64,000 nt of DNA. Source: Halichondria panicea. Lineage: Eukaryota > Porifera > Demospongiae > Suberitida > Halichondriidae. The stretch spans positions 1,364,501-1,428,500 of the forward strand of contig NC_087385.1 of assembly GCF_963675165.1 (NCBI RefSeq), in the 5' to 3' direction. Under the pieces are notes generated by a model. That model was not told the origin of the DNA, made no database searches, and saw only the letters and a program-made list of their open reading frames with translations. This document shows, one piece after another, positions 1 through 64,000 of this stretch. Position numbers and translations under genes: made by a program. Every line of letters starts with the position of its first letter. Positions within the stretch are counted from its first letter, which is position 1.

Positions 1-1
1 T

Positions 2-1306
2 GCGTGCTGGGAACTGTATTGCTTGGAGCATGGAATCCAACCTGATGGACTGATGCCTTCTGACAAGACCATCGGTGGCGGTGATGATTCTTTCAACACT
101 TTCTTTAGCGAGACTGGTGGAGGAAAGCATGTACCTCGTGCTATTTTCGTTGACCTCGAACCTAGTGTTATTGATGAAGTTCGCACAGGCACCTACCGGC
201 AACTTTTCCACCCTGAGCAACTCATCACTGGCAAAGAAGATGCTGCCAACAATTATGCTCGTGGCCACTACACTGTGGGGAAAGAAAAGGTTGACGAGAC
301 ATTAGATCGAGTTCGCAAGCTTGCCGATCAGTGCACTGGCCTTCAAGGATTCCTTATTTTCCGATCGTTTGGTGGAGGTACTGGTTCTGGCTTTGCCTCT
401 CTTCTAATGGAGCGTCTCTCGGTTGACTTTGGAAAGAAATCCAAGCTCGAATTCTCTGTCTACCCAGCTCCTCAAATTGCCACTGCTGTTGTTGAACCGT
501 ACAATTCGATTCTTACGACTCACACAACGTTGGAGCATGCTGACTGTTCTTTCATGGTCGACAACGAGGCTATCTACGAGATCTGCAAGAAGAACCTTGA
601 TATTGATCGTCCTAGTTACTCTAGCCTCAATCGTCTTTTGGCTCAAGTTGTTTCTTCAATCACAGCTTCACTGCGATTTGATGGCTCTCTGAATGTTGAT
701 TTGACCGAATTTCAGACGAATCTTGTCCCCTACCCTCGAATTCACTTTCCTTTGGTGACCTATGCCCCCATTATCTCCGCTGAGAAGGCCTATCACGAAA
801 CTCTAACAACGATGGAAATCACCACATCATGTTTCGAACCTGCCAATCAGATGGTGAAGTGCGACCCTCGTCATGGCAAGTACATGGCCTGCTGTCTACT
901 CTATCGTGGTGATGTTGTTCCTAAGGATGTGAATACTGCTATTGCTAACATCAAAGCAAAGCGTACTATCCAATTTGTTGACTGGTGTCCCACCGGCTTC
1001 AAGGTCGGAATTAATTATCAAGCTGCAGCAGCCGTCCCTGGCGGTGATGTGGCTAAAGTTCAACGATCTGTTTGTATGCTGTCTAACACGACTGCCATTG
1101 CTGAGGCCTGGGCTCGTCTTGACCACAAGTTCGATTTGATGTACGCCAAGCGTGCATTCGTCCACTGGTATGTGGGAGAAGGTATGGAAGAGGGAGAGTT
1201 CTCTGAGGCTCGTGAAGATCTTGCTGCTCTCGAGAAAGATTACGAAGAGGTTGGTGCCGACACTGCAGAAGATGGTGACGAAGATGAGGAGGAGGATGAA
1301 TACTAA
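2..1306 (+). CDS. TUBA: alpha-tubulin copy 1, 5' truncated by the window edge
   Basis: Alpha subunit of the tubulin heterodimer, the building block of microtubules. The reading frame enters at base 2 at residue 19 ([11 protein letters not shown]); the first 18 residues lie outside the window. K40 in the luminal loop ([10 protein letters not shown]), the GTP-binding GGGTGSG loop, the catalytic Glu of the alpha-type DLTEFQTN segment and the acidic tail ending in EY are all present, which separates it from beta-tubulin. There is no intron inside the visible coding region. It is the first of three tandem copies. From about base 60 to the stop and into the 3' flank it is almost identical to copy 2, whereas its first 55 bases differ clearly from copies 2 and 3, so a gene-conversion boundary lies near base 60. 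Confidence 0.97.
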
Positions 1307-1443
1307 CTCAAAACTGAATTTATAATTTGCACTATAACGTATAATACCCAACGCCCTGCTGTTATTTGATTGTATTTTAGTTGTGCAAAAACAAAATTTT
1401 ATATCAAAATCAGTGTGTAACTTTTTATAATGCCGGTTTATTA

Positions 1444-1779
1444 TGACGTCATGTCTTCATAACCATTCCCTAAAACTTAATATCCCTATATTAGACAAAT
1501 ATCGGCTTATGACAGCCCTTGCTTGACCACAACAATGCTACATACAAGTATGCATGTGCATTAATCTTAATGCGGAAGTGTGTGGGTTGTGTTGCATTTA
1601 TAAGTGACTGCACTGACTGAAATCTTCATTTTCTAGCCTTGCAATCGTCGCTTGCCGGAGGCTCTAGCTGTTGGATCTGTTTAGTTTCTGCAGCTCTACG
1701 GTATGTACATAGATCTAATGTAACCGTCATTATAATTATAAACAGTGGCCTTGTTGCTTTCGCAGATCAAAATATCAAG
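1444..1779 (+). promoter_or_regulatory. upstream region and 5'UTR intron of alpha-tubulin copy 2
   Basis: This block recurs almost unchanged upstream of copy 3, which suggests it carries the promoter. It contains a perfect palindromic CRE-like TGACGTCA (1444-1451), an ETS-like GCGGAAGTG (about 1572) and a TATA-like TTTATAAG (about 1598). A 5'UTR exon follows, then a 65-bp intron (1701-1765, GTATGT...CGCAG) ending 14 bp before the ATG. Transcription start and factor binding are inferred from motifs only. Confidence 0.6.
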
Positions 1780-3138
1780 ATGCGTGAAGTGATCTCTCTC
1801 CATGTTGGCCAATGTGGCGTTCAGATGGGAAATGCTTGTTGGGAGCTGTATTGTCTTGAGCATGGCATTCAGCCAGACGGATTGATGCCTTCTGACAAGA
1901 CTATCGGTGGCGGTGATGATTCTTTCAACACTTTCTTCAGCGAGACTGGTGGAGGAAAGCATGTACCTCGTGCTATTTTCATTGACCTCGAACCTAGTGT
2001 TATTGATGAAGTTCGCACAGGCACCTACCGGAAACTTTTCCACCCTGAGCAACTCATCACTGGCAAAGAAGATGCTGCCAACAATTATGCTCGTGGCCAC
2101 TACACTGTGGGGAAAGAAAAGGTTGACGAGACATTAGATCGAGTTCGCAAGCTTGCCGATCAGTGCACTGGCCTTCAAGGATTCCTTATTTTCCGATCGT
2201 TTGGTGGAGGTACTGGTTCTGGCTTTGCCTCTCTTCTAATGGAGCGTCTCTCGGTTGACTTTGGAAAGAAATCCAAGCTCGAATTCTCTGTCTACCCAGC
2301 TCCTCAAATTGCCACTGCTGTTGTTGAACCGTACAATTCGATTCTTACGACTCACACAACGTTGGAGCATGCTGACTGTTCTTTCATGGTTGACAACGAG
2401 GCTATCTACGAGATCTGCAAGAGGAACCTTGATATTGATCGTCCTAGTTACTCTAGCCTCAATCGTCTTTTGGCTCAAGTTGTTTCTTCAATCACAGCTT
2501 CACTGCGATTTGATGGCTCTCTGAATGTTGATTTGACCGAATTTCAGACAAATCTTGTCCCCTACCCTCGAATTCACTTTCCTTTGGTGACCTATGCCCC
2601 CATTATCTCTGCTGAGAAGGCCTATCACGAAACTCTAACAACGATGGAAATCACCACATCATGTTTCGAAACTGCCAGTCAGATGGTGAAGTGCGACCCT
2701 CGTCATGGCAAGTACATGGCCTGCTGTCTACTCTATCGTGGTGATGTTGTTCCCAAGGATGTGAATACTGCTATTGCTAACATCAAAGCAAAGCGTACTA
2801 TCCAATTTGTTGACTGGTGTCCCACCGGCTTCAAGGTCGGAATCAATTATCAAGCTGCAGCAGCCGTCCCTGGTGGTGATGTGGCTAAAGTTCAACGATC
2901 TGTTTGTATGCTGTCTAACACGACTGCCATTGCTGAGGCCTGGGCTCGTCTTGACCACAAGTTCGATTTGATGTACGCCAAGCGTGCATTCGTCCACTGG
3001 TATGTGGGAGAAGGTATGGAAGAGGGAGAGTTCTCTGAGGCTCGTGAAGATCTTGCTGCTCTCGAGAAAGATTACGAAGAGGTTGGTACCGACACTGCAG
3101 AAGATGGTGACGAAGATGAAGAGGAGGATGAATACTAA
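1780..3138 (+). CDS. TUBA: alpha-tubulin copy 2
   Basis: Full-length alpha-tubulin of 452 residues, single coding exon, starting [13 protein letters not shown]. The ATG follows a 5'UTR intron and matches the start of copy 3. K40, [15 protein letters not shown] and the C-terminal acidic EEDEY tail with terminal Tyr are present. Residue 4 is Val where most animal alpha-tubulins have Cys (MREC). Two substitutions fall in a segment that is normally invariant: the usual [12 protein letters not shown] reads [12 protein letters not shown] here, while copies 1 and 3 keep the normal form. The first ~190 coding bases match copy 3 almost perfectly and the rest matches copy 1, so the gene is a mosaic. 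An in-frame upstream reading through the 5'UTR intron exists but is not expected to be translated. Confidence 0.97.
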
Positions 3139-3279
3139 CTCAAAACTGAATTTATATTTTGTACTATAACGTATAATACCCTATGCCCTGTTATTTGATT
3201 GTATTTTAGTTGTGCAAAAACAATTTATATCAAAATCCTTTCTGCACAGTGTGTAGCTTTTTATAATGCCGGTTTATTA

Positions 3280-3687
3280 TGACGTCATGTCTTCATAACC
3301 ATTCCCCTGTTTCCACATAAAAATTAATATCCCTATATTAGACCATAGATTGAAGAGTTAACCCTAACCCTAACCCTAACCCTAACTCTTCAATCTATGA
3401 TTAGACAAATATCGGCTTATGACAGCCCTTGCTTGACACAACAACGCTACATACATGCAGTACGCATGCGCATTAATTTTAATGCGGAAGTGTGTGGGTT
3501 GTGTTGCATTTATAAGTGACTGCACTGACTGAAATCTTCATTTTCTAGCCTTGCAATCGTCGCTTGCCGGAGGCTCTAGCTGTTGGATCTGTTTAGTTTC
3601 TGCAGCTCTACGGTATGTACATAGATCTAATGTAACCGTCATTATATAAACAGTGGCCTTGTTGTTTTTGCAGATCAAAATATCAAG
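3280..3687 (+). promoter_or_regulatory. upstream region and 5'UTR intron of alpha-tubulin copy 3
   Basis: Duplicate of the block upstream of copy 2: TGACGTCA at 3280-3287, ETS-like GCGGAAGTG about 3483, TTTATAAG about 3509, and a 5'UTR intron at 3613-3673 (GTATGT...TGCAG). It differs from the copy-2 block mainly by a 56-bp inserted palindrome at 3344-3399. Confidence 0.6.
3344..3399. mobile_element. 56-bp palindromic insertion with telomere-repeat core
   Basis: The arms are perfect 17-bp inverted repeats (CATAGATTGAAGAGTTA, 3344-3360; its complement, 3383-3399). The 22-bp loop (3361-3382) consists of CCCTAA telomere-type repeats. The insertion is flanked by a 7-bp direct repeat ATTAGAC (3337-3343 and 3400-3406). 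The otherwise near-identical region upstream of copy 2 has one uninterrupted ATTAGAC, so the empty site is visible in the same window. That supports insertion with target duplication. The mechanism is unknown. Confidence 0.8.
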
Positions 3688-5043
3688 ATGCGTGAAGTGA
3701 TCTCTCTCCATGTTGGCCAATGTGGCGTTCAGATGGGAAATGCTTGTTGGGAGCTGTATTGTCTTGAGCATGGCATTCAGCCAGACGGGTTGATGCCTTC
3801 TGACAAGACTATCGGTGGCGGTGATGATTCTTTCAACACTTTCTTCAGCGAGACTGGTGGAGGAAAGCATGTACCTCGTGCTATTTTTGCCGATCTCGAA
3901 CCTAGTGTTATTGATGAAGTTCGCACAGGCACCTACCGACAACTATTCCACCCTGAGCAACTCATCACTGGCAAAGAAGATGCTGCCAACAACTATGCTC
4001 GTGGCCACTACACCGTGGGGAAAGAAAAAGTCGACGAGACCTTAGATCGAGTTCGCAAGCTTGCCGATCAGTGCACTGGCCTTCAAGGATTCCTTATTTT
4101 CCGATCGTTTGGTGGAGGTACTGGTTCTGGCTTTGCTTCTCTTGTGATGGAGCGTCTCTCTGTCGACTACGGAAAGAAATCCAAGCTCGAATTCTCTGTC
4201 TACCCAGCTCCTCAAATTGCGACTGCTGTTGTCGAACCGTACAACTCAATCCTTACGACCCACACAACGTTGGAGCACTCAGACTGTTCTTTCATGGTCG
4301 ACAACGAAGCTATCTACGAGATCTGCAAGAAGAACCTTGATATTGATCGTCCCAGCTATTACAGCTTGAACAGGCTTTTGGCACAAATCGTTTCTTCGAT
4401 CACAGCTTCACTACGCTTTGATGGTGCCCTGAATGTTGATTTGACTGAATTCCAGACCAATCTTGTCCCCTATCCTCGAATCCACTTTCCTCTGGTGACC
4501 TATGCCCCCATTATCTCCGCTGAGAAAGCCTACCACGAGAACTTAACCGTTGCTGATATAACGACAGCTTGTTTCGAGCCTGCCAATCAGATGGTGAAGT
4601 GTGACCCTCGTCATGGCAAGTACATGGCCTGCTGTCTACTCTATCGTGGTGATGTTGTTCCCAAGGATGTGAATGCCGCAATTGCTAACATTAAGACCAA
4701 GCGTACCATCCAATTTGTTGACTGGTGTCCCACTGGTTTCAAGGTCGGAATCAACTACCAACCTCCTACTGCTGTGCCTAACGGTGATGTGGCCAGTGTG
4801 AAACGCTGTGTCTGTATGCTGTCTAACACGACTGCCATTGCTGAGGCCTGGGCTCGTCTTGACCACAAGTTTGATCTGATGTATGCCAAGCGCGCCTTTG
4901 TCCACTGGTATGTGGGAGAAGGCATGGAAGAGGGTGAGTTCTCTGAGGCTCGTGAAGATCTTGCTGCTCTCGAGAAAGATTACGAAGAGGTTGGTGCCGA
5001 CAGTGGTGATATGGAGGATGAAGAGGAAGGAGATGAATACTAA
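3688..5043 (+). CDS. TUBA: alpha-tubulin copy 3
   Basis: Full-length alpha-tubulin of 451 residues in one coding exon, start [11 protein letters not shown]40, GGGTGSG, the alpha-specific catalytic Glu segment and the terminal acidic tail EEEGDEY are present. It is the most divergent of the three after residue ~65. For example it has [17 protein letters not shown] where copies 1 and 2 have [12 protein letters not shown], and [12 protein letters not shown] where they have [12 protein letters not shown]. These variants are closer to typical animal alpha-tubulin. Its first ~190 coding bases and promoter match copy 2. The array ends here; the next gene is on the opposite strand. Confidence 0.97.
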
Positions 5044-5577
5044 ACTGCAAACTTGACTAAAACTGAAGCAAAAAAATTGTATTGTAAAAATCATGAACAT
5101 TCATTAGCTTGTGATCTCTTTGTCACTAATATGGTTAGGATTGTGTGTAGCATTGTGAGATAATTGACCATACTTCCTTTTGCGGGACCAGGTGTACAAA
5201 CCACAATTGTAGTCTGAAAGCTATAAACAACTAAAACAAGCATGTTGTCTGGTGGGAACAAGGTCAAGTAAAAAACCTTATTAGGTTCATGTCTGCATGC
5301 ACAGTGCATGTGATTATCATAAATGTGGAAATTCATCAGCTATTATGAGTCTCCTGGTAAACATTTACAGTTACTGTGCACGTAATAGCTAATTATCATA
5401 ATCATTAGATCATAAAAATTAAATATCTGATAGAGCATTTGTATACGGGCGATTCAGTTAAATCTCACATTGAAACTATTAAACAAGTGCTAAAAGCACA
5501 GAGACAGAGTGTATAATAATAGATCTAAAAACGAAATAATAATATTATTATACTAAAACATAAACACATGACAATAA
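5044..5577. other. intergenic region between alpha-tubulin 3 and PAR6
   Basis: AT-rich 3' flank between two convergent genes. I see no coding, RNA or repeat feature in it. Confidence 0.6.
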
Positions 5578-7658
5578 TCATGAAGTGTCCCCTTGAGGCG
5601 AGTTCCTGTCCGTTGACTTGAGTTTCTCATCTGATGAATTACTCGAGTCTGCACTGTTTCGGCCAGGTTTCACTGGGTCTAATCTATTCTGAGAGGCAGG
5701 AGTGGCGCCAATGGAGGGTAGCTCACTCGTATTTCGAGGACCCGACTTTCCAAACGTCCCTGACCCTTGTTTCGAGTTTTTTTTTGCTTGTGGCTGAGTG
5801 CGAGGTGTACTGGGAGGGGCTGAGGCTGGTTTCACGGTGATAATCAGATTCTGGCTGTTGGCAACCATCATGTCTGTGACTTGGTCCAGTGTCTTCCCAA
5901 TCACATCGATAGCATTCACCTCTAAAATTTCATCGTTGACTGCTAACAGTCCTGTTCCCTCGGCCAATCCCCCAGGTACCAATCGAGATATGAAAATGCC
6001 GGGCACTTTCTCTATTCCATAGGGAGTTACATGAAGACTTGTGCCGTCTCGGATATAGAAGCCTAAAGGCCGATCTGAAGAGTGTTTGAGTAGCTTGACT
6101 CTTCGAACAGTGTCAGGTAGTAGGTCAGCATCGACAATCGACGAGACAACTCTGAAATCTATCGGACCACTGATGTTTTTGGACGCTTCTGATGGGACCA
6201 CACCCCGCTTTTGTTTCTTGGCTCTGAGAGTCATGTCTTCCAACATAAGGTCTGCATAATTATGGGCACAAAAATAGAGCACAGAGTCAGTCGAAGATTA
6301 ATCGTGACACTTAAGTAAACTGAAACACTAACTAGGAATGTTTGTGAAAAGGTGGCACACTTGTAGGAAGTCATAGCAAGAAGTGAAACTTGTCCTAGGT
6401 ATAACAATAAACTTAAAATCACTTAATATAGGCTGATGAGCATATCATACAAGTCTAGAGAATCAAACACATACTCTTAAGTCAAGGTTACAGGAGAACT
6501 CTCGATTACAGTGACACTGTTGTACAGCAGGCAGTACCACACACACATACATACATGTAACCACTACACACAACATTGTATTTCGTTGTAGTAGCTAAAA
6601 TATACTGTATACAGAAGCATACATGTAAGAGACACATACTGTATGTACTGACCTTCTTTCCTGTAGACAAACAGCCTGAGCATAGGCATGGCTGTGGTGA
6701 AGGCCCGACTCATGTTCTCTGAGTTTGTGATGGGAAGGAGGTCATTGTTTCTGGGGTCAGTGTAGGAGATGGTGAATGGCATGTCAGAGGGAAGGTGGAG
6801 AGAATTCTTGACTTGTAAGTGTAGCCCCTCGAAACTGTTGGTCTGCTTACGATCGACACTGAACCTCCGAAACTCACACTCAAACTAAAGTCAAAGAGAG
6901 AGAGAGAGAAAACAAATAATAATTGAGCTAGTAAACTAGACTAAACATGTGAGACTGAATTTTGTGAGTTTTCATTCATGAACACTGTATACACACAACA
7001 TAGTTACCACACAAGTGAAAAAGCGATTTAAGATGAATCAAAAGTGGTTTGAACCACCCTTTGACCAAGATCATCAGATAGTTTCCATTAGTAATTATTA
7101 CACACACTGTTGCAATAGTTAATGGGACAGTTAGAGCGAGCGACCACATTGGTATGTGAGAGTCTGGAATGCTGTGTTTAGGCTATTCTGTAGAGCAGAT
7201 CAACAAAGGTACGGGAGTGTGCATTACTGCTTGTAGTGGGAGAGAGATGCATTAACACACAGATACTACTCCCACGGACATGCGATACTCACTAAAAACA
7301 CTCAATTAAAATGTCCACCAAATGAAGTGTGATTTTTATAGGTGAGTCCAAATTAAGTTACAAGCAAGGTGAGAAAATTGGACGTACCCACACGTTTGAA
7401 TGGGTGGGGGTTTAAAGTGGACCCTATGCCAGTGATGAAACCAAGCCAATTCTTGGAGACCTTAAGCTATTACAGCTCTCTAAACAATGTCAGTTTATAC
7501 TGGCACAGTACACACAAAGTTGGGTAGCTATAATCATATAAATTGTAGTATTGTAGTGTTGTGTGTGATGAGACAAACACACAGTAAGCTGTACTCACCT
7601 TGGCTTTGACTTCCACCAGGTTTGGATCATATGTGGGACTAGTACGCTTTGCTGACAT
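5578..7658 (-). CDS. PARD6: PAR6 cell-polarity adaptor (PB1, semi-CRIB, PDZ)
   Basis: Scaffold of the PAR3-PAR6-aPKC complex that sets apical-basal polarity. Exons, transcription order: 7658-7599, 6884-6653, 6251-5578; phases 0 and 1 join to 321 residues (vertebrate PAR6 about 345-370). Exon 2 and the start of exon 3 encode the N-terminal PB1 domain ([10 protein letters not shown]...[14 protein letters not shown]...LFVYRKE), which binds aPKC. Exon 3 encodes the semi-CRIB ([15 protein letters not shown]), which with the PDZ binds Cdc42-GTP. The PDZ follows ([54 protein letters not shown]). The tail is Ser/Asn-rich. PAR6 is a metazoan polarity gene. It is head-to-head with MROH1, with 234 bp between start codons. 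Confidence 0.96.
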
Positions 7659-7892
7659 GGCCGGACTTAGCTTCGTTCCCTTCACTGTATAGCTAGCTAG
7701 CTCTCCAAGAGATAGAGTGCAGTGGTGGGTGTGGGTGCTTGTTATGAGGTCATTGTTGTGTGAGCTTTGCACCAAAGAGGGGCGGGGCTTGTACATCTCG
7801 CTTTGCAAACCTGTCATGTGACATGACAGTAGCTGAAAAGAGAGAGCTAGAGAAGACTGCTTCTTCTACTACTAAAGTACTGCAGTGGAGCC
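7659..7892. promoter_or_regulatory. putative bidirectional promoter, PAR6 / MROH1
   Basis: A 234-bp gap between divergent start codons must hold both 5'UTRs and core promoters. It includes TAGCTAGCTAG near 7690 and a palindromic TCATGTGACATGACAG stretch near 7815. No clear TATA box was seen. Its role is inferred from gene geometry. Confidence 0.5.
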
Positions 7893-9971
7893 ATGTCGCT
7901 ATCAGGGGTGGGAAGATCACAGATTGAAGGTAAGAGTACCTTGGCAAGTTTGCAACTCACACACACTTTACAATCTCATGCAGGTCTCATCGAGGCTCTG
8001 GTAGATGCAGCCTGTGACAAAGAAGACTCTGTCAGTGATTCAATTTTCAAGAGCATTGTGGACATTGGTCGTAAGAAGTACGTCATTGTGCTGGAAAGAT
8101 GTCTGGCGTATCTAACGAAACACAACAAGGTGAGCTATAAGGTCCACCCTTTAATCTAATTTCCAGCCCCTCCCCCTTTTAGCTCCCTAGAGACCATCGG
8201 ATAATTCTACTCAAACTGATGGAAAGTATCAGCAAAGAGCACATCAACAAACTCAGCGATAATCTCTCAAACAAGTTGGTCAGTTTGGCGTCTTCAGAGC
8301 TCACAATGAGTAAAGAGGTGGAGCCAGCATGGCAGGGGGCTGCCTCCAGCTTGCTGAGCACCATGGGCATCTCACACGCCAAGCTTGTCATGCAGGAGCT
8401 ACTCACAAAGTTTCAACCTGGAGGAAGTCCTCATTTCTTTGTCGTGAACACTCTGGGGCAGCTCGCCACTTCCAATGGTGAGAGCTTATAATAATACATG
8501 TAGGAGGTTTAATGGTGTATTGTCAGTAGGTTATATACACAATGCCAGTATAGTGCTCATTGTTGCAATAATAATGTAGTGTGAGAGTACTTACATACAA
8601 ATGTATTTTCATTGTTGATTGAGTTTTCAGTTATATAATAATTATGTATTCACGAAGCACAGATGTACATGTATGACTTTGTGCACTGTGAGAGTTATAA
8701 TTATAGGTACAGTACGAGTTAATGATGTTATTGCCCCCCCCCCTCCCAGTGTCTGAGGTGGTGCCCATGTTGTCTACCGTGCTCAGTCGGATGATCCCAA
8801 TGCTGGGAGCTACCAAACAAGACAACATGCAATGGGTCTTTGCTTTCGGTGAGTGCACGTATAATCATCTAGTAATGTTTTGAAGGGTTTTAGTAGTACT
8901 ACCAAACATCTTCTAAATCATCAGTTATAGCTGTCATAATTATGCATGTTTGTATAACAGCACATGTGCTCCTGATTACAGTTTCATGGGTAGTACTACA
9001 TTCAGATCACTGCACCGCACACGTTGTGAACCTCACTCCTCCCCTATAGCCACGTCTCGATTCAGTGAGGCCATTATTGACTTCCTGGCCGACGAACAGA
9101 GAGCAGCTGAGGCTAGGATAAGAGCAGAGGACTTCGAGGGAGAAGCCTACTCCATCTATGAGCTCTTCACCTCCATCTGGCTGCAGTCCAAAGAGTCCAA
9201 GGTGTGCAGGGGAGTAATTATGGTTGATGCTATACTGTGATAGTAGTATACAGAGTACATACTTATGTGATGCCAATAGCTATAGCTAATTAATGTATTT
9301 TCAGTGAGCACATTATGCCATCTGGAAGTTGGCTCTAAGGAGGCATTTTGTAGCTACATGTATATTATACCCATACACCTTGTCAGAGATACTGTATAAT
9401 TATAGGTCATGCAATGCAAGAAGAGTGTTTTATGAGATACATGTACGTATGTATACATGTATAACTTGTTATGCGGAAGGCCAAAGCTGTCTACAAGTAC
9501 ACTCTTAAGAAACTGTAAATGTCCTCTGTCCCTCCAGCTTCGAATGGCAGTAGTGGAGGCAATAGGGTACATAGTGCACCTGGTATCCCCCGCCCAACTG
9601 GACTCACAGCTGCCCAAACTACTCCCCCTCATTGCACAGCTCTACAAGAAACACCAGGAACACTACTACATCTCACAGGTAACCATGGCCACTGTAGAGC
9701 TCTGTATTTCCCCTCCCTGGTAACCCTTGTGTTGAGGACACACACACTGTCTTAATTCACACTGTTGCCTAATCCCGGCTATGCAGTAGCACTAGTACAG
9801 TGAGCATTATGAACTTGAAACCATGAAACCTTATGTGCTCATCACTGAAGAATGTTACACAGTGTAGTTTATTTTAAAGACATGTAATTGTAAATGGATG
9901 CACTAAACTGTTCTCATGTTGACACACAAACACACTCTCACACACACACACACACACCACCCACACCCACG

Positions 9972-10029
<58 letters not shown>

Positions 10030-13000
10030 GCTTGTGTATGGTGGTGGATGCAGCTTGCAAGAAACAATGTGAGAGTTTCCAAGCTCTACTGGACAACCTC
10101 CTCATCATGCTGCATACACATGTACGTACCATCCATTGCAGTGATACTACTATAGTGATATGCCAAGACTTGCCTTTATTATTCACACCTCTTTTTAAAG
10201 TTGACGTCAACGAGCATTGACTGTTTCACAAAAATAAAATCATAAAGCCTAATAATGACACACGATCCTTGCCAGAACGCAATAGTTAGATCTGCGAAGG
10301 GTCAATTAACTAATTTGGCTCATTCGCAAAGTTTTCACAAAAAAAATATTCTAGTGATACGGTATGTGATAAACTAGGCCTAAAGGTGTTTATTTGGTTG
10401 TTTCTTCACATATAAGCCTCAGAGGAGGTACGACAATTTAGAATTCCATTGTGATGATGTTTGCTAAGCTGGCAGTTTACCGCAACCTTGCCACAACGAA
10501 CTCTAGAAAGTTTGTAACTGGCTGTCTAGCTAGCTCTAGGTGTTTCTCAAGGTCTCTATGGCTAGCTATAGTGTTTCTCCAGCTGATGTCCTCGTTAAGA
10601 TATTTATGAAGGTGCAGTGCTCTCACCTCTTGTAGCTAGCATATCTCGTACTGAATAGGGGTTCACTGGGGTTCAGCAACGGAAACAGTTTGATCTAGGT
10701 CTAATCTATACTACCCTCGACTTCGAAAAGCCTTAGTCACAGAATAACAGAGTTATCATGAGGAACACACTATTACTGTAACATTGAAAACCAATGTCAA
10801 AAAGATTGGAATGCAATTAAAAGAGAGATCACGAGATGACACACATCCTCCCTATAAGCCTCACGAAAAGTGCTGACTCACTGTATGGACATGCGCACAT
10901 TGCAGGTTGTGTGTAGTAGTGTAGTGTACGGTTGCTGTGCATGGTTGCTCTGGTCACACTGGTTGCTCTGATTGCACTGGCTATGTGTAGTCACTCTGGT
11001 TTCACTGGTTGCTCTGGTGGTCTGGTTGGTCTGGTTAGTCTAGTTGCGCTGTACTTGCTTTCATTGCTTTGGTAGCCTTCTTCACTGGCCTCGGAGGAAG
11101 AAAAGAGGCCTGCAACTGACTGTTTGCACATACGCAAAATTATCAAACTATCAAACCTTGATACGAAGAATAATATTAAAATCATACACAGAACTATTAT
11201 TGCTAGCTAGCTAAAGACAGAGCTGTAGGTTTTTGTTAGATGGGCGTGGTCTGTCCATATAGGCTGGTATCAGCAGACGATTGTCATCCACTGTTGCAGA
11301 CTGTGAGTCTTTTGTTAATATATCAGGCTAAGGGTAGCTATCAGAATGCTATCAGATGATCTAGAAAGCCTTCAATCAGACTTCTATCTTTTTCCTTCAA
11401 TCCACTTCCGTTTGTTGTGACGTCATTGTTTTATACTATAACCATATTATGTTGTTATCCAGTTTCTGGAGAATAGGTGGCGCATACACAAGCAGCCGAT
11501 ACCAGGTCCATCTGAGGAGAAAGCGGGGTGAGACCTGGCTATTGCTGTAGTTGGCTGGTTGCTTTGATTGTGTGTAGATCTTAGAGCCTGGCTCTGGTTG
11601 ATCTGTAGTTAGCACTAGTTGCACTTGTTCTGTGTAGTGGCCTGTTTGCTCCAGCCAGACTGGTTTCTCGTGTTGTTTGTGCTGGTTGACTTATGTGTAG
11701 CCTAGCTATTACTGTAATGAACTCTTGCTGTAATATAGGCACAGCCAGAGAAACCAGTGGACTAGAGCAACTATAGCTAGCAGCTAGAGCAGCCAGATCA
11801 GCCAGACCAACTAGAGCAACCAGACCAACTAGAGCAACCAGACCAGCTAGACCAACTAGAGCAACCAGAGCAGCCAGACCAACTAGAGCAACCAGACCAA
11901 CTGGACTAACTAGAGCAGCTAGACCAACTAGAGCAGCCAGACCAACTAGACCAACTAGAGCACAACCAGAGCAGCCAGACCAACCAGAGCAGTCAGACAA
12001 ACTAGAGCAACCAGACCAACCAGAGCAACCAGACCAACCAGAGCAGCTAGACTAACTAGAGCAACCAGAGCAGCCAGACCAACCAGAGTAGCCAGACCAA
12101 CTAGAGCAACCAGACCCTGCACAGACCATGTAGAACTGCTAGAGCAACCAACAGAACACACAGCCAGTGCAAAGCAACTGAATGCAACCGTACACTACTA
12201 TACACAGCCCAGTGGCCTGTCTAACGAGGGGGGTGGGGGCTCAGGAGGCTTGAGCACCCCCCTGGTCTCCCAGACAACCATGAAACTAATCTAGCTATCT
12301 AGCTACTATCGAATTCTAAAATGCAAATTACATACGTTGGTAATGCTAGCTCTTGCTATTGCAATTAAGTCATGACCGGCAGCCCCAATTGAGCATGAGC
12401 AATCAGCATTGGCATAGTGATTATGTAATGCATCCTTGTATAATTAATGCAAGGGTGCAAGGGGGCGAACTTTTCGGCTGCACGCACGGCCCCATTGCTT
12501 GAGCACCCTCCTGCTTCAATGTCTAGAAACGTCCCTGCAGCCGGCCGTGCACGCATGTTCATACGTTCGGCTGAGTCAGCACCTTTCGTGACGCTTACAT
12601 GGAAGATTTTATTTGTCTATATAGTAGTGATTAAAGTACCAACCACCACCACCGCTCAGTGTGGGCACATTCCTGCTATTGAACTTACTAGCTGTACGTA
12701 TCTATAACAACTGTAGGCCTCTGTTCCCGTGGTGATGTCGAACCCTGTCACAATCAAGAACCACAACGAACTACTCCGTTGCTTTGCCGTCATCAGTAAG
12801 TATAATTAGCCCTCCACCCCCACCCACTCCACCTCCACACTTCCACCCACTCCACAGCAAAGGCCAACTCGAACAGAGTCGTGTCGTTCCTCCTGGCCAA
12901 GATGGAGATCAACCAGGAGAAGGTGAGGCTGGCCACACTGGACGTTATCAAGCACCTCATCAACTCCTGTGGTGAGCAACAAATGAACTGACCCACATAC

Positions 13001-14670
13001 ACACACACTGGGCATGGTGGCTAGAACATTCACACGTAGCTCTATCTTGAGAAGTCTTATAATACCTCACTGGTAGTTCAGTAACCTTTCACAAGAGTGT
13101 GAGTGAGAACCCATTTGCTGGATTCTAGCAACCTTTTAACCATCAACCTTCAAGTTAACTGGCCTGTACTGTATATGTCACAAGTATGAAGGAATGAGTC
13201 TCAATCTACTGATTATAAGGTTTTAGTATTAATACAGGCCAATGTAGTTTCGTAAGTTAAACTGGCCTATACTGTACCTCTATGTGTGTAACCTTGACTG
13301 TGTGGAGTGTGTGTGTTACTAAAAGTGTGATCATGTGATCATGCAGACAGTGAGCTGGAGGACAAGAAGCCGCTGATTGTGAGTGGACTCAAGATTGTAC
13401 TACACGACCAAACGCTCAAGGTACACACACACACACACACACACACACAGCATGTGACGCAATCTGTATGAGATATACTAGGAATTTAGTGTGATGTGCT
13501 CTTTCAATTGGTGTATTGTAGACAATTGCATGGCTCTTTTGATTATAAATGTAGAAGCAATGTCTACATGCACCGTACAATTTACGCTTCATTTATTTCT
13601 GGTCTTACTCACCAACTGTGGTTATCTATTAGTGATTCATCCCCTTCTCTCTCTCTCTCAGGTGTGTCGACTGTTTAACCAGGTGATAATTGCCATGGCC
13701 AGTCATGGCTACCTTTCACTGGAGGGTGGTCAGCTCATGGTGGAGTTCATTGTGCGACAGTGCTCCTTTAATCCTGATGATAAAGCCCTGGCCAAGTTGG
13801 CATCCGAGGAGGTGTCTCCAGTGGCACTGAGAGACATGAGCAGCAAGTCACTGCAACTCATCACCACTACCATCGAGAATATGGACCAGGTGTGTGTGTG
13901 TGTGTGTGTGTGTGGGCGTGGGTGTGTGTATGGGTGGCCAAGTGTATGTGTGTGATATGGTAGTTGTGAAAAATGTGAATATATTACTTATAATGAAATG
14001 TTACTGTGCTGCGTGGGTTTGTCAGCTTGTACCTCACTCTGTACATGTACACCACTTAGATAACAGCTATTCTGAGTAAGTGTAGGGAGTCAGATGCTCC
14101 TTCCCTTTATGTGCTCCTGCTATGAGTATATAGTGAACACAAGCTGTGCTTGCCTGTCCAAGGCTCAGTACTGACTGGTGTAGGTAGTGATAGCAGGTAC
14201 TGTGTACACATTGAAACTAGATATTGTGTTTGTAATGATAACTCTATCAGCTCATATAAACATGTGTACTTTTCCGTTTCACTAATATTTTGCCCCTCCT
14301 CCCTATCCCAGGTCCTGTGGCCATTCCTGATAGAGTTCCTGGTTCCCCCTGCCTACACCAATGCCCTGGGTATTGTGGCTCGCTGTGTGACTGATATTGC
14401 CACTGAGAAGAGGCAGAATAACGTGGACGAGTATGACCTCAACTATGAGGAGCTGGGTTAGTGTGTGTTTGCTTATCAACTAGAGGGGAAGTAGAAGGTA
14501 TGAGCTATGATTGATAGCTGTATGAGCAGCATCTCTCCTGTTGGCTAATATTTTATTATGTGGGTTCAGTGGTCTGAGGCATGACCATACATGTTCTGTA
14601 ATCAATTGACAGGATCTACCTTGATTAACCAGATGTGGTAGCACAGGGGCTTTTTATGTCAATGTACACA

Positions 14671-14730
<60 letters not shown>

Positions 14731-15403
14731 CACCTTTTACACCACACATCCATGCACTCTCTCCTCTCCAGTGAACTTGCCCAAGCCCCCTGTCCTGTTA
14801 GCTCGGCTCCTAGTGATGGCTGGTCACCCTGGCAACGGGCACGGACGTGGGGAGCATGTACTGTCTTGCATGAGAGCACTGGGTCCCAACATCAAAGAGG
14901 AGGTGGTCAACATGTGGGACACTGTCATCCCTAAGCTACAGACTTATATCAATGGTGTGTGATCAGTCTGTACAGTACAGTGGGGTACATGATGATTATT
15001 ATCTATACATGCATCTATACAGGTGTACATGTATTTTCCTATGGCTGAATGACTTTTCATTGTTTTGTTTGTTTGTGTGTGCAGAGCAAACTACACAGGG
15101 CACTTGGGACCAGAGGCACTGGGAGGACCTCATGCTGAAGGTACTGGATTAAGTTAACTGCATCGAGTATACATCTTCAGATACATCTTCATTGTGATCT
15201 TTAAAGGCAGACTCTTATTACTTATGATTTAGAACATGTAGTACATTGTAAATGTTGGTTCAGAATAAGATTCCTGCTTTCTGGGGCTATGTTCCATGTG
15301 CTTCTAGGGATTTGACTGCTTGTAGGAGTGTGTTCAAGCTTAATGTTACTCTCTTTACTTTGACCCCCCCCCCACACACACACACACACCCACACTCTCC
15401 ACC

Positions 15404-15444
<41 letters not shown>

Positions 15445-17732
15445 CTCTCCCGTACGATTGATGAGGTAGACTCTGAGGAATGGCTCATAGAGCTGGGCAA
15501 TGCAATGGGTGACAAGGAAACCATCCTCTCCAGCTACTCTGGTTACTCACAAGAGAAGGGGTTCCTCTTCAAGTGTTTGGGAATCATTATGAAGAAGTCC
15601 AACCAGAAGCAGTTTGTGCAGAAACACCTGGACGCAATGTTTGCAACTATCAGGCACGCCAGCCAAGACGAGAGAGAGGTGGGTGGAGTCAGTGGGGCTT
15701 GGTAGTTTCTATCATCTTTATTTGTATTGTATTGCACAGATGTGTAGACTATTCACACTACATGTATGTGGATTTGAATATACATGTACGTATATGTAGA
15801 TATTGCTATAAATTGAAAATTTTCACCACAAATTTTAATTACTAATGCGTTCCCCCCCTCCCTCCTCCTTCCAGGGTGCTGCCTTTGGAGCTGGTTTCTG
15901 TGCTGCCTCTCATCTGGACACTGTGGTTGCTAAGCTAGAGGCTGTTACCAAGGAGGACATGGTTCGTAAGAGCAAAGGATTCTTTGGGTTCAGTAAAGAC
16001 AAGAGTGAGGCTGACGTTGAGAACATCAAGGCAACTGTCATGCTGTGCTATGGCTACGTCACCTTCCACTCTCCACCACAGTGAGTGTTGTACCTATACA
16101 CACTGTGGTACAGTGAACCTGTCTAGTGTGGTCACCCTCTATAATACATGCGGGATAATAATCATGGGCTACAAAGTCTCTAGTGCCTGTGTTTCAACTT
16201 GTGTTAGCTGGGGTGACCACTAGAGACAGGTTTCACTGTACCCATACAGAATGCTTCTCCTCTTATACAGTAGCCATACAGTGCACTGGTGTAAAGTATC
16301 TATAAGCCTATAGGCTTTATTTTGGCTGTGATACTTCCTCTCAGCGCTCTGAATAACTACTCAGTTATAAGGCATTGCCAAACTGGACCCTTAGGGAGTC
16401 TATGAGCACCATCCAATTGCAATGATATTTGAGAAGCTGAAGTAAAGCCTATGACATGGCATGCTTATAACTCAAACTTTGATCAAGCTCAAGGTTGAGG
16501 CTTTGGTTACCGGTACCATGTATGGCTGTATGTGTATGTTATCTGTTTTGCCAATCTAGGTTGATTACTTCTCGTGTTGAAGTCAACATCCTGCGAAGCA
16601 TCAACCCACACTTTGCCAAAGTGAAGGTACATATCTAATACCCTATCATGTGACATCACATGAGTATCACATGACCCACAGGACACAACAGTCAAGCAGA
16701 ACCTGATCCGTACGATCGATCTGATTGGACGTGCTCTTCATCCGGACCATCTCAAAACCAACGATTTTGTGTTCTCCAAGAGAGGTGATCTGATCAACCA
16801 TCTCCTTGGTTACATACGAGCTGAGCCAATCAATACTCCCATAGCCACGGAGACTAGGTCACTAGCCATTCGAGGGCTGGCCACATTAACGTATCCTATG
16901 ATCGTAGATCGTGTATAGTGGTCCTTACACTGTATAAATCCACACCTTCTGTCAGGACTAATTATAATGATACATGATACAGTGAAGTTGTCTATAAGTC
17001 TATAATGATGGACAGACCAACAGTGGCTGTACTAAAGAGGTGACCTACTAACATAGGTCCAAACACATGCTATGGAGACTTTACATAATTACAACCTGGC
17101 TGTATTATAGAGGGGACTTGCTAATAGGGTGACCACAATAGACAAGTTCCACTGAACATAATATACTCTTAATTGTGATTGATGCCCTTTAGCCTCATAA
17201 TAATGTGTACATGTAAGTGTGATCCAGCTAGATGATGTGTTCTGTGCTATGAACCTTGACTCGTTGATAGCAAGCTGGAGCCTAAACTGACACCAGCTGA
17301 TCAGTTTGACGTGATCAAGGTATCCACTGACTCCGTGTTCCCCCTCCTCATGGCAGGGGGTTGTATGTCTAGCAGCAGCAAGAAGAACAAGGAAATCATT
17401 GTGAGTAAAGCACTGGGATGAGTAAAGCACTGGGATCTCGTGTTGCCTGAATGCTGCCTAGTGAATAATAAATATGGAATGGGTAAAGATCATTAACTGT
17501 AAAAATGCTCTTACCTGTGCAGAACCCTGAAGAGAGCAACAAGCTGTTTGAGGGCGCCATGGATGCTGTGTCTGACCTCCTGGTCACCATACTCAAGAAG
17601 GACGTCTCCTCTGACAACTTGGACTCCATCTTTAAGGTGAGTATAATATGTGGTCTTGTAGACAACTAGTACATTCACACTCTCCACCCCTCACACACAC
17701 CCACACCCACACCCACACACACCCTTCACCCG

Positions 17733-17781
<49 letters not shown>

Positions 17782-20700
17782 CAGCATCTTGAGGAGTGGA
17801 CCCAATCTGAGACCGAGGTGGAGCGTTGCCGTAGCATCAAGTGTCTCTTAGCGCTCCTCAAGACCTACCACACTCATTCTGAGACCAACGAGGCGTCACG
17901 TGAGCTGGCCATGCAGGGTCACCTACTCGGTCGTATGGTTCCCCGCTGCTCTGACCCCTCCCTCTTTGTACGCCAGGCGGCTGTGGATTGTATACAACTC
18001 ACTCTCAAGATAGCCACTGCTGTACCAGGTGTGTGGAGTAAACTACCCCTAATTAAGGAACCCAACACGCTCTCAATATAATTATTATAGAGAAAGGAAA
18101 TCAAATCCCCTATAACTCTACTGTTTGCTAGTACACGTAGATGGGTGCGTGTGTGTGTGAGGTGTGAAGTGGTTGTTTTCTTGTGTGTGTTGTTAAGCGT
18201 ACAGAATGATCTACTGTTACATGTATTGTATACTGATCAGCCTCTCTCTCTACCCACTCAGGTGTGACTGACCAGCTGGTGGAGGCCCTCACTCTGCTCA
18301 GGGAGAGAGCTGAGAACGATGAACCAAACGCATTGTTCAGTCTCGTCAATGACCTCTCCAAGGTACAATCTTCTTGCGGTCAGACTCTTAAGACATAAGA
18401 CATAATTATCAGTACAAATCCGTTGTGGCCCTGCGATCTAGGCTTTCTACTAGTAGGTACTACTCTGAGGCAATGTGAACCTAGTGATGAATTGTCACCG
18501 AGTGAACCAAGTTGGCGCGCCTTCATATTTTTTGAAATGGCACCATTCTTGCAATCAATTATGGAATCTCTCTTAGCTAGCTATGTGTGCTATAATATTT
18601 CCTAAGTGTTGTGTGCAAACTTCGATTCAGAGCCCAAATTAATAATACATGTACTTTTTAGGGAAAGTTACTTTGAATTAGCTGTACAATGAAAGTTAAG
18701 AGCCCATGCACTACTGTTCCTACAATTCATTGTTCTATTTCTTCCTCTGTCCCCCCAGGTGCTGTGTAAGAAGGTGTCCAGTATCCACCTGTGGTCGATG
18801 GTGACGTACCTGTTGGACGGGCTCATCGACTATCAGGGCCACAGCTCCAGTGGAGCGTGTGTCGTGCTCAACCAGATCGTCAAGCAACGAGGCTCCACCC
18901 TCAGCGAACAGGTACAGAAATAATATAGCTGGATTATAAATTCACGAGCTAAATTTAACTTGATTGGTCTGTGTAAAACAGTGGAATCCCTCTTAATAAG
19001 AAAGGCTCAAGCACGATATAAAGACCACGGGCACCCAGGTCCCAAATAAACAGTTTGTGTACAAAACAAACCCTCAACAAATTAAAGGCCACGTACCTCA
19101 TAATTATCAATGGCCAAAACTTGTTCCCCAACATGTTTGTTATAAAGGTGTTCCACTGTTCTAGCTCCATGCAACATATGATGAGATTTATTAGTCAGTG
19201 AAAGAGTGGTTTGTTTCCATAGATACCTGACTTGATTGACGGGGTGCACGACAAGCTGTGTGGAGTGAACAACCCTCAGACTAGGACAGGGACACTGCGC
19301 TGCATGAGGACAATGTGTCAGCTGTTCCTCAACTCAGTCATCACACACATGCTCAACCAGCCACTACCCTGGGACGAGTGAGTGGGAGGGAGGGGGGTCA
19401 TAGAATAATGCTCGTAGATGAATAATCATTACAACTGTGTCTATTATAATTATACAACGTATGTTCCAAGAAATGTTATGTTGTACGTATAATTGTATGG
19501 CTGCTGTCTTAATCTGAAACGTTGTTGAATAAACACTATTGGCATTGTAAAGTACATTCCTCCATAAACAACTATAATTATGTATCTGTAACCTCTGCCC
19601 CTCAGGCAGTGGGTGTCCATGTGGCAAGTGTTTGTGGGGGAGGGGCCTCTCCTGGAGCAGGTGCTGACCCACCTCCTGGAGGTCGTCAAACTCAGTCTAC
19701 CCTATCAGGAGAAGATCAAGAGTGGCAAGACACTCCGCATGGAGACTGCCGTCCCTAAGGCAGTATGTACCCTCAACTGTTGGTTTGATCTGTTTAATTC
19801 TTAATAAAACTATGCAGTCTACCAATTGCAGCCATCACTATCTCTCAGCTCTACGCAAACAATTTCTTGTGTGCTACATTTAGATCTAGAATAACAGCCG
19901 TAGACACGCCTGTACCCATTCAACCAAAAAAGAAAAGCTCCATCCAAGACTGTACTAGATAACAGTCATAATATTACTCAACCGAATATCTAGACACGAG
20001 ACTGTACTACAGTATGTAGCTGACACATTTACCCCCCCCCTCCCCTTAGGCTATTCATGCGATGGGTGTTCTCCTGTCAGTACCCGAGTCTATGGAGGCT
20101 GGTAAGAAGTTGTTTTCCCGACTGCTGGCTGTCATCCTACTGAGAGTGGGGGTGAGTGCTACCATTGACGATAAGGACAGTAAATCAAAGGCTCCATCAA
20201 ACTCAAAGTGAGGACACGTTATATTCCTACGTACAAGTGCTTACAGTAGACCTACATGTATATTAATTTAATTCCTCTTAGCACAATAGTTGAATTTTTC
20301 AGGACATCTTAACTGGGCATATAATACTTCAAAATGAAATTAGTCAGCCATCAACCTATATCCGATTGACAATTAAAGATTAATTATCTGTAATGCTCGT
20401 CAAGTCGACATACCACACCCACACACTCTACCCCCCCCCCACAGAGTGGCTGTGGACTCGCTGCGTATATTCCTCGAGTGCACAGAGAGTCAGCTGATGC
20501 TGGAGAGACTCGAGTCTCAGAATGTATGGCCATTATTCGAGGGAGATGAGACGTATCCCCACGGTATGCTGCACACGGCACGGGCCCTCTCAGAAGAACA
20601 CCACGCCCTCAATAAGGAGGTGGTGGACGCTCTCAGCTCCTCCCTCAACAGTGTGTACGATGATCACAGAATCACCATCGTTGCTTTCTACTCTGAGGTG

Positions 20701-23700
20701 AGTGGGTCATGTGATAATCATGTCCATACACATACATTGTACATGTAATACTGTATAATAGCGGGTATTTGGTGAGGAAATAAATGTGCGTGATTTGGTG
20801 AGGATTGCCAGTGATCCACTATACAGTACGTACGTACATGTATTTATAGTGATCTCCCACTAGATTTATAAATAGAAGAACAATGGTATGTCATGTGAGT
20901 GTCACATGACTGTTGTGCAGCTGGTGTGTACTCTGGTGGAGGCACAGGATACCCCTCTAGCAGAGCAGATCATGAACAATCTTTTGGGTAGACAGGTGGA
21001 TGCTAACTACGTCGTGAGGATGTATTGTATCCGAGGTCTTGGTAACATGTCCTCCATCAACGAGACACAGGTGAGGAGGGGTGTGTGTGGGGGGAGGGGA
21101 GGGGAGGGGCCTGGGAATCTTGTTAAATATAGCTATCTTCTTTGTGTCTATTATAAAGGGTTCCACTGCGCTAACTATTTACGTACCTGGCTTTACAACA
21201 TATCTTGAGCTTAGACAATGAAGGTCATATTGATCTCATCAGTTCAAAGTGTCCCCCTCGTACATGTTCATGCAGGTGTCACAGTTCTCGACCACCATTC
21301 TCTCAGCAATGTTGGCAGGTATGGATGACAGAGAGGACCCAGCTGACCTCATCACCATGGAAGCCATGTCTGGCCTTGCTAGGATCTTTGAGAAGATTGA
21401 CGAGGGACATGTGCGACCTATCCTCATCAACATTGCCCTCAGAATAAGACCCTGCTTTGAAAAGGTGAATGATTATAGTTACGTGTACTGTAGCTGCAGC
21501 TTGCAATGTTGTGTAGAAAGGAGTTGCATTGTTAACATCAAAATAGCAGTCGCTCAAGTTTGGTAAATATTAATTAAAATAGAACCTTCGTTCTCTAGCT
21601 CTATCTACATGTACATGTATGCTTAAAATGTCATGTAAACTTGATGAAGTCCCCCCCCCCTCCCCCCAATAACGTTAATATTGTCAGCAACACTTAGCGG
21701 TTTGGCATATATGACACGATTGTGATAGCTAGACGATAGAATCCACGTAGTAAGATGCTCCATCCACTCGTGCTCCTGCTAATATCTATATCATAAAACT
21801 CACCAATGAGAGGGACCCGAGTCCTCCCTCAACAACATTTTGGGCTGTATGGTCAATTTTCTTACATCACTGGTGCTCTCGTGTACATGCAGTTACATGT
21901 ACACACTGTTCCACTTCCCCCCCCCCACATACACACACACACAGCCGACCCCTGCAGTGCGAGCCGCTGCGTTCACCCTGTTTGGCAGTCTGTCACGGTT
22001 TGGCAATGGCCCGAGTGAGCAGCCATTCCTCGAGCAGATACAGACCAACTTTGTCACTCTCCTGGTGCATCTCAACGAGTCCGATCCTGTCGTTGTCATG
22101 GTGAGTGTGTGAGGGGGTGGAGGGCAGAGGGAGAGGGCTTGCAAAGTACCAAATAGAATTTACCTTGTATCATCAGTACGAGGGCTTAGATACATTAAAA
22201 ATACCATCCATTTTCCATTCAATTTTGCTGCTCTATCATCAGGGATGTGCCCACACTGGTCAGTGGTGGTTGGTATATAACCACCTCTTAGGCCAGTTGG
22301 CTAAGGCAAATTTGTGATTGAATTGAGGAAAAATACCATTTTTTTGAAAATTCTAGCCATATCACTGCATCAGTATAGGATACATGTACGTACTGTACTA
22401 CGTGTAGCCGATGTTGCTTGTTGACTACATCTGTTACCAATATTTGTGCATTCAGGCGTGTAAGGCGGCGTTGCAGAAAGTGGGTCCACTGATGAAGTCA
22501 GATAAGATCAACGCCATGTTTCAGAAGCACTGCAACCCGGAGGAGCAGCTGTTGTATGCTGAGTTCCTTAACGACCTCTGCAAACTCATTGTGAGCAGTT
22601 ACCATGAATAACACCATGTCTTTAGTGTTCAGCTATTGTAGTATTTTTGTACCCTTTCATAATTATATTGTTTCTGTGTAAACCACTGATTAGCAAGTAG
22701 CCTAGGTAGTGGAATTTGCCAACCATGTACGGAACAATAGCAGTATTGAGCATTGTAGGGAGATTCTTGATGTTTCATCTATTCTGTGTTGCCACAGTAA
22801 ATGTAATAAGTTTCCCCCCTCCCCTTTAGGTTGCTGACTTCACCAACAAGGTCAACTCGTACGTGATGAACTCTGTCATGTTCTTCAAGAGTATGTGGCC
22901 GGAGGTCAAGTGCAACGCAGCTCTCTTTGTGGGTGAGTATACAGTCTAGCCCCCCACACTGGCACACACACACACACGTACGATGTCTCATATCCTCCTC
23001 TCTAGCTACAGTGCGCTGTAGTGTTCCTTCAGCTATTATACTGATCTTCCTATATAATAGCACTGTTTATAGGAATCTAGCAACCATGAGTCTCTAGCCA
23101 ATCAGATTTGAAAGTTCTTTAATTGCTACATGATTTTCTAAGTAAGTACACGATTTTCTAAGTTGGATAGAACACTACCTTTAGCAGTATTTATGACTAA
23201 CATGATCCAAAGCCTCGTATTTTCATCCTCCCGCTTTATTAGAGAAAAAGTCGAATGAGGCTACTAGATTCCCATGCAGTATAAATGTTGCATGCAAAAT
23301 TAATGTTTAAATGTCTCTACCGAGGCATCAGCACCGCACCGTGGTGCTTTCATTATGTCTGTTTGCAATTTTTATTGTAGCTTCTTACTATTGTATCAAG
23401 AGTGCATAAGGAGTGTCAAACTACTGATACCTTTACACAAAACTGTGCACAAAGTAACATGACATCCTGTCAATTGCACGTGAGCAACTCGCAACATGAC
23501 AGTTTAATTGTATTCTTGCGAATCTGATTGGAGATGTCCATTTTTGACATCTGAGCCAAGAAAAGTGACTCTAAATGCCAGACCCTCTCCCTGGCACATG
23601 TCAGATCACGTGCAAGGGAGTGGTCTGGGGCCAGACTATGTAGAGGTATCGATCGTATTCTTCTTGTGTGTGCACTCTTGATGATATTTCATAACATAAC

Positions 23701-25955
23701 TAAATTTCTTTTTTTGCACCATAACTTTGGTGCTGCTACATAACTGGTATAAATAGACAGAATGTTTATGTGAAGAGTGGGTATGTGTGAGAGATGGATG
23801 TTGATCTTAACCTGATCGTGCTCATAATTGCTGTTACGATAGTAGCCCTTGTAGCTATGCTCAAGGGCTATGAATTTCAAATGCAAACTAAATACATGAA
23901 TATCTCTCTCACTGCCCCTAACCCTAAGTGCTCTGTGTTAGAACCCAGAAGGTATCATCACAAGCCTTAGTGCTATTATAATAGTGTATGTATGTTACTT
24001 AAAATTTTTTTTAACCCTAATTAAAAAGTAAATACAGAATGACATACATACCGTATAGCGCGAAATTTTTGAGGCACTTATATTTCGTGGATTAGCCTCT
24101 AAAAGCTATTTCGTTGCACAATGTTCGCGGAATGACTGCTTACTGGAAGCCACGCCTTTAAATCTATGCATGTTATAGCAGGTACTTCAATTTTCGTGGA
24201 CTTAATTTTCGTGTAGGGTTCTAACCCACGAAAATTAAGCCCCTCGAAAATTTCGCACTATACAGTAGTCAAAAGATCATCATCGTTCAACCTGATGCTG
24301 TGCTGATTCATTGATATACCCTGGATCCAGAGACACGATTAACCTTAGCTAATAATTAGCTAATTATCACGACCTTTTAATGAAATTCTTTGAACAATTT
24401 ATTCTTTATAACCTCTACATAGTGGACACAAGAGCTAGAGCAAAGTAAGCCTTTTCTCCTACTGGAGAGATAGATACCCCTATGGCCAAGAAGATCGAAG
24501 ATCCCTGTGAGAAGCATCTCAGGCACTCTGATCTTGTCTCAGCTTCTAGCACCCTTTTATTTTTGTAGTTTGCTCTGTGCCTGCAAGAATTGTCTGTCAC
24601 TCATACTACAGTACTGTTCTGTAGAGGTTATAAAGAAAGAAAAGATGAATCGTTCAAATAATTTCATTAAAAGGTCGTGATAATTAGCTAATTATTAGCT
24701 AAGGTTAATCGTGTCCTCCCTCCTCTGCCCTGGATCTTTCATCATTTGATCAGTCTTGATTCTTGAGACAAAATAATAATCAATCAGCAAGAAGCGAGAA
24801 ATTCTAGCTTATTCACTTTATTTATTTATTCTAGCTTACCACGCCCATTTTCACCAACGCTTTGGAAACGCGTGAAGTATAGCAGTGCTTACAAGCATTA
24901 ATTAGCAGCCTTCAACTTCAAAAACGTTGCTTAGACTAAGCCTTAGTTCAAAAAAGCTTCTAATGTGCCTTCAAACGATTGTTTGTTATGCGTGTTAAGT
25001 ACTAATGCATTAGATCCAAAGGTCAGGAATGCAGTACGCAATAATTTTCTAGTGTCATTATTCTTGACCTTTTGACCCTATCGAACCTCCTCTGAATACA
25101 GTTATTCGTTAAACATTCATATCTTATGAACGATACATTGAAATCACTTGTAACCACCTCCTGCAGTTGTCCCCCCTAATCAGCCATTGCTTATAAACAT
25201 TCACAATTATGTATACAAAATTAATAATAATTATTATGAAGGCACAAAGTGACTAAGACACTATTATAAGTGTTGTCAATGTTCTCACGGTGACATGGTT
25301 TAATCAAGATCAGCAGAACTTGTCTGCGAGGTCCTATCGGCATACGCCCTTTTCCCGGGAAATGTTTTCTTCACCTACACACATGTTTACAAGTTCAATG
25401 GTGGCTCGTGATGTCCACTGCTATACTAACTAGACTAAGCAAACCATATGAAGCTATCAGGCTACAAATGCTACTCAAGTTACTTACCACTGTCCAGGTC
25501 CAGAAAGAAAGATGGTCCATCTCTTTTTCTAGCTTAGCTTCCTACATGTATCTAGCTATGATCCTCAATATTCTCACTGTCTAGCTGAACGAACCTCTCA
25601 GAGGTTGTACTACGAAGATATTGCTACCAATATATCAAAAGGTCACTTTCAATAGGAGATAGGATCTAGGCTATAACTACATTTGTTTCTTTCTGCACAG
25701 GCTACATGTTAGGGAACCTACCTGCTGATAAAGCTGGGATCATTTCTAAAGAGCACGTGTGTGAAGGTACGTGAGTCTACTCCTCAGATCTCCTATTGTA
25801 ATTAAAGGCAGCTATTAATAATTATGTATGTGATCCATTGACTCTCTCTCCATCACGCCCCCACACATGTAGCTCTGACGCTGTTGCTAAGAGACCCGTC
25901 TCCCCTGGTGAGAGCCAGCACAGCTGAAGCTATGAGCCTCCTCTATGACTACTAG
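7893..25955 (+). CDS. MROH1: MROH1, maestro HEAT-like repeat protein 1 (34 exons, one 2-bp frameshift)
   Basis: Giant HEAT-repeat protein; MROH1 and its C. elegans relative HPO-27 are linked to lysosome fission. Exons: 7893-7929, 7984-8129, 8183-8477, 8750-8848, 9050-9201, 9538-9678, 10029-10121, 12717-12795, 12858-12971, 13347-13422, 13662-13889, 14312-14456, 14772-14954, 15085-15140, 15442-15678, 15875-16080, 16560-16626, 16682-16890, 17271-17400, 17523-17636, 17785-18028, 18262-18362, 18759-18911, 19223-19377, 19606-19762, 20050-20207, 20445-20697, 20921-21070, 21276-21464, 21945-22100, 22456-22590, 22830-22932, 25701-25766, 25873-25955. Ignoring 2 extra bases in exon 10, these give about 1635 residues (human 1641). 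Similarity to human MROH1 as I remember it runs end to end: TKQDNMQWVF, QLPKLLPLIAQLYKKH, VLWPFLIEFL, AMSGLARIFEKID, NIALRIRPCFEK. The extra GT (about 13379-13382) puts a stop in frame; a sequence error or a real frameshift cannot be told apart here. Confidence 0.95.
9938..10028. repeat. (CA)n tract ending at the exon 7 acceptor of MROH1
   Basis: An almost pure CA dinucleotide run whose final ACACAG is the 3' splice site of exon 7 (exon starts at 10029). It occupies the place of the usual pyrimidine tract. Confidence 0.9.
10907..12206. repeat. fold-back minisatellite element in MROH1 intron 7
   Basis: Short 6-9 bp units built on GGTTGCTCTGGT run across about 10935-11050. The complementary units (ACTAGAGCAACCAGACCA) run across about 11750-12120 in opposite orientation. 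The outer ends are also inverted copies: GTGTAGTAGTGTAGTGTACGG on the left and the complement of CCGTACACTACTATACAC on the right. The centre has no recognisable transposase. No target duplication was found, so fold-back transposon or inverted minisatellite are both possible. Confidence 0.6.
14673..14728. repeat. (CA)n tract in MROH1 intron 12
   Basis: Pure CA dinucleotide run about 45 bp upstream of the exon 13 acceptor. Confidence 0.9.
15374..15441. repeat. (CA)n tract ending at the exon 15 acceptor of MROH1
   Basis: A CA-rich run with a CCCACACTCTCC interruption, ending in ACACAG at the splice junction before exon 15. Confidence 0.9.
16111..16238. mobile_element. MITE-like element, CAGTG(G)AACC family, copy 1
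   Basis: Inverted termini CAGTGAACCTGTCTAGTGTGG and the complement of GACCACTAGAGACAGGTTTC enclose 128 bp in intron 16 of MROH1, flanked by TA on each side (16109-16110, 16239-16240). There is no coding capacity. It looks like a non-autonomous Tc1/mariner-type element, by the TA flank only. Confidence 0.55.
16978..17156. mobile_element. MITE-like element, CAGTG(G)AACC family, copy 2 (degenerate)
   Basis: Intron 18 of MROH1. The left end ACAGTGAAGTTGTCTA pairs imperfectly with the right end TAGACAAGTTCCACTG. The TA flank is kept on the left only. Confidence 0.45.
17674..17779. repeat. CA-rich tract before MROH1 exon 21
   Basis: Interrupted CA/CCCA repeats that become pure CA and end 5 bp before the exon 21 acceptor (TAACAG, exon from 17785). 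Confidence 0.85.
18977..19160. mobile_element. MITE-like element, CAGTGGAA family, copy 3
   Basis: Intron 23 of MROH1. The left end AACAGTGGAATCCCTCTT and right end AAGGTGTTCCACTGTT are inverted repeats. The interior is AT-rich with no coding potential. Confidence 0.5.
24051..24265. mobile_element. 215-bp MITE with TA target duplication
   Basis: Imperfect inverted termini of about 40 bp: CCGTATAGCGCGAAATTTTT on the left, and on the right the complement of a sequence beginning CTGTATAGTGCGAAATTTTC; the similarity continues into an inner TTTCGTGG. TA dinucleotides flank it (24049-24050, 24266-24267). It lies in intron 32 of MROH1. No open frame is present. A Tc1/mariner affiliation is inferred from TA only. 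Confidence 0.7.
24328..24727. mobile_element. 400-bp MITE with 9-bp target duplication
   Basis: Flanked by a perfect 9-bp direct repeat CCCTGGATC (24319-24327 and 24728-24736). The element begins CAGAG and ends CTCTG. Long inverted arms (about 90 bp) include ACACGATTAACCTTAGCTAA and the inner TATAACCTCTACA. The right arm carries a 7-8 bp insertion near its tip. The central ~200 bp encodes only a 61-codon frame with no recognisable domain. A 9-bp duplication is typical of Mutator-like elements, but no transposase supports that assignment. Confidence 0.8.
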
Positions 25956-26233
25956 TCTAGTTATTATTGTGTCTGTGTGTGTTCGTGTGTTTTGTACCCA
26001 CTATTGCCCGCACTTTGTGTGAGATGAGACCGTTGATTATTAATTTATTGTGCTTTGAGCAGTTTCAAATAATTTATTGATTTCTAGTCAACTACTGTGT
26101 GCAGGTTACATGTGTGTGCTTGGGGTATCGTTGATGGCACATGTAATTAAAGTAAATTGCAACTGAGTATAAAGATGCTCAAGTTGAGGCAAACAATTAA
26201 TTCTTGCTGACTTGATACTAAAAATTAATGATA

Positions 26234-26614
26234 GCTTGGTGCATGCTGCATGGTCTAGCTAGCTTGGTGCATGGTCTAGCCAGCTTGGTGCATGCATGGT
26301 CTAGCCAGCTTGGTGCATGCATGGTCTAGCCAGCTTGGTGCATGCTGCATGGTCTAGCCAGCTTGGTGCATGCATGGTCTAGCCAGCTTGGTGCATGCAT
26401 GGTCTAGCCAGCTTGGTGCATGCATGGTCTAGCCAGCTTGGTGCATGCATGGTCTAGCCAGCTTGGTGCATGCATGGTCTAGCCAGCTTGGTGCATGCAT
26501 GGTCTAGCCAGCTTGGTGCATGCATGGTCTAGCCAGCTTGGTGCATGCATGGTCTAGCCAGCTTGGTGCATGCATGGTCTAGCCAGCTTGGTGCATGCAT
26601 GGTCTAGCCAGCTT
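26234..26614. repeat. 25-bp minisatellite between MROH1 and NAGPA
   Basis: About 15 head-to-tail units of GGTCTAGCCAGCTTGGTGCA + TGCAT. The central units look identical; variants with TGCTGCAT or missing GCAT occur at the left edge and once inside (about 26340). It lies in the 3' flank shared by two convergent genes. Units abut with no unique spacers, so it is not a CRISPR array. Confidence 0.92.
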
Positions 26615-26707
26615 CGGATGGCACATAATTAATGATTGAGGTGCATGTAGATAGAGATACATGGGCAAGCAGGAAGTAATGTAATATTCAATGTGACTTT
26701 CTTCATA

Positions 26708-26822
26708 GTCGACCCTTTTCTTTAACAGTAAAGATCATCTAGCTTAGTTACTCATATGTAACACATTAGTTACATTGAGCAACTAAATTAAACGATCTTT
26801 ACTGCTAAAGAAAAGGGTCGAC
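26708..26822. mobile_element. 115-bp MITE with TA flanks
   Basis: Near-perfect inverted arms of about 34 bp starting GTCGACCCTTTTCTTTA at both ends, with TA on each side (26706-26707, 26823-26824). A second inner inverted pair, ATGTAAC / GTTACAT, makes almost the whole element foldable. It sits between the convergent 3' ends of MROH1 and NAGPA. Confidence 0.75.
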
Positions 26823-26921
26823 TAAGAAAAGAGCAGAAAGTAGATTTATCACATTATTTGAAGTCATTAAATTGCAGTGAAAGTGTGCAACACAGACAGA
26901 CAAAACAAATAGATTGAGAGC

Positions 26922-31544
<4,623 letters not shown>

Positions 31545-31661
31545 TTCTTCTTTTTGATATTACTGCGGCAGTCATGCGCTGCTGACAGTGCTGTACGTGT
31601 ATTTGGATATTAGGCTAAATCACTCCTCCTCAGCCCCTCCCCCCTATTTTGTTCAGAAGTC
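31545..31661. promoter_or_regulatory. putative bidirectional promoter, NAGPA / ADPGK
   Basis: Only 117 bp separate the two divergent start codons, so both promoters and 5'UTRs must overlap here or lie partly in coding sequence. It includes a CCTCCTCAGCCCCTCCCCCC stretch (about 31625-31645). The function is inferred from geometry. Confidence 0.55.
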
Positions 31662-33485
31662 ATGCTGAGTAACAGTGTTATTTTGGGTACTCTTTTGGTG
31701 GCTACTGCACTTATCTACGAGTTCTATTGCCCCCTGGAAGGGAGAAGGAATGATGTGGAGGATGTGGCAGCCAGCTGGGACAGAGAGATCACTCCACCTG
31801 CAAGAAAACGATCCAGGATTGCAATAGGGTAACACATCACATGCACCACCCTGTTGATCATAATTTATTTAAAAAGAGTACATGCGTCTGAATTTTGAAT
31901 GATTTTACGTTTGTACAACTATGTCCGTACATTTTGTATGGCACTGATCGATATCTATAGGCATAATGTCCAAGTTGTGCTTTAATGTTTGAGTACATGG
32001 CGCTACGTCTACGTCTACCGTCCTACAGTAACTCTATATAGTTGAATCATAGATTGACTTTCATCTGTGCTTTTTACAGGGTCAACTCCAATCTGGACCT
32101 TATAGTGTCAGCGTTAGATCTGCTGTCAGCCATGGAGGTGGGGCCCAGCTCCCCTGAAGATCACTCGTCACTGACTAGTCTGTCGGACCTAGAGCAGCTG
32201 GTGGGATACTCAATGGAGCACTGTGCCGGCCTGGAGAGGGTGTTTGTTGATCAGGGACTTTTCCTGAAGATCGTGGAGAAAGCTAGCAGCATCAAGCATG
32301 CTGTAAGTTTGGTGATTATATAATATCATGTGATGCTGGATGATGATCGATATAAACTTGTGCGCATTCTCTTTCTTATTTACAGTATCACATTGGTGGG
32401 AATGGTGCTCTAATGGCTCAAAAAATACAGCAATTGGTATCAGATGTGAAGGTACTATAGAGCCAGTAATTCATTGTGGTAATCATGTGTTGACAATGGT
32501 AATGTGTGTGTTCCTCCCCCAGGTGATGTTGGTGGGTCCAGTTGGCCCTACACTCAAAGGACTACTGCACAAGGACATTCTCACACCTTCTCTGAGCAGC
32601 TCAAGCGTGGACGAGGTGCACATGATCCTGGAGTACCCCAAGGGAGGGACGTGGGGAAAGGTCACGGCCTCTTGTGCCAATCGCGTCATCTTCTCTCACG
32701 ATCTCTCAAATTCAAGACTGGTAGCCCTTGAACAATTCCAGGATAATTTAACAGACTTTAACCCTGATCTTATCGTCTTATCAGGAGCTCATCTATTGGA
32801 CGGACAATCAATGGACTTTCAAACTTCTCGATTAGCCGACATCGCTAAACTTTTGGACTCTATTCCACGATCAATTCCGGTACACTGGGAACTAGCTACC
32901 GTCGGTGACCTAGACTACTTTAATAAACTGGCAGATACTCTGTTTTCAAGAATAGACTCTTTAGGACTCAACGAGCAAGAACTACGTTCAGCTGCTTTAG
33001 CGGCACATGCAAACTTCTCCAAAATCCCCTCTAAACCACCAGTAGGATATGTCTCTGATCTCCTTCTTTGGCTGATGGACGAGTACTCCAATCGACCGTC
33101 TTCAAGATTGACACGAGTTCACTTCCACTCTCTGACTTTCCACATGGTGACCACTCTCGATAATGGACCTTGGACAAATGCTAAACAATCCGTAATAGCA
33201 GGAGCTACGATAGCTGGACTGCAAGCGTGTGATACTGACAAAATTGACTCTGAAAAATTCGAGCTACGGTTGAAATCGTATCAGCTCTCTGCGAACGACG
33301 AGCAGTTGTCAGAGACTCTAAAATACAATCCTCGAACAAGTGCAGTCGTGCAATGGAGAAGAGGTAGTGTGAACTTTCATATGAGTCCCGTATTAGTTTG
33401 TAAGAAACCTCTGAAAACTGTTGGCCTAGGTGACGCAATATCTTCAGTTGGACTTTTGTATTCGAACTTTGCAGATAAGGTTTGA
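31662..33485 (+). CDS. ADPGK: ADP-dependent glucokinase
   Basis: Phosphorylates glucose using ADP; animal ADPGK is ER-associated. Exons 31662-31828, 32080-32302, 32386-32451, 32523-33485 join in frame to 472 residues (human 497). The N-terminus (MLSNSVILGTLLVATALIYEF) is a hydrophobic signal or anchor. The ribokinase-like fold is recognised by IAIGVNSNLDLIVSALDLL, YHIGGNGALMAQK, VGPVGPTLKGLL, ANRVIFSHDLSNSRL, DLIVLSGAHLLDGQS and LGLNEQELRS. The C-terminal GLGDAISS motif contains the catalytic Asp. Similarity to human ADPGK as I recall it covers the whole chain. Its 3' end converges with POLE4, 177 bp away. Confidence 0.97.
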
Positions 33486-33662
33486 TTGATTTGTTAACTT
33501 TGCAGATAATGTTTGTTTGATTTGTTTGATGATTTTTTAATAGTTATTTGAATGAGTACGCATGCACATGTGTTAGAAATATTTATCTTTTGGAATGAAA
33601 ATGTGAATCAATCATTGACACAACATAATTATACGCATGATATTGATAAGATGGTCAATGAC

Positions 33663-34338
33663 TCAGTCCACAGCTCCCTCTAAGAATGCTAAAGAGTCCT
33701 CCTGAGGTATGCATGCATCTAGGTCTCGTCTCTGGATGGTCTTCCTCTTCCCCTTCACTGTGTGCCCGTACGACTGCTTGGCCAGGTGCACTATGAACAG
33801 CTCAGTGGCCTGCATGTGGGGAGAGAACCGTACATAGGTGTAAGATACAGCCAGAAAATAAATAAAGTACATGTAGTTGACAATAAACTGCCACTCTAAA
33901 TTTTCTGTATATAGTAACTACGATTGGGATTCCAGTCACACTACTATCCTTTATTTTATTGTATGCAGTGAATCAAGAGTAGGTATAAAGAGTACTCTTA
34001 ATCTACTCTTGAGTGAACGTTCAGCCTCGTATTAATCACAACACACCTTCCTACGTTCCTAAAAGGCTTGGGAAATACACTTTATTAATACACTCAATAC
34101 TCTTATACACTTATTCTGCCTTTGCTATGAGGAGAGTGGCGTCATGACTTGCTAGCGTGATATCGGGGTCAGACTTTATGATATTCTTCACCCTAGCCAA
34201 CGGGAGCTGACACTGACCACTCCATCGAGCTGTAGTGAATACAGACAGTCACATAGTATATCTCTCATTATCACTATAGAGAGGTCACATACCGTTCACA
34301 TCTGCAGTAGAGGGCTCTGTGTCTTCTTCTAGCTCCAT
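33663..34338 (-). CDS. POLE4: DNA polymerase epsilon subunit 4 (histone fold)
   Basis: Small histone-fold subunit of DNA polymerase epsilon, acting with POLE3. Exons, transcription order: 34338-34293, 34229-34120, 33809-33663; they join to 100 residues (human 117). Recognised by QLPLARVKNIIKSDPDITLA, ATELFIVHLAKQSYGHTVKG and GKRKTIQRRDLDACI...LAFLEGAVD. The second intron seems to start with GC (AAG|GCAGAA) and ends with AG: an in-frame TAA follows at once and no GT donor lies before it. The start at 34338 is the only ATG that joins in frame; an ATG just upstream (about 34360) is in another frame. It is head-to-head with PAPSS. Confidence 0.95.
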
Positions 34339-34562
34339 TCTCTTTTGACCTTTGAACTCTCTTCATTAGCCACGTGGCTTTTGTTTGGTCAACGCCCACA
34401 CAAACTTGTACTTGACCGCAACATAACGGTGTGAAATACCTGCAGCTGTTGTTCATAGATAAAAGAGCATAAAAGAGCTCTCTTTTATCTATGGTTGAAA
34501 CTTTAATATAATACGTACAAGTACGGTTCTTCTTCTTCTGCAAGGAAAACCCTGCTGTTGAG
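34339..34562. promoter_or_regulatory. putative bidirectional promoter, POLE4 / PAPSS
   Basis: A 224-bp gap between divergent start codons. It contains an out-of-frame upstream ATG on the POLE4 side (about 34360) and a 40-bp hairpin at 34454-34493. No TATA box was noticed. Confidence 0.5.
34454..34493. mobile_element. 40-bp CATAGAT...ATCTATG hairpin
   Basis: Perfect 14-bp arms CATAGATAAAAGAG / CTCTTTTATCTATG enclose a 12-bp loop. The terminal 7 bases are the same as those of the 3344-3399 palindrome and of the 49047-49083 hairpin. There is no convincing target duplication here (only GTT on both sides). Listing it as a mobile element is inference from the shared termini. Confidence 0.45.
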
Positions 34563-37500
34563 ATGGCTGAAATGAGCACCGGATCCCCACCTGACTCTAG
34601 AAAGGATTACAACTCTCAAAGAAGCTTGGTAAGCTCATATTATTTATAGCTAATCTAGTCTAGTCCTGTACATGCTGCTAGGACATTGATTATGGGGAGC
34701 TGATTTTCATGCAGGGAGATGTGATACTGGCCGGCCGGCTATGTTTTACTTGTGGTTGAAATTGTATGCTTTCATTGTAGGACATTGTGAAGGCTACGAA
34801 TGTGACGTTTCAGCCTGGTCTTGTGACTCGCTCCAAGCGAGGGCAGGTGATTGGTCAGCGTGGTGGTTTCCGTGGGTGCTGTGTCTGGTTCACAGGGCTG
34901 AGTGGAGCTGGCAAGACCACTCTCAGGTGACCATAGTGATTGATTTATAGTGCGTATGGACTATAGTGTAACCTCGTGCCATGCCTGTCATATTCATGTT
35001 TAGGTTAACTTTTACCTTTTACCTGTGCATTTATTGTAATCACTAGTTCGACTCTGGCTAAATATAATGCCATCATGACATAATTATTATTAGTATGCTA
35101 TCTGTAGCCAACTAATCAGTGACGTGATGAGTAGCTAGTGGCGCATACACAACAGAACAGCTTGTTTCACTTCTTTAATACACGTGCTATGTTTGTGTGT
35201 TCACAGCTTTGCACTGGAGGACTACCTCACAGCACACTCCATTCCTTGCTATGGACTGGACGGTGACAACATCAGAACAGGTAAATGTCTTAATTGCAGC
35301 CATACTTATCACTGTATACATTCCAATACCTAGCTTCTTATACCCCACTGGTACACATTAGTAATGTTGGGTATGACTTCACTAATATTGTTGCTATGGC
35401 CAGAAAATTCGTCCATTATGGCTTCCATGCATTCTTCGTTTAAAATACAGTCGCCATTATTGTGCTAGACCATGCATTCTTTGTTTGTGGTCGCCATTAT
35501 TGTATGGCAAATCTTGCTAGCATCTGTCAAAATATTATTGAGAAATACTGTTAAAACTATATAATGTTTGTTTCTCTCTCGGACAGGGCTCAACAAGAAT
35601 TTAAGTTTCACCCCTAGTGATAGAAGGGAAAATATTCGAAGGATCTCAGAAGTGGCCAAATTATTTGCTGATTCTGGTATCGTGGTTCTCTCTTCATTCA
35701 TCTCTCCTTATGCTGAGGTGAGTGGAGCAGACTGTAGATTATCGATTGTATCGTTATCGTGTACCTATAGGTAACCCTAGAGAATGTTGTAGATTAAGCC
35801 ATGCTTGGTTGTAGTTTCAAACCTTTGATCTATTTGACACTTCATGTTAACCTGTTCTAAGACCACTAACTTTTATTTTGCTATAATTATGAGTACATGT
35901 AGCTCACATAAATTGTTGTGTAGGTGTGTTAATAGAACCACCTGTTTCTAACACCACTCTGCGTATGAATTAAGTACATGATCTTGAGTACGAGGTGTCA
36001 CTAACTGTGTACCGGCCTACTCCTGACATGTACATGGTACGAGGTGTCACTAACTGTGTACCTACCCCCTGACATGTACATGGTATGAGGTGTCACTGTA
36101 CTAACTGTGTACCTACCCCCTGACATGTACATGGTACGAGGTGTCACTGTACTAACTGTGTACCTACCCCCTGACATGTACATGGTACGAGGTGTCACTA
36201 ACTGTGTACCTGCCTACCCCCTGACATGTACATGGTACGAGGTGTCAGTGTACTAACTGTGTACCTACCCCCTGACATGTACATGGTACGAGGTGTCAGT
36301 GTACTAACTGTGTACCTACCCCCTGACATGTACATGGTACGAGGTGTCACTGTACTAACTGTGTACTGGCCTACCCCCTGACATGTACATGGTACGAGGT
36401 GTCACTGTACTAACTGTGTACTGGCCTACCCCCTGACATGTACATGGTACGAGGTGTCACTGTACTAACTGTGTACTGGCCTACCCCCTGACATGTACAT
36501 GGTACGAGGTGTCACTGTACTAACTGTGTACCTACCCCCTGACATGTACATGGTACGAGGTGTCACTGTACTAATTACTGTGTACCTACCCCCTGACATG
36601 TACATGGTACGAGGTGTCACTGTACTAACTGTGTACCTACCCCCTGACATGTACATGGTACGAGGTGTCATTGTACTAATTACTGTGTACCTACCCCCTG
36701 ACATGTACATGGTACGAGGTGTCACTGTACTAATTACTGTGTACCTACCCCCTGACATGTACATATATCTTGAGTACGAGGTGTCACTGTACTAACTGTG
36801 AACCTACCCCCTCACATGTACATGGTACGAGCAGGCTGCATTGAGGGGGCGGGGGCGAGGGGGGTAATTAAATAGCGTTTGTACTGCTACAATTATGATG
36901 ACTGTGTGAGCTGAATTTGCACCAGAATCGATCTAAAGCCCTCAAATATATCAACATTTTTCCGGGGAAACATGCCCCTGTACCCCTCTACATTTTTCAT
37001 TTCCCAATTTTCCCCTCCCTAACCCAAAATCCTGGATGCAGCCCTGATAGGTGTCACTAACTGTGTACTATCCCCTGGCAGGATCGTAAGAGTGCACGTC
37101 GATTACACGAGTCCTCCAACCTCAAGTTCTTCGAGGTGTTTGTTGACACACCCATCGAGGAGTGTGAGCGGAGGGACGTGAAGGGACTCTACAAGAAAGC
37201 CAGAGCCGGACAAATCAAAGGTACCCCCTCTACCCACACAGGCCCCCTCTACTACCCACACAGGCCCCCCCTACTACCCACACAGGCCCCCTCTACCCAC
37301 ACAGGCCCCCTCTACTACCCACACAGGCCCCTCTACACACAGGCCCCCTCTACCCACACAGGCCCCCTCTACTACACACACAGGCCCCCTCTACCCACAC
37401 AGGCCCCCTCTACTACCCACACAAGCCCCTCTACACACACAGGCCCCCTCTACTACCCACACAGGCCCCCTCTACACACACAGGCCCCCTCTACTACCCA

Positions 37501-38529
37501 CACAGGCCCCTCTACTACCCACACAGGCCCCCTCTACTACCCACACAGGCCCCTCTACTACCCACACAGGCCCCCTCTACTACCCACACAGGCCCCTCTA
37601 CATACAGGCCCCCTCTACCCACAGGCCCCCTCTACACACAGGCCCCCTCTACCCACAGGCCCCCTCTACCCACACAGGCCCCCTCTACACACACAGTCCC
37701 CCTCTACACACACTTTGTGAATCGTTTGCCTACTACTGATATGCATTTGTATTATACGCATCTACAATCTATTGTTTAGTTCAGTCATCAGTACTATTAT
37801 AGCTACACACCATCCCGTTTATACACACACTCCACCCCCCACACATACTCCACTCCTCACACACACACTCCACTCCTCACACATACTCCACTCCTCACAC
37901 ACACACTCCACTCGATCCTCACACACACACTCCACACCTCCACTCCTCACGCACCTTGACAGGATTCACTGGTATTGACTCGGTGTACGAGCCACCAGAG
38001 AACCCTGACCTCTCCATCAACACTTCTGAGAATAGCGTGGATGACTGCGTGGAAGAACTAGTGCACTTCTTACAAGAGAAGGTGAGACACTAGGTAGGGT
38101 AGTACAGTAGAGGAGATAGCATTCCTTTTACCAGAAGCACCATTATACACACCTGTAGTGCTCCTGTCATTACTGAGAGATTGTGTGAAAAGAGCAAGTG
38201 TTGTATGTTTATGGAGAATGACTTAATCAGATATACATGTATTAGACAATCACAGCTAATGTTAGCACAAGTCTGCATATGCTATACATTTTTGTGAGCC
38301 TAAGTTAGGCTACGCACTAATTTCTCTTTTACATGTAGATCTTTTTTAGACTGTGTGCATGAGTGGTGTTTACTAGTACCCACCAAATCCATCACAGGGG
38401 ATGATACCGTCCATTGTCGGGTCTCATGTACTGGAGCTGTTCTCTGCCGACCCAGTGGTAGCTGCTCAAGAGGCCACAACCCTGCCCAAACTCAAGATAT
38501 CCAAACTGGACTTACAATGGCTGCAGGTA

Positions 38530-38612
<83 letters not shown>

Positions 38613-41600
38613 TAAACTAAGTGTGGGGGCAATGTCATCTTTTGAGATTTTGTGATTTTATACACTGCATGCAATCCTCTATAAATTTACCTCTGTATTT
38701 TGACTTCTTGGGTTCCACTTAATTAAAGCATGTAGTACGTCAACGTGTACTATACCTTATCCCTCATCAGGTTCTCAGCGAGGGTTGGGCCACACCTCTC
38801 ACTGGATTCATGAAAGAGAGGGAATTTCTGCAATGTCAGCACTTTGCCTGTCTTATGGACGACGGTATGACCAATCAGAGCATCCCGATCGTGTTGCCCG
38901 TGGAAACCAACGACAAGGAACGACTCGCTGAAGCTGGTGCCTTCACTCTAACCTATGAGGGAAAGTAAGTAATTGTCGTATTCGTGTATTGGACTTTAAA
39001 CCTTGACCTCCAGGGACGTGGCCATCCTCCGTGACCCTGAGTTCTACCCTCACAGGAAAGAGGAGCGGTGCTCTCGTCAGTGGGGCACAGCCAACCCCAA
39101 ACACCCACATATCAAGTAAGGGAGTTATGTGTGTGTATACAGTATTCTATTGAGATTATGCCCACATTCGAAATTACACCCACCCCGCTTTTGAGTGAAA
39201 GTTCTGTATAGCCTAATTTGCTCCTCACGTCTCTCCTCCATTTCTCTCGTGATAATGTTTAGTGCTGTCTCACTGTAGGATGATTCTTGAGTCTGGTGAC
39301 TGGCTAGTGGGTGGGGCCATTGAGGTCCTCCATAGGATCACGTGGGGAGATGGGCTTGATGAGTATCGACTCACACCGAAAGAGCTGAGAACAGAGTTCA
39401 GAAAACGAGGGGCTGATGCTGTCTTTGCGTTCCAACTACGCAACCCCATCCACAACGGACACGCCCTCCTGATGAAGGTTTGTCTATGATCATGTTTTTG
39501 TCTTGCTGAAAGCTGAAAAATTGTAGAGGAACAACTCAACATTTGACATAATAATGTAGTTATAATTATACTGACTGAGTCTGTAGTCTGTATTGTTCGT
39601 AGGCATGGATGTCCCCACACTGTCGGTGGACGGTGGTTGGCATCTCTAGACACCACTTTAGATAGAAAATAGCCGCCACTTTAGAAAAATCTGGGCACAC
39701 TGTGGCTGGTGCATGTACATCTACACTCACTTTTTGCTAATATTCATTACCTCCAACTGTGACACAGTGTGACCTCTCCCCTTGCAGGATACTCGGGAGT
39801 TGATTCTTAGCCGTCACTACAAGAAGCCAGTGTTGCTGCTCCATCCTCTGGGTGGGTGGACTAAGGCTGACGATGTGCCACTCAAGGTGAGTAATGCACA
39901 CACTTATTGGGCAGATGCTAGCTTACTATAATGTTTCAATACATCATTCATGAATGCAGTCTGTAACTCTCTTGCATGGTACACTTAATTATGTTTAAAT
40001 CTGTAATGACCATTGTGTTAGTGTGCATGTGTTCGCCAAGCCGCTATAATAATAATATCCAAGAGTATGAACTTACATTCGAAAGTTAATGAACTTATTT
40101 CCATTTAGTGGAGTAGACCTCCTCCTCTCCACAGTGTATGATGTAAGTCTCTACCTCCTCTTCCTCTGTAGATCCGAATCAAGCAGCACCTGGCAGTCAT
40201 GGAAGAGAATGTGCTGGATGCTCAGAACACTGTACTCTCCATATTCCCCTCACCCATGATGTACGCCGGCCCTACAGAGGTGAGGTCACATTAGCCTCTA
40301 CACAGGCTCTCCTTTTTCTGTTCTTTATCACAATCGTTCAATAAGATAAAATACTGTATTATTCGTTCAATGAGATAAAATTCGGTATTAATTGGAGGAA
40401 TAAAGAAAGAAATAGACGTAGAGTTAGGAAAAAGGAGAGCCTGTATCGGGAAGTCGCGTGAGGGTAGAAGGGTGGTAGAAGGGTGAAAATGAGCGTGGGC
40501 ATACTGAGCTAGAGATGTTGGACTGCCCACGCAGAGGTCTACGACTAATAAAACTTTGCCTGCAGCAAGCTGGGCATGGACTTGGAACTGGAAGTTTGCA
40601 AGCACTATAGCTAGCTATACCTTAGGCTTAGCTAGATGATCTACTAGTCTAGATTGTGTGTTTAGATTCTATCACTATTACCTTTTCTTGTGTCTTTCTA
40701 CATGCTATAGTAGAATAGCTTATAGTCATCATTATCATATAGCAGGTAGCTACTGCCACCAGAGCTGGCCACGCTGGTTCTCTGATCTGACTTGCAGCAC
40801 AGCTTGGTGGTTGTCTCAGTACAGTACAGTACAGTCTTACTCTGAATGCGTGGGAGAATACCTTACGTCACGATTGTGGGCTACATATCGCCCACGTTCA
40901 TAAAATCCTTGTGGATCACGCGATTTCCCAAACCAGGCCTTACTTTTTCTTAACTGTACGCCCATTTCTTTCTTTGCTGCCTCACTATGTCTTTCTTATG
41001 TTTATGGATGAACAGTGACAACAGCAAGAAAAAGTAAGGCCTGAGAACGAGGCTAAGGTCACATGACTTACTCTTGACAGTTATTGTAGTGTTCATGTAA
41101 ATGTTTGATTTTGCTGTAATATAGTTGTGATACCTGTCTGACTTCTCGCATGTAACCCATCAGGTGCAGTGGCATTGCAAAGCTCGTATGGTGGCAGGTG
41201 CCAACTTCTACATTGTGGGCCGTGACCCGGCCGGCATGGCCCACCCTGACACAAAGCAGGACCTGTACGAGCATTCACATGGCAAAAAGGTGGGTGAGGA
41301 CTGTATGCAACTTGCTGCGGGTGTCCCTTTATTTTTCTGAATAGTATTAAGATTGTGATGGGAATATTCAGTATTATAGCTTAGAAAGCAATTTCTGTGC
41401 TGAGTGTTGCTCAAGTGCACATTTGAAGTATCAAAAACACACTGTTTAAATTACACAGGTACTTCAAATGGCTCCTGGTCTGACCAAACTGGAGGTAGTA
41501 CCTTTCAAGCTGGCTGCCTACAACACTAAACTGGGAGCTATGGACTTCTTTGACCCCGAGAAGAAAGAGGACTTCATATTCATCTCTGGCACTAAGATGA

Positions 41601-42107
41601 GGAAGTTTGCTCGTGAGGGAGTCAACCCACCGGATGGGTTCATGCCACCCAGGGCCTGGAAGGTGGGAGAGAGGAGGGTTGCTTACTGTGAATAGTGCTG
41701 TTCTTTAACCTGGACTGGTTTTAATCAATACAGTGGAGCCCCTCTTCATAATGGAAGACTTTAGGCTACCATTGTAAATTTATACAGAAGGCCTTTGTTG
41801 AGGGGTTGCCTTACAACTATTCATTTGAGACCATAGCCTTTATCAGGAGTACATATTCATGTACTCCTGCCTTTATATATCACAGTGATCTTAATTGCTT
41901 CAGAGCTAAGGGTTCCACTGTATTGATCAGTACTAGTATCAGTACCATGGCAATCCGTGGTAATGACTAGTTATACCTCGTGTGCGCATGCACAGCGAGG
42001 TATACGGTAGTGTGTTTGTGTGTCTGTGTCTTATGTGTGCTAATGTCCCTGTGCAGGTGCTCTCTGACTACTACCAATCACTCAAGCAGGAGCTGAACCA
42101 ATCATAG
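34563..42107 (+). CDS. PAPSS: PAPS synthase (APS kinase + ATP sulfurylase)
   Basis: Bifunctional enzyme making 3'-phosphoadenosine-5'-phosphosulfate, the donor for all sulfotransferases. Exons: 34563-34628, 34781-34926, 35207-35280, 35587-35717, 37082-37220, 37963-38081, 38398-38526, 38771-38964, 39014-39115, 39279-39477, 39788-39886, 40172-40279, 41164-41289, 41459-41662, 42057-42107; 628 residues (human PAPSS1 624). The N-terminal APS kinase has the P-loop [32 protein letters not shown] and [20 protein letters not shown]. The C-terminal ATP sulfurylase has [28 protein letters not shown] with the HxGH motif, [17 protein letters not shown] and [14 protein letters not shown]. The introns contain several minisatellites. 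POLE4 is its divergent neighbour. Confidence 0.98.
35985..36831. repeat. ~60-bp minisatellite in PAPSS intron 4
   Basis: About 14 tandem units of roughly 55-65 bp, each with CCCCCTGACATGTACATGGT, then ACGAGGTGTCACTGTACTAA and CTGTGTACCTA. Units vary by presence of ATTACTG, GGCC or TGTACTAA blocks. The unit is partly self-complementary (GACATGTACATGGTAC region). Long frames across it are repeat artefacts. Confidence 0.92.
37221..37715. repeat. ~20-bp C-rich minisatellite in PAPSS intron 5
   Basis: Tandem units of CCCCCTCTACCCACACAGG and CCCCTCTACTACCCACACAGG start right at the exon 5 donor and continue for about 500 bp. Each unit contains CACAG, a potential acceptor-like AG. Confidence 0.92.
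37821..37952. repeat. CACTCCACTCCTCACACA repeat before PAPSS exon 6
   Basis: About 7 imperfect units of ACACACACTCCACTCCTCAC lie immediately upstream of the exon 6 acceptor (exon from 37963). Confidence 0.85.
38531..38610. repeat. (CA)n tract at the exon 7 donor of PAPSS
   Basis: A pure CA dinucleotide run beginning 4 bp after the splice donor (CTGCAG|GTACTCACAC). Confidence 0.9.
40935..41042. mobile_element. hairpin element in PAPSS intron 12
   Basis: Perfect 17-bp inverted termini AGGCCTTACTTTTTCTT (40935-40951) and its complement (41026-41042) about 75 bp apart. The interior is not coding. No clear target duplication was seen. Confidence 0.45.
41731..41920. mobile_element. MITE-like element, CAGTGGAA family, copy 4
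   Basis: Intron 14 of PAPSS. Termini CAGTGGAGCCCCTCTT and GGGTTCCACTG are flanked by TA on both sides (41729-41730, 41921-41922). An inner inverted pair AGGAGTACAT / ATGTACTCCT is also present. Confidence 0.6.
41972..42009. repeat. palindromic TATACCTCG...CGAGGTATA repeat
   Basis: Inverted repeat TATACCTCG (41972-41980) / CGAGGTATA with a GCGCATGC core, followed by CGGTA. A related sequence, ACCGTATACCTCGCATGCGC, occurs at about 60439, so it is a dispersed family. Confidence 0.6.
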
Positions 42108-42775
42108 GATATTATTATGGACAGTGTATAGTGTATTATATTATTATCATTTCAACAATGTGTGTGCTTATGCATTGTATAATTATACAGTGTAACAACT
42201 ACGTTTTTGTGTATAATCTTCTAAACTAAAATTAATGTGATTGGATCAATTTGAGTGTAGGTACTGAAAGTTCAACTATTGGCGCTTCCAGTGGACCACC
42301 ACCTGTTACATCATATGACATCATCATTCCAAAATGGCTGCTAGAATATGTGTACATTGGAAAATATGTTAGGCATGGAACTACCTTATATGTTTGAGTT
42401 AAGATCTGAAATTTGTTGTGCAAGTACTTCATTACCTTGCACATCTTTTGAGCTCCACTGGAAGTGCAGGCTGTTAGTAGGTTCTGAGATACACAGAATT
42501 TTGTAAATTTTTAGTAGCAAATGTGTTAGGCATTGATTTTTTGAGTTTGTGCTAGTTAAGGTCTGATTTTTGAGGAGCATGTACTACAATAGTATACTTT
42601 TCATTTGTACATTAAAATTATTTTCTTTGTCTAACTCAAATACTGGCCGCTATCAACCCTTGGTAATAGCACGCGGTTTTATACAAGGCTAACTTTCTGA
42701 ATAAAGCACACTATTAAATTTACCAGCCAGTACAGTACAGTTCATTTGATCTGATCAGTGAAGAAGTAAGAGGAT
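42108..42775. other. intergenic region between PAPSS and SENP
   Basis: No coding or RNA feature was seen. Two loosely similar stretches (GTTAGGCATGGAACT near 42369 and GTTAGGCATTGATTT near 42523) suggest a degenerate ~155-bp duplication. The 5'UTR and promoter of the SENP gene must lie near the end. Confidence 0.5.
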
Positions 42776-45700
42776 ATGAGACGGGTTGGAGTAAAGAGAG
42801 CTTTCCCTGAGCCACCACACAACCACAGAGGCTCCTCTGTAAGCTTCAAGAGAGAAGTAGCTACATTTATAGAGTGACAAGCTTTAATAATAAATACTCA
42901 ATGTATGGGTCATTGTATTCCACTTCTCCCAGCCCCCAGCTCCAAAGAGAGCACGTCTCAGTGGTGACGCTCAGCCACGTTCCACGGGCGTGTTCCGTAC
43001 TGTCGTAAACTGGTTCCATTCTGTCATGAGTGCTGTCAGCGGGAGACTGTCACGCTCGACTAGAGCTCAGAACGATGAGGACTCTGTCTCCACCGACTCA
43101 TTTGAACCTTGCTCACAAGATCAAGAGGCGACTGGACCACTCCTGATAAGCAGTCAGGTAGTGCAGTACATGTACATCTTCCCACTTCCCTCGGTCTTTC
43201 CCCTTCCTTCCCCACAATCACTCACTGTGTAGGTAGATCATTTTTACCTGTCCCTATAAGCTCTCTGTAATGGAGGGGGTTAGCATCTCTTTAGTAATAC
43301 CATTTTAATTTAATATTTTTTACACACTCCTTGTAATGGGGGAATTTTTGGGGTACTTGGCATATAGCCATTTTAACTGGCCACATCATTTACTTGTTGT
43401 GTTAACAGTCTCTTAATTGTTGCACAGTTAGTGTTCTGTGAATCAAAATTAATGTGACAGCTTCTTGCTAATCTCCCCAGGTGACTACCGGACCCACTAG
43501 TAGTATGGCCCCTCCTCCCGTCTCTACTAGTCAGCCGCTAAATACCAGCACCTCTGTGGACCACCCAAACCACACCTCTATAAACCAACAGTCACGCTTC
43601 AAGCCCCACTCATCGTCCACAGTGGCTAAAAATCGTCACAGATCGTTACTCAAGCCATCCCGGAAACCACCACCACCCTCACAAACACCAAGAACATTAT
43701 TCAGTCCAGTTGTGACCACACCCCCTAATCTATCCCCAGCCATTCGAACGTTTGCCAAGCCGCAAACCACCCCCTACTACCCCACCCACCCTCTCTCTAG
43801 CACACCTTACACCTCCTCACAACAATCCAGCTCTCACAATCATGGCCACTCCGAGACAGGCTCTCAACGACCTTTCACCCCACTGTTACCACCCATCTCT
43901 TTCAATACTTCAGGTACAGTATTAGTGTGTACTGGGAATGTACAGTGGAACTCCTTTATAATGGATAGTTTTGTAGAACAAGTTTTGGGTCCTTACACAG
44001 AGGTGACCTTTGTTAGGAGGCTCACAAGCCTTTAATGGTTGGTCTTTATGTCATGGTTGGCCTTTATGTCATGGTTGGTCTTTATATCATGGTTGGTCTT
44101 TATATCATGGTTGGTCTTTATATCATGGTTGGTCTTTCCCTAGAGGTGGCCACTAAGAGAGGTTCTGCTGTACTTACCTGTCCAATGTTTGTCTCAATTT
44201 GTGCTAGAGAAGCAATTTACTTTAGTAAAGATGTACTGTACTGTTTCAAGCTTACATGTAATTTGTTACACAGGGCAAAATCTAATGCATTTTGCACATC
44301 ATGTAGTGGGTACTATACCATTTTCTATTTTCCAGCACACTCATTCTAATGCTGTTTGTCTTCTGCTGCAGATAAAGCTGGTTCATCTAAAACTGAAAAG
44401 AAGGCTGTGGAACCGAAAAGGCAGGTTCCTGAGAACTTAGGTCCTTTATCCTCACTGTCGAGGTACACTATTAAAGCCAATGAATACTGTAGGTCAACCC
44501 CCCTCCTCCACTAGACCCCCCCCCCCACTATATCCCCTCACTAGACCCCCCTAGAGTCCCACGACACCCCTCACTTGACCCCTCACTAATTCCCCCTAGC
44601 TCCCACTATACCCCCTCACTAGACCCTCCACTACACCCCCCACTAGACCCCCCCCCACTAGACCCCCCACTGTACCCCTCTCAATGTACACGTGTGGGGC
44701 CATAATGCCCGCTCTTGAGGTGTAACAATTAACAGCTACATGTAGTAGAGCCATTAAATTTCTGTTTCAGTACACCCCCCCCCCCCCCCCTCCTCTAGAC
44801 CCCCTGCCAGGACAAAGTCAGCTATAGAGCCTGCACGGATTAGTGAGATGAATGAGTGGCTACAAGACTTGCGGCTCTCTAGTAAAGTGAGTTTATTATA
44901 TTAGCGCAAGGCCTCTAAAACTGTGCATTGAATGTGCCAGTCTCTAGAATTTATTTAGCAGTTAGCGTTGCTACAATGTATTATCTGCTTGAGGTAATGG
45001 TGAAAGTTGAACTTCCCTGTAGCATAAATATACTTGAACTTTCGAGGGCCGATATCTTGAGTTGGGAATATCTAATCCAAAACTAAAGGATGCAAATTAG
45101 CAGTTCTCTGTTTAGGCCTATCAAATCTTGTATTTAGATTTTCAGGCCCGAATCTTTCAATACCTTTGCAGTCGGTGTGTGTTCTGTCATTGAGCTATTT
45201 CAGAAGCTATATGTACAATCTTCCCCCTCTTCCTCCCCCTCCCCCTCCCTCCTTCCCCCTCGCTTGCAGGATGCTCAGAGTGACCGGCTAGTAGAGGTGG
45301 AGCTCACTGAGAACAGACTGCGGACGTGTCGTGCTGAGAGAATGGTGCTAGAGAATGAGAGGGTAACACGACTCAGGTCATTGCTCACCTCACCATGTCC
45401 CCAGGAACCCGATAAAATAACCTTTGACCTCTCACCCGATGAACGTAAAAGGGTGTGTTTGTTGGTGCACTTTTGTATCGTACTTTATCTCTGACTTTTT
45501 ATAGGTTACTATGGCAACCAGGGGTGGGCCAGGAGGCGAGTGTGTGTCGAGTGCTTTCAATATATCATTGACTCGAATCGACCTTTGCACTTTTGTCGGT
45601 CTAAATTGGCTTAATGACAATGTAAGAACAACATTTCATAATAGATGTTGTTGCAAATCATATACATGTATATCTTATGGTGTAGGTGGTCAACTTCTAT

Positions 45701-47846
45701 TTCAACATGATTCGCGATGCCCACCCAAAGGTTCACGTGATGAGCTCTTTCTTCTACCCCAAGCTCTCTCAGTCTGGCTACACTAGTGTGAGACGGTGGA
45801 CCAAGAAGGTCAGTGTGTCACTGTGTGTGTGTGGGGGGGGGGGGGTGCTTTAGTGGTAGGTAACAGTACTGTTGTAGGAGTAGGAGCGGCAGTGATTTAG
45901 GAACTGCCCCTCCAGCCACTTTCATGAGCTGACTCAACAAAATAATGCAGGGGACCCAGCGATAAATGTTGAACGTCCATAAATTTAGTCCCATTGGTCC
46001 AATGACATGATTTTCTGTAAGCTTACGTGTACTTTGAGCTTGTTAAGACAATTAATTAGTGTTTTTGGGCGTGTTTTCGACAATGGTGTAATGGTCTTTT
46101 TAATGCCTGTTCAAATCTGAGAATTAAGCATACCATCTGAAAGAGCTCTTTGAAATTGGACAGTCAGAACTCTATTTAAAAAGCCAACTCTAGTACTCTA
46201 TAAATGCGAATGGACCAAAGCATTTAGAATTCTGAAAGCTTCAATGAGCTAGCTTGCTCATGATATTTTTCTGAAAATAGAAATTATGACCCTTTCCAAA
46301 TTTGAGAACGGAGCTTTCATCCAGTTTTAGGAAATCTTGAAATAAGGGCAGTAGCAAGACAGATTGTTCATTGAGTGTAACGGCATTTCCACCGTGTACT
46401 AGCTTGCATGATGGCTTCTCTGCAGGTGGACATATTCTCCATGGAGCTGGTCCTCTTCCCTATCCACCTGGGCATGCACTGGTGTCTGGCAGCTGCCGAT
46501 TTCAAAACCTCCACCCTCACATATTACGACTCTCTTCTCGGGAACAACTCTTCCTGTCTTCCCAGAATAAAGTACGTATAGTCGAGCTATTGTCTGTGAG
46601 GTAGTTGCCTGGGTATGTTATTCTAATTACCTACTGCCGACACATAGGGTTTCACAGAATTTTATTTTACCTCTCATGCGTGTGTACTGCATGTATTGGA
46701 GTATGAATTCACTAGGCACGTGTATTAGATAGACTGTATTACATGTATAAAGGAGTGACTCCTGATGTATGCAGTAGTGTAAAGACGTACTTATTACTGT
46801 GCTTGTAGTGTTATTAAAAGCTTCAGCTGGCTCTCTAACTTTCGTTCCCCAGGAAATATCTAGAGGATGAGTCAGAGAACAAGAAAGGAGTACGACTTGA
46901 TTTTAGCAGCTGGTCTCAGGTCATCGCCAAGAAGATCCCCACGCAGGAGAATGGGTCCGACTGCGGGGTATTCATGTGCTTGGTTCGTTATATTTCTTCA
47001 AGGTTTCTAGCAGTTTGTATTTGGTATTAATAGGGGATTTCAGGTTCCTAGTGATTTGTCGTTCATGGGTGGTGTTACCGTGTAGATTATTTTTGCAGTT
47101 TTCATTGATGTGTGATTTTAGGTTCATAGCAGTTTTTCATTGTTAGGTGTAAGCTTATCCAGTAGTATTTGTTTATAACTAAATGCACTGTCACTGCGAG
47201 TGTTATAATTATCAGACCACCCCCCCCTTCAGTATGCTCGTCACCTCTCTGAAGGCCTTCCGTTCAGCTTCCACCAGGTGAGCATCGTCTGTGTGTCAGT
47301 ATAATATAGGTATCATTATAGGTCACGAAGTCATTGCTAGGGTTGTACATTGTACATGTACGTATACTAAAGAGTCGATTTGTGTTGAGAAAGGCCCCGG
47401 TAGTTCTGTGGTCAATTATAGCTTCATTTATTTGTCAATATTGTCATACACTAAATGGCCCTGGAAGTTCAGTGGTCAATTATGTAAATGGGCCGGAGAT
47501 TCAGTGAATGGCCCCGGAGGTTCAGTGTTCAATTATGGCTTCATTAATGATCTTGTCATATAAGTGTGGAGTGTATGGTCAACTGGTATGCCATAGACTT
47601 CTACGCACATTTTATAACTTTGGGGATTGTCATAGATAAAAGCACTGTTGAATAAGGAATCTAATGGTATACTAAACTGTCATGGCAACTTCAGGTGGGG
47701 GCATTAGCACACAGTAAGCTGACAAGCCACAGTCTTGCACTAAACGTTGGCTATTATTCTGTCTGTTTTTGTTACTACAGCGAGATTTCCCAAAGATTCG
47801 AGAGTATATGATGTTTGAGATTCTGGAGAAAAGATTGCGTGGATGA
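42776..47846 (+). CDS. SENP: SENP-type SUMO-specific cysteine protease (SENP1/2-like)
   Basis: Ulp1-family (C48) protease that matures SUMO and removes it from targets. Exons: 42776-42838, 42933-43157, 43481-43913, 44372-44462, 44799-44886, 45270-45452, 45505-45621, 45686-45808, 46426-46571, 46853-46982, 47233-47277, 47781-47846; all join in frame to 569 residues (human SENP2 589). The first ~350 residues are Ser/Pro/Thr-rich and disordered-looking, with a basic PKRAR. The catalytic domain is C-terminal: LNWLNDNVVNFYFNMI, then His in GMHWCLAA (about residue 459), Asp in YYDSLLG (about 476), Gln in PTQENGSDCG (about 521) and the nucleophile Cys (about 527). The full triad is present, so an active enzyme is expected. 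Whether it is closer to SENP1 or SENP2 cannot be decided here. Confidence 0.95.
43943..44170. mobile_element. MITE-like element, CAGTGGAA family, copy 5, with internal tandem repeat
   Basis: Intron 3 of SENP. Termini CAGTGGAACTCCTTTATAAT and the complement of CTAAGAGAGGTTCTGCTG are flanked by TA (43941-43942, 44171-44172). The interior has expanded into about six 18-bp units ATGGTTGGTCTTTATATC (about 44034-44135). Confidence 0.6.
44498..44680. repeat. C-rich CACTAGACCCCC repeat in SENP intron 4
   Basis: Irregular tandem units of CACTAGACCCCCC / CACTATACCCC between exons 4 and 5; a poly-C run (about 44776-44790) lies just before the exon 5 acceptor. Such C runs are prone to sequence error. 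Confidence 0.75.
47392..47555. repeat. degenerate GGCCCCGGAGGTTCAGTGGTCAATTAT repeat in SENP intron 11
   Basis: Four imperfect repeats of GGCCCCGGAGGTTCAGTG-like sequence, three followed by GTCAATTAT and two by GCTTCATT. The spacing varies from about 25 to 65 bp. Confidence 0.6.
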
Positions 47847-48078
47847 AACTGAACTTTTGGCTCTTTTGTATTCAATGTCATACATTCTCAACGATATTAT
47901 TTGTTGTGCACTGTTTATAAAATTCACATGACAAATATTTATAGCAAGGAAATTGGTAATGGTCGTCATAATGACAAATGTGCACATGTATAAATATCTA
48001 TAATTATAAACAGAAGGTGTGATGATTTCTTTGAGACCAGTCTTCCTCTTTCGTACAGTTATATCCAGGTGTGCTGCA

Positions 48079-48979
48079 ATGATTAGCAATGGTGGCCAAC
48101 CTGGCTGTAAAGCCACAGGACTAAAGTAAGTATTGCTGCATGCATGTACAGTTTTAGTTTTAGTTTGCTATTTAGTATTAATTTTAGCCAAACATGTTTT
48201 GTAGTACAAATGCAACGTACAATTTACTATGTTTTTTCATCTACAGTTGCCAATTGTCGACATCATCTCAATCGAACCAAGGTGGTCAGAACCAATCACC
48301 CATCGATATCGTTACATCACAGACAACAAAAGGCTCCAAACTAAAGCCGCTGATTTTCAACGCTGGATGGGATCAAACAGTGTCTGGAACAGTGGAAAAC
48401 ACTGGCTACTACCTCAAGTTTACTGCTGATTCCACTGCTGATAAATGCACCCTCAAGACGTACAACGGTGACTACGTCCTCGACCAGTTTCACTACCACT
48501 GGGGCCAATGTGACGGTGAGGGGGCGGAGCATTACATGGACGGGAAGCAGTACGATATTGAGTTCCATTTCGTTCACAAGAAAGTCGGATTGACTGACCC
48601 TACAGCTAAGGATGCATTCTCAGTTTTGGGTGTCTTTGGAAAAGCAGATTCTGGTGCCAAAATGACTGGAGTTTGGGAAAAGCTCTCACCATTGAATGTT
48701 CTTCGCTGCGGCTCAAAGAAAAACATTGGTGATGTAGTTCAGTCGAACCTCCTTCCGAAAATGAAAGACTACTTCCACTATGAAGGCTCTCTGACTACCC
48801 CTAGCTATTCTGAGGTTGTGCACTGGTTTGTGTTGAAGGAGCCCATTTCTGTGCCTAGTGAGTATCTGGAGGCTCTGAGGAGAATGGAGAAAGATGATGG
48901 AAAGACAATCTGTAATAACTTCAGAGAATTGCAAGATGTCTGCTCTCGCACTGTGGAGAGATTTGAAACTGAACACTGA
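48079..48979 (+). CDS. alpha-carbonic anhydrase
   Basis: Zinc enzyme interconverting CO2 and bicarbonate. The model uses exons 48079-48125 and 48247-48979 (phase 2 join), 259 residues starting MISNGGQPGC. The zinc ligands are visible as QFHYHWG (His 98 and 100) and EFHFVH (His 123), with the gatekeeper Glu in GAEHYMDG and the Thr pair in GSLTTP. QSPIDI and LKEPIS are also typical. The N-terminal WGY...GP segment of vertebrate enzymes is absent. At the position of the proton-shuttle His64 (NNGHAFNV in CA II) the sequence reads ENTGYYLK, with no His. An alternative unspliced start at 48194 would give a hydrophobic N-terminus (LLCFFIYS), possibly a signal peptide; transcripts are needed to decide. 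Sponge skeleton-related carbonic anhydrases belong to this family, but no such role is shown here. Confidence 0.9.
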
Positions 48980-49046
48980 ACATTAAATGCTAGATTTATT
49001 TATTTTGTGCTCCTTCCAGTATACTATAATAACGTTTTGACTGTAC

Positions 49047-49083
49047 CATAGATAGTAGAGGTAGGAATCCTCTACTATCTATG
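49047..49083. mobile_element. 37-bp CATAGAT...ATCTATG hairpin
   Basis: Perfect 15-bp arms CATAGATAGTAGAGG / CCTCTACTATCTATG enclose a 7-bp loop. The terminal heptamer is the same as in the palindromes at 3344 and 34454. No target duplication is visible. It lies between carbonic anhydrase and TMEM19, 106 bp before the TMEM19 start used here. The last ATG of the right arm is in frame with TMEM19. Confidence 0.45.
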
Positions 49084-49188
49084 AGAATAAAAAGTGTGCA
49101 ATTTGAGCCCCACCCCTTTTCAGTTACCGTGCACGACGATCTTTACCATTTAGAGGAGTACTTTAATACTAGATCCAGAAGACTCGAT

Positions 49189-50315
49189 ATGATGGAAGAA
49201 GCAATGATTTCCAACGGTCTACTGATACGGATCACCATCTCTGTGCTGCTCTCAGCTCTGCTCTCCCTGTATGGTCTGAGGAAGGGATCTCTGAGCCTCT
49301 CTGGTGGAGTGGCAGCCTTTGCAGTGGGCTTCATACACACTATGTCCAGTGGGTGCTTCTGTGCTGCCTTACTAACCTTCTTCCTGACTTCGTCTCGTCT
49401 CACCAAATGGAGGGGCCAAGAGAAGAGGAGGATCGAGGCAGACTACAAGGAAGGTGGTTATGCAATAATTTAACGCATTTATCTCACTAGACGTCTGCTT
49501 GGCTTTGTGAGATTTATTGGCTGGAAATTAACTGCTATGATACTTGACCCCATAAAAAAACCATGTATAATTATATACGTGTAGAGCCTTGCGTATAATC
49601 TGGTACAACTTTATTTTTATACTGTAACTAGTTTATGTACGTGCATTTATTAACTGACTCTAATTCTCTGATTGCAGGAGGTCAGAGGGACTGGGTACAA
49701 GTGCACTCCAATGGGACTGTGGCATGTGTGGCTGCCCTGCTCTATTGTCGAGTGGCCGGATTTCGTGAGACCCCACTATCACCTGACACACTCACTCTCT
49801 TCTCCCTTGCCTGTCTGTCTGCACTCTCCTGTTGCTGTGGAGACACCTGGGCCTCAGAGGTCGGCTCGGTATTGGGGGGAGCCCCCAGACTCATAACGAC
49901 AGGGGCAAGAGTACCAAAAGGGACGAATGGAGGAGTCACTCTCGTTGGGTTGCTATGCAGTTTTGCTGGTGGTGTGATCGTTGGACTGGCTTATTTTATA
50001 GCGTTGGTTTGTTTTGTGAATTTCTCCGAGTACTCGGTCACCATTTCCTCGCAAGCTCTGGTGATTTTGATTGGTGGCTTTGCTGGTCTGCTAGGATCAA
50101 TTATCGATTCTGTGTTGGGAGCCACTGTTCAGTTTTCTGGCTATTCTGAGAAATTGGGACGAGTGGTGAATGAAGAGTCTTCGGGAGTCAAACACATCTC
50201 AGGAATAAACATTTTAGATAATCATCAAGTGAACTTTGTGTCTTCATTGTTGACAGCTGTTATTGTTCCACTGTTGTGGTCGCTGTTGTGCAATCATGTC
50301 ATCGAAGATTTTTAA
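49189..50315 (+). CDS. TMEM19: TMEM19 (DUF92) membrane protein
   Basis: Multi-pass integral membrane protein of the DUF92 family; its function in animals is poorly known. Exons 49189-49453 and 49678-50315 join to 300 residues (human 336). The start is the first of two adjacent ATGs (MMEEAMISNGLL); an in-frame ATG at 49081 would add 36 residues and lies inside a hairpin. Recognised by SSRLTKWRGQEKRRIEADYK and EGGQRDWVQVHSNG, then CGDTWASEVGSVLG, PRLITTGARVPKGTNGGVTL, GGFAGLLGSIIDSVLGATVQ and GINILDNHQVN. About six hydrophobic segments are visible. It is convergent with FMO-A. Confidence 0.94.
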
Positions 50316-50591
50316 TTATTGTATTAAAATACAAGCTTTGTACTAGGAGCCCTAATTAATTTAATGCCATGATCACATGCATGCATTGTTTTATACATTT
50401 GCATGCACTTCACATAATTAATTAGCTGTACCATGAAGCTAATTGCATGCGCATGTGACATCAGCAACATCACCCAATTTTCACATTAACACGCAGTATA
50501 TATATATAATTATCACAAGATTTTTCATAAATAATGTTCATAGACTGACGAGGCAGTGATGCACAAATCAAAACACACCTATGTACTAAAA

Positions 50592-52114
50592 CTAAGATTG
50601 TTTCCTCTCAACTAAATGATAAGTGTCCTCGTTCATTACTTCATACTCTCTGCTCCGATACTCCAACAGTTGGTTCTCTCTCCCGTGGGTGGCCTCGTTA
50701 TACAGCTGCTCTATGACACGGTCCAGTGGCTTTACACCTCCAAATTCTGCAAATTCTCGATACACCTCCCACTGTCTTTCTTCCAAATAGTGTCCGGCAA
50801 GGTAAGGGGGAAGCCCCTCGTCTAATCGCTGCTGATAAGTTTTTTCAACATCCTCCAGCATTTCCTGTTTTGGAGGAAGTGCTTTCTCTCCACGCCACAC
50901 TCTCACAATCCACTGAACTTGACGATCAAACCCGGGTAATGGAACAACTGCAAAATAAACTCCAATCATTGCCATTGATGGATGGGCGACATTGAAGGTG
51001 TGCTTGTAGAGGTGAGTGACTCTCTTTCCCTCGACAACCTTGATACCAGACTCTTCACTGAGGAATGGATAAGAGTACAAGTAGCCGGTAGCCAGAACAA
51101 CACAGTCCACACTTCTCTCTTCACCATTCTCGAAACAAACACTACCATCTTCCTTGAGCTCGGAGATACCAGGCAACTGCTCAACATTTTGCGGAACTTT
51201 CGACTTCAAAGGTCCGTTTCTGCTGCTCAGATGGACTACCTTAGCGTGAGGGGATAGATCAACGATGAGGTCCTCCCCTGAAGGCCCTGTGCCTACCACC
51301 AGCACAGCTTGTCCAGCGAATGGTTCCGGCTCTCTGTACCAGTGACTGTGGGAAACCGGACGGGGGAACGAGGAGAGGCCTTTAATCTCAGGCACAGAGG
51401 GAGCAAAGAAGTGCCTGCAGTAAACACAAGAACACTATTACCACAAGAACACTATTATGGTGAACAGTGTGGAGTAACTATAATTGATAGTCACATCAAA
51501 CTTCGTATGAGAAGACGGAAGTCATATGGCAGTAAATCATGCTCACCCATTACAGACAAATACGAAGTCAAATTCCTTCGAATTTCTTTCTCCTGTTGTT
51601 TGCGATTTTGTCACAATTCTCCACTTGACTGAGTCCAGAGAATTCTTCGCTGGGGGTGAGGGGAGGGGTATCGGAGTAACCTGCTCAACCAGTTTCCCAA
51701 ACTCGATAAATCTGTCAAGTTGAAAATGTTCACAGTATTTCTTGAAGTAAGTGAGGATTTCACGATGAGTGGGGAAAGAAGGAAGGTGGTCATCATAGAT
51801 GGGGAAGTCAGGAAATAACATCATCTCCTTCGGAAGATTCGTCCTGCACAACACAGTAATAAACATCGTCTAATAAAATAATACAGTGCTAACCTCAAGT
51901 TCTTGTAAGTGCTGCTGTGAGGTCCATGAGAGCTTGCTGTTCTGACATCGTCTGGTAGACCCGGCTGTGGAGAATGATTGCTGTACACCCAGGTGCCCCC
52001 CACCTGCTCACTCTGCTCATACACAGTAAACTGGAAGGTCTCGGGAAACCTACTGAGGTGTCTGGCACAGCACAGCCCTGCTGCACCGGCTCCTATCACT
52101 GCAACTCTCAGCAT
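50592..52114 (-). CDS. flavin-containing monooxygenase A
   Basis: NADPH- and FAD-dependent monooxygenase that adds oxygen to nucleophilic N or S atoms. Exons, transcription order: 52114-51894, 51843-51547, 51414-50592; they join to 446 residues. The FAD Rossmann motif is VAVIGAGAAGLCCARH at the N-terminus; the NADP motif is LVVGTGPSGEDL in exon 3; VVLATGYLYSYPFL is the family ATGY motif. The family signature FxGxxxHxxxY reads FPRPVSHSHWY, with Arg in place of Gly. Overall the sequence resembles insect senecionine N-oxygenase and plant GS-OX-type FMOs more than vertebrate FMO1-5; there is no C-terminal membrane anchor. It is the first gene of a five-gene array, in tandem with FMO-B. Confidence 0.93.
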
Positions 52115-52288
52115 CTCCTTTAATATAGCTAGCTAATTAATTATTAGTGCAGCTTGATTGATTATCTTCAATACAAAGCCTAGGGCTAATTCGAGGGTAA
52201 TTTCTAAGCTGCTCTCAGCACCTCACCTACAGAAAAATCAAAATGGTTGAAGTAATTGCAATTATAAGGACACAATAAAATTATTTAT

Positions 52289-53716
52289 TTATTTTTTGTC
52301 CAAAAGAAAACATTCTTCTCCAATGATTTGGTAGTTAATGTTTCTGAAATCCCGAATTCTATTTGTCCTACTCTGAATGACTACATCGTATAGCTTCTTA
52401 ATTACAGGGGGCATTGGCTTCAGACCCCCCAGGAGAGCAAATTGATCGTACAACTCCCACTGCTTCTCTTGAAGGTAATGTCCAGCTCTCTGAGCAGACA
52501 GGCCCTCTTCCAGTCGGCTCTTATAAATATCCTCGATTTCCTGTAACATTTCTAATTTTGGGATAAGTGTTCTCATTCCATTCCACACTTTGAGAATCCA
52601 CTGAACTTGGAGATTGAATGCCGGGAATGGAATAAACCCAGCATTCACACCAACGACTGCCATTGAGGGGTGGGCGACATTGAAGGTGTGCTTGTAGAGA
52701 TGAGTGACTCTCTTTCCCTCGACAACCTTGATACCAGACTCTTCACTGAGGAATGGATAAGAGTACAAGTAGCCGGTAGCCAGAACAACACAGTCCACAC
52801 TTCTCTCTTCACCATTCTCGAAATAAACACAACCATCTTCCTTGAGTTCAGAAACATCGGGTAGCCACTCCATATTATCTGGTACCTTTGTCTTCAAATA
52901 CTCTCTCCTACTGCTCAAGTAGACTACTTTAGCGTGCTTAGCAATATCGAGCATAATATCAAGTCCCGAGGGGCCAACTCCGATCACAAGCACATTTTTA
53001 TCAGAAAAAGGTTCTGGTTCTCGATAGAAGTTGCTGTGTATAACTGGTCTAGGAAATGAGAGAAGGCCTTTGAAGTCAGGAATGTTCGGCTCAAAAAAGT
53101 GTCTGCATGAAATCATCGTTATCTATCATTCTTATGACATACAAGACTCACCCATTGCAGATAAGAACAAAATCAAACTCCTCAGATTCCATCTGGCCAG
53201 TTGATAGCCCCTGGGTGCTGACACTCCACCTCACAGAGTCGATCTGGTCGGCGGATGTTTGAGGAAGTGGTGAAACACAATCAACCAATTTTCCAGGTTG
53301 GATAAATCTGTCCAACTTGTAATGCTCTGTGTACTTCTCCAGATAGGACCTGACATCAGTGTGATGGACGAATGACGGCAGGTGATCATTGAACGGAAAC
53401 CCTGGAAACAGCATGATTTCCTTCGGAAGGTTTGTTCTGTACAATATGAATATAAGGACAGCGTGGATAATATTACTTACATCAAATGTTTGTATATGGT
53501 GCTATGGAAGGGAATTCTGTTTGGTTCACCCGACTTCACGACGTCTCTCACGTCTTTCGGTACTTTGCCGGGAGTGGGGTTGCTGTACACCCACACGCCC
53601 CCCACCTGCTCACTCTGCTCATACACAGTAAACTGGAAGGTCTCGGGAAATCTACTGAGGTGTCTGGCACAGCACAGCCCTGCTGCACCGGCTCCTATCA
53701 CTGCAACTCTCTTCAT
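52289..53716 (-). CDS. flavin-containing monooxygenase B
   Basis: Same enzyme family and three-exon structure: 53716-53481, 53436-53152, 53102-52289, joining to 444 residues. FAD motif VAVIGAGAAGLCC, signature FPRPVIHSNFY (Arg for Gly), NADP motif VIGVGPSGLDI and ATGYLYSYPFL are all intact. At the first splice junction codon it has Ile (AT|A) where FMO-A and FMO-C have Arg. Exons 1 and 2 are an almost exact inverted copy of FMO-C, while exon 3 groups with FMO-D and FMO-E (HFFEPNIPDFKGLLSFPRP). The start MKRVAV matches the paralogues; an upstream in-frame extension is ignored. Confidence 0.93.
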
Positions 53717-53851
53717 GGTGTGTGTATATACTTCACTATAATTATTTTCGAAACATGGCCGCAGTTTGCTGCAGAAATGAAGAGGTGGGGCTGCCCCAAA
53801 GGTCAAGCAGAATAAGCACATGACAAACAATGTACTGAGAAGGACAGTTAT
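53717..53851. promoter_or_regulatory. putative bidirectional promoter, FMO-B / FMO-C
   Basis: 135 bp lie between the divergent starts of two nearly mirror-image genes. The spacer itself is not a palindrome, so the axis of the inverted duplication lies here. Shared regulation of the two genes is inferred. Confidence 0.5.
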
Positions 53852-55283
53852 ATGAAGAGAGTTGCAGTGATAGGAGCCGGTGCATCAGGGCTGTGCTGTG
53901 CCAGACACCTCAGCAGGTTTCCCGAGACCTTCCAGTTTACTGTGTATGAGCAGAGTGAGCAGGTGGGGGGCGTGTGGGTGTACAGCAATCCCACTCCTGG
54001 AAAAATACCGAAAGATGTGAGAGACATCGTAAAGTCATGTGAACCAAACAGAATTCCCTTCCATAGCACCATGTACAAACATTTGAGGTAAGTAATATTA
54101 TCCACGCAGTCCTCATAATTATATTATACAGAACAAACCTTCCGAAGGAAATCATGCTATTTCCAGGGTTTCCGTTCAATGATCACCTGCCGTCATTCGT
54201 CCATCACACTGATGTCAGGTCCTATCTGGAGAAGTACACAGAGCATTACAAGTTGGACAGATTTATCCAACCTGGAAAATTGGTTGATTGTGTTTCACCA
54301 CTTCCTCAAACATCCGCCGACCAGATCGACTCTGTGAGGTGGAGTGTCAGCACCCAGGGGCTATCAACTGGCCAGAGGGCATCTGAGGAGTTTGACTTCG
54401 TTCTCATCTGCAATGGGTGAGTTTCCATACAATTTTTCATTTGGTAATTATAACTTAGTATACAACTCCATTTTTCAGGCATTATTTTGCACCGCATGTA
54501 CCTCAACTGAGAGGTCTATCATCGTTCCCCCGTCCTGTGATCCATAGCAGCTGGTACAAAGAGCCAGAACCATTCAAACACCAAAGCGTCTTGGTGGTAG
54601 GGGCTGGCCCTTCAGGAATGGACCTTGTCATTGATCTAGCAGCACATGCTCGAGTGGTTTACTTATGCAGTCGAGTAACTCCGAAATCAAAAGTTCCAGA
54701 AAATGTTCAGAAATTGCCTGGTATCTCTGAGCTAAAGGAAGATGGCCGTGTTTGCTTCGAGAATGGTGAAGAGAGAAGTGTGGACTGTGTTGTTCTGGCT
54801 ACCGGCTACTTGTACTCTTATCCATTCCTCAGTGAAGAGTCTGGCATCAAGGTTGTCGAGGGAAAGAGAGTCACTCATCTGTACAAGCACACCTTCAATG
54901 TCGCCCACCCCTCAATGGCGGTCGTCGGTGTGAACTCTGGCTTAATCCCTTTTCCGACGTTTGATCTCCAAGTTCAGTGGATTGTGAGAGTGTGGCGTGG
55001 AATGAATGCACTTCCTCCAAAACAAGAAATGATTCGAGATGTCGATGCAGTCTACGAGAGCCGATTACAAGATGGACTCCCCCCTCATAGAGCCGGACAC
55101 TATTTGGGAGACAAGAGATGGGAGTTTAACGAGCAGCTGTCACAGTTGGGAGGGATTGAACCACCACCACCTGTCGTGAGACCACTTTATGATCTGGTAC
55201 GTGAACAAAGAGCTTGTGATGTGGCAACTTATAGAGATAATACTTTTACAATTATTAACAACAAGGAATTTTCTTATTCGTAA
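53852..55283 (+). CDS. flavin-containing monooxygenase C
   Basis: Exons 53852-54087, 54132-54416, 54479-55283 join to 441 residues. FAD motif VAVIGAGASGLCC, signature FPRPVIHSSWY (Arg for Gly), NADP motif VVGAGPSGMDL and ATGYLYSYPFL are present. Exons 1-2 mirror FMO-B nearly base for base. Exon 3 is of a different type, ending VYESRLQDGLPPHRAGHYLG and WEFNEQLSQLGGIEPPPP, the type also found in a fragment at 59423. The gene is thus a chimera of two FMO lineages within the array. Confidence 0.93.
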
Positions 55284-56367
55284 GTATACGTGTGCCTCAA
55301 CTATAGTGTGTAGAATCTTTTGAGATATTTTGTTCCATTCAGTCTGCCTTAAAACCCCAAATGGTTTAAGACAGGAAGTGCTACTAGTTATTGCCTCATT
55401 AATCATTTCTGATAAAAAATAAAGATTTTTAGAGCTATCTAAGTTGACAGTTTAGCATACGATAAACACTTTAAACTATGCTATGAATTTGGGTCAAACT
55501 AGCATAAAGTTCTGTAAAATAATTGCGGAAAGTTTGACTTTTGAGCAAGCTGTGACGTAGCAAGCTAAAAATTGGTTGAACAATTAAAAAGGATCTAAAT
55601 AACAACATATTCAAGGTAAAGGCCATATAAATGAACGATGTTTGCAAAGCAGTTACACGACATTAATAGACAACTTGGCAATAGCATATAACTTTAAGCC
55701 TTCTAGCTTGCTGCTAAGCATGCACATGCATCAGATGCACTAGTTGATACTTTAGGCAGTCACTGGTTCCTTTCACATCTGGAGATATGCAGCCATGAGT
55801 TCCACCAATCACAATCAGATTTTTGCGCACACTAAACTTGCTGATTCCATATTGACAGTAAATGTTCTGTGTTACCCTTCACTGCACTACAATCTGGTAT
55901 AGTTTAATTTTTGGGTGTTAGCATTATGAAACAATGTTTTTGTGATGTCATCCTTATGAATACCATTAAAATACTTGAGGTATGTATTTCCTGTCTTATT
56001 GCAAATACCAGTACTGAAAACAACTTGGGGGTCTTAGGGCAAACTGATTGGTATACTAATCACTGACCATAAATCTTCCCAATATATAAAAGGAATCTAA
56101 CGTCTAGAACTCGTACAATATTCATCACAATGAATCGATGAATTGAGGAAACACGCGCATGTTATATATAAATGTACTGCAAATTAAGTTCTAATACATC
56201 CATACATTTTCATGCTTCAATGGCCTCAATTGCGTGCTTCATCCTTTTACGGAAGAGCTAGCTGTGGGTCTAAGCAGATTTCCTGGCTTTGCATGATGGG
56301 GAGAGGTATAAAACTAGATACCTGTACTGTTCTCCCAGGCAAGATTATATAGAGTCTAGATATAGCT
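55284..56367. other. intergenic spacer FMO-C to FMO-D
   Basis: AT-rich with no gene. Its distal part (about 56050-56130, e.g. ACTGACCATAAATCTTCCCA) is recognisably similar to about 59775-59860, evidence for the later direct duplication of this region. Confidence 0.5.
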
Positions 56368-58018
56368 ATGAAGAGAGTTGCAGTGATTGGAGCTGGAAGT
56401 TCTGGTATTTCTTGTGCCAGACACCTCAGCAAGTTTCCTGAGACCTTCCAGTTCACTGTGTATGAGCAGAGTGAGCAGGTGGGGGGCGTGTGGGTGTACG
56501 ACAATCCCACTCCAGGAAAAATACCGAAAGATGTGAGAGTTTCTTTACAGAATGATGCTGAAACTCATTATAGAAGCAGTATCTACAAAAATCTGTGGTG
56601 AGAAATGCAGTTTGTGCAAGTGGTCTGTATATTGCTGTTCTCTATAGCTGGTGCATTTTTATGTTTCTGCAAATACTGATAATAAATAATTTATAGCAGA
56701 TCATTGCATGCAAATTGATTTGAAAAATGCATGCATGTGCTCTTTTTTGTGTTTATCCACACAGGACTAACCTTCCAAAGGAGATCATGCTGTTCCCTGA
56801 CCTACCAATGGATGACAAGCAACCATCATTCCTCCACCACTCTGACATAAAGAATTATCTCGAGAAGTACATTCACAGCTTTGGGTTGGACAAATTCATT
56901 CAATTCGGTCACCTAGTGGAAAACGTTTCTCCTGTACCCATGGGAGATGACTCAAGTGCAGCAGTTGACATGGTGAAATGGGTGGTCAGTACGAAAAGTG
57001 TGAAGTCAGGGGAGTCAAAATCAGAGGAGTTCGATTTTGTATTCATCTGTAGTGGGTGCGTTTTAATGCTTGCTTCATTGTAGTGCATGTCTGTAGTGCT
57101 TATATTATAATACTTCCTTGGTAATGATTTGGATCTATAGCACGATTGTTTAATGTATATAGCATCACAATGTAATCATTGTTTACTTCTTACATGCATG
57201 CAGACACTTCTTTGAGCCGAACATTCCAGACTTCAAAGGCCTTCTCTCATTTCCTAGACCAGTCATACACAGCAACTGTTATCGAGAACCAGAATCTTTT
57301 GCTGGCAAAGAAGTGCTTGTGATCGGAGTTGGCCCCTCGGGACTTGATATTATGCTCGATATTGCTAAGCACGCTAAAGTAGTCTACTTGAGCAGTAGGA
57401 GAGAGTATTTGAAGACAAAGGTACCAGATAATATGGAGTGGCTACCCGATGTTTCTGAACTCAAGGAAGATGGACCGTCGTGTTCTTTTCGAGAACGGTG
57501 ATGAGAGAAGTGTGGACTGTGTTGTTCTGGCTACCGGCTACTTGTACTCTTATCCATTCCTCAGTGAAGAGTCTGGCATCAAGGTTGTCGAGGGAAAGAG
57601 GGTTGCTGACCTCTACAAGCACACCTTCAATGTCTCCCACCCCTCAATGGCGGTTGTCGGTGTGAACACTGGGTATATTCCATTTCCGTCATCTGATCTC
57701 CAAGTTCAGTGGATTCTGGCGGTGTGGTCAGGAGAAATTATACTTCCCCTGAAACCAGAAATGATCCAAGAAATCGAGGATATTTATAAGAGCCGATTGG
57801 AAGAGGGACTGTCCCCTCAGAGAGCTGGACATTATCTTCAAGAGAAACAGTGGGAGTTGTACGATCAATTTGCCTCTCTGGGGGGTCTGAAGCCAATGCC
57901 CCCTGTAATTAAGAAGCTCTATAATACCGTCTGTCGGACTAGAAAGCATCAAATAATGAACTTCAGAGAAAATATGTACCAAGTTGACGGAGAGGACAGT
58001 TTTTTCTTGAAGAACTAA
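56368..58018 (+). pseudogene. flavin-containing monooxygenase D, frameshifted in exon 3
   Basis: Exons 56368-56597, 56765-57055, 57204-58018. The FAD motif (VAVIGAGSSGISC), signature FPRPVIHSNCY and NADP motif VIGVGPSGLDI are intact. Compared with FMO-E and the others there is a 4-base insertion ACCG at 57474-57477 (GATGG^ACCG^TCGTG), which shifts the frame and leads to a TGA at about 57499-57501. After it the original frame resumes (VLFENGDERSVDCVVLATGY) and stays open to the normal end. It is either a recent pseudogene, a polymorphic allele or a sequence error. Undamaged splice sites and an otherwise clean frame argue that the lesion is young. Confidence 0.85.
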
Positions 58019-58183
58019 AATGGCAATGAAAATATAAACTGTTTTAATATTGTGCATTTTTTATCTTAGGTTACAGATTTCCTAATTATAGGTGTAAAAA
58101 AGGTAATCACATAAATGTAATGTTTTCTGGGCCTTAAAATTGGCCATTAATTGTATGCTTGCATAATTTAATATTTAGCACTC

Positions 58184-58395
58184 CAGTACATTCCGACTGG
58201 TTGCTGTGAAGACTGTGTTGAAAACAACTGACAAAACCCACAGCAATCTGTACATTACTACGTCCCCGCGTGCATACAATTATAACGACAATTAACATTG
58301 ATTCACACCAATCAAAAGAATCCTCTGAGACCTGAAAAAATAGACCTACAGTAATTCGGTTATGTAAAAATTGGGCATTGTCATCGGAGTTACGT
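58184..58395 (-). pseudogene. MARVEL-gene fragment (exon 3 and part of exon 2)
   Basis: Degenerate copy of 62690-62880, the exon 3/intron/exon 2 region of the MARVEL gene downstream of FMO-E. Shared stretches include GGTTGCTGTGAAG, CCACAGCAAT, GATTCACACCAATCAAA and GTAAAAATTGGGCA. Indels destroy the frame and exon 4 is missing. Its place just after FMO-D mirrors the intact gene just after FMO-E, so an FMO+MARVEL block was duplicated. Confidence 0.75.
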
Positions 58396-58543
58396 CCTTG
58401 ACAAAATCAGCATAGACAACTACCTTTAAGTCGCCAATGATGCTGTTCAGTCAAGCTAGCTTTCACTCCAACCGACTACGCCTACAGCCAATTAAATAGT
58501 AACACATGTAGTGCCAATAATAATGTTTAGGCATAATCAGTGT

Positions 58544-58694
58544 ATGTTGCTTGGATCTTTTTGACACTGTACGTATTGTTCCCTGAGGCTATCTCAGCCA
58601 ACGGATCAGAGAGTAGGTTCTTCAGGAATATCTTTACTTGTTCAGGAGTAGCAGTGGCCGTCAATGCCATTAGAGCGGCCCTACACCTCATATC
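58544..58694 (-). pseudogene. RecQ-like helicase fragment
   Basis: On the minus strand about 50 codons read RCRAALMALTATATPEQVKI followed by FLKNLLSDPLAE. ALTATAT is the helicase motif III of the RecQ family. No other helicase motifs with an intact frame were found around it; the adjoining 58700-58940 has only broken frames. Most likely a relic of a retrocopied or duplicated RecQ-like gene; an isolated exon of a larger gene is the alternative. Confidence 0.5.
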
Positions 58695-59422
58695 ATATAG
58701 GAACCAAATAGTGTACCCCTACACTCTTTGTTCCCCATATCATTGGGCAATGAAATGAAGAGTGTACTTTTATCCTCACCCATTCTATACCTCCACAATG
58801 AATTGCTGCATGAGATACCGCCTCTTATTCTCACTCCTACGATCGTCAATTCAAGGCATCAGAGGAGCTCGTTTCACTGCCAGCAAGGCCTCAAAATCAG
58901 CATCCCCCCTCCAATTGGCTTGGTGATCACTCACTAGTTACTCACTGGTTACTGCATGATCATTGAACATTGAATATATGAACATCGAACTTACACATCG
59001 AACTTACACGAAAGTAATTCTCTGAAGTCTTTAGTCTTATACCAGGATCCTTCTTTATAGCCCACGGTATTTTGTCAAATTCATGGATGTGTTCCACCAA
59101 TCTCTAACACACAACATTGTTGTGTGTTTGGGATTGGTGGAAAGCGTAAACAAGGTTGGATGAACATTCGTCCATTGAAACCTGGGTTTCTTGACTCAAA
59201 TGGGCTGTCTATTTACTAAACCGAAAAGTGACTGTCTTCTATGCAGTTCATGAATACACATGTATATGTTTGCATTGTCTTCTACCCTCATGCATTGAAA
59301 TAAATGTAGTGCAGTTTAACATGAGTTTCAAAACAGTTGTCAGTTTACTCTTATGCGTGCGTGGGTGGGTATATGTGTGTGTTGTGCATGTCAAAATGTG
59401 TGTTTAGATGTGACGGTGACAG

Positions 59423-59660
59423 TCTACAAGAGCCGATTACAAGATGGACTCCCCCCTCATAGAGCCGGACATTATTTGGGAGACAAGAGATGGGAGTTTA
59501 ACGAGCAGCTGTCACAGTTGGGAGGGATTGAACCACCGCCACCTGTCATGAGACCACTTGGTACGTGAACAAATTAAGAGCTTGTGATGTGGCAAATTTT
59601 TTAGGGATAGTCTAATACCTTTATATACAATTATTAACGACAAGGAATTTTCTTATTCGT
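59423..59660 (+). pseudogene. FMO-C-type 3' end fragment
   Basis: Begins abruptly with VYKSRLQDGLPPHRAGHYLG and continues WEFNEQLSQLGGIEPPPP, matching the last part of FMO-C exon 3 (from about 55051). It then breaks by small indels in the last ~30 codons, while still matching to AAGGAATTTTCTTATTCGTA. There is no upstream part. It marks the left end of the second duplication unit. Confidence 0.8.
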
Positions 59661-60680
59661 AAGTCACACGTATGCCTTACCCGTGACCCAAGGTCTATAA
59701 TTATATTGTGTAGCTTATTTCAAATGTTGATGATGTGCTTATTCAATTCAAGTTCTCAAAATGATTTTTTCCATACATATCATTGACTATAAAGCTCCCC
59801 AATATCTAGCTATATAATAGATACAGAAGCACCTAACAAGAACTCATACAATACTTAGTAATACTATACCATTGTGTATATAAACAGTAAACAATAAAAG
59901 CACCACAGGTGCTGATGCCTCGGTGGAGATGCCAAAGCTACATAACATAAAGCTACTAATAGCTTTTATGCACATGATAAAAACAATTTAATTTTACTGC
60001 ATGCAAAAACTCAGAGAGTGGGTAATGATCGACCATGATTGTTGTTAAAAACGATCAATGCCAAAAGTTCAAGTCTAAAATTTAATGGCTGCATTAGCAG
60101 AGCCTTGCAGCTCTCTTCTCACTCTTGCAGCTACCAATAGCTAGCGTTCTAGTGCAGAGCTAACTACTAAGTAGAATAGCAACACTCGGTAAACAAGTTT
60201 GGCTACGTGCTCTTCTGAAAAGGCTGCAATGGCATTCCAAGTAAGCAAAACTAGGCATAACTCGAGAACGAAGCATTATTTTGCAAATCCACGAATTAAA
60301 ATCCAAGTAAACATGACTAGAAGCCTATAGAAACTCTTACTTGCACTTGATATTCATCCTTGAGCAGCTGTAGCAGTCTACACACACAGAGAGACAGACA
60401 GACAGACAGACACACACACACAGACACACAAACACACTACCGTATACCTCGCATGCGCACCGAGGCATAATTAAATTGCTAAGATATCTATTTTCAATAC
60501 AGCAGCCATGCAGTATGTGCTAAAGCTAGCTGTGCATGGCCCATTGTTAGCTAGTAGAAATATTTAATCACTGCAATTAATTACTGCATGATTTCCTGAT
60601 GGGGAGAGCTGTTCATGAAACTATAAATCTGTACTGTTCTCCCTGATGAGATTAGACTTGAGTCTAGAATAGCTAAAATT
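59661..60680. other. spacer between FMO-C-type fragment and FMO-E
   Basis: No gene seen. About 59905-59930 carries ACAGGTGCTGATGCCTCGGT, related in inverted orientation to ACCGAGGCATCAGCACCGCA at about 23319. 60385-60436 is a CAGA/CACA simple repeat, and 60438-60469 holds ACCGTATACCTCGCATGCGC, related to the palindrome at 41972. Confidence 0.5.
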
Positions 60681-62371
60681 ATGAAGAGAGTTGCAGTGAT
60701 AGGAGCTGGGGGTTCTGGTATCTCTTGTGCCAGACACCTCAGTAGGTTTCCCGAGACCTTCCAGTTTACTGTGTATGAGCAGAGTGAGCAGGTGGGGGGT
60801 GTATGGGTGTACGACAACCCCACTCCTGGAAAAATACCGAAAGACGTGAGAGTTTCTTTACAGAATGGCACTAAGACTTCTTTATATAGAAGCAGTATCT
60901 ACAAGAATCTGTGGTAAGAAACAGAGTTTGTGTTGTCTGTATAGATTGCTGTTCTCATTGTGATGTTTCTACAACATTGATAATACATGTATATCAGATC
61001 ATTGCGATTTCAACAAATGCATGCATGTGCTCTTTACTTGTGTTTATCCACACAGGACTAACCTTCCTAAGGAGATCATGCTGTTCCCTGACCTACCAAT
61101 GGATGACAAGCAACCATCATTCCTCCACCACTCTGACATAAAGACTTATCTCGAGAAGTACATTCACAGCTTTGGGTTGGACAAATTCATTCAATTCGGG
61201 CATCTAGTGGAAAACGTTTCTCCCGTACCCATGGGAGATGACTCAAGTGCAGCAGTTGACATGGTGAAATGGGTGGTCAGTACAAGATGTGTGAAGTCAG
61301 GGGAGTCAAAATCAGAAGAGTTCGATTTTGTATTCATCTGTAGTGGGTACGTTTTAATGCATCATCATGCATGTATGTATGTATGGTACTTGTGAATATA
61401 CTTACAAATAGCTGCACGTATACGTAGGTGTGTCTGTGCATGTAGTGCTTAATTTAGAACGATTGTTTTGAGGAATTGAATGTCACGTAATTATAACCTG
61501 TAGCATCACAAAATTTTTTCAGGCATGCGTGTACATGTGTATTCCATGCAGACACTTCTTTGAGCCGAACATTCCGGACTTCAAAGGCCTTCTCTCATTT
61601 CCTAGACCAGTCATACACAGTAACTGTTATCGAGAACCAGAACCTTTTGCTGACAAAGAAGTGCTTGTGATCGGAGTTGGCCCCTCGGGACTTGATATTA
61701 TGCTCGATATTACTAAGCACGCTAAAGTAGTCTACTTGAGCAGTAGGAGAGAGTATTTGAAAACAAAGGTACCAGATAATATGGAGTGGCTACCCGATGT
61801 TTCTGAACTCAAGGAAAATGGTCGTGTTTGTTTCGAGAATGGTGAAGAGAGAAGTGTGGACTGTGTTGTTCTGGCTACCGGCTACTTGTACTCTTATCCA
61901 TTCCTCAGTGAAGAGTCTGGCATCAAGGTTGTCGAGGGAAAGAGAGTTGCTGACCTTTACAAGCACACCTTCAATGTCACCCACCCCTCAATGGCGGTCG
62001 TCGGTGTGAACACTGGGTATATTCCGTTTCCGTCATCAGATCTCCAAGTTCAGTGGATTCTGGCAGTGTGGTCAGGAGCAATGATACTTCCCCCAAAACC
62101 AGAAATGATCCAGGAAATCGAAGATATTTATAAGAGCCGATTGGAAGAGGGACTGTCTGCTCAGAAAGCTGGACATTACCTTCAAGAGAAACAGTGGGAG
62201 TTGTACGATCAATTTGCCTCTCTGGGGGGTCTGAAGCCAATGCCCCCTGTAATTAAGAAGCTCTATAATACCGTCTGTCAGATCAGAAAACATCAGATAA
62301 TGGATTTCAGAGAAAATAATTACCAAGTTGACGGAGAGGACAGTTTTTTCTTGAAAAACTACAACTACTAA
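60681..62371 (+). CDS. flavin-containing monooxygenase E
   Basis: Exons 60681-60913, 61056-61346, 61552-62371 join to 447 residues. Intact FAD motif VAVIGAGGSGISC, signature FPRPVIHSNCY (Arg for Gly), NADP motif VIGVGPSGLDI and ATGYLYSYPFL. It is the closest relative of FMO-D (exons 1-3 nearly identical, including VSPVPMGDDSSAAVDMVKW) but lacks the frameshift, so it is the functional partner of that pair. It converges on the MARVEL gene, 130 bp away. Confidence 0.93.
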
Positions 62372-62501
62372 ACTTAGTATTAATTAAAGGCGATTTTGTA
62401 TAATTATCATGTTGAAGTTAAGTGTATCTGTGATCAAGTGTTAGTTGAGATTAAAGTGTAAGTAATTAAAAGTTGATATAGTTAGCTATTGTGAAAAAAA
62501 A

Positions 62502-63271
62502 TCACTTTCCACAGATTGGTTTTGAGGGTCCAGTTCCACCATTGGTTCTCCATGTTAGGATAGCAAACACAACTTGAGCAATACACATTCCAGAGGATAT
62601 GTACGCAAATATCTGTGGCAATGAAACATCACTTAGATCGTATAATTATAGCATTTCACACGTTTGATTTACTCACCGAAGCCACGCCAAGAAGTATATT
62701 GCCACCGGTTGCTGCGAAGGCAGTGTTGACAATAGCTGATAAAAGCCACAGCAATGCATACATTCCAACAATGACTGCGTCCTGAATGCATGTAATTAAT
62801 ACATAGATTCACACCAATCAAAGAATCTCCACTTACAGCGATTCGGTTCATGTAAAAATTGGGCACAAATGTCTCCAGAATGAATGTGATGAGCACATAA
62901 AGAATGTAACCAATGCCAACGAAATAGTACCATCCACTGGGTCCAAAATAGAGGGCAACAGAAGTTACAATTATTCCAACAACTGCAAATATCTGCTCGT
63001 GTGGTGTACGTGTGTGAAAGTGTGTTTAGATGTAACAGTATCAGCACTAGTATTAAACATTCCCTTTGATATGTATGATACCTACAATTGTGATCAGTTT
63101 CAGAATTCCCTCGATACTCCTGAGATACCGAGTATCGACAACGGAGGAACAAGACTGACTTGTCTGGGGGCTAGCAGGTCCCTCCCCACCTGTCTCACCA
63201 TCTCCCTCCTCCCCTCCCACAGTACCGTAGTCCTGATCAGCTGTGCTCAACTTCTGCTTATCCTCTGCCAT
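62502..63271 (-). CDS. four-transmembrane MARVEL-domain protein
   Basis: Exons, transcription order: 63271-63086, 62992-62837, 62781-62677, 62612-62502, every intron in phase 0, 185 residues. The cytosolic N-terminus is acidic and Gly-rich. The MARVEL domain starts at RYLRSIEGILKLITI and has four hydrophobic helices, the first IFAVVGIIVTSVALYFG and the last GMCIAQVVFAILTW. MARVEL proteins (CMTM, plasmolipin, MAL families) act in membrane apposition and vesicle traffic; the subfamily cannot be fixed by eye. A broken copy follows FMO-D and a related gene follows upstream at 63708. Confidence 0.85.
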
Positions 63272-63707
63272 TGTTAAGATTACAGCTAGTATCTATACAC
63301 CATTGGTACAGTATAATTATACTAGCTGAAGTCTAGCTTCCAGGCAGTTGGTTATGGAAGCATCACAAGTTTTAACCAGCACACTGGCATGACCATATAT
63401 GGATTACACACTCATTAACTTTTAGTGCATGCATGCATGACAAATTGGTATTCCGGACGCGTCCTACACAAACATCACCGACAATAGAGGAGGAGGTACC
63501 ATTAGTGCACATGCATGCATAACAAATTAATTCAATGGTATTCCGAAAGCGTGGCACACAAACATTACTGACAATAGAGGAGGAGGTACCATTAGTGGGT
63601 TGTCATGACAAATTAATTCAATGGTATTCCGAAAGCGTGGCACACAAACATTACTGACAATAGAGGAGAAGGTACAGCGTAACACAAACTAGTGAGATCT
63701 ACATGTG
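63272..63707. repeat. intergenic region with three ~85-bp tandem repeats
   Basis: Copies begin at 63440, 63522 and 63608 and end about 63674. Each has ACAAATT(AATTCA)ATGGTATTCCG, then CACAAACAT and GACAATAGAGGAGG(A)GGTAC. The second and third are almost identical; the first lacks AATTCA and is more diverged. They lie upstream of the MARVEL gene and downstream of its paralogue. Confidence 0.85.
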
Positions 63708-63854
63708 TCATTGTTCATTTCTTGCAATTATGTTGCCTTTTGGTCCTATTATAGGTTTTGATGGTGCCCAGCCTTGACCGTTGTTCAGTCTGTAGGTCTG
63801 AATGGCGAACACAGTTCCAGCCACACACAGCCCACAACAGGCAACAGAGAATAT
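63708..63854 (-). CDS. second MARVEL-type gene, last exon only
   Basis: 49-codon terminal exon after an AG acceptor, reading IFSVACCGLCVAGTVFAIQT, then YRLNNGQGWAPSKPIIGPKG and ending at TGA. It aligns with the last exon of the neighbouring MARVEL gene (IFAYISSGMCIAQVVFAILT) in helix, splice phase and the GxxPSKPI tail. The earlier exons must lie beyond the right edge of the window; 63855-64000 shows none. Confidence 0.75.
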   Translation of the reverse strand: MFSVACCGLCVAGTVFAIQTYRLNNGQGWAPSKPIIGPKGNIIARNEQ

Positions 63855-64000
63855 CTGCACCAAGAAAAAAGAGAGAAAAGTCAACACAGAATCATTAATT
63901 AAAAAACAAACATTGGGAAGATCAATCCCCTTTGGTTGAAACAAACATTATACCATTTCTTTATGGAGCTTAGGTACTAGTTTTCATACATGAGTACATC

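Follow-up and report, generated by a model that had tools for sequence, protein, structure and literature searches.

The 56-bp sequence at positions 3344-3399 of a 64,000-nucleotide stretch of Halichondria panicea DNA (the window) is very probably an excision scar of a MITE family whose copies are abundant in this genome. The telomere repeats in its core were probably supplied by telomerase. The best explanation overall, and one that we consider likely, is that a P-superfamily-like MITE was excised from this position and that telomerase filled the resulting break.

At 3344-3399, perfect 17-bp arms enclose CCCTAA repeats, with the 7-bp sequence ATTAGAC on each side (Table 1). Read as an inverted repeat, the insertion comprises a left arm CATAGATTGAAGAGTTA (3344-3360), a core (3361-3382), and a second arm (3383-3399). 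The arms, the CCCTAA core, and the flanking ATTAGAC described in the initial annotation are exact in the letters at their coordinates. Its description of a 56-bp perfect palindrome holds for the arms, which are perfect inverted repeats, but not for the whole 56 bp, because the two strands of the core differ, one reading CCCTAA and the other TTAGGG.

The product of the neighbouring gene is one that we take to be alpha-tubulin, and an empty site had been proposed upstream of a second tubulin copy. Alignment to this paralogous upstream region confirmed it, with a single ATTAGAC at 1490-1496 and a gap that corresponds to a 63-bp insertion (56+7). The aligned bases are identical at 451 of 463 positions (97%), with a few other small gaps elsewhere in the same alignment. 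In a genome search with the upstream region, only the tubulin-copy paralogue was listed besides the region itself, as two pieces. Because ATTAGAC is duplicated here, the comparison points to an insertion at 3344-3399 rather than a precise loss at 1490-1496. Random expectation for 131 Mb with equal base frequencies is ~0.3 perfect 17-bp arm pairs with loops of at most 40, and the chance of a given 7-bp duplication is 6e-5.

Table 1. The insertion, read as an excision scar, and its empty site (window coordinates).
Feature	Position	Strand	Remarks
Left target-site duplication, ATTAGAC, 7 bp	3337..3343	+	Its T (position 2) and A (position 6) are common in the 17 intact copies and the 48 scars
17 nt apparently kept from the MITE left end, the putative left 3' tail, CATAGATTGAAGAGTTA	3344..3360	+	
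Telomeric filler, GGTTAG repeats (minus-strand reading), extending the putative right-end tail in register	3361..3381	-	
18 nt apparently kept from the MITE right end, CATAGATTGAAGAGTTAG, ending in telomere register	3382..3399	-	
Right target-site duplication, ATTAGAC, 7 bp	3400..3406	+	
Empty site with one ATTAGAC, in the paralogue of this region upstream of the preceding tubulin copy	1490..1496	+	Alignment

The arm of this insertion is the end of a ~500-bp MITE family characterised by 7-bp duplications and by inverted ends of 33 bp. A genome search placed the 17-bp arm, with at most one mismatch, at 519 positions, while the reversed control gave 0. Of 572 candidates for a 516-bp query, 40 were scored; each spans 512 or more of the 516 bases at 97-100% identity and has the 33-bp inverted ends. 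At loci read around the arms, the copies are mostly 505-528 bp long and are flanked by 7-bp duplications. These duplications are perfect in 17 intact copies, not all of them independent, since several have flanks in common. Perfect duplications also border two longer forms of 1.1 kb (L052, L053); two further end pairs, 2 kb apart (L054, L055), have no matching duplication. The intact family resembles MITEs in its ~500-bp length, inverted repeats, and constant-length duplications, with open frames examined in L052-L055 only. The 56-bp object differs in that, as an excision product, it would be a remnant of a MITE and not a MITE copy. A search of a viral collection returned one exact arm match, in one contig, which we set aside as chance.

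Several other repeats were observed alongside this family. At L056 (C3:4356300-4357600), two right ends lie in tandem at a distance of 236 bp, and ATTATAG follows both, being also the 7 bp that flank the left end; this is possibly a duplication formed in repair or transposition. Variant MITE ends cluster at 2.12-3.09 Mb of C7 and 1.16-1.47 Mb of C12, with GTTAGC at 10 places and GTTAGAGA at 6, which suggests local duplication of one variant. In the window, a 37-bp inverted repeat at 49047-49083, CATAGATAGTAGAGG...CCTCTACTATCTATG, lacks a flanking 7-bp duplication and is possibly the scar of another, related family; another sequence opening with the same 15 bp lies at L098 (minus strand, near 1643). 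The window also holds a long CA/TG-rich simple-repeat tract (27969-29479) with spurious open frames in several frames.

The insertion upstream of the tubulin copy has many short relatives. By querying non-MITE-body sequence after the arm and then reading those loci, with a script applied to 146 distinct end contexts, we found at least 48 short insertions of 17-56 bp, representing 27 distinct sequences, between 7-bp duplications. The duplications are perfect in 44 and carry one mismatch in 4. By exact match, each insertion retains 16-19 bp from one MITE end and 0-17 bp from the other. In raw counts, 33 of the 48 show an overlap of 1-2 bp between the two ends and 3 have abutting ends; the remaining 12 have no overlap and contain extra or altered bases. 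Certain sequences recur with different duplications, namely CATAGATTGAAGAGTTG (17 bp, seven times), CATAGATTGAAGAGTTAGACTCTTCAATCTATG (33 bp, six times), and CATAGATTGAAGAGTTATG (19 bp, four times). We infer that these short forms are excision products.

The script returned 50 events, from which L015 and L068 were removed as intact MITEs with a chance nearby 7-mer. The resulting 48 is an undercount, as a 25-bp scar (L163) was left out by the duplicate filter, and scars without a recognisable duplication (e.g. L103, L118, L175) and one-sided ends were excluded. L142, L149, and L152 form one count; these three scars have a common flank and the duplication CTAGAAC, and appear to be one scar copied within a larger repeat.

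The scars show an upper retention limit near 18 nt. The longest end retained by exact match is 16 nt in 15 scars, 17 nt in 14, 18 nt in 7, and 19 nt in 12; in 9 of these last 12, the 19th base could derive from the other side. Beyond this length, a genome-wide pattern search for short forms with 20 nt or more of one end and, within 30 nt, 5 bp or more of the other gave a single place; the right-end part of this pattern also matches 26 of the 48 scars. Retained lengths are exact matches, so point changes shorten some of them, and the profile is partial: it covers longest ends of at least 16 nt, with at least 5 bp of the other end for the class of at least 20 nt, and describes the upper limit only. 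Loci were read at 32 of the 52 listed places in the 16-nt class (all 21 followed by G or T and 11 of the 31 followed by C), 59 of 59 in the 17-nt class, 12 of 20 in the 18-nt class, and 24 of 31 in the 19-nt class. Among the 14 places of the 20-nt class, one was read and is an intact MITE (L102), one lies in a scored intact MITE, and one is the short form mentioned above. A fixed staggered cut predicts just such a limit at a fixed distance from the end, even though the MITE end itself is conserved over 33 bp.

Both the scars and the duplications resemble those of the P superfamily. The cut made by P transposase lies 17 nt within the element and produces 3' tails of 17 nt (PMC7776569, PMC10983969). 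The kept duplications and longest ends of 16-19 nt in the 48 scars correspond to the pattern expected of P-superfamily scars, in which the duplication is kept and ends extend to about 17 nt. The 7-bp duplications of the 17 intact copies, not all independent, likewise fall within the 7-8 bp of the superfamily, in which zebrafish Pdre2 has 8-bp target duplications. Furthermore, a common motif is present in the duplications of scars and intact copies, with T at position 2 in 84 of 96 and 31 of 34 strand readings, respectively. Galileo, a member of the P superfamily, has 7-bp duplications whose consensus, GTAGTAC (PMC2775673), is compatible with this motif. It differs in having long, internally repetitive inverted repeats, as against the 33-bp repeats and body of mostly 505-528 bp here, where no transposase link was found.

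With respect to a transposase source, the P transposase family PF12017 has 5 matches over the cut-off in the genome. One of these was read (974 aa, E 4.8e-7), and the surrounding 3.5 kb contains no clear end, with a single weak arm-like match at 4 differences. No exact arm was among those listed within 10 kb of three of the matches (two on C1, one on C3); the remaining two are on C6 and C7. At the PF12017 loci checked on C1 and C3, no transposase gene bounded by MITE ends was found. Since neither a transposase with these ends nor a listed exact arm near the C1 and C3 matches was found, we do not claim membership of the P superfamily. Rather, the parent family appears to behave like a P-superfamily MITE, and its transposase would be P-type, an assignment that draws on the scars, the duplication length, and the motif.

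The telomeric core distinguishes the window copy from the other scars; it is the only telomeric one among the 48. On the minus strand, it consists of 18 nt of the right end (...GAGTTAG), followed by GGTTAG units and then the left tail. Its length equals 32 + 4x6, that is, a 32-bp class of scar joined through TA plus exactly four hexamers. The 32-bp scar, in which two 17-nt ends share TA, is found with duplications at L104, L119, and L130, with one base changed in each. Perfect repeats are in register with the adjoining 3' end, as expected of telomerase-type addition, although the free 3' end is itself deduced. Palindromes with both full arms exact and a gap of 0-30 nt occur at two loci genome-wide, of which only the window copy is telomeric.

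As a class, telomeric tracts are not linked with this MITE family. On contig C1, TTAGGG-type arrays occupy the start and lie near the opposite end, and 12 interior sites with at least 3 telomere units were listed (L039-L050). None of these 12 tracts has an arm closer than 4 differences, and none is directly flanked by a 7-bp duplication within the 60 bases searched, where longer repeats are distant or overlap telomere units. Three of the C1 places (L043, L044, L045) share one and the same short telomeric tract and have near-identical flanks, so that the tract is carried inside another repeat.

These features can be accommodated in a single sequence of events. A ~500-bp non-autonomous P-superfamily-like element would have inserted upstream of the tubulin copy, duplicating ATTAGAC. 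Transposase would then have excised it with a long stagger, so that both chromosome ends kept ~18-nt 3' tails (...GAGTTAG-3'). The right tail, in telomere register, could have been extended by telomerase with about four TTAGGG units. The new ...GGGTTA end may have annealed via TA to the left tail ...GTTA, and microhomology end joining would have sealed the break. According to the initial annotation, repair would not readily explain perfect arms together with a target duplication. Repair does account for both if transposase made the break, as the arms would be the two retained transposon ends and the duplication would date from the original insertion.

We favour telomerase as the filler source because the tail ends in telomere register. 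Telomere repeats are added at breaks that expose nucleotides in telomere register, a feature reportedly enriched in mammalian telomeric insertions (PMC2246262). The register is modest support, since the transposon end itself finishes in GTTAG, and on the right-tail side it has a chance of ~1 in 6 even with captured telomeric DNA.

The main rival accepts the same excision scar and takes the filler to be a fragment of existing telomeric DNA captured in end joining, which we regard as unlikely. Interstitial telomeric tracts, such as the 12 on C1, are present in the genome, and capture is named in PMC2246262 as an alternative that its authors had considered. Against this, the tract carries on the register of the tail, without a faulty unit, and is as long as a recurrent 32-bp scar with whole hexamers added; extension of the GTTA(G) end gives both register and length directly. 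The initial annotation had also suggested telomere-type DNA captured during break repair; telomere-type DNA at a break was the better half of its guess, while capture as the source is retained here as the rival.

An improbable alternative is that polymerase theta built the filler as a templated insertion, copying nearby sequence repeatedly, and that slippage later regularised it. Templated insertions are common at P excision breaks (PMC2895639), and the fillers of two other scars look locally copied by eye: that of L126 repeats AACTCTTC from the arm, and that of L089 resembles its flank. However, no nearby tandem template is present in the window, with no other tandem CCCTAACCC within 20 kb and the nearest one outside the element 20 kb away, at 23916.

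Less probable still is that a resident MITE was deleted internally, through gap repair that copied only its ends instead of plain joining of cut ends. After P excision, repair synthesis often stays incomplete before the ends are joined (PMC2895639). Interrupted copying should stop at many distances, but retention drops at 18-19 nt instead, with only the one longer short form from the pattern search above. The least probable reading, the micro-transposon with a telomere-like loop proposed in the initial annotation, draws on the perfect arms, exact 7-bp duplication, and empty site, but the arms belong to the ~500-bp family, no second telomeric copy emerged from the search of exact arms with 0-30 nt gaps, and the other short forms vary like repair products, though some recur.

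Telomerase-filled excision of a P-superfamily-like MITE has partial parallels in known systems. Drosophila P excision scars arise by end joining of 17-nt 3' tails with the duplications kept (PMC2895639), and they resemble the present scars in having duplications on both sides, at most 17 nt per end, and short microhomology joins and insertions. The scars described here differ from them in having a 7-bp duplication, up to 18-19 nt retained, a MITE as parent, and, in one case, a telomeric filler. Telomeric sequences inserted at double-strand breaks (PMC2246262) similarly have repeats at the break and in-register 3' end nucleotides, and a minority in its table have a flanking duplication. The text consulted does not say what caused those breaks; here, 47 sister scars allow both the break-maker and the structure of the ends to be deduced. 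Among the matches listed in a search of mainly open papers, none dealt, by title or the start of the abstract, with telomeric repeats inside a transposon excision scar.

Telomere tracts inside chromosomes are generally taken as marks of telomerase-assisted break repair, but what kind of break came first is seldom known. Drosophila is not known to have telomerase, so a telomere-repeat filler would not be expected there. If our interpretation is correct, a named DNA cut, the long transposase-made 3' tail, would be linked to a telomeric insertion, which suggests that telomerase, besides extending chromosome ends, can act where a transposon has broken the DNA. The sister scars form a natural catalogue of how one recurrent break is repaired in this genome. 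Since the ends of this MITE family happen to finish in GTTAG, which would be a natural telomerase primer, we also raise, as a doubtful and speculative proposal, that the long 3' tails left by P-type transposase are regularly contested between telomerase and end joining. Were this the case, such breaks could sometimes become new chromosome ends, besides giving rise to internal telomeric scars.
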